NCBI GenBank assembly: GCA_910890315.1 | Contig: CAJVGD010000012.1 | Coordinates: forward strand, 124,001 to 188,000 | From: Serendipita indica DSM 11827 | Lineage: Eukaryota > Basidiomycota > Agaricomycetes > Sebacinales > Serendipitaceae | Length of the DNA: 64,000 nt | Direction: 5' to 3' | Shown here: positions 1 to 64,000 of the stretch, one piece after another | How positions within the stretch are numbered: the first letter of the stretch is position 1 | Layout: every line of letters starts with the position of its first letter | The notes under the pieces: generated by a model | Seen by the model: only the letters and a program-made list of their open reading frames with translations | What the model was told of the DNA's origin: nothing | Database searches by the model: none | Made by a program: the position numbers and the translations under genes

Positions 1-1115
1 AAGCGACGTATCTTTGCCCTGAAGCGACACACCCTTCCGCCTGTGGTCACCCATAATATGAACGATGACGCCAACGACCCAATTCTGAACCAGATTCGCC
101 GCGTTCAGCTCTTCAATAGGTCGACCGACCGAGTCAAGATCATCTTCCACCCCGACTTCTTGAACTCGAACAACCCCATCTTGGGTCTCGACTATGAGGA
201 ATTTGTTCGCGGATGCCACCTTGGTGTCTTCCCCTCATAGTACGTTGTTTACGCTCCCTCGGGCTCATTACTTACCGGCTTCAGCTACGAACCGTGGGGC
301 TATACTCCCTCTGAGTGCACCGTCATGGGTATCCCATCCATCACGACAAACCTTTCTGGCTTCGGGTGCTTCATGAACGATATCATCGAGAATCCAAGTG
401 TACGTGTACCACTGGAATTTGGCCATCCGTGTGCTCATATCTCGCAGGAGGAAGGATGCTACATTGTCGACCGCAGATCCCAGTCGATCGAAGATTCTGT
501 CAACCAATTGACAGACTTTATGACTTCGTTCTGCCAGAAGACCCGGCGCCAACGCATTAACCAACGCAACCGTGTCGAACGTCTCTCCCCGTTGCTTGAC
601 TGGAAGAACCTTGGTATCGAGTATGCAAAGGCGAGGCAGCTTGCGCTGAGGAGAGCCTACCCCGATGCTTTCGACGACGATGGATTCGATATGAACACGC
701 CGTTTGAAAAGATGGCCTTGTCCACCCCTGCAAGCCCCCGTTTCCGCGGAGGAACAATGACTCCCGGAGATATTGGAACGCTCACAGAAGAGGTTTGCCA
801 CCACTTTTGTCTATTCAACCAAGCTCATTCTCCTTTAGATGCAACATCTGGCTACTACCGACTACAATGGCACACAGTCGTGGACAGATATCCGCAAGGT
901 CGAGGAAGACGATGATAGCTACCCCTTGTGCGTATCCATACCTACGATCTTGTTCACGCTGACCGTCCATTAGCCCTCTCCACACCAAGGTTCGCTCCCG
1001 CGGTATGTCTGGTTCGACCACACCAGCCAATGGTCGGGGCCCTCCGTCCCAAGGTGACCTCGAAAAGGCGGACCAGAAGTTGAAGCCACTCTCAGACAAT
1101 GTTAACGGCCGTTAA
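1..1115 (+). CDS. GSY1: Glycogen synthase, C-terminal part (runs in from the left edge)
   Basis: Glycogen synthase transfers glucose from UDP-glucose onto growing glycogen in the cytosol (GT3 family). The reading frame is open from base 1. The family signature [20 protein letters not shown] follows an intron at 240-284, and the segment up to RRAYPDAF matches the conserved C-terminal half. A second intron follows codon Ser of ENPS near 399. Two more split the tail near 792-837 and 928-972. The tail is acidic and Ser/Pro-rich and ends NVNGR before a TAA at 1113-1115; tails of this kind carry the phosphorylation sites that control the yeast enzyme (family knowledge). The N-terminal Rossmann half lies outside the window. 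The gene is convergent with mago nashi, with 342 bp between the two stops. Confidence 0.93.
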
Positions 1116-1457
1116 ACGAGCCTGGGTTGACTTGCTCATGCGCATTCTAACCCAATCATATCGTTTTTCTTTCTTACTCAATTCATCATTATCCAGCAAA
1201 GATCCAATGGGCAATCCTTGGGTTACCCCTCATCTTGTCTCCGTGTTCCTTTCATCAACAGGACTAGCTGTCAAAGCGTCGTTGACACGTCCTGTGGCTT
1301 ATAGTCTATGTTGCCGCTTGGTCTCATTCTGTACAATCACCATTAGAGATGAATCCAGACCCTTGCTTCTCGATGCTTACCAGTTACACAAATCGAACGC
1401 CGCCCCGATCATCCTCGGGGCATCTTTTATTCAAGCTTTGTGCAATACGTTGTTCGG
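1116..1457. other. Convergent intergenic region
   Basis: These 342 bp lie between the stop codons of glycogen synthase (+) and mago nashi (-) and must carry both 3' UTRs. One open frame crosses it, but it has no recognisable protein signature. I see no RNA gene or repeat. Confidence 0.6.
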
Positions 1458-2240
1458 TTAGATGGGCTTGATCTTGAAGTGAAGAGAAATGAGGGAGAAG
1501 ACCAAGCACTGTGCAAATGTGAGACATTGGTCGGGTCGAATCAGCTACCTACTTTGACGTCCTGGACAAGATAGTAAAACACGCGTAATCCTTCTGGGTC
1601 CTCGCTCTCTGAAACGTCCATCAATGATCCAATCTTGGCAGTCTATAGAGCATTTCAGTGGAGGAGAAAGATACGTTCAGAGTGTACCCACGTGGAAGGA
1701 AATATGGTCGTTGCCGATACGAATTTCGAGCTCCTGTTTGCCTACGATGTTTGGTTTGGGCCAGTTTGAGTCATCTTCCCTGAGAAGGAGATGTGAATAC
1801 TATCTAAAGAGGTTGAAGGGAGCCTACTTGACGATTTCACTCGTCTCAACAATTCGCTTTAGCTCTTTGACTACCAGGGGGCCAATGAACACTGAGGGAT
1901 GAGCCAGATGAAATGTAAAGAGTGGGATAGGGGAATATATATTAGCGTTCTCAGCCTTTGATTGAACGTGGATGGCGCGTGCTCACTTTCTTTACGGATG
2001 AGCGAATCGTTGCGATAGTTCGAGTTGTTCGCGTATCGGAGGCGACCATGCGAGTATTCAAACTCGAGAAACTCGTGACCGTGCTTGCCAGAGTGGCCCG
2101 TGCTGCCGTCCATGTTCAGCAGCCAGCGATTTTGACCAGTCATTGACACGTACTAGTAACTAGAAAATATCATTAGAAATGCGACAAAACTGAACAGATT
2201 TCGCGTACCGAAAGTAGAATGGATCGCTGTCCGACGACAT
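1458..2240 (-). CDS. MAGO: Mago nashi, exon junction complex core subunit
   Basis: Mago pairs with Y14 and locks eIF4A3 onto spliced mRNA, about 24 nt upstream of exon junctions. The protein is read through seven exons. It starts [11 protein letters not shown], continues as [19 protein letters not shown], then [72 protein letters not shown] and ends HFKIKPI. This covers the whole family from end to end at the usual length of about 150 residues. The second exon is only 6 nt (2154-2159) and is needed to give the conserved RYY. The last intron splits VQDVK from CLVFSL. The start is the ATG at 2238-2240, the only one that gives the family N-terminus. The downstream neighbour on the same strand is the glycogen synthase convergent end; the upstream neighbour ends 116 bp away. 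Confidence 0.95.
2154..2159 (-). other. 6-nt microexon of mago nashi
   Basis: On the minus strand this exon reads TTACTA. It lies between a 49-bp intron (2208-2160, gtacgcg to ttttctag, with a ctaat branch-like site) and a 51-bp intron (2153-2103, gtacgtg to acggcag). Exon 1 ends in phase 2 with CG, so CG+T, TAC and TA+C give Arg-Tyr-Tyr. That is the RYY that precedes GH(S/K)G in Mago proteins. Without this exon the reading either drops YY or gains a non-homologous insert ([15 protein letters not shown]). Confidence 0.85.
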
Positions 2241-2356
2241 TTTTGCTGAAGACGCGTTAGACCAACTTCACGCTCAACATACACCCAGTGAGGAGAATTG
2301 GATCACTCGTATTGCAGTACTAGATACAAGTCGTAGAATATCAGAAGTCATGTCAT

Positions 2357-3725
2357 TCATTCAAGGGAAACGGTTCCAGCATCGTATGCGAAATGCCCCA
2401 TCATGCCACTCCGTATAAACATGGGCCCGAAAAGGCGCACTACTATGTCACGTATAACCTGTAAGATGCTGTTATTCGCGAGTGCAGACAAGCCTCGTCG
2501 CGAGCTAGCAGTCACTCTGTCTGTGCGTGAGCGACGAATCGAGGCAAACTTGCTAAACGTTGCGTCCGAGGGACCATTTGCCGCGAGGAGGCGCGCAAGG
2601 ATAACTGCACTTTCAATGGCCATTTGAGATCCCTGGAGGGGTTGTCACATTCATTGGCAGAGCGATAGGTTGTGCTGCTTACTTGTCCACCGATCGGAGT
2701 AGTCGGATGTGCAGCGTCACCACATAGCACAACCCGTCCGCGATGCCAGGTGGGTAGAGGGGGGCGGTCGTAAATACCAAGAGGGACCGCCCGGACGGCT
2801 TTTGAGATCAAGAGGGAAGGTAAAGATGCCTCCCAACCCTGAATCTTATTCTCGCATATCTTCTTGCATTCTTCTAAACTGCTGTTTCCTTTTGTCCACT
2901 CTGCTTCGCCTCCAGCGGGATCATTGCTTGGAAAGCCGTTGAACCTGTGGTGGATCAATGACATATACGCTCAACGATACCAACTCACCACGCCCACGTG
3001 TGGTCTTCATCGCTAGGAAAGGCACCAAAGAAAGCACCGTAGCCCAGGAACATATTTCCCCCACGAATTATCGTAGCCTCCTCTTCAGCGGTCAATTTTG
3101 AAATGCCAACAACTACGCTTGCTCCAGTGAAGTTCGGCTGTACATTTTCTCCTGTTACGTATTGGCGCGCCACGGAGTGGAGGCCATCACATGCGATCAC
3201 CAAGTCGGCAGTGATGTGTTCGCCACTGCGGAAATGTGCTGTCACGGCGTTTTCAGATTCCTCAATTCTGCTGATTTTGAGATTGTAGCGTATATCGACG
3301 CCTCGATCCTTGATTAATTCTCGCAGACCATCACAGAGTTTTTGGCGTTCGATGGAGTAAATCTACTTGCGTGAGCAAGATTCAAAATCAATAAAGAACT
3401 GTACCGTATATCCAAACTTCTCTTCGAATAGATCTCCCAGTCGCTCTTGAATCAACAGACTGTCGCTGTCTCCCCTCTTAACCGTTACTATTCCCAGCTT
3501 TCCGCCTCGTTTGGTGACGATATTATCAGCACCTATGAACTTCAGAGCCTTGAGACCATTCGGACCGAGCCCAACAGCGCCACCTATGGGCGCACGCGCG
3601 TCTTCTGGCCCACCATCGACAATGGTGATGCGATAGTCTGTAGTCTTGCGCAGAGCAGCTGCCATTACGGGACCAGCGATACCCATTCCCACTATGAGAA
3701 CATTGAGCTGCTTATTCGAAGACAT
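2357..3725 (-). CDS. FAD-dependent monooxygenase, tandem copy 1
   Basis: This is a group A flavoprotein monooxygenase (salicylate hydroxylase / kynurenine 3-monooxygenase fold), expected to use NAD(P)H and O2 to hydroxylate a small, probably aromatic, substrate. Visible motifs in order: the dinucleotide-binding GMGIAGPVMAAAL near residue 11, the DG motif in VIACDGLHSVAR, and the GD motif GRVVLCGDAAHPTTPIGGQ. A C-terminal helix follows and the end is YDAGTVSLE. Four exons are separated by short introns near 3362, 2975 and 2680. The start is the ATG at 3723-3725 (MSSNKQLNVLIVG), which puts the Rossmann motif at the usual distance; an in-frame upstream start at 3764 is less likely. Its two sister genes lie upstream on the same strand. 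This copy is the most diverged of the three. The substrate cannot be told from sequence. Confidence 0.88.
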
Positions 3726-4050
3726 GGTTGCACACGACGTACTCCATCGCTTCAACGTCAGCACTTTATCAAGCTGTAAACGTCCGACTCGGCGGTTTTA
3801 CTAGAAGGTCTGGATTCATATACTGAGTTGAGGTACTCGGAGACATTTGAATGATGACCGCCGCAGCAGCAAAGGAAACCAGTGATGCCTTTTGGGTCGT
3901 TCACGGTTGATTGACTATGTCAGAAAGGATGGTGCCACCTCGCTTCGTACTTGCACTGCCAAAGTTTGAACCTGCTTGGTTGAAGTCGGGGACAAGGATC
4001 TTCAGCGCTAGCCTTTGAATGGTCTATATGGCTCTTCATTAAACCAATAC
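3726..4050 (-). promoter_or_regulatory. Upstream region of monooxygenase 1 with CCG-N3-CGG motif
   Basis: The 325 bp between copy 1 and copy 2 contain tccgactcggcggttt at 3783-3798, a CCG-N3-CGG everted triplet followed by a further CGG. Zn2Cys6 regulators of fungi bind CGG/CCG triplets (family knowledge). The stretch 3759-3806 recurs at 5804-5842, where no gene start follows. The binding role is inferred. Confidence 0.45.
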
Positions 4051-5433
4051 CTAGTCGAGAACAACATTTCCAGCGTCGTAGGAATAATGATTGCGTATCC
4101 CACTTCGTATAAAGAATGGCCCCACGAGCCAGGCGAACCAATCGCGCAGAGTTTGTATCAAGGCATTGCCAGAAATCATCATGAACAGGGTACGACGCGA
4201 GTTTGTAGTCACAGCGTCTGTACGTGGTCGACGAATGGCTGCATACTCGGCAAATGTGGCATGTGAAGGTCCCTTCGCCGCAAGAAGGCGTGCAAGGATG
4301 ACTGCACTTTCCATTACCATTTGAGAGCCCTGAAGGATGTTTCAGGCTTCGACAACTCAAAGAAGAGCCCACTGACCTGCCCACCGATAGGTGTTGTCGG
4401 ATGAGCTGCGTCTCCGCACAAAACAACTCGCCCACGATGCCAGGTAGGTAAAGGAGGGCGGTCGTAAATTCCCAATGCAACGGTCCGTATAGCTCGGGAG
4501 AGGATCAAGTCTGGAATGGAGTTCTTCCAACCTTGGAGCTTGCGCTGGACAAGCTTCTTATGCCCGTCCATTGAAGGGTGTTCTCTATTCCATTCTGCTT
4601 CTCCACCAGCGGGATCTTTGCTGGGAAAAATGTTGAACCTGTAGAAAGTTGTCAAGCAGGTCATGAGCGATGGATATAGAGCACTCACCAACCCCAAGTG
4701 TGGTCACCACATGGGAAGCATCCAAAGAAGGTTCCAGGTCCAAGTGCGATGGTCATTCCCTGGAACAATGTGGCATCTTCTTCCGGACTGAGCTTCGAGA
4801 TGCCCAGTACGTCGCTGGTTTCCGCGAAGCGAGGTTTGACATCTTCTCCCACAACATATTTTCTCGTTACTGAGTGTATTCCATCACATCCAATGAGAAG
4901 ATCGGCAGTAAGTGTTTCTCCGTTGCGAAAGTGAGCAGTTACCGAGTCGGGGGATTCTTCGATTCTGTCAAGTCGCATGTTGTAGTGTCGTGTAATATCC
5001 TTGTATTTGATGAAATCCTGAAGCTTCTGACAAAAAACTGCGCGTTGGATACCGTGAACCTATTAAGAGTCAATCATCATACTATACTAGGTTGGGATAA
5101 TGGATCGCCGACCGCATAACCGAATCTGCTTTTGAAAATATCTGCAAGTTTCTCTCGTATCAACGTATTGTCTGTGTCACCCCGGATCACAGACATCCCT
5201 TCGAGAGCGTGTCCGTTGTCAAGAACGATATGTTCGGCTCCAATAAATCGAAGGGCGTTGATCCCATTTGGAGAGAATGCATATGGTCCTCCGATAGGAG
5301 ACTCAGAGTGCTCAGGGTTAGCATCGACGAGCGTAATTCGATAATCTGTCGTCTTGCGGAGTGCCGCCGCCAGGACGGGACCAGCCACACCAGAGCCTAT
5401 AATGAGCACATGAAGAGGGTTGGACGTGGCCAT
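4051..5433 (-). CDS. FAD-dependent monooxygenase, tandem copy 2
   Basis: A paralogue of copies 1 and 3 with the same exon plan and the same three flavin motifs: GSGVAGPVLAAALRKTTDY near the start, LLIGCDGIHSVTRKYV in the middle and GRVVLCGDAAHPTTPIGGQ. The protein ends YDAGNVVLD. The start is the ATG at 5431-5433 (MATSNPLHVLIIGSG); an ATG 42 bp upstream in the same frame is possible. It resembles copy 3 much more than copy 1 (for example the shared block ESPDSVTAHFRNG versus ESADSVTAHFRNG), so these two are the younger duplicates. The reading frames look intact and the exons join in phase, so I treat it as functional. The enzyme class is firm; the substrate is unknown. Confidence 0.88.
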
Positions 5434-6024
5434 AACGTATGGATCGGGTTGTAGAAGTTGCCGAACTATGCTCAACGACTATGGGGCACGTTTTATCCCA
5501 CAATAAACATCCGATCCAGTCTGAATGTTGAGCTCATCGGTAATTCAACTGTCTGGATAAAAGAATGTAGGGCTACCGTGGATGGAAGTTCCGAGTCGGG
5601 TGTTCGAGTGAGGGCATAACCTCCATAATACACCTTGAATGTAGTAACCTCCGGTTGTTATCGGAGAGTTTGAATTCAACAATACAGGATAAGTGCGTCT
5701 TATATTCTAGCCTATGCCGAGGGGCTGCCACCGAGGAACTAGTGATACTCATCCCGGTATTAGCACATTAATCTGGATACTGTACCGAATTGAACTCCAA
5801 GGCCAGCACTTATAGACATCCGACTCGGCGGTTTGATTAGAAATCTCGATCCCGGTTCTGAACTGTGAACCCTCCACTTAAATGATGACCTAGGAATACT
5901 TTTTGAGATTTCCACCGTTTCTAGGCTGTGAATAAGGGGTTTATATCTCTTCCTCGGTGCTTAGCTTATCTTCGAGTTTGAATTCTCTTTGTCTATAGTA
6001 CCCCTTGTAATTATTACAGATTAA
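5434..6024 (-). promoter_or_regulatory. Upstream region of monooxygenase 2 with CCG-N8-CGG motif
   Basis: This region of 591 bp lies between copies 2 and 3. It contains acataaacatccga-like sequence at 5503-5515 and CCTCCGGTTGTTATCGGAG around 5649-5667, which is an everted CCG-N8-CGG (5651-5664). The same two elements occur upstream of copy 3 at similar distances. A TATA-like box was not obvious to me. Confidence 0.45.
5804..5842. repeat. Orphan copy of the monooxygenase 1 promoter segment
   Basis: The sequence from cagcacttat to tttgattagaa contains tccgactcggcggttt at 5819-5834. It matches the segment 3759-3806 upstream of monooxygenase 1, apart from a short indel. No gene start lies beside it; on the minus strand it would drive only the already distant copy 2. 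It looks like the left-over of a duplication. Confidence 0.55.
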
Positions 6025-7398
6025 CTAGTTAAGAACAATAGTTCCAGCATCGTAGGAATATTGACCGCGTATCCCACTGCGTAAAAGTGATGGCATCACG
6101 AGCCAGGCAAACCAATCGCGCAGGGTTCGTATGATGGCATTACGCGGAATCATCATGGACAATGCGAAGCGGGAGTTTTCTGTCACAGTAGCTGTACGTG
6201 AACGACGAAGGGCCGTATACTCGGCAAATGTCGCATCTGAAGGTCCCTTCGCCGCAAGAAGGCGTGCAAGGATAATTGCGCTTTCCATTGCCATTTGTGA
6301 TCCCTTAGGGAAAGTCGTCAAGCTTCGAGTATACAAAGAGAAATCTGCTCACCTGCCCACCAGTCGGTGTTGTCGGATGAACCGCATCTCCGCACAGAAC
6401 GACGCGACCCTTGTGCCATGTATTAATGGGAGGACGGTCGTAGAGACCTAGCGCAACACTGCGCACGGCTCGGGAGATGATTAAATTCGGAATGGATGAC
6501 TTCCAGCCTTGGACCTTGCGTTGGACAATCTTCTTGTGCGCATCCAGGGAAGGGTGGTCTTTATCCCATTCGACTTCTTCGGTAGCAGGGTCCTTGGTCA
6601 GGAAGATATTGAACCTATGGAGAGTTGTCAAAGGTGGAAACGAGCCATTTTTATAGAACACTCACCAGCCCCAGGTGTGTTCGCCACAAGGGAAGCAACC
6701 GAAGAAGGCATCAGGTCCAAGCGCGATATTCATCCCCTGGAACAAGGTGGCGTCCTCTTCTGGAGTTAGTTTCGAGATGCCCAGTACGTTGCCGGTTCCA
6801 GCAAAACGAGGCTTGATTTTTTCTCCCACCACATATCGACGTGTCGCTGAATTCAGTCCATCACACCCAATAATGAGATCGGCGCTGAGCGATTGTCCGT
6901 TGCGGAAGTGAGCAGTTACTGAGTCGGCGGACTCTTCTATTTTATCGAGGCGCATGTTGAAGTATCGTGTGATATCCTTGTCTTTGATAAAATCCTGAAG
7001 CTTTTGACAGAAAACTGCGCGCTGGATTCCATGGGTCTACGAAGAGTCAGACACTATACCAATTGGAGACAAAACTTGCAAACCGTATGGCCAAACTTCT
7101 CCTTGAAGAGATGTGCAATCTTCTCTTGTACCAATGGAGTATTTGTGTCACCTCGAATCAGGGACAGCCCATCCAAGGGGAATCCGTTCTCCAGAATGAT
7201 ATGTTCGGCGCCAATAAATTTGAGTGTGTTGATCCCGTTTGGAGAGAATGTGTATGGACCTCCAATGGGCGACGCAGTGTTCTCTGGGTTCGCGTCGACA
7301 ATGGTGATACGATAATCCGTCGTCTTGCGGAGTGCAGCCGCCAAGACGGGACCAGCTACACCAGAGCCTATGATGAGTACATGGAGAGGTTTAGACAT
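6025..7398 (-). CDS. FAD-dependent monooxygenase, tandem copy 3
   Basis: The third member of the array. It begins MSKPLHVLIIGSGVAGPVLA with the GxGxxG flavin fold at residues 9-14. It then has LIIGCDGLNSATRRYV (DG motif) and GRVVLCGDAVHPTTPTGGQ (GD motif, with Ala-Val and Thr-Gly changes from its sisters), and ends YDAGTIVLN. The start ATG at 7396-7398 is the only one that fits. Introns sit at the same positions as in copies 1 and 2 (near 7075, 6652 and 6345). The array lies beside a Ptc7-type phosphatase and has no other pathway enzyme next to it, so it is a local gene expansion rather than a full metabolite cluster. Confidence 0.88.
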
Positions 7399-8018
7399 GG
7401 AGGTAAAGATATGATTTGAGGTTGGAGAATGTTGTCGAGATGATGAGCCACCTCTTTTATCGCTGCATAAACATCCGAACCGGTCCGTGGATAAAGATGA
7501 TCGTGAGTCGTCGATCGACTTTCTGAATAAGAAATCGCATGGTCAAGCAAGATGAGAACCTCGAATCGGAGACTCGAGTCAAGGGCGACCTTGTATGACG
7601 TCTAAACCTCCGGTTGCTGACGGGAGAATTCAAACTGAGAGGACGGTCCGATAGAAGCGTGGATTACCTTGCAGACAGTTGGACAGAGCAGTCCAAGACC
7701 TTCATTAGCCGGGCTCCTCAGTGATGTAGTGTGAGAGCCAACAAGTGGATTAGTATACGCATACAAAGTCTACAGGAAGATGAGCGGTGATATAAAACAA
7801 CCAAAATCCAATGGTGGTGGGAGCATATCCTTGGTCGGTATACAGAGAGTTCTTGAGACGCGATGCGGAGCAGAGGTTTATGAGCGAGGAGATACCCTCA
7901 TCATACGCGATCAGCGTATGAGAGGAAGCGAGTAAAGCGCCAGTCCTGGGAGGATTCCCCTCAAAATAGGTGTGATAAGATACTGAGCATGCTGGAGCCT
8001 AGAAGCGTCGCCGAGTCC
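7399..8018 (-). promoter_or_regulatory. Upstream region of monooxygenase 3 with CCG-N8-CGG motif
   Basis: 620 bp without a gene, between monooxygenase 3 and the 3' end of the phosphatase gene. It holds gcataaacatccgaacc near 7464-7480 and an everted CCG-N8-CGG at 7610-7623 followed by gagaattcaa. Both elements have counterparts upstream of copy 2. I saw no open frame or repeat of note in the rest. Confidence 0.45.
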
Positions 8019-9477
8019 TTATCGGGATCTCGATACCACAGCGACCACAACGGTAATATCTGTAATATAGAAAAAAAAAGGAGTCAGTTGATGTATTTGG
8101 GCATATTCAAGCATAGGCGAACCCGCCACGCAAGGTCGCGACCCCTATGGGTGGGTTCTAGATCCTAGAATCACAAGCCGAACTCACCATCTGGTTTGCC
8201 ACCTTCATATTCTAATCCCTCTTGTTTCGCCCGTCGACTGAACGGCGTGTCAGCTGACAAGGCGTTTGGCGGCCACGAGCAAGGTCCGCTTTCGGACACG
8301 GTGCGTGCCCGTGTACATAACGAATGCGATAGCGTTGTCGGTAACAGGGCCGTGCGGAGTGTGGCGGAAATTGAGGGGCTGCCGCCGGCAGATTCAGCAT
8401 CAGGAGGGACTTGATAATTGGATTCGAGACTTGGTCCCGCAAGTTTCGAAAGCTGATCAATGACATCTTCGTCCCACAGGTTGTCAGACATGCCGTCAGT
8501 GGACAGGATGATTACGTCCTGCTCTTGCACAGGAAGCGTGATTGCTTGAGCATGCTGTTGAGGTGTGGTTGGTGAAAGAGGACCCAGTTGGAGAGGGTAG
8601 TTAAACTATTAGCCAGAAGTTAGTTGCCGAATCCAGAGGGCACGCGTTATGCCGTAGGCAAGCAAAGGTGACCCACCCTATGCTGCATCTCCTCTGAGCG
8701 ATAAATTATTTCCCTATTCCGGATCAGGAATAGGCAACAGTCTCCGACATGCGCCACCCTGAGTTCGTGGCCGTCTCTGGAAAGCACCGCGAGGAGAGCG
8801 GTTGATGAACCCATGATTCCCTCTGCCATGGACAGTCCGACGGTGATGTTGTATGCACTTTGCAAGATTTGGACGGGATCTGGTTCTCCTGTACATCTCT
8901 GGAGCTCTTGTGAGCAGAAATGCATAAGCCGTCTCGAGAAAAGGGACGAATTGGACCGTTGACCGGGGATATTATGGGCATGTTTTGAAGAGGACCATCC
9001 TCCTACACCGTCGGCAACGCCGAGGCCATTCTGAGTCACAAAATAAGCATCCTCGCCGACTTGCACGGCTAACGTGAGCGCCTTGTCCTCCTCTGGCAAG
9101 GCCGCATGCCGTGGTTTGGGAATCCCATGACCAGCAGAGCTTAAACGATAGTTTGAAGGTGTCTGCTGATGCGAGGGACTGGCGAACATCCACAAGGGTG
9201 AAATATGCATCGAGCTCCCTGGTACGGGCAGCGGCGCGAAGAGCATCGCCGGACTTGTATTTTGAGATGCATGGAGAGAAGACGACGAAGGAGGGGGATT
9301 TTGGCCCGAATGGTTGTTTTGATGGGGTACAGCGCGGGATGGGGCCGTTGGACTTGCCGGACGAGCGACGACGGGCGGCTCAGCGAGCTTCAACGAAGGT
9401 GGAAGAGAGAACAGAGTGCGAATCTGCTTTCCTGATTTTGCAATGGATTTCGAGGCTGCGTAGGGCACCCTGGACAT
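8019..9477 (-). CDS. PTC7: Mitochondrial PP2C-type protein phosphatase, Ptc7-like
   Basis: A Mg/Mn-dependent Ser/Thr phosphatase; the yeast relative acts in mitochondria on coenzyme Q biosynthesis (Coq7). The N-terminus is basic and hydroxylated (MSRVPYAASKSIAKSGK), as expected of a mitochondrial presequence. The metal-binding motifs are in place: GEDAYFV, GLGVADGVGGW, STDGMSDNLWDEDV and the final GGKPDDITVVVAVV. The last motif is made by splicing GAT-G at 8187 to AT-ATT after an intron that ends near 8070, with TAA at 8019-8021. A Ser/Pro/His-rich stretch (residues about 30-110) separates the presequence from the catalytic domain. Introns lie near 8660-8610 and 8190-8070, and one may lie near 8400. 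The start ATG is at 9475-9477. Confidence 0.87.
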
Positions 9478-9667
9478 TGTCGTCGAAGATTTTTGGACGG
9501 CAGAGGCGGGATCTAAGGAGCGAGCGTATCACGCCCCGCAGATTTGCAGTCTCTCCTGCGCCTTCCGGAACGGGAATAATTAAGATTGAAATCTACATTT
9601 GCCGACTACATTGGCCATTATCAAAACGAGTAGAATCAAGCAGCCAGTCCCAGCGTCGGTCGAATGG

Positions 9668-10655
9668 TTATACCTTGTACTTGCGACCGGTGCGGTTGAA
9701 GAATGTCTGGAGAACATAGACTTGGGCACTGTCGCCGGGTGAATGGTCAGGGTCCGTGGCGGAAGAATCCTTCGGAATGCTCACCAAGCCATGCCCACGA
9801 TCCCGATACATTCCAGGAAAGAGTACCAGAAAATACGGCTGAGGGACAGGCAAGAGTTAGCCCTGCAATCGCCATTCACTCCGCGGCACTCACTCGTGGG
9901 TCGACTTTACAATCGAGAAACCGCGGTTTTCGCGAGTGTGAAAGCTGATACGCAACAATTTAGTGGCAAAACTCCTGCAAGAGGGTCACGTACTACTTCT
10001 GCGAACGCTCGATGCTCGAAAGCATGCCGTTGAGCTTGAAGATGCTCTCTTCGAGCGCGCTAGTATGCTCAGATAGTTGCGAAGGTTTCCCTGGTGTCTC
10101 CTTTCGGGGTTCGCTCTCGACCTGTCTCGGGGATGAGTGTGTGATAGTTGCGCACGGAGGACCACCGGACCATGATATCAAAGTCGACTAGCTTTTCGGT
10201 TATCGTCGACATGTCGTTTTCAAAGCAGAACGAGTATTCTCCGATATGATTGGCCGTCATGATATAGTCGCCCTGTCGTTCCTGCTTGCCATCTAGAATG
10301 ACAACATCTCGCGGGTCCCTGACTTCGAAATCGATGTCAAATGTGCCTCCAGACTGGACCTAAAGTATACAAGGGATCAGCAACGGCCACATGCATGCCA
10401 ATAGGTCGGCCAACGTGGCGAGGAAACGTACTGCAAAGTAGAACTATACGAGGAGGAAGAGTTAGCATCTAGCCTATTCTTTCGCATAGACGAGAAGGAA
10501 CATACGCCAATCTTTTCCTTCTCCTTGTCCACTTCGGCATAGAAGCACATCTTCTGACCTGCTGGGATAGCCGTTGTCAACGCAGATGCGTATGTGCGTT
10601 GAACATGAGAAATAGCGAGTGATAGCGCCGCAAAGGCGGCTTGTCGTAATTTCAT
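9668..10655 (-). CDS. p24/emp24 family cargo receptor (Erp-like)
   Basis: p24 proteins cycle between ER and Golgi and sort cargo, including GPI proteins, into COPII vesicles. The reading starts MKLRQAAFAALSLAISHVQ, a signal peptide. It is followed by a GOLD domain with the two expected cysteines (QKMCFYAEV and SFCFEND) and the blocks FDIDFEVRDPRDVVILDG and QGDYIMTANHIGEYSF. A coiled-coil region (EESIFKLNGMLSSIERSQ) leads to one membrane span near the C-terminus. The tail is QTFFNRTGRKYKV, a phenylalanine pair plus a basic end as in p24 sorting signals. The start ATG at 10653-10655 is chosen because it begins the signal peptide. It fits the Erp2/3/4 type best; the exact orthologue is not assigned. 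It diverges from Mdm31/32 with 212 bp between starts. Confidence 0.88.
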
Positions 10656-10867
10656 TAGACGCGGTGGGTTCCAAGTTGCGACACAAACTTCGACCGGTGC
10701 AAAACATTGGATCGCTGCAAAGGCTCCCAAGAGCCATTTTACATTCTATCTTACCTATGCTTTCTCGAATAGCATTGCTCGAACCTGGAGCAAACCGTTC
10801 TCTTGCGGTCATTGCCCGACACAAGCCAAAGTAGGTCAAAAACTCGACAGTCCCGCGCGCTACAAAA

Positions 10868-13206
10868 ATGTTGACTTGTTATAGTGTCGAAATGAGGCAA
10901 AGATACCTCATGATACGGTCCTTTTTCACGTCGATAGATCGCGCAAAACCCCAATCGCTGCATGCAATAACAAGGCATGCAAAACCAAAGGCCTTCAGCC
11001 CGATATCACTCTCAAGACGTGCATTTATGTCATCTCAGATCACTAGATCCACCAACGATACCCAAAGCAAAACTGCGTCCAATGACGCGCAAACCCCTGC
11101 CGCACACGACAAGCATCCCGGCACCTCGCAGCTCAAAGATCAAGACAAACACGGTACTTTGCATACAACCGACTATCCATCCTATGTCAAACGTCTTACC
11201 TCTTCTCTTCCTCCATTGCATCGACCTACCAAGGACGAAATGTTGGCATTGGCCAATGGATTCTGGGAGCGACTGAGGATACGATTCAAATGGTTTACGA
11301 TACGTGGCTTTAGAAAATTCAACACGGACGATATGTCGGCATTCCTCAGCTGGATCGTCTTTGGGCAAGCTGTTTGGATTCTGTTGGGCACGTACGTTAC
11401 CCTATCCGCTTTGCAAGCTCTTGTTTCTCATGCGACCTAGAACTACATTCTTCTCTGTGGTGTTTGCAACCTTTAACAGCCTTCGTATGCAAGGTATGAG
11501 CAATATGTGTCGTAAGCAGGCTGCTGAACTTGGTCAGAATTTGTCGCGCGAAAGATTAGCGATTACCTTACGAGAGAGACGGGCTGGACAGTCGTTTTCG
11601 AATCCGCTATTGTTCCGAAATGGAAGGACGGCAAGATATCCTTCAAGAAAACATACATCTCTCGTCACCCTGATCTCACCTCTCATTTGTCACAAGATGC
11701 GCCGAAGTCTCCAGATTCAGCTAGTCATCCTGCACATACCGCGGCCACTAGATTGGACGTTCATCACCCTACCATTCACCATTCTGGAGAGGACGATATC
11801 GAACATTTTGTCGCTCCACGGACGCTCGAGATTGAGAGTATCGATGAACTGACACCGGACCAACGAATCACCACATTTGATTTAGAGGTCGATTCTGTCG
11901 ACGTCGAGCTCTCACTGAGTCGTTGGCTTGATGGCAAAGGGCTCGTTCAAAATGCGACCATTAAAGGTGTTCGCGGTGTAGTTGGTGAGTAGACACATTG
12001 AAATCGAAATGAAGCGGCTCACAATTGTCTAGACCGACGCTTGATATCTATGGATACGGACGATTTAGATCCTGCATCATTCCGCCATCCTAATCCCGGG
12101 TTTGAATTGGAATCTCTCCAGCTAGAAGATGTGCTCGTCACCGTCTATCAACCAAACTTTCGTCCGTATATGGCCAGCATCTTTCAAGCCGACTTCCGAC
12201 TTTTACGAAAGCAGTGGCTATTCTACGACCTTCTTTCGGCCAAAAGTATTGTTGGGCAGTTCGATAACTGTCTCTTTAGTCTGCATGAGCCACAGAGCAT
12301 TGGGAGAACGATGGCGGAAGACCTCAAGGATACCCAGTGGAAACGAATGGTAAGGGATTCATTAATCTGCTCACCTCATACTGAAGCCGATTAGTCAAGG
12401 TTCCGTATTGATGGTGTAAATATCGATCACCTGCAAGCTGCTACCGGTAGTAGTGCCGGCCCGATCTCTTGGATTACTTCGGGAAAAGTTGACGCCGTGC
12501 TCGACATCAAGTTTCCGCGCGATGCGTCTGGAGAAGTGGACATCTCGTCCCTCATAAACGAGATTGCCCACAACATCTCCGTAGCCACATCATCTGGCGA
12601 GAGCACGCCTACCGATGTCGCTATGAGGCATATGTCTCTCTCAGATCGTATTCCGGGTCAACGCGAGTTGGCTAAGCCTGCATTACGCTCACCAGATGGG
12701 GAACTCGAACGAGAAGAAAGCAAGACGAAGCTTGGTGTCGGTAGCGAGGTTGTTATTGACATTGACCTTCGCTTCCGGGACCTCAAAGCCGCAGTACCCA
12801 TATTCACAAAGGATCTCTCTTACGCCAACAATGCCCTCGTACGGCCTATTGTTGCATTCATAAAGTTTGTGTTTTTGAGAACATGTTTCGACTGGAACTG
12901 ACCCACGACAGCGCAAACCGAACGTTGATCCCAATCCACTGTACGGTAGTCAAAGAGCTCTCCGAGTTTGATGGATCGTGGACAGCATGGGAAACGGGAC
13001 TCACCGATGCCATCGCGCTGCAGGTCTATGGAGCATTGGCATACCATGTTACCAAGATGAATATGAACCGACGTATCAAGGCGGTCAGCTCTTGGTCCCT
13101 CACAATGGCATCACAAGCCGTCATTTCTGCATTACGAAACATTGTCGACCCAATTTCTGCACAGTTGCGAGAATCCTCATCGGACGAAAATCTCTACTTT
13201 GGATAG
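10868..13206 (+). CDS. MDM31: Mitochondrial inner-membrane protein, Mdm31/Mdm32 family
   Basis: Mdm31 and Mdm32 sit in the mitochondrial inner membrane and are needed for normal mitochondrial shape, mtDNA inheritance and lipid balance. The N-terminus is rich in Arg, Ser and Ala (ITRHAKPKAFSPISLSRR), consistent with mitochondrial import. Then come FWERLRIRFKWFTIRGFRKF and FLSWIVFGQAVWILLGT (first membrane span). The conserved middle includes IVPKWKDGKISFKKTYISR and PNFRPYMASIFQADFRLLRK, and the end is RESSSDENLYFG. Introns lie near 11390-11450, 11500-11550, 11984-12034, 12351-12393 and 12860-12912. Several ATGs lie close to the start; the first (10868) is used, and MSSQ at about 11028 is a less likely alternative. 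Whether it stands for Mdm31 or Mdm32 is not settled by sequence alone. It ends 40 bp from the convergent TCP11-like gene. Confidence 0.82.
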
Positions 13207-13246
13207 ATGATTCATTCAATCACACAAATTATACATGTATATACCG

Positions 13247-15062
13247 TTATTCTATATCTTTCCAAACGTACTCAACCCATGATTCTACGACCCGAAGAAT
13301 ATGTAAGATTTGATGCAGGTGATTCTTCAGGACCGGGTCACCAAACCCAGAAATGACCAGATCTGTCTCTTTCTGGTCAGATGGGAATATCTTGGAGCTT
13401 TTAAGCCGAGCGGTAGGTTGAAGGGCCCGACCGGCGGCGACAGTCGTGGGTGCTTCCTGTTTGATGGGTACAATTGGTTGCGCTAGTCTCTCCTTCAGAG
13501 CGTCGGTGACTCGCTTCTTTAGGAGCACACGAACAGGGTGGGTCTCTTCGTTGATCATTCGTCTGACCATGTCACCAAACTCCTTCTCTTTTGCCGAGAT
13601 GTTCTGTTCATTTGGATTCCTCAGCTTCCAAATTCGGAAAACCTCGGCGGCAATATTGTCGATGTCTGATTCCTGTGTCGCGTGATCGGTGGCGAATGGG
13701 TCGGCGCCGATCAATGTCCAAACTCGACCCATGAACTGATTTTCCAGTTCAATGGCTTTGGAGTTGTTGTTATATAGAGTCACAAGTCGTGTTTGCGAGA
13801 GGGCAGGAACAAGTGTACGGATAGATGCGGATATGACGAGACCAAGGAGGAGCGTTTGAGCCTCGGCCAAGTCTACGCGTGACATGATGAGCGTTGAAGG
13901 AAGGAGATCGGCGGCTTGCATCAAGGGATTGAGATCGCCAACCACGTCGACCATTTGATCTCTCCATGACTTTTGTGCCCATTCCTTCCAGGCACGTTGA
14001 ATCTCCTCTTTTCCAAAAGCGCCTATAATTGCCTGCCGCTCATGCTCACGAGCAGATGCTCGGAGCATTGCGGCGACATTGGACTCGTTGCCATACTTGG
14101 CCATGAACGACTGCAAATCATCGACCATGGTCCCGCACATATCCAAGGCAAATCTGATCCCGGATGTGTATGCCTTTGCGAGCTCATCTCTCGGCGCATG
14201 AAGTTTGTCGACTTTTGCAAGAGAGGCTAGCGACTCGTCTATTGCCTCGTCCCTAGCAGGAGCACACAGTGATCTCATCAAAGTGAGTGCCGCTTGAAGG
14301 TAATGTAATGCAGAAGCTAGTGGATTGGATGATGGTGACAATGGTGATGTGAGAATCACCATTAGAGGGTGTGTTTGGGGCACGAGGGGTTTCAACGCCT
14401 CCCAGAGGTCGTGATAGAACACCTTGATCCGAGGTATCTGGACATCTGGAGAAGGGGATGCCAGTTGTTCGTATGCCTTTGCTCGTCGTCAGTGAGATGT
14501 CGTGGGGTTTGAGAGAGCTGCTTACTGCATCCCAGTACGCGCGTTTGATAACCGCCTCAACTTCTTGAGCCCTCTTCCTCTTCTCTTCATCAGCGTCATC
14601 CTTCCCCTTGCTAAAGAGTGAGAGCAAGCTTTTGCCCGGTGGCAGAACTCGTTTGGGCTGAAGGGCGAGCGCACGAAGCAGAAAAGCAACATTTGCTTCT
14701 TCCTTCAGCTTCCCTCTGGCCTGAGGAAGGAGAATTGACGCGATGTCACTATTTTGCGCGTTAATCTTATCCAAAACCTGCCGCGCCACCTCTTGAAATT
14801 CTTCCAATGTTACCGTGACCGAGGAGACCTCATTGACCAGTTTATCGAGAATATTTCTATCTAGGGGGCCTCCTTCTGCACTTGATAACCCCCTAAGATC
14901 TGGGTAAACAGAATTCCATGCTCTCTGGACAGCGATTGGATCATCCTGTGCGTCCAGGAGCTGTGGCAGGCGTTCTAACACGCGGAGTACGCTCTCGCTA
15001 CCTGATGTATCCTTTGAAAGGGCGTCGCGTATAGCGTCGATGGTGATCTTTGAAACCGGCAT
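13247..15062 (-). CDS. TCP11-like (T-complex protein 11 / Sok1-type) protein
   Basis: About 590 residues in two long exons separated by one intron near 14477-14525. The exon joins QEVEAVIKRAYWDA to YEQLASPSPDVQIPRIKVF. The block LMRSLCAPARDEAIDESL followed by an alpha-helical region (FALDMCGTMVDDLQSFMAKYG) matches the TCP11 core, whose hallmark is CAPxRDE. Yeast Sok1 of this family suppresses loss of protein kinase A (family knowledge). The N-terminus (MPVSKITIDAIRDALSKD) and the rest are mostly helical, without signal peptide or membrane span. The start ATG is at 15060-15062. The assignment rests on one strong motif and general layout, so it is less firm than its neighbours. Confidence 0.62.
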
Positions 15063-15136
15063 GCACGGTCAGAGGCTGAGTGAGCGTGATCACGTGAGAT
15101 ACCTCAGAGTTTGTGCTAATGCCGACATGCACATTG

Positions 15137-16507
15137 CTACACATGTCCAGATCTCGCGGTATAATACACTGTTCCGTCTCTCTCTGCACTCCTGCGAGCA
15201 AACTTCATCAACAGTCGGTCGCACTCCTTTTTGTCGACAGCAATGTCCTCTAAGAATGCAACGATATCCTCCTCTTTCCACTTTACTCGAGTAAGAAACA
15301 GTTCGCTGAATCTTGTCAATGGGTCCGTAGATAGCTTGGACCGGGGAAAGTAGCTAATGGTCTGACTCGTATTCGCTCCATCGGCTGGATAAAGCAAAAA
15401 ATTTCCCTGTCCGAAAAGTCAGTGAACATACCCATTGAATGCGTGCACGTACTCGGAGCAGCTTCAAATCTACCTGGTCGGCAAATACATCTCCGACGGC
15501 ATCTCGCCAACTTGCTAGCAGCTCAACCTCCTTTACCTTGAGATGCTGTATATTTGTGAGCAAACACACGAGATGATGATATTTTGGTCACCGAATACGG
15601 TCGCAGGAGGCCAAGTCCGACCTGCTGCACCGACGCCTTCTCGTTCATCTTCCACTTGCTATCCTCGATGTCTCCAAACCATTCCAGTACTTGCCTAGAG
15701 ACCGAGACGGGAACCTCGTGTTCGTCCTTGAGGATGGCTGTCAACTGCTCTACGGATATGTCCTTTCGGGATATACCATGAGAGATGAGCGAGGTGAAGA
15801 TGTAGACTAAGATTTTGGACAAGTGGTGCATAGGTAGCGGCCGAAGATAACCTGTTAAAGCTTCAGACAGCGTTACCTACAATACACCATTGATCACCAT
15901 CAAGCTCTAGAATATGGTTTTGCTTGATGGCTTTTGCGAGTTCTTCATCACTTGCTTGAATTACTTGAGCCAAATCCTGGCGGGTATATCTTTGTGTTGG
16001 CTGAAACATAGTGTCAGAGAGCAGTAATCTCCAAAGGTGACCCCACTTCATCGTCGACTTGCATCTCCGTATCACTTCCTGGTTCATCCTCGCCGTATTC
16101 GGATCCACGAAGCATGCCGAGCAATCGCGCGATCCTAGGTATAGTAGGAACAATCTCCATAATCTCATGAATATCACTTCCGAGAAAAAGATCGTCCGTC
16201 GCTTCTTCAGCACGCGAGGCCCCGTTTGCCAGAATCAGTGCATTCGAGATGTTGACCGAGCGCAGAGCATATGTCTTGGTTTCTGTACAGAGTACTGCAT
16301 CATCTCCTTCTCTTCCCTTTATACAGAGTCTGGAATAGCATGTCAGGTTCTCCCTGTCGTCGTTGGCTGGTCTGATCGTCACTTTAGGCCAGAGTTTGGA
16401 TCCTCTATTTGTTTGCAAAAGTCTGTCGGAAGTTCAAGAAGCCGATATTTTGTCCCTTTGACATCGGAAGGGGTCCGGTTTAGATGGAGAGAGACAACCT
16501 GAGACAT
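15137..16507 (-). CDS. DCC1: Sister chromatid cohesion protein Dcc1
   Basis: Dcc1 joins Ctf8 and Ctf18 in the alternative RFC clamp loader that handles PCNA and cohesion during replication. The reading begins MSQVVSLHLNR at 16505-16507. It contains CIKGREGDDAVLCTETKTYA and LRSVNISNALILANG, the conserved double-barrel core, then IHEIMEIVPTIPRIARLLGM. A winged-helix region follows (RYTRQDLAQVIQASDEELAK, then HILELDGDQWCIV), and the end FPRSKLSTDPLTRFSELFL ... LMKFARRSAERDGTVYYTAR closes the third winged helix. The introns are short. The start lies only 24 bp from the stop of SSL1 on the same strand, so its promoter must overlap the SSL1 3' end. Confidence 0.85.
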
Positions 16508-16531
16508 AGTAGGTTACAAGTTGATACAAGA

Positions 16532-18203
16532 TCATGTTCCACAAGAAGGACAAACATGAAGTACGTTATGGACGAATAGATCACACTCTGAGCAATAGTC
16601 CTTTTTGCATTCCGGACAACGATATCGCCCAAATCTGCTAAGTCCATCTCCGGCATCCGCGTCTGTCGCAGCTGTAGGAGCATAGCTTGTGAGCGAGAAT
16701 GTGGTTCCGCATCCATTGCAAGCGAGGGAGGGATCTTCATTTGGCAGTAGTCTTTTTCTAGCGAACGATCAGCACCTTCGATGTAACAAGGGATAATACT
16801 CACACAGGCTGGTAAGGCTTTACAGGGAAGAGATGGTGATAGCTTCTGGCAAGATGGGGTGCGCTTACAATGACCAGACCACAGACGTTGCAATCCGTAG
16901 GAATGTCGCAAACTTTCGAGAGACATCTTGGACATATGTATCCCTCGCTCTTCATTATCCCATGACAGACGCAGAGGCTTGGTGCTGATGTCTCTGGGAG
17001 CCTCGTCGGGAATCCCATCATCATGAGCTCCCCTGTGGCGGCTGCGGGTGCGGGTCCCGCGCCATTCCCGTTGGAGATCTTTGCGACTGCTTCTATCTTT
17101 CGTACAGCTGGCGGGGGTACGTGCTCAAAGAGCATGTCACGATAGTGCCCTTCGTTCATTGCAACCCCAAATAGCCCTAAATTTGCGGTAAGCTTGATGT
17201 GAACCGAGGCACATTCTTGCTAACCTCCTGTTTCCGTGCAAAAGTCTCGGCAGATCTTCATTTCTGCTGCGAGTGCAACGACCGAGACACGAATTTTGTC
17301 TTCCACGCAACTTTTCAGGGTTTCGTGGATGTTTCCTGGGTCACACGTCGTCAAAGACCCAAAGATGACAAGAACTTCTCGAGAAGAGTGAGTGGGAAGG
17401 TGGCTGATTTCCGACTTAGCTCCACAGACATAACAATTGAGAAAGTGTCACCTCATACTGCCACGAGCCATTTCTATCGCATTTTGAAGGCTTGGCTCGC
17501 CGGCAGGTTCCAGATTTCGCCTGTCTGCGATGGTTTTCAGGACATCAGGTGGGTTACCTTGAATGGGTCAGATTTTTAACCAGAGGGAGACAAAAATTTT
17601 ACCTGAGAGACCGCAAATTCTTTCTGCAACGCCTTCTCGCATGCCGACAATGCCAATCTGACCAAGCGGGTTTTGGTCAAACCATTCCGTGACAAACTCC
17701 CTGGAATACTCCAAAGAGAGGTCGAATCTATTTGGTCTCAGGTCCCTGTCTGTCATAGAAGCCGATAAGTCTATGACAAGGATCAAGTGTCGTATAATCG
17801 TTCGCCTGACAGTCTCCGTAGGCGCCTGTAGACTATCTGCAATGAATAAATCAAATAAATGGGATAAATAGGTGACTGGTACCGTTTTCTTCGACTCCTT
17901 GCTAAGAAGTCGCCAACCGCCTGTTGAAGGCTACCCTCTTCGTCCTCCTGGACGACGTCCCACGATCTAGTGTACGATTCTTCCCATGAATATATCTGAA
18001 GAGACGCGTTTCTTCAGATTTCGGTCCAGAAGTGGCTGCTAACACACCTCCTTTGACTTTCCTGCTTTCGTTTTAGGGCCTGCACGACCTTTTCCCTTCT
18101 CAGCAGCGGAGAATCGTGATCCACCAGCATTTGGTTGCATGTCCATATCGAGGTCAGAGTCATCCCCTCCATCATTCCGATATTCATCGTCTATGGCGGA
18201 CAT
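16532..18203 (-). CDS. SSL1: TFIIH core subunit Ssl1 / p44
   Basis: Ssl1 (human GTF2H2, p44) binds and stimulates the XPD/Rad3 helicase in transcription initiation and nucleotide excision repair. The protein starts MSAIDDEYRNDGGDDSDLD, an acidic leader, then YSWEESYTRSWDVVQEDE and the vWA domain HLILVIDLSASMTDRDLRPN. A C4 zinc site follows (CVCHGIMKSEGYICPRC), and a C-terminal RING-like region with cysteine pairs ends HNVLHVCPSCGT. The stop TGA is at 16532-16534. The start at 18201-18203 is chosen because it gives the usual acidic N-terminus; an in-frame start 51 bp upstream is possible. Introns near 18038, 17870, 17610, 17390, 17210 and 16800 are read by joining conserved blocks; exact borders were not all fixed. 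Confidence 0.88.
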
Positions 18204-18430
18204 GGTAGGGATCAAGTTTCCCTTATACATCGAGCAAGGCTGAAAGAAAACCACTTATTATGAACTCAGCGAGATGATGGAAAGATTGGACGTGGTCTAT
18301 TCAGAAACATCTACCAGATGTCCAAAGACCAACGAGAGGGAGACCCTTTGTTACATTTGGGTATGAGAACGAGAGTGAGTCATTTGTTCGTAACAGACAT
18401 TTCCAGATTGGAGAAGACACCGGCGGATAG

Positions 18431-21400
18431 CTAGATCGCACCGTTCAGCCTACGAGTTGGGAAAGAAAAGTTGTAAGTGGCATTACTGCGAAGCTCCGTG
18501 TTTGCAGCTTTGGATGAAACCGCATTCGAATCGTCAAATGGCGTGGAAAAGGGGTTGGCAAAGGCACTCGACTCGGTTGGGAGAGAATTCTTCTTGACAG
18601 GCTCGAGGGGCGCCGGGAGCTCCATCGTCCTCTTCACGGGTGTTGCAAAGGGGTCTGCAGCATCAAATGAGGAGGGCCTCGAGAGCACTCGGTTACGCTG
18701 TTGCTGGCGCTTCGGGTCAGTACGTGTGCGCTCCGAGAGCGGTGGGACCGATGAGTTCCGAGAGTGGCGAGATCGGCTTGACTGCGAAGGGCGTCCGCGT
18801 GGCTCGTACAGGACTGCAGGCTTGGGATACGTTGGGCGACGGGAGCGTTCATTGTCAGAGCCAAGTCCAGGTGGTCGACGCGGTCCACGGCTTGCATCGC
18901 TATCCGAGCCAGAGTTCTGACGCTGCCGATCTTTGCCAGATTCGGGTCCATAGTGCCGTGGCCGCTCGTCTGGCAGGACTGGGAGAGCCTTCTTAGCACG
19001 CTCAGCTTCGAGCCATGCCGGAGGCTTTGGTGGACGATGTGGACCTGGTTTTGGCACAGAGAGATAATCGCCGGGTCGCCTACTCCCGTTAGAGTCTCCT
19101 GATCCTTGGCGAGACGGTACACTTGGTCGTCGTGGGGTCGGAACGACGACAGGTTCCGACGGGCGATCGTCATGCTCCAGGATGATCCTTGGGGTGATGA
19201 ACTGTGCAGACGCTTTCGACACATCCACTGTCAAGCCAGGGTTGCTGGGCGCACGTCGTCGAGAAGGTTCTTTTCGCGGTTCCACAACGCTCGGTTCCGC
19301 ATCTGAAGATCCTCCCCTCCAGATAGTAAGGCGCTCAAACCATTGAGTACCAGCGTGCGTCCGTGGGTTCGATGGACGGGTTCGTGGCACGTTTTGGTTC
19401 GCAACTGGAATAATGCCGTCGTTGGAATTCTTCTTGGCCATGTGGGTACTGCGACCGACAGTGGTGAACCTCTTGAGTCGACCAAAGAACGTTCCCTGCT
19501 CGTCCTCCTTGGGATGCGTGTCGAGGAATGACTCGAGGTCACCCTTTTCCTGTGCATCCGCAGCTCGTCGCTGACGAACATGATCGCCTTGGGAGCTCGT
19601 CTTGGTCGAGGTAGAAGCGACGGAATGGTTCTTGCGAAGTGGTGATGGTATTGCTACGACGGCTGGCCCGTGGTTGTATAGATCCGCCTTCTCCATCGAG
19701 GTTTGCCTCTCGTGATCAGGTACAAACGTCATAGAGTCTACGATTTCCATGAGCCTCATGTATCTTATCTAATTTAAGCGTACCTTCCCAACGAGGACCC
19801 GCAAGCCATCGAGGTTCTCGCAACCCACGCTTGTGAATAGCCGGTAGGATCCAAAAGTGCCAAGCAATGATCAAGAGTGCGACCACCACGACCAATGCCC
19901 AGAGTAGGAGGAAGATGAAGAACGTGATCCGCTCCTTCTCCAAAGCCTTGGTGTATTGCGCAATAATCTTTCCAATAAACCCTCCATCCTGGCCATTATC
20001 GCTGGAACCAACAGCGGCCGCCGAGATAGGAGTAGCCACCTCGTTGACTCCGGATTGACTGAGAACCAATGCACCCTCGTCAACTCTTGGCAAGTCGACA
20101 TGCAAGTTCTTTTGCAAGAACGTCAAGGCGTTTTCAATACCAGTGACTTTGCTTCCAATGATGCAGCGGATGAATTCCTGTGCCGGCGCGTCGAGAGGAG
20201 TATTTCCAAAGACGGTCTTGACCGCATCCTGAACTTCCGAGTAGAAGGTCGCAATGGTATTGTTTAGTGGGACGATGGTTGCGTTGACCCATCCAAAGAC
20301 GTCATTGTTGATCGTGTCCTGAACGCTGCCAATCTGTGTATTGAGAGCGCGTGCATAGGTGACAGAGTCTTGCCACATAGTCTCGTTCAACTTGGTGGCA
20401 ATCCTGGTAGAGAGATCGCTGATGTCGTTCGACGCTTGATTTGAGAATCCACGGGTCATGATGGGGATGATGGCGAGCTGAATTTGGACGGAAATGAGAC
20501 CAAAGATGCCGATGAGGAGACAGGCCATTGGAGCCGGATGGAAAACGTAGAGGCCGAACCAGGTCAAAGCGTCGTACTTTTCCTGGGAAAGATGAAACCT
20601 TTCGGCCAGAAGCTGTACGATCCTACTCCAGATGGGATGGGAGATTAATGCATCAAACGCAAGGAGACGATCCGTGGTTGCGTTTCCTTCGCCGAACCAG
20701 AGCGATTTGATACGCTCGATGTTCTGGCGAAGGCTCCTCTGTGACCACCATGTAACAAATGCATAGGCTATGAAGAGAAGTACCATGCATCCGATGACGA
20801 CTGCGATACCAATCTGCGCGACGCGGATGAGCGTCTTTGCAAGGTCGTCAAAGGACGTGCTGATCGTGTCTCCGCAGAAAGAGACGGTGGCTTCTTTGGG
20901 CACTGGGAGGGGTGTCGCAATAAAGGACGCCTGGGATGCCGCAAAAGTATCGTTGATCTCCTTCTTGACGAGCTCAAAGGGAATGGCGATGACAGCGTCA
21001 AGCTTGTCCCGAAGTTGATCGAGAGTAGGAAGTGTGCTGTTCAACGACTTGAGCTGGTCCTCGAATGTCGTCGGAATCTGAATGTTTGAGAGCTGCGCTG
21101 CGCTCGGAATGCTGAATTGAGGAACGTTGATGTTGCTTCCGACAAAAGGTATGTTCTTGATGGCGTTTACAGCCGATTGAATGACGTTATTGGCAGACTG
21201 AATATCGTTGGCGATCCCCGACGTAATGGAGGAAAGGGTAGTATTGATAAAGCTTGTGATCTGTCATTCGTTAGCACTGAAGGTTTGGGATTGTAGCTCG
21301 TACACACTTCCTGAACCGAAGCAATAACCACCGATAATCCACCTCTGATCACAAGTTCCAGCAGGCAAAGGAAAGTAGAGCGGTACATGTCAATGATGAA

Positions 21401-21801
21401 CTCGATGATCGCCTCTGTAGCAGTCAAGCTAAAATACTGTGAGCAAAAAAGGGTCCACAATAAAACTCCGGCGCTGACCTGAGGGTGAGGCCGATGCGAA
21501 CACCTTCCATGGTGGCGCGTACGCCGTCCGTGATTTGCTCGTTGACACCCTGAGCAAGATAGCGAGGAAGAGAGGCACCAACAGATGCTGCTCGCTCTGC
21601 GGCGAGACAGCTGGCTTGGAGGGAATTCTTAGCTTCATCAATAGAGTGCTGCGCAGTATCGCTCGATGCCCTCAGGCGGAAGAGAATAAAGAGAAGAGAA
21701 ATGATTGGAGATGCAAAAGCCGCAAGGGAAATGAGCTGGGCGGTCGTCAAGTACGGTCTGAGCCGCGACGCCTGGCCACCATTGGCACCGATTGTGCTCA
21801 T
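18431..21801 (-). CDS. PRM1: Plasma membrane fusion protein Prm1 with long disordered tail
   Basis: Prm1 is a pheromone-induced multi-pass membrane protein that stabilises cell fusion during mating. The start [19 protein letters not shown] is at 21799-21801. Membrane spans are seen in [53 protein letters not shown] and [20 protein letters not shown], with amphipathic extracellular stretches and many Asn-X-Ser/Thr sites between them. The block [19 protein letters not shown] is typical. After the last span ([14 protein letters not shown]) a 46-bp intron at 19738-19783 joins in phase to [12 protein letters not shown]. This adds a cytoplasmic tail of about 430 residues rich in Pro, Ser and Arg. 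Other introns lie near 21262-21305 and 21425-21480. The start diverges from the GT61-like gene with 236 bp between. Confidence 0.85.
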
Positions 21802-22037
21802 TGCTGCTTGCTGCGTCGTTGAAGTCGTGTCGTGGTCGTGAAAAGATGGAAGTAGCAGCTACAAGCTGCGTTGTTCGTAAAGAAAAGCAGAAAGAGTCCG
21901 GGTCCAAGGTTGTGACCGCCTTGCTTGTTTTGTCTTGCCATTCTTGGAGCCCGGGACTTCCGCGCATTGACACGCCTTGTGACCGGGATTTGGGCCGACA
22001 ATACTCAGAAACATTCTATTCTACATATCACTCTCTA

Positions 22038-23666
22038 ATGCTCCAACATGTCCGCTTTTCACGCCGTCTCTGGATCCTCGCCGCTTGGACGGTGGCCGGC
22101 TTCTTCTGCTTTCGATTCTTCTCAATCAACACCCAAAATGAATTAACAAACGAGAAGCAAGTCCCTACAGAAAAGGCTCCCGATACCGACCACTCGGGTA
22201 GACACCACGCACACGAACACTCTGTACTGTGGAACGACGCTGCAACAATACTAGAGACATACAGTCTGGCCCATATTCCCGGTAAGATACTTGTCTTTCT
22301 CAGGCGTTCAGCTGGCCTGACTCTGGGTAGGCTTTACGATGCTCCAAAACGTGTATAGTATCAATGGTACCCTCATCCTCGTCTCGGACAATGGAAGCAG
22401 TCTACCTATCCCCAAACATGTTATTTCTGCATGGGCAAAGGTTCCTGAGCGCAGGATCTATCTTGCCGAAGAACCTACCCACCATCGCATTCGCGTCGTC
22501 GATCGAGCAACCGCAATTCGTCTACTTGGTCTATCTGCTCGTCGGTTGCATGGAACAACGTGGCTATTCAACGAACCTCTGGCATGTTCGTTTATAGTTG
22601 TCGCTCCGATGCTGTTTATTTATATCTGCTACAGATGCAGACGACTCTGCTGTCCTCAAAGCTCTGCGAACACATTATATGCAGGAGAGCAGGACAGGAT
22701 CTGGCCCTAGCTATCTACCTCCTAGACGCCTGCTGTTCCCCCATATTCCCATCAAGCAACAGCATGCCCTTCCAGGGCTATCTACGACCCCCCGCAGTAT
22801 ATTTCCATCCATTGGGATTGGATTCAAAGAAGATTGGTATGACTACGCGTCTCACGATCGACCGATCGTCTTTGATACCCTAGTCCTTCTCGACAGTGCT
22901 GCCACCTTTCGAAATCCTCGGATATTACAACAACCCGACCATTCACTTCTTCGTCTCGAGGTTTTATCCCCTTTATTGGCCTTTACGCCGCTCAGTAACA
23001 CCTGGTGGGCTCCTTGGAGAAAAAGGTTGGCCGAGATGATCGGTTTCATGGAATCAAAGTCGAACCGACTGATTATCTCGTATGTTTTCTCAAGTTCGGA
23101 TCACCACGGAAAGCTGGACTCGACCACCCATGACTCCCTCATCAACGCTGCCAAAGCATTGGAACAGTCTCATGACTTGGTATTTCATGTCGTAGATACC
23201 GCATCAACCAACTTCATCGACAGATTACGACTCGCATTGTCCACCTCGGTACGTTTTGGGGCTTGACTTATCGCCGACCTACATCCCCAATAGATTATGT
23301 TTGGACCAACCGGACGGAGCCTTATGGACGTTATGTGGATGCCAGTGGCCAAGCGTGCAACCGTCATCGAGTTATTCCCAGACGACTATCTCACAGCGAA
23401 GCAGTATCACGTCTCCAAGGTTGTTGGGATCAACTATCAAGCTTGGAGAGGCTCTCGGTGGGTCTTTCCTTCCGATTCCCGTTCTGGGTATTCTAAGCAT
23501 CTTTAGAATCATTGAAATGCCGTCAATAACAAACGAGACGTATTCGGAACTCTTAAAGTCAACCCTCCAGCGATCAGTGGATATAGAGAAGGCTCTAAGG
23601 GACCCCATCAAGCTCGACATCGATAAATTTGTACAACATCTCGTAGCATGTGTGGAGGCTGGCTAA
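22038..23666 (+). CDS. GT61-like glycosyltransferase, type II membrane protein
   Basis: The N-terminus MLQHVRFSRRLWILAAWTVA continues through GFFCFRFFSIN: a short basic cytosolic end plus one membrane anchor, as in Golgi glycosyltransferases. The block VMWMPVAKRATVIELFPDDY after an intron near 23250-23294 resembles the DUF563/GT61 signature (G-x-G-N-x-L...WMP...VIE). Here the GxHGxGLxN part appears as FGPTGRSLMDV, so the family call is tentative. Introns lie near 22281-22333, 22580-22633, 23249-23294 and 23456-23506. The protein ends VACVEAG at 23666. GT61 enzymes in fungi add xylose or GlcNAc-type branches; the donor here is unknown. Confidence 0.55.
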
Positions 23667-23808
23667 ATCAACGCCGAAGGGAATCCGACGGCCTTTCCAA
23701 GTAAATTTCCGCTTGTACCAGTATTACTAATGTTGCCTTCTTCTGGGCGACTGACTCCACCACGGTGCCGAGCGCCCGATGTTTATCTAAGCAAACTTGG
23801 ACCCGGCC

Positions 23809-24523
23809 ATGTCCACTCCCCAGATTCCTGCCTTGAAAGGAGACGGAAAAGGCGTATACCGAGTGGTCATTCACGGAAATTCAGGAACGGGAAAGACGAC
23901 ATTGGCTGATGCCCTTGCCAAAATTCTCAATGTGCCCGCAATTCATCTCGACGAAATTCACTGGCATCCTGATTGGGTTCAGGCCACTCCTGAAGAGTTT
24001 GTTTCAAACTTGAACAAGATTCAACGAGATGCAGAGGCGACAAACAGTGGCTGGGTCATTGACGGAAACTATGAAACAAAGACGAAAGCAATGATGGACG
24101 ATTATGCGACTGATATAATTTGTAAGAGAACACAGGCGCATATTTCGCATGTGCCTTGTTGAACCTAGACTTGGGAACAGGGTTAGACCCGCCATTTTAC
24201 AAGTATTTCCCCCGCGCTTTGCTGCGGACGTTTCGTCGGTTACTCGGATGGGAAAAGGTGCGCCTCTTCTACCCAAGTCTTAGATGCTTGATGCCGTACA
24301 GACTTGTGCACCCGGCTGCGAAGAGACATGGCGTGAATGCTTCTTTTCCAAGGACTCTATCATCCTTTGGGTTATTACCCATCATAGGACAGCTAAGGAG
24401 CGATATGGACCACGATGTGAGCAGGACAATGTTGCCAATGGAGGCAAATGGAGACGGCTGGGAGACATAGACGAGCAAACAGAGTGGCTGGATCAAGTCT
24501 CTCATTATCTCAAGAGCGCATAG
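23809..24523 (+). CDS. P-loop kinase-like protein (adenylate-kinase/FlaR-like fold)
   Basis: A small nucleotide-binding protein with a Walker A motif VIHGNSGTGKTTLADALA at residues 18-35 and the following IHLDEIHWHPDW. This is the lay-out of the bacterial DNA topology modulator FlaR and of related P-loop kinases, where the HLDxxxW block follows the P-loop. The middle holds WVIDGNYETKTKAMM. Introns near 24121-24166 and 24255-24300 join it to the C-terminal EETWRECFFSKDSIILWVIT and a Glu-rich end. The start ATG at 23809 is used; the open frame begins 12 bp earlier without an ATG. The substrate is unknown. Such genes are often moved between bacteria and fungi (inference). Confidence 0.62.
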
Positions 24524-24628
24524 CTAGGTCGAGTTTGGGCTGAAGGTGGAGACCCATCTCGGCGCCTACCCATTCGCATCGTCACCCCACTCGCATCGTC
24601 TACTTGCCCTGTAGACTAATTGACGAAC

Positions 24629-26056
24629 ATGAATAACATTACAATCAATGATAGAATCCGTGGATGCATTATTGGTGGGGCACTTGGAGATGCAGTCGGT
24701 CTTGCCACCGAGTTTCTCGACGTCAAGACTTCAGAACAGTACTATGGACGAAATCCACGATTCAAGTTGCGAGCTCCTGCACCCCCTGGATACGTGACAA
24801 TGCATATGGACAGGCATAGAGCCGCCTTCGAGGAAGCCGGGTGGACAGACGATACAGACCAGTCGCTGTTGATTTTAATGGCGTTTCTGCACAACGGTGG
24901 AATGTCCAAAGGCGTCGATCCGCTTGATTTTGCTGCGCGTTTGAAGCATTGGATCAGCTTCGGCTTTCGTCCTTTGGATCGTCTGCCGCTTGGTGTGGGA
25001 AGAACAGTCGGTTCAGTGGTTCGTTCGTCAGACTATCTAGATGACCCTATTGGGAGGTCGACAAAGTGAGTGGTGCTTTCGTTGCTGCAGTCAATATTGA
25101 CAGATTTTGACAGAATCTGGGAAGATGGCGGTAAAGTCATGGCTGCGAACGGCGCGGTGATGCGAACAGGAGTAGTTGGTGCACTCTTCTTCAAGGATGC
25201 ACAAATTTTGTATTCGACTGCGATTAATGTTGCTGCAACCACCCATGCTGATCCACGATGCTTGGTATCTTGTACAATCGCTTCGGCACTAGTTGCCGGG
25301 GTAAGGAACCCAAAATTCTCTATATGATTTACTCACATTGTCACAGATCATTCGTGACGAGGTGAAAAATGACGAAGATATTCGACGCATTATCGAAGAG
25401 GCAATTCAACAGATACAGACGCGTGAAGTACCACTGTCTACAGAACATCTAAACGAATTGCGTGATATAGTGTGGAAAGAGACGATAGCTGAGCTCGAAT
25501 TGGATGAAAGAAGGTTGGTATTCCTGCACGGGTGTCCTACACTCATGCTGAACAGTTTTACAGGTCTATTGGCTATACATACAAATGTTTAGCGTCCGGT
25601 GTCTGGGCCCTTCGTCAAGGCCTAAAGGCGATCCAACATCCTGGAGAAACGAACGGCGATATTTCAACAGTGTTTGAACGAGTGATCACCGATCTTACCA
25701 TGGCTGCTGGTGACAGCGACACAAATTGCGCAGTGGCTGGCTCTATTCTGGGCGCCCTTGTTGGGTATTCACGGCTTACAAGCAGCTGGATTCAGGACCT
25801 GAAGCATCACGACTGGCTTGTTGCCAAAGCTGATGCCGCCACCTATCTCCTCATTGGTGAAGGTGTTGAGTATGATCCGAGCGCAGACAAGGATAATCTA
25901 GTTGATGGGGGCAAGGGAGATATGTCAAAAGAAGAACTGGATGGTCGGTGGAAGGTGATGATCGAGACGCTTCATCGCCGATGCGGGGATATGGAGCTCC
26001 TGGAGAAGATGGAGAAGAGCCGTAAGCAAGACGAGGATGGATGTATTGTCTTGTAG
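24629..26056 (+). CDS. ADP-ribosylglycohydrolase, tandem copy 1, with CaaX-type C-terminus
   Basis: ADP-ribosylglycohydrolases (ARH/DraG) use two Mg ions to remove ADP-ribose from proteins or related molecules. The motifs are IRGCIIGGALGDAVGLATEF at the start, GWTDDTDQSLLILMAFL (first metal ligands) and MAAGDSDTNCAVAGSILGA near the end (second metal ligands). The inserted block IIRDEVKNDEDIRRIIEEAI, which sits before the YTYKCLASGVWALRQGL helix, marks the larger fungal type. Introns lie near 25067-25112, 25301-25346 and 25514-25562. The protein ends EDGCIVL, so the last four residues (Cys-Ile-Val-Leu) form a CaaX box of the geranylgeranyl type. The start ATG at 24629 follows an in-frame TTG and is the first usable one. 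The sister gene follows after 125 bp. Confidence 0.86.
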
Positions 26057-26181
26057 ATGCATTTTTGGAACACAGTTGGCTTGAGCGGTCCAGATGCTTT
26101 GAGACGCCAGGGTGCATTGTTGGACCGGACCACATCTCGCCTTGAGAGCCACCTGGTTCATTCGAGCAAATAATTATTATA

Positions 26182-27488
26182 ATGATCTCATCAAAGCACG
26201 ATCGTATCCGTGGAACTATCCTGGGTGGTGCTCTCGGCGATGCTGTAGGTCTCTTTACAGAGTTTATGAGCAGAAGAGAAGCAACTTCGATCTATGGACC
26301 AAATCCAAAGTTCAAACTCAAGCCCCCAGTGCCAGAAGGATTCCAAGGGGTTCACCTCGATTACCACCGTACTCTATTCGATCGTGGAGACTTTACAGAC
26401 GACACAGACCTCTCACTACTGACTCTCATGTCCTTTCTCAATAAAGGTGGCCCAACAGACGCTGGAATAGACGCCCTCGATTATGCCCAGCGTCTACGCA
26501 ACTGGGTGAGCTACGGTTTCGTACCCCTCGGAAAGCTACCAGTCGACATTGGGAATACGATCAGAACGGTTGCGAATAGTCCAAACTATGTCAATGCACC
26601 AGTCGAGATAGCAAAGTCGTACGTCCTCTTTGAGTGGTTGCGTGCCGGCCTTGCATCCGACTAATATGTTTATAGAGTATGGGAATCTGGTGGTAAACGG
26701 AATGCTGCGAATGGTGCTGTAATGCGTATTCCCATCGTTGGAGCCCTCCTCTTCAACGACGAGAAGAGACTTTACTCCTCTGCAATCAATCTGGCTTCAA
26801 CCACCCATGCTGACCCAAGGTGCTTGGTTTCCTGCACTATCATGGTAGGGTTGATTGCTGCCGTAAGCATTAGAGTCTTGATGTCGAACTGATGAGCTGA
26901 GCACCAAGTAGCTGATCCGGGGCGAAGTCCACAATGACGAGGACATTCGAGTCATCGTTCAGCGTGGCATTGACGTGTTGGAATCCCACGATACACCACT
27001 GGAGAAGAAACACAAGGATGAACTAAATAAACTTATATGGCAAGACTCGCTCGCAGACCTACGGCTGGGCGACAGGATGTGAGTAGCCATGGTAGATGGG
27101 TCATCTAATAACATTTATTTCCAGGGCGATGGGATACACGTACAAGTGCCTTGCGTCTGCAATTTGGGCACTTCGTCAAGCCCTTGAGCTAGCAGGCGCA
27201 TCGAAGGAGCAGGATCTGCAAAACCTTGGCTCCCTCGTTTATCAAAAGCTCATTACCGACATCACGATGGCAGGCGGGGATAGCGATACCAATGCAGCAG
27301 TCGCAGGCTCTGCACTTGGAGCTTTTTTTGGACACTCCAATCTCCATAAACCTTGGCTTGACGATCTCCGAAATGCAGACTGGCTGCTGTCGAAAGCTGA
27401 TGCTGCTGCATACCTCATTCTAGGCGAAGGGGATCATTATGACCCCTTGTCCGACATGGACACGCGCATAGAAGCGGAAACCAGGTAG
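26182..27488 (+). CDS. ADP-ribosylglycohydrolase, tandem copy 2
   Basis: A paralogue of the preceding gene with the same exon plan. Motifs: IRGTILGGALGDAVGLFTEF, DFTDDTDLSLLTLMSFL and MAGGDSDTNAAVAGSALGA. The middle block NAANGAVMRIPIVGALLFND matches MAANGAVMRTGVVGALFFKD of copy 1. Introns lie near 26617-26675, 26862-26910 and 27079-27124. All metal ligands are present, so it should be active. Unlike copy 1, it ends IEAETR without a CaaX cysteine, which suggests that the two copies act in different places in the cell (inference). The start ATG is at 26182. Confidence 0.86.
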
Positions 27489-27669
27489 TTCCAAGCCGAG
27501 CCGCGGTCTGTAGAGTACATAAATAATAACCAGGCTTATATGTATAATCGGTATTCAGTCATTCCAGGAGATTGGCGGATTGTCGAAAGCGGCCCTGGCG
27601 TGAACCCGTGAACTTGCCTCCCCGCCACGTTGGCCAGCGCGACGCCTCCCGCCGTGGGCCATCAGAAAC

Positions 27670-29786
27670 ATGGCAGACGAGCTCAAGGTTCCCTCAGAGG
27701 GCAGGAAATCTCGTAAACAGTCTACGTACTATCCAGCAGCCGCGTCGACATCCAACACCAAGCCGTACAGCAAGAGTGCCGCCAAACGGTCATCTGTACT
27801 CGCTTTGGGGTCTATAGAACATCTGCAATATTACTTTACAAAGACGGGCTTAGCCGCAAAACAGAAGTACGGATCTACTTCAACCCCGCTTGTTGCCGCT
27901 AACGTGCCTACCAAAGACCCGGCTTCAAAGCCAAAGGTCTAGTACCAGCTATAGGCGGTGGTCATCTCAGAACACCGTCCGCGATTAGCGGAATACCGCA
28001 AATCGCATTCGATCTACCGCCGTCGCCAGTAGTACCGCCCACAATACAGCATCCGTTCGTAGACGTGGTCAAAGACTACGAAGTAGATCCGGAAGAATTG
28101 TTACCAGGACTCGTCGCGGATTTGCAACGTGTGTCTGACCTCTGGCACATTGGCCGCCCCGAAGAAGAGGTCGCCACCCCCGCTCCCGCCAAACAGGATG
28201 CGCTACGGCCCACACCTACGATAGCCAGTCCAGGAGAGTTTGACGTTTTGCTGGTACTGCAGGCAACGACAAATGCCATTAGGTCGGTGCGGAATTATCT
28301 CGTGGCTCTTCCGGACGAGACTCCTATATTGAATACGGCTCCGACGTTTCGTCCTCATACAATCTCTCACCGACCTTCTCCGGCGAAGAAGCCGGCGCAG
28401 CGACCTGGCAACGACCCACTCAGCAAGATTAGGCGTGAGGCCCTCGACGTTCTTGCTGCGCTTCGTGGCATCGAGGAGAGATATCGGCTACCGATGACGG
28501 ATGATTCCTTTGAAGGTGCATCGGAAAATGGGTCTGGCTCGACCCGCTCGGCTCCTTCTCCGTCCGGACACCATTCCGGAGACGACGACTCGGAATCAAC
28601 TGCCTCGTTCAATTTTTCCATGGTCACTGTTCCGGGTCGCAAGAAGACGGTTCCAGTCTGGCCGGATGAGGAAGAGGATGTTATGAACGACGATACAGAG
28701 CAAGAGAGGCGCGAAAACTGGGATGAAAAGCTCGTCCTTGGCGGAGGGTGGTTATATCGAAACGATGTCTCCTTCTCCGACGTACAACAGGAAAAGCAGG
28801 TTGTCGTCAAATACCTAAACACAGTCGACGCCGTTCTCTTTCCGGGGGACCATCAAAATGGTGTCCGTGGCTGGTCGAAGACCCTCGACAAGATCCAGGA
28901 CGAGAGACGTGGCTCGAGTCGCAACTCGAGTGTCAATGGACGGTTGACGCCTGAGAGACAACCATCGCCTGTAGCCAAGTTGCGCGCAAAGCGATCGGGT
29001 GGGTTGCTCACGGACACCATGCAAGCAATGACCCTTACCGAGGAGCCTGAGGACGAGCCAGCCTCACCCATGGACGAGGAGCATTTACCCAACTGGGCTA
29101 AACGGACGGCTTTTGTAGATGATCCGATGGGTAAATATTTTCCTGAAACTATGGTCGTAATTCACACCTCTTTCCAGGACGTACATTCGCCCTTTTGGTT
29201 CATCTACTGCCTGTCGAGTTGCTGCATCTGCTTCCACCCCCATCGGAAACTCCATCGAGCGAAGCACTCATGATGTCACTCTGTTCTGGCCAACTTTTAT
29301 GTGTTGCCTACAATGCTGGGGTTCGCAAGTCGAAGAAGCCTTGGGGCTACATCAATGCGAATGCGGTTCACGATATTGCCGCTTTGGAGGCTGATGCCGC
29401 CAAGGACGGCGAAGGCGAAGGAGAAAAGGAAAAGAGAAGGACCGCTTGGACGTTTCGTCGTACGGAGAATCTCAGGTTGTGGGCGGCGTAAGAAACTCTA
29501 TCTCTTGCCTCTGTCTTGTCACTGACATGCACTCAGAGCACTCAAAATGCGCTATATGATACCACTGGTCAGCCCTGCAAACCTTACAGCTGGTGGCAGC
29601 CCGCGGAACGGAACTCCCGCAACCTCGCCCTCAGCTCTGACACTTTCCTTCGGGCATAACGTCACACCGTTCTTTTTTGATGCCGCCATAGTGGCCAAAA
29701 AGGGTCCTCTCTGGGAGGAGATGCTTCATGATGCTGTCATTCTCTGGGTCAACGCTGTCGTAGCGGAAAAGCGGGGCGATTCGTAA
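27670..29786 (+). CDS. Conserved fungal protein of unknown function with a CH-like C-terminal region
   Basis: A protein of roughly 640 residues. The N-terminus MADELKVPSEGRKSRKQS leads to SIEHLQYYFTKTGLAAKQK. A 50-bp intron (27867-27916, phase 2) joins this to PGFKAKGLVPAIGGGHLRTP. The middle has ELLPGLVADLQRVSDLWHIG and VLLVLQATTNAIRSVRNYLV, both helical, then long Ser/Asp/Glu-rich segments. An intron at about 29129-29177 joins DDPMG to RTFALLVHLLPVELLHLLPP. Then SLCSGQLLCVAYNAGVRKS and RRTENLRLWAAALKMRYMIP resemble the calponin-homology fold (leucine spacing, LLCxAYN, ENLRLW). The last intron lies near 29489-29537. I recognise no named gene; the CH-like reading is an inference from pattern. 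Confidence 0.72.
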
Positions 29787-29888
29787 CCAGTCCTGAGTCT
29801 CAGTAGGTTAATTTATCTCTCTCGTATACCTTGCTATGCATAGTCTTCGCGTTAATATAGCTTTGTTGCATAATCCTTATCTCACATA

Positions 29889-30961
29889 TCATCCGATATA
29901 TGCAACGACAAGCGTGGTAACAATAGCAGACACAAGGTTCACCTGTGCAAGAGTGAGGACTTCTTCACGACCATGAAGATGCTTACCTGGTTGTTGGAGA
30001 GTAGATTTCGTCCCGAGATGACCTTGACGCTCGAGCCAGGTTTGGTTTCGCCATCTTCTGTAAGTATACGCTCCGTCTTTGTAGAATACAGTGTCTGCTG
30101 TACAGTAGCACCTAAGAAGGAGTCCAGCTGTATAATATCGTTAGCCGAGACGAGCTGTTGATGAGCTCCTCACCAAAGACCCAAAGCCTCCAGCGAAGAT
30201 TCCCAACAAACAGAGTTTGAGAAACGGGATGTATCCCAGATCTCTGCATGCAGGATTATCGACGAGCAAGACGAGGCTCATTGTTAATCCTATCAATCCC
30301 CCGCCGCCAACGCTCACGGCCGTGCCCAGCACGCTCATTGCGCCATTTGTTCCCGGAGGAACTTTCTTGAGCGTTGTGACGAGGATGGGTTTCGACTTGG
30401 ATAAAATCCCGAGTTCCGAAGCCAACGTATCTCCGAGAGAACAACCAAACTGGCCAAGGGCGGCCAAAACCAGTGCGTAGCTCACACGGTCTCCATACGT
30501 GGGATCAATAGCGCATGTGGTATTCGAGTTGTAGGGCTTGGATTGCTGTACGCCAATAAACGCTGAGAGCCGTGAATCGGTGAAGCGCGCTCTCCATAGG
30601 AGGCACGCAATGAACGCTGGTAGAGAGTTGGAGAACACCTAAAAGTTTGTTTAGAATGTTTCAGACCAGGAGGTGTTGCCAAACATGCCTGAACAGCGTC
30701 GCGTGCCCCCAAGCCAACTTTTGCGCCTTCCTCCATCTTGACTTTGTGTGCTTTGCCTACACGAGTCGCACGGGACCCTACAAAGTAAAGGACAAGTAAT
30801 GTTATACCAAAGACGTGTAACGGCGTGCTGAGCATCGCGAAGCCGACGAAGAATGCCGCGACGGCACCATCAAATGACAGTTTTCCATCTTTCAAACCCT
30901 TCCAAGTCACAATAGCACTGATTAAAAGAGAAAAAACGGGCAGTTCCTGCAGAGAGTCCAT
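29889..30961 (-). CDS. TMEM19 / DUF92 family integral membrane protein
   Basis: A multi-pass membrane protein of the DUF92 (TMEM19) family, related to plant VTE6-type phytyl-phosphate kinases but of unknown role in fungi. The start MDSLQELPVFSLLISAIVTW is at 30959-30961. The family blocks include KDGKLSFDGAVAAFFVGFAM, FYFVGSRATRVGK-like LYFVGSRATRVGKAHK, QFGCSLGDTLASELGILSKS, and VPPGTNGAMSVLGTAVSVGG. The end VNLVSAIVTTLVVAYIG follows an intron near 29940-29985 and stops at 29889-29891. About six membrane spans are visible. The gene lies 95 bp downstream of PRP43 on the same strand. Confidence 0.85.
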
Positions 30962-31056
30962 TAATGTTAGACAGTGGGGGAGAACAAAGATGGTCCCTTT
31001 GTTGATCACGACTGCTACCCAATACAAGATTCGAAATATCCAAGCCTGAATCAAGT

Positions 31057-33731
<2,675 letters not shown>

Positions 33732-33935
33732 GTTTTAGCTAGTTCTAATAGTTGGCGTCGGGGTCAAGAGGTGGCGACTGACTTGGAGCCACACATCTGG
33801 CAACTGAACCACCGATTTCACTTTGCGAACCATTCCAAGGCGTAGATTTCCTGCAAGCGACATGTATTGAGTTCTAACAAGGACATAAAAGTACATTCTT
33901 AGATGGGATTCCAGACAGTGTGGCATTGAGGATAT

Positions 33936-34837
33936 TCAATGCCACCTTGGTTTAGCTGGAGTAGCATTAGCCTTCTCTGGTGACATGTTACGGCGCTTCT
34001 GGGGAGACGCTGAACGAGCTCTCTGGGCGACGAGTGCCCGCGCGGGCTGGCTACCCTGTCCACTTTTCTTGACCGGCGAGCTACATGAATGTCAGTCAAC
34101 AATAACAAATCAAGAGAGACGTCTTACGGTGCAAAGTATCGCTTATCACCTAGCGTCGACATTTTCAGAAAGTCATTGTCGTGGGCTGCGATACCTTGAA
34201 CATTCTTGACAGGTCTATATGTATTTGGTAAGCCGCATTGACCCGCATGATGGTTGCAAGCCTACGCACGTAGGATCATTCGATGCAAGGAGCAATGGCC
34301 TCTTGAGGGCAAATCGAGATTGACGCATTTCATTCGTATCTGCAATTAGAGCAGCAACAACTTCCTCGTCCTCTGGTTGACTATGCTCCTCTTCCGTGTC
34401 TTGTACCTGCGATTCCTTCACCTTGGACCGACTCTGCTTCTGTTCACTCTTGGGTGAAGCACTGCTCTGAACTTTATCCCATTTGGCTTTATATTTCTTG
34501 TACTTTCCACCGACTTTGACGTATTTGGTACACAACTCTTGATATCGCTCTTCTAGCTGCTTGTAGCTTTCATCAAGGCATGCGTTTTGCGTTCGTAGGA
34601 CTTCATTCTCGGCAAAGAGCTTAACGAGTAGTTGCTGTAGCCCGTAATTTCGGGACTTGAGCGAGTCGACGTCTTGATCGTCTGGATTATGTGCCTCGAG
34701 ATTTGTTCCTGCGAGCCTGTCAGAGTTTGAACCTTTACTTCCAAAGTAAGGATGCATCCGAGTACTTACACCTCTGCCAAAAGAGAAGTGGCAGCGTTAT
34801 CGTCTTCCCGGCCTTGTTTCTTCGACTCTTGCGGCAT
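33936..34837 (-). CDS. Small coiled-coil protein with SP-K motifs, function unknown
   Basis: The protein starts MPQESKKQGREDDNAATSLL at 34835-34837. A 53-bp intron (donor gtaagt, acceptor ctgacag) joins AEV to LAGTNLEAHNPDDQDVDSL. Then comes a coiled coil with heptad-like spacing (YGLQQLLVKLFAENEVLRTQ, then LEERYQELCTKYVKV) and a Lys-rich stretch. A Ser/Glu-rich linker leads to a basic C-terminus with three proline-directed sites (SPVKK, SPQKR, SPEK), ending PAKPRWH. Such sites are typical targets of cyclin-dependent kinases. The short N-terminal coiled coil followed by a basic, phosphorylatable tail recalls shugoshin-type or kinetochore proteins, but I see no diagnostic motif. It diverges from the next gene with 110 bp between starts. 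Confidence 0.6.
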
Positions 34838-34947
34838 CAACAGATTCTGATATTCTTGAATAATGATCCCTCTCGACTGTGACAATAATTATTGATTTCG
34901 TGGCGAAATGCTAGGACCTGGCCGGCTACAAATACAAAGTCAACTTG

Positions 34948-36801
34948 ATGCCGACACCAACCTTTCGAAGATGCAATGCTACCTTCGTTATCCCTCCAAT
35001 TCCGGCAGCACGTCCAAAGCAACCAAAATTTATTAAGCGGGAACCCCGCAAATGGCAAACAGTTTCGCCCGAAGAACTTGAAAAACAACGGCTGCGACGG
35101 ATAGAAAAAGCGGAACGCGACGAGCGTATGGACATTGGGTTTTGCCTTACTCCTGTAAAGACGTATGTAGACCACCACGCGCGTCTACACGCTTTCTAAT
35201 GTGTTTGCTCCTTCAGCTACATGGGCGGTTTCACGCGACCCAGGGACCTGCGAATGACCAACTGGCTCCCTGGAGGACGGTTTCTTGCCAAATCGAAACT
35301 ATATGAAGATCCAGCGCATATAGCATACCAACCCCATATTGCATTTCTAATACGGTCGCGGTATCTCGTTCATTTTGGTCCAGGGAGACCGAACGCGCCA
35401 GAATTCATTGTTGGATACTGTCCAGTCGGGAGATTTAAGCACTTACTACGACGTCTCAACAGCGGATTCTGCGAAAGCAAAGTACTCGAAGCAATGGACA
35501 ATGCTTGCTGGCCTGGTTTAGCGCGGGAGCTCCCCTTCAAACCAATCAAGTGGTGGAATCCCGGGGAGGATCCAGACGAGATTCGGGTGACTCTTGAGAG
35601 TGGTCGAGAGCTTCCCCAGTCAGCAGTCAGTACTGAAGGGTCAACAAGTTCAGGCTCCAGCTCTGAAGGAGATGCTGCTGCTTCAGATGGGGAGAGTAGT
35701 CAAGAGAAGGATACCCTGGATAAAGTCGCCGCTGATACCGAGTCAGTACCTTTAACCAACGAGGTCACAGCTACCGTGGAATCATCCTCGACATCACCAT
35801 CCACTACCCAACCCGCGGACAATAACCTCGACGAAGCAGAAAAGAACAAGTATGACAGTGATGACGATGATCTCGCTGTCGACCTGGCCATTGTTGAAGG
35901 CGCGAAGCGGGCGAGGCGGGCCAAAGCCAAGGAAATGATGAAACAAGGAGTGTCCCCGCACTCTGTCCTAGCATTTATGAGAACGCCATTCGTTGAAGAG
36001 CAAGTGCTCGCGTCGTTCAAGAAACCCGAGAGTCGACCTCAGCTCATGAAAGAGCAAATCCTATACTTGGCAGACAAAGCCAAACTGCGGGCATATACAA
36101 ATATGATCTCGTCAGAAGTATTCCCAAACATGGCAGGGCATGGAACGTCTGTCAACGATCCGAACCTAATGGATCCCAAGTTTGTCGAAACCAATCTCGC
36201 TGGAACCGTGTACGACGTCCGCAGACAGTACATCCCCACACTCGCCAAACAACCCTTCTGGATCCCCGTTCTCGCCGTCAGCCTTCCAACACGTCCATTA
36301 GCTCGCGTCATGGCAAGATTAGCAAAAGCGCTCCCGCGTGGACTACCATACTATGCCTCAATGCCCACAGAGGACCTCAAGTGCAAAATCTCGTATCCAT
36401 CACGGTCGCTGAACCTGCGACTAACCAGAATGCGAAGGCTCACATCGCAGATTGCAGAGAGACTTGCTGGCTACTACGCTGGCTTCCCTGGAATTCGCTT
36501 CGACCCACGACTCCCTGGTCGAGGTGTCAACGGCACGCTACTCCACAAGCCGCTACCAGAGGAGAATAGACGCATCACCGTCCTCATTGACTCGGCATAC
36601 GAAAGAGCCGATACCGAAATGGCACAATACCTTTCGGACACTCGAGGACAGATCCGCGTCGGCCTGATGGACGAGTTGGGCAATGCTCTCGATCCAGCTC
36701 TCGATTTTACCGAGGACAATAATGTCAGCATCAACGAAGACGAGGGGGGGCTGAGGGATGACGAGGAGGATCATGCTAGCGATGAGGAAAATGCGCGATG
36801 A
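34948..36801 (+). CDS. Hypothetical protein, about 600 residues, possibly mitochondrial
   Basis: A short first exon (MPTPTFRRCNATFVIPPIPA ... FCLTPVKT) is joined by a 53-bp intron near 35162-35214 to a long exon that begins YMGGFTRPRDLRMTNWLPGG. The conserved-looking parts are HIAFLIRSRYLVHFGPGRPN, KPIKWWNPGEDPDEIRV and QPFWIPVLAVSLPTRPLARV. A long Ser/Glu-rich linker separates two folded-looking halves. The end is acidic. The N-terminus is basic with Arg and no early acid residue, which would fit import into mitochondria, and Arg-rich patches suggest RNA contact. Both ideas are inference. I recognise no domain or gene family. The start ATG at 34948 follows a same-frame TTG. Confidence 0.7.
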
Positions 36802-37062
36802 GACGAGTACTATTCTTACCCTATCTTATACTTTCATGGCTAATAGATTTTCAATCACCTGTTTGGTTGTTTTTTTCCAAAACAAAGAATGTATTCTGAA
36901 AAAAGGGGGCAACAAGAGTGACTATAGAAATGGTGTCACAACGCACACAATGGATATAGGAGCGAGGACTCGTATTAGGCGGATGTGACTAGAGGAGAGG
37001 ACCACACATTCCCGAAGAGGAATAAACTGTCGTGCGCTGTCAATCGCGATGCCAACGCGCGA

Positions 37063-38545
37063 TTACCTGGTTCGCTGAGAACCACGGTATCCAATTTGTA
37101 GGTTATCGAGCTCGGCCTCGAGTGCCTTGATAGATCCGTGGGCGATTTCGAGGTCCTTGTTGAGGCGGTCACGTTCGGCGATGAGCTGGATCAATATTAG
37201 CATCTTGAACCATGATTGTTAGAAGAGAGACATACGTGCTGCTCCCACTGTCTGAAGCGGGCTTCCTCGGACTTGACTTGCTCCGTGAAACGCTTCCTGA
37301 GAGCCTCTTCCTCTTCCTTGAACTTGGGGTTGTCGGGCTTCTTGACACGAGCCTCGCCAAACTTGCGAGTCTCCATCTGCTCGAGGCGGTAGTTTTCGTA
37401 GTGAGACTCTTCGGTCGAGCTGATGAGGTCCAACATGTGCGTGCGGATCAGGAGGGAGCGCAATTTGCGGAAGTCGCAGTGGCTCTCATTTTCGACTAAG
37501 TAATGATCAGTCAACAGCTCGGGGACGAATACTATTTGTACACACCTTCAGCTACACCCCAGAGATACTCGCGACCCTTTACAGTCCTTCCGTCCTTGGT
37601 AACAACATCATCGGTCGAACCGATAATGGAGAAGGGCATGGCTTCGGCAAGAGCACGATTGTGTTCAATGCTCGAAGCATCATCCTCAGGGTCGACGGGA
37701 GGGACGTAGATTCGGATACCCTGGGCGGCGATGACCTCGCGAACGCGCTGCTTGAAGACGACGAGATCGTTGGGGGTCATCGTGTCGGCCTTTGCAATAA
37801 CGGGAATCAGGTTGACGCGGGTCCCGAGGCGCTTCATGATTTCAATATCAAGGGGCTTGAGACTAAAAGGATCGATCAGCCCTCCAGAAACGATACAATA
37901 TTTTCAGGCTGGCGCGCACGTACGTGTGTCCTGTAGGTCTGATGAAGAACAAGCAGGCGTGAACTCGGAGATCAATCTTCTCTCCACGCTGGGGCTGTTG
38001 CTCCTGTCTCATATAGGCTTCGTGCTGGTCGTCGACAAAGTCGATGATGGGAGCCCAAGAGTCGCGGTTGTTCACATAGTCACCGAAACCGGGGGTGTCG
38101 ATGACAGTGAGCTTGACCTTGAACGACTTTTCTTCTAGCTCCGCCTTGATGATCTCGACCTGAAACGACAAACCGTGTGAGCTCAACGGCCGTGGATAAA
38201 TCGAGCCAAAACTGTACCTCTGTGAGCTTGTCGAGTTGCTTTACGTGTCTACGGCTGTAGTTTTTGGCGGGCGAGAGCTCCGTCGCGAACAGCGTGTTGA
38301 TGAGAGTCGTCTTGCCCAAGCCGGATTCGCCTACGGAAGCGACGGAGAATGCGTTTGAGTGCATGTACATTTACAATTGAGAGGAATAAGAGTACTGACC
38401 GACCACCATGATGGTGAAATGGGCACCACGCTTGGCCACGATACGGTGTCTCTGTAGGCAGCGCATGAGCGGACGGAGCGAGGCAAAACGCGCATAAATA
38501 ACATACTTGGTTGGGAAGATTAGCAATACCGATTCCAGACGCCAT
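37063..38545 (-). CDS. CDC12: Septin, Cdc12 group
   Basis: Septins form GTP-binding hetero-oligomeric filaments at the bud neck, septum and hyphal tip. The start [13 protein letters not shown] is at 38543-38545. G1 is [20 protein letters not shown], and G3 lies in [20 protein letters not shown]. The septin-specific [13 protein letters not shown] follows, then the G4 region [20 protein letters not shown]. The septin unique element includes [20 protein letters not shown] and [16 protein letters not shown]. The C-terminal coiled coil runs from [15 protein letters not shown] to [19 protein letters not shown]. The FRQWEQ block and HYENYRLEQ link it to Cdc12 rather than Cdc3, Cdc10 or Cdc11. Short introns are near 38450, 38395, 38200, 37925, 37545 and 37200. 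Confidence 0.9.
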
Positions 38546-38711
38546 TTTTGAAGTAGAAACGAGTGAGGCTACGAAAAGTCGAGCGAGGGCGGAAGCTAAG
38601 TCCTTTTGTTTTGACCTCGACCGGCCCAGCGACTTTTTGGCAATTAGTTATTCAAGTCGTCAGTAGAATATAATACATGTTATACAACGTCTAACATTCT
38701 CTAGAACGACC
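38546..38711. promoter_or_regulatory. Short bidirectional promoter between septin and OTC genes
   Basis: Only 166 bp lie between the start codons of the Cdc12-type septin (-) and ornithine carbamoyltransferase (+). The right end reads gtctaacattctctag just before the OTC start; this looks like a branch site plus 3' splice site, so a 5'-UTR intron is possible. No ATG-led exon that could add a presequence was found within the gap. Confidence 0.4.
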
Positions 38712-40008
38712 ATGATCAAGCCTCCCCATCTCATGACTTTGGCAGACCTCAACGTCAACCAGATTCAAAATGTTCTTACACACGCCCTCAGACTCAAGAA
38801 CACATCTACTGCCTATCTAGCACCAGGCAGCCCTCGTCCTATCAACTCTCGACTCGTGCGTGGGGTGCCCCCACAATCCTTGTCGCACTCGAGCATTGCA
38901 TTGCTATTCTCCAAACGAAGTACTAGAACACGTGTATCTGCAGAAACAGCTGCTGTATTGCTCGGAGGGCGCGCGCTCTTCCTGGGTCGAGAAGACATCC
39001 AGCTAGGAGTCAACGAGTCAGCTCGAGACACCGCCCGCGTTCTAGGAGGCATGTGCCAAGGCATCTTTGCTCGAGTTGGAGACCATTCAGAGATAGAGGT
39101 AAGCTCTTCTCCTCCCAATCCTCTTTTTCTTGCTTGTCGGACTTGCGGAACACGACTCATTGCTCGTCACAGGAACTTGCCGAACACTCGCCTGTTCCAG
39201 TCATCAACGCCCTCTCTTCTCTCTGGCATCCTACACAAATCCTAGCCGACCTGCTCACACTTCATGAAGAGGCCTCATTCCAAGTCGGCCAACCGATAAA
39301 GGCTAAGACTGCTTTTGCCGTACTGCCAGAAATCAAACCACTTACCATCACATACCTTGGAGACTCCACAAACGTACTCCACGACATGCTGGTCACCTTT
39401 CCTCGTCTCGGTCACAAGATGCAGGTAGCCACTCCCAACGACCCACAATACCGCTGTCCAACACCGGTTTGGAACCGAGTCAAAGAACTCGGTTGCGATA
39501 GTGGCATCACTTGGGTAGAAGATCCCCGAGAGGCTGTCAAGGATGCCGACGTGGTGATCACAGACACTTGGTAGGCGCTCCGCCGTTAAAGAGGGCTTGG
39601 CTAACAACGAAAAGGATTTCTATGGGCCAAGAAGCTGAAAAGGAACAGAGACTAAAGGCGTTCCAAGGATACCAGGTTACAGAGCAGCTATGTCGAGAAG
39701 GTGGTGCAAAGCCCGACTGGAAGTTCCTCCACTGTCTCCCCAGGAAGAAGGATGAGGTAGATGACGAGGCAAGTACCTGTAGAATCCAGGCGTAGGCCTA
39801 TATTGACATGCACCAGGTTTTCTACGGCCCTCGCTCGCTCGTGTTCCCAGAAGCTGATAACCGTAAATGGACTATCATGGCCTTGTTCGAGTATGTAATA
39901 ACTAGTTGGACACCTGCTGAATACTGACGACCACTCTCAAGCATGCTCTTTGGCCACTGGCAGATTTATGATCCCAAGGTCATTGAACAACGACAACCAA
40001 AATCGTAG
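38712..40008 (+). CDS. ARG3: Ornithine carbamoyltransferase
   Basis: The enzyme joins carbamoyl phosphate and ornithine into citrulline for arginine synthesis. The carbamoyl-phosphate loop is [20 protein letters not shown]. Next come [39 protein letters not shown], the ornithine site DTW and ISMGQEAEK (D-x-x-x-SMG motif), and the catalytic [11 protein letters not shown]. The end is [20 protein letters not shown] plus Ser, with TAG at 40006-40008. Introns lie near 39099-39172, 39571-39615, 39769-39816 and 39892-39942. The start [14 protein letters not shown] begins right at the mature-enzyme homology, so no clear mitochondrial presequence is seen, whereas many filamentous fungi import this enzyme. 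Confidence 0.92.
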
Positions 40009-40114
40009 AATGGTCCTCGATAGTTATCCAGGCCTTTTGTGCATCTTCACTGTTTGTTTACTGTTTGGCCTCTTTCGCTCAAGTTCTGCACCTTCGCCAC
40101 TAAATCTCGTAAAA

Positions 40115-40457
40115 ATGGTGGGCAAGCTCTGGCTAAAAAAAGGATTGAGAATATGAGAATTCTGAATATTGGATTCAGGATCCAGCTGCGTCCAAAGTCC
40201 CCGTCAAGCTCGCCAAAGTGACCAAAGTACTCGGCCGCACCGGATCGCGAGGAGGTGTGACCCAAGTCCGTGTCGAGTTCATGGATGATCCTCTCCGTTC
40301 CATCATCCGCAACGTCAAGGGCCCCGTCCGAAAGGAGGATATTCTCGCTTTGCTCGAGTCGGAACGTGAGGCACGGTGCGTCTCCTTTCATCTGCTTCCA
40401 AGTTTAGATTATTTTGCTTATTCGTATTCATTTCATCTTTGCAGACGACTACGCTGA
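40115..40457 (+). CDS. RPS28: Small-subunit ribosomal protein eS28
   Basis: eS28 lies at the mRNA exit region of the 40S head. The start codon is an exon of its own: ATG at 40115-40117 is followed at once by an intron at 40118-40178. Exon 2 (40179-40375) gives [37 protein letters not shown] and [20 protein letters not shown]. The second intron (40376-40444) splits an Arg codon, and exon 3 completes the family end EAR-RLR with a TGA at 40455-40457. The protein is 68 residues, the usual length. The upstream gap to OTC is 106 bp and is rich in C/T (ctgtttggcctctttcgctc), as is common for ribosomal protein promoters. Confidence 0.95.
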
Positions 40458-40744
40458 TAGCTGGCTCGTGTGCTGCTGGGCATTTTGTGTTTGATTCGAC
40501 TGTATCCCCCCGAGTACATCACGCTCGAGATGATTTGCTAGGCAATATATTGCTTATGCTGCGCTAATCTAGTGCGTTTTTGAACATTGGCCGAATTGAA
40601 TGTCTGGCTAGTACCGCCGAGTTCCTCACTCGTTGCATCTCTGGGATACCAAAGCCCATATTCCACGTGCATTCGAGCTCAAAGAAAGTGTATGCGCAAG
40701 TGGTGAACCACTGTTATAGGGTGTTCCACAACTTGGTCTCGACC

Positions 40745-41825
40745 ATGAAGGTAGTCATTTGCGGCGCAGGTTTCATTGGAAACTACGTCGCCCGTGCATT
40801 TGCAGCATCAAATCCAGGCATCCAAATCGTTCTCGCATCCAGACAGCCCAAGCGACACGTCGACGACCTACAAGATGCACATGCCCATATTTCGTCTGCA
40901 TCGGCAGACGTGACGAATGCCTCGACGCTGCGTCCCGTCTTTCAAGACGCGCATACCGTGGTCTCTCTTGTTGGCATTCTCCAAGGATCACCTGCAAAAT
41001 TTGAAGCGGTTCAGTGGAAGGGTGCGCAGAATGTCGCTCAGTGCGCCCAAGAGGTTGGGGCAAAGCTCGTCCATCTCAGCGCCATTGGAGCAAATCCAGA
41101 TAGTGAGCTTGTATCTCCGCGTACAAAAGGGCTTGGAGAGAAGGCCGTCCTCGAGGCGGCACCTACTGCAACCGTTATTCGTCCGTCCCTAGTCTTTGGA
41201 CCAGGTGATTCATTCTTTACGGTGAGTTTGGCCATGTCTATCTTCTCGAGCACTCACGTCATTCAGAGGTTCGCCACTCTTGCCCGCTTTTTCCCGGTCA
41301 TGCCTGTGATTGGGAGTGGAATGTCCAAGTTTCAGCCCGTCTACGTTGGCGACCTCGCGAAGTTGATAGAAGTTTGTTCTCGTAGCAAGGGCGATGCATC
41401 TATAGCCAAAAAGGTAGACGGCAAGATCCTGGAAGCTGGAGGTCCAGAAGGTATGCCTTCCGACGCTGTTTGGACGCTGACCAAGCATCTCCTAGTTTTC
41501 ACCTTTAGGGAAATACTGCAACTCGTGTTCAAGTACAGTGGACGGTGGCGTCCCATGGTTCCCATTCCTTTGTGGGCAGGTTACATGCAAGGGGCTCTCC
41601 TTGAGAAGCTTCCTGAGAGCATCCTGACAATTTCAAGAGATCAAGTACGCACTCCCTCGATTCCACTCCTCTCCCTAGGCTAATGCAGATCAGGTCGCTC
41701 AATTACAACTCGACAATGTAGTGGCTGATGCACAAAAAGACATTGTCCCAAAACTCCTCGAGTCGCAAACAGGAGAATCAATGAAGTCTGTTCACGATAT
41801 TCTTCCAACCTATCTCTCCTCGTAG
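40745..41825 (+). CDS. Atypical SDR, NDUFA9 / Coq11-like mitochondrial protein
   Basis: An NAD(P)-binding protein of the extended/atypical short-chain dehydrogenase type. The start MKVVICGAGFIGNYVARAFA at 40745 has the GxGFxG nucleotide site. It is followed by DAHTVVSLVGILQGSPAKFE, GAKLVHLSAIGANPDSE (catalytic-Ser region without the usual YxxxK), TVIRPSLVFGPGDSFF and the block RFATLARFFPVMPVIGSGMS plus FQPVYVGDLAKLIEV. This pattern is shared by complex I subunit NDUFA9 and by Coq11 of the coenzyme Q synthome; I cannot separate them by eye. Introns lie near 41221-41268, 41450-41500 and 41643-41690. The end is LPTYLSS with TAG at 41823-41825. The long same-frame extension upstream of 40745 has no ATG. 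Confidence 0.72.
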
Positions 41826-41853
41826 TTGATCGTCACTTGGCCCCGACGACATC

Positions 41854-43100
41854 ATGGCCTTTCGATTAAAGTGGGGTATCATGGCCACTGTATGTGCTAC
41901 TTGTAGCTATTCAGCTGTATGACAGACGAAATCAAGGGCGGGATCGCCAAATCATTTGCTCAAGACTTGCTCATGGATCCGACAAAGCGAGGGGCGAATG
42001 ATGTGCAACATGTCATCGCCGCGATAGCGTCCTCTTCATCTCAGTCAAGTGCTGAAAGGTTTGCAAAGGATATAGGCGCCCCGGAAGCGACTAGGACCTA
42101 TGGCTCGTATAAAGAGTTGGTTGCGGATGCAGATGTCGAGATTATATACATCGCGACGCCCCAATCGAGGCACTACAAGGATGTGATTCTATGTCTAAAT
42201 GCTGGTAAACACGTTCTTTGCGAGGTGAGTTTCCATTGGTGTACCACCATCTCTGACGTCTTTGTAGAAACCGTGTAAGTTCATCCGCATTCCACGATGC
42301 ACTCTAAATACCTATACAGTCACCATCAATAGCAGACAAGCAGAACACCTGGTAGCGCTGTCCCAATCCAAGGGACTGTTCTTGATGGAGGCGGCATGGA
42401 CGCGATTCTTCCCTCGTACAAAAGAAATTTTATCTCTCCTACACAAAGAAAAGGAGATAGGAACAATCAAACGCGTCATCGCCGACTTTTCTCTCCAAGT
42501 CCGCGATCCAGGGTCACGCCTCCATAACCCGGACCTCGGAGGCGGCGCACTACTCGACCTCGGATTCTATTCTCTCCTTTGGGCCTTTATGGTTCTCCAA
42601 AAGCATCCAGATAATGAAAACGCAATGCCCAAGGTCACTGCCTCTGTCGTCAAAACCGATCGAGGAGTGGACGAATTTACGAGCATGACGTTGGTCTATG
42701 AGCGCCTGAACGCCGTTGCGCACCTTTCGACCAGCATTTCTGCTCGGACGCCGAAATATAGTGTGGTTATACAAGGTGACAACGTGAGTCCTGCGCCTAT
42801 GGATCACCACATCCTTTAGACTCACTACGATAGGGTGAGATCATGATATCAGGACCTCCACCACGTCCACGAGAGTATGTCATACATGCGCACGATGGGG
42901 AGCGGTCGATTACAGTCGACCTTGTTGGAAACGATCTAGGATGGGAAGCGGACGCCTGTGCGCGAGCACTTCGTGACGGCAAGCGCGGATGTGAAGAGTC
43001 CCCATTGCAGGATACACTGGCCATGCTAAGGATCATGGATGATATCCGCAGGCAAGGCGATTTTGTATTCCCTGCGCCATTGGAAGAGGTAGAAGTGTAG
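41854..43100 (+). CDS. GFO/IDH/MocA-type oxidoreductase (dihydrodiol dehydrogenase-like)
   Basis: An NAD(P)-dependent oxidoreductase most like trans-1,2-dihydrobenzene-1,2-diol/D-xylose dehydrogenases. The start MAFRLKWGIMAT at 41854 is joined by a 47-bp intron (41890-41936) to GGIAKSFAQDLLMDP, restoring the nucleotide-binding WGIMATGGIA. Then TYGSYKELVADADVEIIYIA and LNAGKHVLCEKP (the CEKP lysine is the general catalytic residue of the family) are seen, the last made by splicing near 42223-42270. The block LMEAAWTRFFPRTKEI and LGGGALLDLGFYSLLWAF identify the dihydrodiol/xylose dehydrogenase branch. The end DFVFPAPLEEVEV stops at 43098-43100. It is convergent with the transporter gene, with 22 bp between stops. 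The substrate is probably a sugar or diol (inference). Confidence 0.85.
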
Positions 43101-43122
43101 CCCGTACACGTGTCTATGATGT

Positions 43123-44787
43123 TCAATCCGAACCACGTCTACCATGTTCTATGTCTTGTCGGTCATTATGTGGCCATTCCTCCTTCAAACTCGACACCAG
43201 CCCCTCTCGTTCAGCGTCACTCCCTTCTAAGCTTCCTCGTTCGAGTCGTATAGTCGAAAGATCCACGTCGGCGCTGCCACGTGCTTTCTGCTCTTTTTCG
43301 GTATTCGAGCTTTTGGTGAGCTGGAAAGAAATCAACTCGAGGCGTCAACTGAATAGGATATTCTTACTGCAACAAATGTCGCACAAGAGATGATAATAAC
43401 GATACCAGCAATACTGGATGCTGGTGGAATCGTATGGAAGATCCATCTTTCCGCAGCGACGGCGAAGAGAATCTGGACGTATATACCCAGAGAAGCCCTT
43501 CCTGCCGTCTCTCGCTGTAGACCCATGGTCAAGAAAAGTTGCGTGAAGAATCCAAAGAATCCGATGCTGAACACCAATCCGACAAAGGTTAGACTTCGTG
43601 GTAGGACGAGCGGTACTCGTAGGACGATCATGCCGATCACTGAGACCAAGCAGCTGTAGATGGAAAAGAAGGAGACGGAGTGGAGAGGGTGTGCGCGTTT
43701 ACCCACGGCTCGGATGGAAATGACTGGGGGGATTTTAGTTGACAAAGTCTGCTACGAATTGGGACTTACAGGCGCCTGTCCCCCCCAGTACACCAAGGAG
43801 TGCAACACTACGTGTTCTTAGTTGCTTTCTCTATAGACACGAAAGCTCTTACCCGACGGCGATGAGGCGTTGAGCTGGTGTCCCTTTTTCGCCACCGACT
43901 TGATCAGATTGACCAAATAAGAATGGAGGTCTTGCTATGAGAATCACTCCCATGAAAGAAAGAGCTGCGTATTCGTTAGACTTTACGGGAAATGTATCAG
44001 CCTACTGACCACCGGCTACGATTTCTCTTCGACTGAGAGCCTCTCCAAGGATAAGGTAGCCAGCAATTGCAGTTGTTGTTGGTCCAAGAAAGGTAATAAC
44101 GATAGCATCCGAGAGAGAAAGATAGATCAATGAATAATATATTCCGAAGATGCCTGAAAGATGATTAGTAAACTATCTTAGAGGGATGAATACACGGACC
44201 AAAGAAGCCACTGATGCCCCGAATAGCCAATAAATATCGTACTCCTGGTGGTCCACTAAGCGGGTGCGGAATGTTAGCACGCTTCATGTATACGATGCAA
44301 GATATGTATGTAATTGACTGAGGAGTGATTGAGAAACAACGTATGAAGGAATGGGAACGCGCACCATCCTGATCAATATTATCTAAACAGTCGACTTTGC
44401 GTCAAGAGGATGTCAACGCTAAAGAGGGGCCACTCGCCTCGAAAGTTGGTACGGGAGGATCTAGACCATTGAGTATTTTGACTGTGGCGTTCATGCATGT
44501 TCCGCAAAACTAGTAGAACTTGTCAAATGCTTTCGATTTCGACTCGTGTGTGGACGATTACTTGCGACGCCATCATGAGAAGCAATCCGATATTGCTGAA
44601 AAAGAGAGTATATTGAGCATAGAAAACGGACTTGGAGATGGACAGACTTGTTATATATATCCAAGACTGCGATCCACAAGACTCTCGCTCTCCGACGCCA
44701 TAATAATCCATGTTCTTCATGCGGAAATGTGGATGTAAACCCGGCTGTGGATGGAGTGAGGGCGATAGGTTGAGAGTACGAGGACAT
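43123..44787 (-). CDS. EamA / drug-metabolite transporter superfamily membrane protein
   Basis: A ten-helix DMT-type carrier. The start MSSYSQPIALTPSTAG is at 44785-44787. Joined exons give NNIGLLLMMASQ, FCGTCMNATVKILNGLDPPV and IILIRM, then SITYISCIVYMKR. These are followed by GPPGVRYLLAIRGISGFFG, the first EamA repeat. The second repeat includes ALLGVLGGTGAFISIRAVGK, FFTQLFLTMGLQRETAGR and IAGIVIIISCATFVA. The C-terminal tail is hydrophilic and acidic (ADVDLSTIRLERGSLEGSD) and ends GRRGSD. The intron after PVPTFE starts with GC rather than GT (minus strand gcgagt ... tttag, about 55 bp); GT alternatives break the frame. Ten or so short introns split the gene. The cargo is unknown. Confidence 0.82.
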
Positions 44788-45331
44788 GTCCAGGTCCAAC
44801 TGACTCTACGCCGGCAAGTCGGCACGGGACATCCTGACCTCGCGACATTGGGCAGTCTTGTCACATGCTGACTAAGAGCCAATCCTACTAAACAGATACT
44901 ATACACGTTTCACTAACATTTGTCAAGTTTTCAGATCACAGGCATTGCTCAACTACTGTTGATTCTGAATTTTGTTGGGCGAGTGCAGATAAAAGAGGCA
45001 ATCAGCATGAGAGACAGAGTCACGCAGTCAGCCAGTCTTGGACCTCACCATTCGTTTGAATGGGTGGACTAGTCGCCTTTCTATCCTATTCAACAAAATG
45101 GCACAACTCTGCATATTGGATCCTACGAGCTCTGTGATTCGACGCATTGATCAACATTGACCAATCAACTCTGCACAGTCAACTTGTCTTCTCATGATCA
45201 ATGTCGTACAAGTAGCATTAGCAGAGACCTGGGCTCAGGTGGCCAGTCCACGCCAGTCTCGCCAGCTGTTTAGCGCCGCACCTGAGCAAAGGACAAGCCT
45301 CACTTGTCCCCCACCGTCTCCGTCGTGAACA
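44788..45331. other. Intergenic region upstream of the NLR-like gene
   Basis: 544 bp between the divergent starts of the EamA transporter and the NLR-like gene. It carries one copy of the flank repeat at 44908-44958. I saw no further gene or RNA. Confidence 0.5.
44908..44958 (+). repeat. Left copy of a flank repeat around the NLR/chimera locus
   Basis: The stretch begins tttcactaacatttgtcaag and includes cagatcacaggcatt and caactactg. It matches 51278-51325 with a few changes and a 3-bp indel, in the same orientation. Confidence 0.6.
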
Positions 45332-48300
45332 ATGTCCGATGTTTTTATGCACCTGACAAACGTCCTCCGTCCCGTGCAGTCATCGTCGCAGACCATCAAC
45401 GAAGGCACAGCACTCGCAGATCCAGAGAGCGGCAGGCCGTCGATTTCAAAGTCCGAATCAAAGATAGATGATCTCGGGTTTCTAGAACTTGCTTCTGGAA
45501 CTAACCCTGTCGTCGAGTAAGTACGTCGGCCACTGCACGTGCTCGCCGCTCATATAGCTTGACTTGGCAGTATCGTCGCTATCCATGGCCTCGAAGGGCA
45601 TAGAGAAAAGACATGGTCAACAGAGGATGGAACTCTTTGGCTACGTGACTTCTTGCCTACGGACATATCCAACGCTCGAGTCCTTTCATATGGATACGAC
45701 GCCGACACTCGCAGTACAGAATGCGTATCAACTCTGACTATGCGTCGACATGCCGAGGGACTAGCCCAAGCGCTCTCACGGATACGGAAAGACAGTCCTC
45801 GAGTCAGTAAATCACATTTCCTGGTCGGTCTCCACTGAACGTGATTAGCGTCCGATCATTTTCGTAGCACACGACCTAGGAGGTATCATTCTCAAATGGG
45901 TTCGTCACACAAGCTCCAACGAGACTAATCGCTGATGCTCTCCTAGGCTCTCGTCATTTGTCATAATCAGAGTTTGGCATCCAAGGGCGAGCTCCGGGAC
46001 ATTCTCGTATCCACGCATGCCATCTTATTCTTCGGGACCCCTCACTCTGGCGTCGAGGGTACCACTCTCCTCGATACAATCAACCGCTTGACGTCGATGC
46101 GCATAATGACTACAGACGTAATCCTCAAGGATCTTCAATCTCACTCGTCCGAACTCGAAAACATACAGAGCCTGTACGTCGCAGCGAGCGAGAAAATAAG
46201 CAGCATATTCTTCTGCGAAGAGTACAAGACATCTTCTGTTGACAGGAAACGGCGGAGACTGGTTGGTGCCAATTTTGTCCGGCCTTGAAGACCACTGACT
46301 GGGATAGAACGTTGCCCATCACTCCGCAGTCATCGCCGGCGATCGAAATGGTACAAAAATCGTGCTTCATGCGGACCACGAGAGTTTGGTTCGATTCTCT
46401 AATGCAACGAGCGACAACTATCGAAGCGTTCTTCACTATCTCAAAGACTACGTCGACAGTGCGTCCGCAGCAGTGCAAGAGAAGTGGATTACAGAGGACA
46501 ACCTTCGAAGTTGGTACTCACTTCATATTGTTTGCTTATCTAATAAACCTGCAGGTGTAGCAAAGGGAGAGGTCATCTCTCAGGAGATGATAGTGGCGAA
46601 GCCCTGTCCACCGGTGTCAAGAAGTTACGTCGAGCGAAAGGAGATTCAGTCCCTCATCACAGAAAGGCTGCTTCCGGGAAGCGTACAAGATCAACCGCGG
46701 TGTATACTACATGGACTCGGGGGTTCAGGCAAGACTCAACTCGCGACCAGCTGGGTTCGGAAGCATGGAGCCAGGTAAGAACTATAGCCATTTCTTAGAG
46801 AATCTCTGATTATTTCCAGGTTCACTCGAGTCATTTTCGTCGACGCTTCGAGTCAAACTCAGATAGAAGCAGACTTGGAACGGTCGATCCGCTCATTGGG
46901 CCCAGAGTACAACGAGATGACCTGGATGGATGCAGTCGCCTACCTCGGCGGCAAGGAAAGGGGCTGGCTGCTGTTTATCGACAATGCCGACTCGCCAGAT
47001 CTCAACCTCCGCCCATATCTCCCTGTTTCCATCCATGGAGCAGTTCTAATCACCACAAGGAACAGCGAGTGCATAAGCTACGCTCCGGATGGTGCTGTTC
47101 CTGTTGGTGGACTGGAGGAGAATGAGGCAATCAATCTCCTTCATAAGCTCGCTAATGTCACACCCACGTCCGATACCAAGTCTGTGGAGATTGTTCAGGA
47201 GCTAGGGATGCTGGCGCTGGCGATTACTCAAGCGGGGTCATATATTCGCAAGACACGCCGGCTCGACACGTACCTTGATACGTTGCGAAGTCATCGGAAG
47301 CGACTCCTACGGAAGCAGCCAGATATCGGGAATGAATATACATCCTCGACGTACGCTGCATTCGACCTGTCTTTCCAAACCCTACCGACAAAGACGCAAG
47401 AGCTGCTAAAGTTGTGTGCGTTTCTTCACCATTCGGACATTCCGGTCTCCTTATTCCAGCACTCGACAGAGTCTGGTTTCGCAACATACACGGTCCTGGA
47501 TGACTTTCCTCCGCCAGATAGCGACAAAGCAGTCATCCAGAAGCTCAAGGAGATTCTGGGCTCAACGTGGGATGAGGTCGAATTCCAAGAGATCGTGGAA
47601 TCGGCTACGCGCGCATCATTTATCCATGTTTCGACTGATGGACTATTCTACGCCGTCCACCCACTACTTCAGATGTACATCAAGGATTGTTCTAGTCAGG
47701 AGGATAATCGAGAGTACGCGCGTGCGACTACTCAACTGATACTTGGTGCGATCCGGCCAGTTGAGGGTAGCAATGCGCGGTTTTGGCAACTACTTCCACA
47801 CGCCACCAAGATCCCACAATCGGTGCAATCAGAGAATATGGCACACGCATTGGCGTTCTATAAGCTTTATCATCCATTGGGTGATTGGAAGACTTGTCGA
47901 GAACTGTTAGAGACTGCGTTTTACCAAGTTCAGCAGGATCATGGTCTAAAGCATAAAAGTTCGATGTGGGTGATGTGTAAACTTGGTAATGCGTTGCATA
48001 GTTGCGGTCAATTGGAAAAGGCAGAAAAGATGGAGCGAGAAGTACTCGCTCTGCGGCTGGAGATTCTTGGACCACGTCATCCAGACACCATTCAAGCAAT
48101 GGGAAACCTTGCAGCCACCTTGCACTCCCGTGGTCAGCTGGACGAGGCAGAAAAGATGGACCGAGAGGTACTCGCTCTGCAGCTGGAGATCCTTGGACCA
48201 CGTCATCCAGACCCATTTTGTCAATGAACAACCTTGCGACCACCTTGCACTCCCGTGGTCAGCTGGACGAGGCAGAAAAGATGAAGCGAGATGTACTCGC

Positions 48301-49902
48301 TCTGCGGCTGGAGATTCTTGGACCACGGCATCCAGACACCATTCAAGCAATGAACAACCTTGCAACGACCTTGCACTCCCGTGGTCAGCTGGACGAGGCA
48401 GAAAAGATGAACCAGATGTACTCGCTCTGCGGCTGGAGATTCTTGGACCACGGCATCCAGACACCATTTCTGCAATGGGAAACCTTGCAGCCACCTTGCA
48501 CTCCCGTGGTCAGCTGGACGAGGCAGAAAAGATGGACCGAGAGGTACTCGCTCTACAGCTGGAGATTCTTGGACCACGTCATCCAGACACCATTTCTGCA
48601 ATGGGAAACCTTGCAGCCACCTTGGACTCCCGTGGTCAGCTGGACGAGGCAGAAAAGATGGAGCGAGATGTACTCGCTCTGCAGCTGGAGATTCTTGGAC
48701 CACGTCATTCAGACACCATTTTGTCAATGAACAACCTTGCAACCACCTTGCACTCCCGTGGTCAGCTGGACGAGGCAGAAAAGATGAAGCGAGAGGTACT
48801 CGCTCTACAGCTGGAGATTCTTGGACCACGTCATCCAGACACCATTTCTGCAATGGGAAACCTTGCAACCACCTTGCACTCCCGTGGTCAGCTGGACGAG
48901 GCAGAAAAGATGAAGCGAGATGTACTCGCTCTGCAGCTGGAGATTCTTGGACCACGGCATCCAGACACCATTTCTGCAATGGGAAACCTTGCAGCCACCT
49001 TGCACTCCCGTGGTCAGCTGGACGAGGCAGAAAAGATGAAGCGAGATGTACTCGCTCTGCGGCTGGAGATTCTTGGACCACGTCATTCAGACACCATTTC
49101 TGCAATGGGAAACCTTGCAACCACCTTGCACTCCCGTGGTCAGCTGGACGAGGCAGAAAAGATGGACCGAGAGGTACTCGCTCTGCGGCTGGAGATTCTT
49201 GGACCACGGCATCCAGACACCATTTCTGCAATGGGAAACCTTGCAGCCACCTTGCACTCCCGTGGTCAGTTGGACGAGGCAGAAAAGATGGAGCGAGATG
49301 TACTCGCTCTGCAGCTGGAGATTCTTGGACCACGTCATCCAGACACCATTTTTGCAATGGGAAACCTTGCAGCCACCTTGCACTCCCGTGGTCAGTTGGA
49401 CGAGGCAGAAAAGATGAAGCGAGATGTACTCGCTCTGCGGCTGGAGATTCTTGGACCACGTCATCCAGACACCATTCGAGCAATGAACAACCTTGCAACG
49501 ACCTTGCACTCCCGTGGTCAGTTGGACGAGGCAGAAAAGATGAAGCGAGAGGTACTCGCTCTGCAGCTGGAGATTCTTGGACCACGGCATCCAGGCACCA
49601 TTTCTGCGATGACCAAACTTGCCAACACTCTATATCAACGTGATCGACTGGAAGAAGCAGAGAAAATAGAGCGAGAGATCCTTTCTCTGCGCCATGAGAT
49701 TCTTGGAAAACGTCATCCAGAATCGCTCAATGCCTCCTATAGCCTCTGTAAGACATTATGCAAGGGCGGCCAACTTGAAGAGGCTGCCACGCTCTTACAA
49801 GAGACCATAGGAATATGCATTGAAGAATTTGGGAAAGATGACCGTCGTACCTTGAAGTACAAGGAGTTTCTCAAGCTTATTGTGCCCAACCAACCTGTAT
49901 GA
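45332..49902 (+). CDS. NLR-like protein: hydrolase-like domain, NB-ARC, TPR array (array interrupted)
   Basis: A fungal NOD-like receptor architecture, the class used in non-self recognition and regulated cell death. The start MSDVFMHLTNVLRPVQSSS is at 45332. An alpha/beta-hydrolase-like part holds IVAIHGLEGHREKTW, FVAHDLGGIILKW and ILFFGTPHSGVEG. The NB-ARC part holds the P-loop CILHGLGGSGKTQLATSWV, then GWLLFIDNADSPDLNLRPYL and GAVLITTRNSECISYA. From about 47970 come 42-residue TPRs of kinesin-light-chain type (DEAEKMxREVLALxLEILG). Read straight, the frame ends at 48227 after a 1-nt loss near 48212; a second 1-nt loss lies near 48412, after which units continue in phase to the stop at 49902 (end VPNQPV). 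So the array is split over three frames, by true mutation or assembly error. Upstream exons are open and join in phase. Confidence 0.82.
47983..49620 (+). repeat. Tandem 126-bp TPR-coding repeat, about 13 units
   Basis: Units of 126 bp contain ctcccgtggtcagctggacg and gaggcagaaaagatg and are nearly identical over many copies (starts of tcccgtggtcag at 48126, 48251, 48377, 48502 and 48628, then every 126 bp to about 49510). The two 125-bp steps mark the single-base losses. A few positions vary in a recurring way, such as dREV/RDV, LQL/LRL and TILSM/TISAM/TIQAM. Diverged units bound the array on both sides. Confidence 0.93.
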
Positions 49903-50111
49903 CTTGCGTTATATGTCTATTTCATTTTCATTGTTTATTTGATAGCACCATCTTGGATATCTTCACGGTCACGATGACTCGCGACTCTGAAATCCAGAAT
50001 ATGATACTATGCTGTACAATACGTCTAAGCCTGATATATTTTCCTCAGGAGCGTCGACGCTCAAAGAGCTGCCAGCGCAGGTTGAACCCTGCCGCCATCT
50101 CCGGAACAGCC

Positions 50112-51086
50112 ATGGGGCTCCTCGACATTCTCCTTCAAGTCTTCCAGCTTCTTTGTGGCTCTCAAAATCCCGCAAAACAGGAATCCCAGGCTCCAAACGC
50201 TGGATATCCAGGAGCTCAGCAACCCTCGGCCCCACAACACGCCCAACAGCCCACATACCAACCACCAGCGCACCCAAAACCACCTCAGCAATACCAACAG
50301 AAGCCTACAAAGTCACATAAGAACAACCTTGCAACGACCTTGCACTCCCGTGGTCAGTTGGACGAGGCAGAAAAGATGAAGCGAGAGGTACTCGCTCTGC
50401 AGCTGGAGATTCTTGGACCACGTCATTCAGGCACCATTCAAGCAATGAACAACCTTGCAACGACCTTGCACTCCCGTGGTCAGTTGGACGAGGCAGAAAA
50501 GATGAAGCGAGAGGTACTCGCTCTGTGGCTGGAGATCCTTGGACCACAGCATCCAGACACCATTTCTGCAATGGGAAACCTTGCAGCCACCTTGCACTCC
50601 CGTGGTCAGTTGGACGAGGCAGAAAAGATTCTGCGAGAGGTACTCGCTCTGCGGCTGGAGATCCTTGGACCACGCCATCCAGACACCATTTTGTCAATGA
50701 ACAACCTTGCGACCACCTTGCACTCCCGTGGTCAGCTGGACGAGGCAGAAAAGATGAAGCGAGATGTACTCGCTCTGCGGCTGGAGATTCTTGGACCACG
50801 GCATCCAGACACCATTTCTGCAATGGGAAACCTTGCAACGACCTTGCACTCCCGTGGTCAGTTGGACGAGGCAGAAAAGATGGACCAAGAAGTACTCGCT
50901 CTGCGGCTGGAGATCCTTGGACCACGCCATCCACACACCATTCAAGCAATGACTAATCTTGCTGCCACTTTATATCAACATAACCGACTGCAAGAAGCAG
51001 AGAAAATAGAGCAAGAAATCCTTTCTCTGCGCCATGAGATTCTTGGACAACGTCATCCGGAATCTCTCGACGCTTCTTTCTTATAA
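50112..51086 (+). CDS. Chimeric gene: Smr-type N-terminus fused to TPR repeats
   Basis: An uninterrupted frame of 324 codons. The first 70 residues start MGLLDILLQVFQLLCGSQNP and run into a Pro/Gln-rich stretch ending QQYQQKPTKSHK. This looks like the N-terminus of basidiomycete Smr-domain proteins, which have MGLLDxLLxxxQxLCG, a Pro/Gln/His spacer and then the folded part. At 50321-50322 the sequence switches to the 126-bp TPR unit of the neighbouring NLR gene, at an internal point of the unit (NNLATTLHSRGQ). Five near-identical units plus one diverged unit follow, and the frame ends LDASFL; further 3' sequence still resembles the NLR end but is no longer in frame. The NLR-like hydrolase and NB-ARC parts are missing. 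The start ATG at 50112 follows the family pattern; an in-frame upstream extension to 49899 has no support. Whether the gene is expressed is unknown. Confidence 0.65.
   Translation: MGLLDILLQVFQLLCGSQNPAKQESQAPNAGYPGAQQPSAPQHAQQPTYQPPAHPKPPQQYQQKPTKSHKNNLATTLHSRGQLDEAEKMKREVLALQLEILGPRHSGTIQAMNNLATTLHSRGQLDEAEKMKREVLALWLEILGPQHPDTISAMGNLAATLHSRGQLDEAEKILREVLALRLEILGPRHPDTILSMNNLATTLHSRGQLDEAEKMKRDVLALRLEILGPRHPDTISAMGNLATTLHSRGQLDEAEKMDQEVLALRLEILGPRHPHTIQAMTNLAATLYQHNRLQEAEKIEQEILSLRHEILGQRHPESLDASFL
50322..50950 (+). repeat. Second block of 126-bp TPR repeats, five units
   Basis: The same unit as in the array at 47983-49620, with tcccgtggtcag at intervals of 126 bp (about 50347, 50473, 50599, 50725, 50851). 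The sequence is so close to the first block that exchange between the two must be recent or ongoing. Confidence 0.9.
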
Positions 51087-51277
51087 TCTCTCTATAACAT
51101 TGTACAAGAGCACTCAACTCGAGGAAGTCGCATGAATACAGCGCAACACCATGGAAGTAGGCATTGAAGTGTATGATGAAGAACATTGAGGTCGACGAGG
51201 CTCCTCGAATGTTATATTTAATCAAGCTTTGCGATCTATAATAGACATTGTTCTTTATCCTATCTCTCTACGGTTGA

Positions 51278-51325
51278 TTTCACTAACATCTGTCAAGTCA
51301 GATCACAGGCATTAATCAACTGCTG
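51278..51325 (+). repeat. Right copy of the flank repeat
   Basis: tttcactaacatctgtcaag ... cagatcacaggcatt ... caactgctg, a match to 44908-44958. It lies just after the decayed 3' end of the chimeric gene and before the mutase gene. Confidence 0.6.
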
Positions 51326-51383
51326 GACAGAGGGAGGCGACGATCAATGCCGTGTACACGATAGACTTTACAACACAGTCCAA

Positions 51384-53081
<1,698 letters not shown>

Positions 53082-53628
53082 GGCAGTCAGCTGAGTGCAT
53101 CAGTTTCACGGTGGTTCATCCAGTAAATATTGCTCACCTTTCAGAAATACGGTAGGAAGAGAGGTTGAGAAGATGGTGCGGATATACCTAGTAGACGCGC
53201 GCCGTGGGTAGCGAGAAGCGCGCGGGTACCTTGGTTCTATGTTCGAATTGCTATTGTAGATTCTAGGCAGTAACATCATTCTTGCAAAGTCGACTCACCA
53301 AAGTTGAAATTGGTACGGTGACCGCGAATGCATATTGGACTCGACCACTCATCTAAACGATAGTATAGCTTCAGCTCTGCCTCATGCTCAACGACTAAAT
53401 CCTCGGCATATTCGGAACCCAAGTCTGCTATCATTTGATGCCAACATCGCAATAATTATGCAGCTAAACGAATCCGGAGAGCGAACTTGTCATCATTATC
53501 GCCCATGCACTGCAAACGGTATCGCCAGAGTTTCTAGCTCAGATTTCTGGTTGATTCCGGTTCTCACGAGTCGTTGACCGCCGCCTTGAAGGAACGTGTC
53601 ATGCTGATTCCCAGCTATCAACATAGGA
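53082..53628. other. Intergenic region between the mutase gene and the NLR pseudogene
   Basis: About 547 bp upstream of the mutase start. It must hold the mutase promoter. I saw no open frame with recognisable content. Confidence 0.5.
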
Positions 53629-56600
53629 ATGTCAAATATACGCTTGCGCTTAAAGAATGTATTGCGTCGCTCCCAATCATCGTCGCAGAATACAGCCCTA
53701 TCCCCACCTCTGGATTCCAAGGGTAGCAGGCCAACGAGTTCAAAGCCCGAATCGAAGATAGATGGTTTAGGATTTCTAGAAATTGCTCCTGGAACTGATT
53801 CTATAGTCGAGTAGTCACCCCGGCCTCTACACGTACTCGCCGCTCCGCACTGAACTTGCTGTGACAACATTGTTGCCATCCATGGCTTGCAAGGTCATAG
53901 GAAAAGTCATGGACGACAGGCGATGGAGTCCTGTGGCTATGTGACCTGTTGCCTACCGATATATCTAACGCTCGAGTCCTTTCGTACAGCTACGACGCCA
54001 ACACTCGTAGTCGGGAATGCGTATCAACTCAGACGATGCGTCGACATGCCGAGGGACTAGTCCAGGCACTCTCCCGGATACGGAACGATAGTCCTCGAGT
54101 TAGTAAATCACATTTCCTGGTCGGTCTCCACTGAGTAGTAACTAGCGTCCGATCGTTTTCGTTGCTCACGCTCTAGGAGGCATCATCCTCAAATGGGTTC
54201 GTCACACAAGCTCCAATGAAACTATCTGCTGATGCTCTGCTAGGCGCTCGTCATTTGTCACAATCAGAATTTGGCATCCAAGGGCAAGCTCCGGGACATT
54301 CTCGTATCCACACATGCCATCCTATTTTCGAGACCCCTCACTCTGGCGTCGAGAATACCACTCTCCTCGAATCAATCAACCGCTTGGCGTCGGTGTACAT
54401 GGAGACTACAGACTTCATCCTCAAGGACCTTCGATCTCACTCTTCCGAATTCGAAAACATACAGAGTCTGTACGTCGCGGCAAGCGAGAAAATAAGCAGC
54501 GTATTCTTCTGCGAAGAGTATACAACGTCCGGCACCAGGAACCTGGTTAGTGTATCGCGAATTAGGGACCAGATATTAATTTGACGGTAGAATGTCTCAT
54601 ATCACTCAGGTGCTATCACCGGCGATCGCAACGGGACGGTAATCGTCCTTCATGCGAATCACAGCGATTTGGTTCGATTCTCATCCAAGGAAGAAGAAAG
54701 CTATAAAACGGTTCACCATCATCTCAAAGAATATGTCGAGAGTGCGCTTGTGGCAGTGCAGGAGAAGTGGGTTACGGAGGACAACTGTCGAAGTAGTAGC
54801 CACCCCATCACCTCTACTTAGCTAATGAACCGGCAGGTGCAGCGAAGGGAGAGTCTACCTCGCTAGGGATCATAGTGCCGAAGCCCTGTCCACCGGTGTC
54901 AAGAAGCTACATTGAGCGAAAGGAAGTTCAGTCCCTTATCACAGAAGTTCTGCTTCCGGGAGGCACACAACATCAAACACGGTGCATATTACATGGAATC
55001 GGTGGGTCGGGCAAGACTCAACTCGCAACAAGCTGGATTCGAAAGAATGAAACAAGGTAAGAACCTCAGAGATCTCTTCGAGAATCTTTGACACATTGCC
55101 AGGTTCAGTCGGGTGATTTTGTCGACGCTTCAAGTCGGACACAAATCGAAGCAGACTTGGAGTGGTCGATCGGCTCATTGGACCCGGAGTACAGAAAAAT
55201 GACCTGGAAGGATGCAGTCGCCTACCTTGACGGCAAGGAAAGAGGCTGGCTGTTGTTCATCGACAACGCCGATTCACCAGACCTGGACCTCCGGCCATAC
55301 CTTCCAAATTCCAGACATGGCGCAGTTCTGGTCACTACAAGGAATAGCGAATGCATAAGCTACGCTCAGGACGGCGCTATTCCTGTCGGTGGTCTCGAGG
55401 AGAAAGAGGCAGTCAATCTTCACAAACTCGCCAATGCACACCTACATTCGACGCCAAATCTCTAGAGATCGTCCGGGAGCTAGGGATGCTGGCGCTCGCG
55501 ATTGCTTAAGCGGGGGCATATATTCGCAAGTCACGGCGGCTTGAAGCATGTCTCGAGACGTTTCGGAAGCATCGAGAGCGACTTCTGTGGAAGCAACTAG
55601 AGATCGGAAATGAGTACACTTCCTCAACGTACACCGCATTCGACCTGTCATTCCACAACTTATCGACAAAGACACAAGAGTTCCTGAAACTTTGCGCGTT
55701 TCTTCATCATTCGGACATTCCAATGTCCTTGTTCGAGCACTCGACAGAGTCCGGTTTCACGACATACTCGGACCTGGATGACTGTCCTCCTCCAGAGAGC
55801 GACAAGATATTCATATCAAACCTCCAGGAGATTCTAGGCTCGACATGGAACGAAGTTGAATTCCAGGAGATCGTCGAATCGGCCACACGCGCGTCATTTG
55901 TGGACGTTTCGACTGATGGGCTATTCTACACCGTGCATCCCCTGCTTCAGATGTACATCAAGGATTGTCTCAGTGAAGACGATAATCGGCACTATGCACG
56001 TACAACGACTCAACTCGTGCTTGGTGCAATCCGGCCATTGTAGGGTAGCAATGCGCGGCTACGGCAATTGCTTCCACATGCCCATAGGATCCCTCTATCC
56101 GCACAATCTGAGAATGCGACACACGCACTGGCCTTCCACAAGCTTTACGACTCATTGGGTGACGGGAACGCTTGTCGAGAGTTGCTAGAGTCTGCCCTTT
56201 CGCAAATTCAGCAGCATCACGGCCAAAGGCACAAGAGCTCGATGTGGGTAAGGGGCCTGTTTAGTAAGACCCTGTCGAGTTGCGGTCAGTTGGACGAAGC
56301 CGAAAGGATGATGCGAGAGGTGGTTGTTCTGCGATTGGAGATCCTCAGACCACGGCACCCAGATACTCTTTGGCAAAGAACAACCTTGCATCCACCCTGC
56401 ACTCTCGAGATCAATTGGAGGATGCAGAGAAGATAAGGCGAGAAGTACTTGCTTTACAGCTGGAGATCTTGGGAGCACGTCATCCAGAAACCATTTCAAC
56501 AATGGGCAACCTTGCGATCACCTTGCACCCCCGTGGTCAGTTGGAGGAGGCGGAAAGGATAATGCGGTACTTGCCCTACAGCTGGAGATCTTTAGACTAC

Positions 56601-57550
56601 GTAATCCAGAAACCATTTGGGCGATGAGCAACCTTGCGTCCATCTTGCACTCCCGTGGTCAGTTGAAGAACGCAGAAAAGATGAAGCGAGAAGTATTCGC
56701 TCTGCGGCTGGAGATCCTTGGACCACGCCACCCAGACACCATTCTCGCAATGGGTAACCTTGCGATCAGCTTGCAGTCCTGTCGTCAGTTGGAGGAGGCG
56801 GAAAAGATCCAGCGAGAGGCTCTCGCCCTGCAGATGGACATCCTTGGATCACACCATCTGGGCACTGTTAGGGCAATGAATAACCTTTTGGTCACTTTTC
56901 ATGACCGTGGTCAGCTGGACGAGGCAGAAAAGATGAGCCGGGAGTACTTGCTCTGCGACTAGAGATCCTTGGACCACGCTATCCAGGCACTATCACCTCA
57001 ATGAGCAACCTTGCGTCCATCTTCCACAAGCTTGATCGGTTGGAAGAGGCAGAGAAGATGAAGCGAGAAGTACTCGCTCTGCAGTTGGAGATCCTTGGAC
57101 CACGTCATCCTGACACCATTCTAGCAATGGAAAACCTTACGGTCAGCCTGCAGTCCAGTGGTCAATTGCAGGAGAAGGAAAAGATTCAACAAGAGATACT
57201 CACTCTGAAACTAGATACTCTTGGGCCACGCCATCCCGACACCATTTTGGCAATGACCAACCTTGCTGCTACACTACATCGACGCAGTCAACTGGCCGAA
57301 GCGGAGAAAATACAACGAGATGTACTTGCTCTATACTTCAGAGTGCACGGTCACCACCACCAGGAAAGTCTCAATGCTTCATACAGACCTCCATGATATT
57401 GCACAAGAGCGGTCAACTCGCAGAGGCTGCAAGGCTCCTACAGGAGACCATGGTAGTACGAGTCGAAGTTTTTGGTGAAGATCATCCCGATACTTTGACC
57501 TCAAAGAGACGCCTCGAAGCGATTGTTTTACAACAATCCTCTCTCTCGTA
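53629..57550 (+). pseudogene. Decayed NLR-like paralogue
   Basis: This runs parallel to the gene at 45332-49902 over its whole length. Matching parts include SKPESKIDGLGFLEIAPGT, TDISNARVLSYSYDANTRS, the P-loop LHGIGGSGKTQLATSWI, GWLLFIDNADSPDLDLRPYL and STESGFTTYSDLDDCPPPES. The copy is broken: a 1-nt loss near 53903 relative to the sister, a CAA-to-TAA change at 55507-55509 in the segment ALAIA-QAGAY, and a stop at 56041-56043 where the sister has GAG. Its TPR units (56280-57390) are well diverged from one another and change frame several times, unlike the near-identical units of the sister gene. The end resembles the sister's C-terminus up to about 57550. Confidence 0.85.
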
Positions 57551-57813
57551 GTCGATTTTGACAATTCATGCCTGTATATGAGTGACTGTGACGTAAGCTA
57601 TAGGCTTATGAGTATTCTTGATAGTCTCGACGTTTCAGAGCTCTCCTCTGGCCTAGAGGCACAGGCATATTTGTAGAAACACCGAGGCAGGTTTCCAGCA
57701 AGCTCCAGGATAATATATCGATCGTGTGCCCGCCAATGGTAACGATGAAAGCTGCACCCCTCTCCAATCCGGGCGCTCAAGACGAGCGCTAGTGCATCTT
57801 GGACGCAACCACA

Positions 57814-58771
57814 ATGGCTAGCGAGGACTATGACCCGGTCAAAGCGCGTAAGTACTTTAGATATACTACTCTACACCGTCGAAACGTTGTCAAGCATAAG
57901 GTGTCTGACTGCCGGCTCGTCTGTAGGATCCAGCTTTCTCTCGACTTACATGAGCCAACACAAGGACACCCTGATCGCCTATGTAATGTACTACGGGAAG
58001 AGTCAGGTTCATGAAACGCCAGTAGATGCCAAAATGGTCGGCATAGATCAACAAGTATGTCTAACAAACTCCTGATCGTCCCAAAGCGCTCCTGACGTGG
58101 TCACAGAAAATGAACTTGGCATACCAACTACGTGATTCCGCCAAATGGCACGAGTTGACGGTCGAATTTGATCCACCGCTGAGCGGATACGACGCAGTCA
58201 AGCCACGTCTTTTGCAAATGAAGGCTGACGCCGAGGAACAATTGGGAATGGCAAGTCCTTTGATGCCCAACGAAACGTTTCTGACTGTATCCAACAGGCA
58301 AAGACACCCCCATTGACGACCTTTGCTCTGAAACCCTCCATGTTCAATGCCGTCCCCGTTCTCCTCATCCTCGCCGCCCTCTCCGCCGCACCTTATGAGA
58401 AGCAGACCATTTCTCGCGAGAGTATTTCTCCTGCCCTTCGACCATATATCGACACGGTCAACACGGTCAGCCACGCCCTAACCAGCGTGCGCCAAGCACT
58501 GCCATTTACGCCGAATACGTCCTATATTGTCTGGGGTACCATTGGCGTGATTCACGTCTCTTTGGCCCTTCTCGTCGTATTTCTATCTCTCCAGAGGCAC
58601 GCGAGCCTACGCATCGGAGTACGTGACAATGGCTCACAATCAGGTTCATTCTAACGTACCTCATAGTCCGCTTGGGTCTTGTCCACTCTTTTGCTCAGTT
58701 ATCCAGCCGTATTCGAGTTTCGTTCACATCTCCAGGCGGCCCGAATCCAATCCATTCACAAGACTCAATAA
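57814..58771 (+). CDS. DUF2470-domain integral membrane protein
   Basis: The start MASEDYDPVKA at 57814 is joined across an intron (about 57848-57913) to SSFLSTYMSQHKDTLIAYVM, the helical start of a DUF2470 domain. After an intron near 58055-58104 come KMNLAYQLRDSAKWHELTVE and FDPPLSGYDAVKPRLLQMKA, the rest of that domain (acidic-His-rich fold shared with heme-binding HugZ/pyridoxamine oxidase-like proteins). A third intron near 58249-58299 leads to KTPPLTTFALKPSMFNAVPV, TM span VPVLLILAALSAAP, and a second span IVWGTIGVIHVSLALLVVFL. The last intron (58620-58665) joins to SAWVLSTLLLSYPAVFEFR and the end IQSIHKTQ, with TAA at 58769-58771. The function is unknown; a link to lipid or heme handling is a guess. 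Confidence 0.78.
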
Positions 58772-59083
58772 CCTTATACCGCCCCGGCTCTTGTGCATCT
58801 GTCATCTGTTGTATCTCGTTTGTGTATATGCTTTTCTCCTTATTCTCAAATACGACTTATTTCGACGGGCACGACGAATTTCCATAAGACGTAGGATTTC
58901 ATGAATGTGTGTAGACGACCGGCTGGGAAAAAACGACGAATGCGCCAAGAATGAAGACGGCAGTATAATAGAGGGGGTAGGGGGAGGTGTGACCTTGCGG
59001 TCAGGGATTAGAGAGTTAGATTGTGGCGGGGATCGTTGAAGGGGCTGTATTTGACACGACAGAGACTGTGATGCCAACAACTT
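58772..59083. other. Convergent intergenic region
   Basis: 312 bp between the stops of the DUF2470 gene (+) and beta-tubulin (-). Only 3' UTR sequence is expected. I saw no gene. Confidence 0.55.
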
Positions 59084-60874
59084 TTATGCCTCCTCCTCTT
59101 CGGCAGCCTGCTCCTCGTACTCGCCCTCCTCCTCGACGCTAGAAAATACATCAGTCAACCCTCTCCTTCACGCAATGCAAATACATGACGCATCCTGGTA
59201 CTGCTGATACTCGGCAACGAGATCTTGCATGTTGGACTCGGCCTCGGTGAACTCCATCTCGTCCATGCCCTCTTGGGTGTACCAGTGAAGGAAAGCCTTG
59301 CGCTTGAACATGGCTGTGAACTGATCCGACACACGCTTGAAGAGCTCCTGAATGGCCGTCGAGTTGCCGATGAATGTGACTGCCATCTTGAGACCGCGAG
59401 GAGCAATATCGCACTGAGCGGTGAGGACATTGTTCGGGATCCATTCGACGAAATAGGCAGAGTTCTTGTTCTGGACATTTTGCATCTGCTCTTCGACCTC
59501 CTTCATCGAGACCTTTCCACGGAAGACGGCAGCGACCGTAAGGTAGCGTCCGTGTCTTGGGTCAGAGGCAGCCATCATGTTCTTTGCGTCGAACATTTGC
59601 TGCGTCAATTCGGGGACGGTAACGGCGCGGTATTGCTGGCTGCCACGAGCGGTCAATGGAGCAAAGCCAACCATGAAGAAGTGGAGACGAGGGAACGGCA
59701 CGAGGTTGACAGCCATCTTGCGGAGATCCGAGTTGAGTTGACCAGGGAACTAGATATCAATCAGCACAAGAGAGGGGAAAAGACGGTGTGTACGCACGCG
59801 CAAGCAAGTCGTAATGCCGGACATGACAATGGAGACGAGGTGGTTAAGGTCACCATACGTCGGGGTGTTGAGCTTGAGAGTGCGGAAGCAAATCTCATAC
59901 AAGGCCTCGTTGTCAATGCAGAAAGTCTCGTCCGAGTTTTCGACGAGCTGGTGCACGGACAAGGTGGCATTATAGGGCTCGACGACGGTGTCCGAGACCT
60001 TTGGCGAGGGAACGACGGAGAAAGTGCACATCATTCTGTCGGGGAACTCCTCTCGAATCTTCGAGATCAAGAGCGTACCCATACCGGCGCCAGTTCCACC
60101 ACCCAGCGAGTGGGTGATCTGGAAGCCCTGGAGGCAGTCGGTGGCCTCGGCCTCTTTGCGGACAACGTCGAGCACAGAGTCGACGAGCTCTGCACCCTCG
60201 GTGTAGTCTAATCAAGGACAGGCGTCAGAACACGTGTTTGTCTTACATAACCCACGGTGGAGGGCAAAGGGGGAAAAAAGGACCACTCACGGCCTTTGGC
60301 CCAGTTGTTACCAGCACCAGACTGTCCAAAGACAAAGTTGTCGGGGCGGAACAGTCCTCCAAGGGGACCAGAGCGGACAGAGTCCATCGTTCCGGGCTCG
60401 AGATCGACGAGCACGGCACGGGGGACATACTTGTTGTCTGCAAGGCGAAGTCGCGTCAGTATTAGCGCGGACTGGGATGCAAAAGGTACACATACCTCCG
60501 GTCTCATTGTAGTAGACGGAGATCCTCTCCAGCTGGAGGTCATTGGTTCCCTTGTAGCTAAACCGTCGTGGTCAAACAGACGGCAGAATAAGAGAGAAAA
60601 AGAAGCTTACAGTCCATTTCTTTCAATGCCATGTTCGTCAGAGACGACTTCCCAGAATTTGGCACCTTTTGAAAAGAGGATCAGAAACTGAAAGTGGCAC
60701 GAGGCGAGCAAACCCGCAGACGGAGAGGACTGCAAGAGTAGCTAGCAAGAGGTAGAGAGCGTACCGATCTGGTTGCCGCACTGTGCAGGGACGGAAGCGG
60801 GATCAGCCAGCTGCAAACCGTACGATGCGGCCAAGGCTTACCTGGCCGGTCTGGAGGTGTACAATTTCACGCAT
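59084..60874 (-). CDS. TUB2: Beta-tubulin
   Basis: Beta-tubulin pairs with alpha-tubulin to build microtubules. The start [11 protein letters not shown] at 60872-60874 carries the autoregulatory MREI. Small exons then give [38 protein letters not shown] and [20 protein letters not shown]. The GTP motif is [15 protein letters not shown]. The binding-site segment [17 protein letters not shown] has Glu and Phe at the positions known as 198 and 200, and Phe is present at 167 (TFSVVPSP); these are the benzimidazole-sensitive forms. The tail is acidic ([16 protein letters not shown]), with TAA at 59084-59086. At least eight introns are present, including several very small early exons, such as the 16-nt exon at about 60770-60785. 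Confidence 0.96.
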
Positions 60875-61388
60875 ACTGTTCAGAAGGCTTGTTAGATCGA
60901 GTTTAGACAGAGCAAACGCGTCTGCGCGCTGTAGATGCCGCGCAATCACCGCGATGGGCGACGTGGTGTCCGCGGCCGCGCGAGACTAGACGCGACGTAG
61001 AGCGCGACAAGTAGGCGGAACAGGATATTATCAAGTGCAAAGGAAAAAACGTACGTTGTTGGTGATGGCGGGAGAAAAGAGACGTTGGAGCTGGGATCAA
61101 GCAAGGTCTAAACTTTTGGGCACCTAGTCTGTAACACGCGGACCAACTTGAAACCGTTTGAAGCGACAAAACTCGTTAAGAGGGGACCTACATACATGCA
61201 CAGAGGGATGGGATCACGAGAAAGAGAGTGCGATGGATACATAGCGGCGAGCCTGGGTGCAGACATCTTGGAAAAGCCAGAGAAAAAGAACGTCCGAGGG
61301 AGAGAACAGATCCCTATGGTAGCACAAATGAGCGAAGTGACATGTAGATGTTTTGCAGAGATCTTTCAAAGCCTCCACCCTCGCGTGA
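60875..61388. other. Upstream region of beta-tubulin
   Basis: 514 bp between the beta-tubulin start and the proposed 3' end of the ubiquitin ligase gene, both on the minus strand. It holds the tubulin promoter and 5' UTR. Open frames here have no recognisable content, although the C-terminal end of the ligase might extend into it (to 61214) if the last intron is not used. Confidence 0.5.
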
Positions 61389-63057
61389 TCAAACGCAAGA
61401 TAATGTTCGCTATTAAAACGGGTCAGCACCAGCAGCGACAGCTCAACCGCGCACGTACGATCATGGAATTGAGAGCATCTCCAAAAATAGAGACGCCGTC
61501 TGAAATGATTGGAGATTGCATGATGAATCTCAGAGCCGAAGACGCTGCGAATGAGAATGTCGCCACAGCGGTAGCAGAAATGGCTAGAAAGCGATGAGTA
61601 TCCAAACGAATTCTATTCCTGATCCCAGCTCACGTATTACATCCTGGAGCGCTGCACTGTGAGAAAGGGTTAGTTGATGCGCACCAAAGAGGGGTCGGAA
61701 ACATACCGCGATATGATTGCACCCAGCAATCTTCTGAACAGGCACTGCACACCCTAAAGATTGAGTTAGAGCCCCGTTGATAGAAACTATTCCGCGTCTT
61801 ACCGGGACATTGGCGCCAGCCTTCTTTCTTGAGCAGCTTCTGGAGCTCCTTCTTACCCTCGCAGACGTGCTTCTGTTTGTTGGATGCATCGATCTTTGTC
61901 TGACAGTTTCTGCACCAGACTTGGTCGCACCCAGGAGTCGGACAGTAGATCCGCTTCTTTGACTTTTCCTTGACGAGCTTGAGACGATCAACAGCATGCG
62001 ATTTGAGGCACTTGTCGCATTCAAACTTGACCGCATGCATGAGAAACTCCAATTCGTCCCAACGGGCGCAATCTGCGTCCGAGAGGTTGACCTGTGTGGC
62101 GATCCCGCTTGTTACCACTAAATGGGCATTGGTTAGCCGACACGAGCACTGATCGATAGGTTCATAAAAACATACATCCTGGGTTGGGGCCAGAATCATC
62201 CGATGCAGAGCAGGTGGGACAGGGGATAGGGTATCGCCGCTCGTCGAGACGGGAGAGGATGTAGCTCCGCATGCACTCGCGGCCAAACGAGTGGCCGCAG
62301 GTCTGGATGGTGACGGACTCGTCCATGGGTTCTTCATCCAGGCATATTTGGCATGTAATGACCTCACGTTCTTCCACCCTGCGGAAGAAAGGTGACCTGG
62401 AGAATGCCGACATATTCTGGGCGGCGAGGAAAGGGGGTGCCGGAACCACAACTGCACGCCCCGGGTTGAATGCGCCTTCGTTCGAGGTCGCCAAGGACAG
62501 GACGGAGGGACTGTGGACGTAGGTCCTTGGAGAGGGGCTCCTCTCGCGGTTGGCTTGCACAAAGGCGGCGGTTGCGGGATCGCGCTGCGAGTTGAGGATG
62601 ATAGACGAGTCGAGTGCGGCTGTAGACGAGCTATCTGCTGGGAGAGTGATGCTCGAGGGTGCCCGTGCAATGTCGATCACCGATGCAGACTCGTTGGCGA
62701 GAGCGGGGGTGGCAAGAGAGAGCACAGAGGTGGTCGGGGCCACGGAATAGCCTTCCTCAGACTTTGATAGAGGCATACGCTCACAGGTCGAAGAAATGCG
62801 CGCCGTCGTGGCCTCGGGCTGTCGCTCGCCGTCCAAAGCAACCTGAAATGGGCAAAGATAAGCCATCCATTAGAACCGCTGAATGTAATCTAAACTAGAC
62901 TTGCCTCCGACTTGCGAGAAGTGCTACATCCTCCGCACAAGCAAACGCTGCTCGTCTCTGGCCTCGCCAACTCGTCGTCGCGCTTATCGACGACAGCGGG
63001 GAGCAAGCCATCCTTGATGTCCAGGAGCTCCAAGGCGCTAATGATCGACGAAGGCAT
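61389..63057 (-). CDS. RBR-type E3 ubiquitin ligase
   Basis: RING-between-RING ligases pass ubiquitin through a cysteine in RING2. The start MPSSIISALELLDIKDGLLP is at 63055-63057. A first intron with a GC donor (minus strand GAG|gcaagt ... ttcag) joins to VALDGERQPEATT and a Ser/Pro/Ala-rich linker. RING1 is CQICLDEEPMDESVTIQTCG ... ECMRSY ... IPCPTC. The in-between ring includes FECDKCLKSHAVDRL and CPTPGCDQVWCRNC. RING2 is WRQCPGCAVPVQ-like across an intron, then IAGCNHIACSAPGCNT and, across another, HFCYRCGDILIRSVFG; the Cys of GCNHIAC is the family position for catalysis. I end it at a TGA (61389-61391) after an intron with donor gtacgt near 61440; the alternative is read-through to 61214. 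The final border is uncertain. Confidence 0.8.
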
Positions 63058-64000
63058 GGCAAGATAACGAGGGTGATGGGCGAGAGCAAGTCTGGATGTT
63101 TGGTTTTAGAACGTCTGGCGCCTCTGAATCTAATCCCGGGTTACTAGCGCGGACGGTGACGGGCAGCAGATGGTCAGCAATGCTTTATAACGAATAAACA
63201 GCAGCCTTTGAGTAAAATCCCTTACAAATGTTGAACAGAGCGGCCGGACAAGGTTCCACCACAGCGTCAGGCGTCCACGCTGCAACCAGCTCACTACTGT
63301 TATTCTCGTAGATTATGTTCTCCGAATACTCTTTGCCGTCTTGCAGCTCTGGCCAAACTGTGGTCGAGAACTTCGCGCTTGCCACCGACACCCATTTTCT
63401 TTTTGCATCGCTTCAACGGTTTACTAGTCGCTACCAAACCAGAATATGGCTTGATAATAACCAAGACAAACTACTCAAGGCTGCTCCTCCACTACATCCC
63501 ACACCACGAACATCGAAACCCAGGCTGACGAAAGAATGGACGATATACGCGTAGAAAACGATTGAAGCACCCTCCTTAACTCTTTTTACGATGTTTTTAC
63601 TCCTTTTCACTCTTCCTACGCGTCGCATCAGCCAGCTTCCTATCAACTCTGCCAAACCGACAATCTCATTAGTGACAACTAGACATCGTACAAGTCTTGA
63701 AATGCACCAAAACCCACATTTCATTGCCTATTTGTGCTTTTCACTGTCCGCAAGACGAGACTGACTCGACCCCCATCCTGGCCCGTTCTCTTTGGTCACA
63801 TTGTTTGCGTCTAATATTCATGTTTAAACTGTCCAATATCGAGCTTGTCGGAGGCTGGGGTTGACTCGCGTGACTGCAGGCGGGATTGACCAAACTATGG
63901 GGCGAATATCTCATGATCGAAATCAACATCCAGCGACAAGCGCGTTCTGGGGCCACGATCGCTTCGAAGGCATAGTACTCGTTATCCTCCAAGCTGCCGT
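63058..64000. other. Right edge, no supported gene
   Basis: This stretch of 943 bp includes the ligase 5' flank. On the minus strand an open frame runs in from the edge (GSLEDNEYYAFEAIVAPERA at 63940-63999) and looks protein-like for its first 20 residues, so it may be the 3' end of a gene beyond the window. The rest of that frame (to 63741) is low in conservation signs. Nothing else stands out. Confidence 0.3.

Follow-up and report, generated by a model that had tools for sequence, protein, structure and literature searches.

We asked whether the hexamer TTACTA, in a mago nashi gene carried by a 64,000-nt stretch of fungal DNA (hereafter the window; GC 50.5%), is a coding exon in its own right and, if so, whether it is an ordinary part of the message or a switch by which a component of the exon junction complex (EJC) might control its own expression.

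The mago nashi gene model and the TTACTA exon

In the spliced model the gene lies on the minus strand, from an ATG at 2240 to a stop codon ending at 1458, and comprises seven exons and six introns (Table 1). The hexamer supplies the last base of an Arg codon, one complete Tyr codon and the first two bases of a second, and CG from the end of exon 1, TTACTA and C from the start of exon 3 together read Arg-Tyr-Tyr. The predicted product of 148 residues matches the Pfam Mago_nashi profile (PF02792) with 247.2 bits over positions 1-142 of 142, which places it in the family as defined by a full-length match above the gathering score of 27 bits. Seven distinct sequences from the PDB, which we take to be the human and fly proteins, match the product nearly end to end, their chains aligning from query residue 4-7 to 147-148, and RYY is in place in all five of the alignments shown. 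The first 51 residues of the protein have one match at E<=10 in the genome (an assembly of 24,708,602 bases in 55 contigs). The fungus is a basidiomycete, probably Serendipita (Piriformospora) indica: compared by eye, a 249-residue piece of a phosphate transporter encoded in its genome agrees with PDB 7sp5, the transporter PiPT of that species, at every residue but the last, which sits beside an intron. A tRNA scan of the window under the bacterial code returned no genes.

Table 1. Exons, introns and branch-like motifs of the mago nashi gene, with positions in the window
Feature	Positions	Strand	Basis or remarks
Exon 1, 32 coding nt from the ATG at 2240 to a phase-2 end (TTT CG)	2209..2240	-	model and spliced alignment
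Intron 1, 49 nt, GTACGC...TAG	2160..2208	-	GT-AG, phase 2
Branch-like CTAAT of intron 1	2176-2172	-	A 13 nt upstream of the final intron base
Microexon TTACTA, 6 nt, phase 2 on both sides	2154..2159	-	enumeration, spliced alignment, shuffles
Intron 2, 51 nt, GTACGT...CAG	2103..2153	-	GT-AG, phase 2, weak acceptor
Branch-like CTGAA of intron 2	2119-2115	-	A 13 nt before the intron end
Exon 3, 116 nt	1987..2102	-	model and spliced alignment
Intron 3, 95 nt	1892..1986	-	model and spliced alignment
Exon 4, 64 nt	1828..1891	-	model and spliced alignment
Intron 4, 48 nt	1780..1827	-	model and spliced alignment
Exon 5, 88 nt	1692..1779	-	model and spliced alignment
Intron 5, 49 nt	1643..1691	-	model and spliced alignment
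Exon 6, 90 nt	1553..1642	-	model and spliced alignment
Intron 6, 44 nt	1509..1552	-	model and spliced alignment
Exon 7, 51 nt including the stop codon	1458..1508	-	model

With the ATG fixed at 2240, we enumerated the models with at most two GT-AG introns of 30-150 nt up to the end of exon 3 and scored each against human MAGOH. Among the 355 models so obtained the one that uses TTACTA ranks first with a score of 181, 16 points above the runner-up at 165. The first-pass annotation had held that phase and splice sites work only if the hexamer is used; the preference for the hexamer stands by these 16 points, but the exclusive wording is slightly too strong, as 60 of the 355 models keep an open frame and run in phase into exon 4. 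Single-intron models that dispense with the microexon reach 162 at best, skipping of the hexamer as the main form scores 155, and retention of intron 1 or intron 2 as the main form leads to early stops. A nested (twin) intron was set aside by reasoning rather than computation, since any product of it would either lack Tyr-Tyr or be shifted in frame.

A spliced aligner supplied with human MAGOH returned the identical six introns and the hexamer, both with and without splice-site weights, and 103 of the 146 aligned columns are identical. Furthermore, 200,000 dinucleotide shuffles were made of the 106-nt insert between exons 1 and 3, with the terminal GT and AG kept and both introns held to at least 30 nt; a 6-nt exon that restores RYY arose in eight of them, and one encoding two residues, each either aromatic or His, arose in 459. 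Taken together, the enumeration, the spliced alignment and the shuffles indicate, as far as DNA and homology go, a genuine microexon, and on this footing mago very probably carries a 6-nt coding exon. At the DNA level it falls within the class of microexons, that is, internal coding exons of about 30 nt or less with spliceosomal flanks. The earlier reading of TTACTA at 2159-2154 as the source of the Arg-Tyr-Tyr of Mago proteins is thus upheld by the best-scoring model, the spliced aligner and the PDB alignments, as is its description of the flanking introns as short (49 and 51 nt, both GT-AG and in phase 2).

Once GC and AT donors are also allowed (2601 models, 368 of them open), the second-best score rises to 174 against 181. 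This model combines a GC-AG intron at 2204-2153, a 5-nt exon TACGT and a GT-AG intron at 2147-2103, and reads ...FRYYVTGHSG. High as it ranks, its donors GCGAAA and GTCAAT look poor by eye beside GTACGC and GTACGT, and its product has one extra residue relative to human Mago; we find this arrangement scarcely credible, and it too contains a microexon, of 5 nt.

Splice signals and the proposed order of intron removal

Splice sites were scored against a reference of 42 introns, of which four belong to mago and 38 to six other genes of the genome; GAPDH, EF1A, enolase and Ran, with 25 introns between them, did not enter the scoring. The reference introns have a median length of 52 nt and range from 43 to 138 nt (n=42). 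The donor and the acceptor of intron 1 each outscore 26 of the 42, and the donor of intron 2 outscores 14; the acceptor of intron 2 is weak, outscoring just five, with a score of 1.60 as against 5.48 for that of intron 1. A loose branch-like motif, YTVAH, lies within 40 nt of the end in 43 of 44 introns, both flanking introns included. At 2154-2153 of the window (minus strand) a second AG, made up of the microexon's final A and the opening G of intron 2, lies 7 nt past the acceptor of intron 1 and overlaps the donor of intron 2; judged by eye, its sole use would lead to a stop within a few codons. A search for introner-like copies of the 106-nt insert, with simple repeats and very common words skipped, had as its sole genome match at E<=10 the insert itself.

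We consider it highly likely that TTACTA is a normal coding microexon of mago, present in most or all of its mRNAs through the removal, in turn, of two intron-defined short introns. The sequence of the hexamer, its phase, its splice signals, its place in the best enumerated model, its homology and the like microexons elsewhere in the genome are all observed. From these we infer its inclusion in mRNA, the order of intron removal and its constitutive use. Fungi with short introns are generally considered to recognise every intron as a single unit, and intron definition was reportedly described in fission yeast by Romfo and colleagues in 2000, work cited in PMC11121469. Were each of the two short flanking introns recognised in this way, introns 1 and 2 would be removed one after the other, either of them first, and with one intron gone the hexamer would be part of a longer exon. 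Because either intron may go first, the hexamer lying then in a longer exon, inclusion would be the default; that it occurs in most or all mRNAs is likely because its Tyr-Tyr belongs to the conserved start of Mago. In plants, according to passages of one study (PMC8831610), a microexon leaves too little room for its two flanking introns to be processed simultaneously, and detained introns are common; the flanking introns tend to go sequentially, the upstream one often late, and retention exceeds skipping. These passages were counted against our proposal, together with the weak acceptor of intron 2, the GC-donor model scoring 174 and a false intron that the aligner introduced in an eIF4A gene (see below).

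Tiny exons elsewhere in the genome and the case for regulation

The internal exons of 11 conserved genes of this genome (Mago, Y14, eIF4A3, an eIF4A, two actins, beta-tubulin, GAPDH, EF1A, enolase and Ran) were counted, with the first and last exons of the models excluded, among them one of 8 nt in the second actin and one of 10 nt in eIF4A. Three of the 57 internal exons are of 6 nt or less (Mago 6, actin 6, GAPDH 5), four are of 10 nt or less and eight of 30 nt or less; with Mago, the reason for looking, set aside, the figure is 2/52 at 6 nt or less in ten genes, and as the sample is small and made up of conserved genes these fractions give no genome-wide rate. Some gene models stop short of the ends of their genes (that of Y14 starts at human residue 34, that of eIF4A3 at 18 and that of eIF4A at 21) and may overlook tiny exons in those parts. 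In the eIF4A gene (L007, about 1905-1950) the conserved SAT region contains a frame slip, an assembly error or a real lesion, which the aligner had bridged with a false 38-nt intron. This intron was dropped as an artefact before the counts and the splice-site scoring, and the two exon pieces were merged with that stretch into one of 531 nt; one false intron in 11 genes means that the spliced aligner is not free of error.

The 6-nt exon of actin, TTGCCG, encodes Phe-Ala of GFAGDDAPR (L010, reverse complement 1237-1242) and lies between introns of 72 and 57 nt, and the 5-nt exon of GAPDH, ATTCG, falls within INGFGRIG (L018, 1007-1011) between introns of 76 and 61 nt. Both protein stretches are strongly conserved, and these microexons are for this reason hard to misread. 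An exon of 10 nt occurs in a second actin-like gene (L012, 1981-1990; introns of 53 and 49 nt), and in beta-tubulin, whose ATG is at 60874, a 16-nt exon, TGCGGCAACCAGATCG, lies at 60780-60765 of the window (minus strand; introns of 61 and 99 nt). Given equally tiny exons in actin and GAPDH, the mago microexon seems ordinary for this fungus rather than a special switch. As far as they were modelled, the EJC genes Y14 (84 and 137 nt) and eIF4A3 (814, 84, 70 and 43 nt) have no internal exon below 43 nt, so nothing marks the EJC genes as special.

These observations bear on the possibility that the hexamer is a cassette exon, a share of transcripts joining 2209 directly to 2102 and encoding an in-frame Mago without Tyr-Tyr, whose function would be altered or lost. 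The first-pass annotation had noted that skipping keeps the frame and removes Tyr-Tyr, and with 6 nt and phase 2 on both sides this is correct; the fused 106-nt intron would also lie within the reference range, and the glucose-dependent 20-nt microexon of Trichoderma described in parts of PMC11121469 offers a precedent. However, donor 1 would have to pass over the closer and better-scoring acceptor of intron 1 for that of intron 2, and the weakness of the latter counts against skipping because skipping must use this same acceptor. The resulting protein falls to 233.9 bits against Pfam Mago_nashi, a loss of 13.3 bits. Were the like exons skipped, actin would lose Phe-Ala from GFAGDDAPR and GAPDH would shift frame, so the small-exon layout as such is no pointer to a switch. 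Regulated skipping thus appears unlikely to us.

The weak acceptor of intron 2 could instead favour retention of that intron. Retained intron 1 would bring a TAG stop formed by its own last three bases, and retained intron 2 a TAG at codon 13. On this basis one may picture an EJC, laid down after the removal of intron 1, that represses donor 2, with retention of intron 2, the stop at codon 13, NMD and a lowered level of Mago as the outcome. In addition to the weak acceptor and the immediate stop, such a course could draw on HeLa reporters in which, as parts of PMC6224609 describe, the EJC holds down a 5' splice site 6 nt past the exon junction. Against it, actin and GAPDH, which play no part in the EJC, share the layout, Y14 and eIF4A3 as far as modelled do not, and an early stop upon retention is nothing special, since all six mago introns give one. 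We hold this feedback to be very improbable, and would give equally little credence to the idea that the 6-nt spacing is mago's own EJC sensor, a built-in homeostat of the complex. The splicing feedback suggested in the first-pass annotation is accordingly unsupported: the layout recurs in actin and GAPDH, tiny exons are absent from the modelled Y14 and eIF4A3, and skipping would pair donor 1 with a weak acceptor. If the exon is regulated at all, retention of intron 2 is at least as likely a route as skipping, and by our analysis it appears to be the mechanically better-footed version of feedback. The link to the EJC would matter only if regulation were shown.

Returning to the constitutive microexon that we favour, the N-terminus that the mago model assigns to this core EJC protein, in what is probably a model root symbiont, is likely to be the correct one. 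As mago, actin and GAPDH show, several housekeeping genes here contain exons of 5-6 nt; gene annotation and RNA-seq mapping in this genome should therefore permit exons below 10 nt. Elsewhere in the window, two genes neighbouring mago (2300-5430, minus strand) resemble by eye a tandem pair of what we take to be FAD-dependent monooxygenases. At 46788-51086 (plus strand) long tandem repeats, presumably tetratricopeptide-like units, stand behind a presumably NB-ARC-like region, and both strands carry open frames. An open frame at 51384-52616 (minus strand) matches solved UDP-galactopyranose mutases (best E 9e-162).

Comparison with published microexons

Tiny coding exons are already known in basidiomycetes, and the microexon of mago is a further case. 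Exons down to 6 bp are given for P450 genes of Phanerochaete chrysosporium in passages of PMC1184071, and exons down to 2 nt for Phlebia radiata in passages of PMC6540522, which call very short exons typical of its genes. The statement of the first-pass annotation that microexons this small are rare in fungi is therefore not borne out, either in these two species or in the present genome, where two of the 52 other internal exons sampled are of 6 nt or less. On the side of that statement, portions of PMC11121469 describe functional microexons as new to filamentous fungi and their identification in fungi as limited; the Trichoderma microexon reported there belongs to Xlr2. Exon numbers of mago in print cover plants, algae and animals in the relevant part of PMC3885619. 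In PMC6351623, 12 of the 44 relevant places were covered, and these contain nothing on the exons of the mago gene itself; nothing on short exons was found in excerpts of PMC2246297, and in those of PMC3990503 short exons appear just as a mapping setting. Among the matches listed from the open-licence literature, judged mostly by title and the start of the abstract, there was no report of a fungal mago microexon. In searches for relatives of Mago, eight stretches from viruses (viral_contigs) and 27 from bacteria and archaea (genome_contigs) fit a pattern, and none was confirmed.

Close parallels within this genome are the microexons of actin and GAPDH, which like that of mago are exons of 6 and 5 nt set between GT-AG introns (57-76 nt) and encode strongly conserved residues, although the GAPDH exon differs in not being a multiple of three. 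The genes of P. chrysosporium and Phlebia radiata, as far as the passages cited above go, share with the present case coding exons down to 6 bp and 2-3 nt, respectively, in intron-rich genes with short introns; they are, however, other genes and were reported as sets of gene models, whereas here one gene is held against protein homology. A basidiomycete construct with a "6-nt exon 2 sequence" is named in the methods portion of PMC4624585 for Rhodosporidium DAO1, a weak precedent, as the 6 nt may be just the cloned part of exon 2. The EJC-repressed cryptic microexons of humans, in the portion of PMC6224609 concerned, have a donor 6 nt past the exon junction as in mago, but each arises as a by-product from an annotated exon of greater length, whereas the mago hexamer is needed for Tyr-Tyr. 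Similarly, the 20-nt exon of Trichoderma Xlr2 and the neuronal microexons of animals, as portrayed in parts of PMC11121469, are tiny internal exons between two introns; these have been shown to vary with condition or tissue, whereas for the mago microexon constitutive use is proposed.
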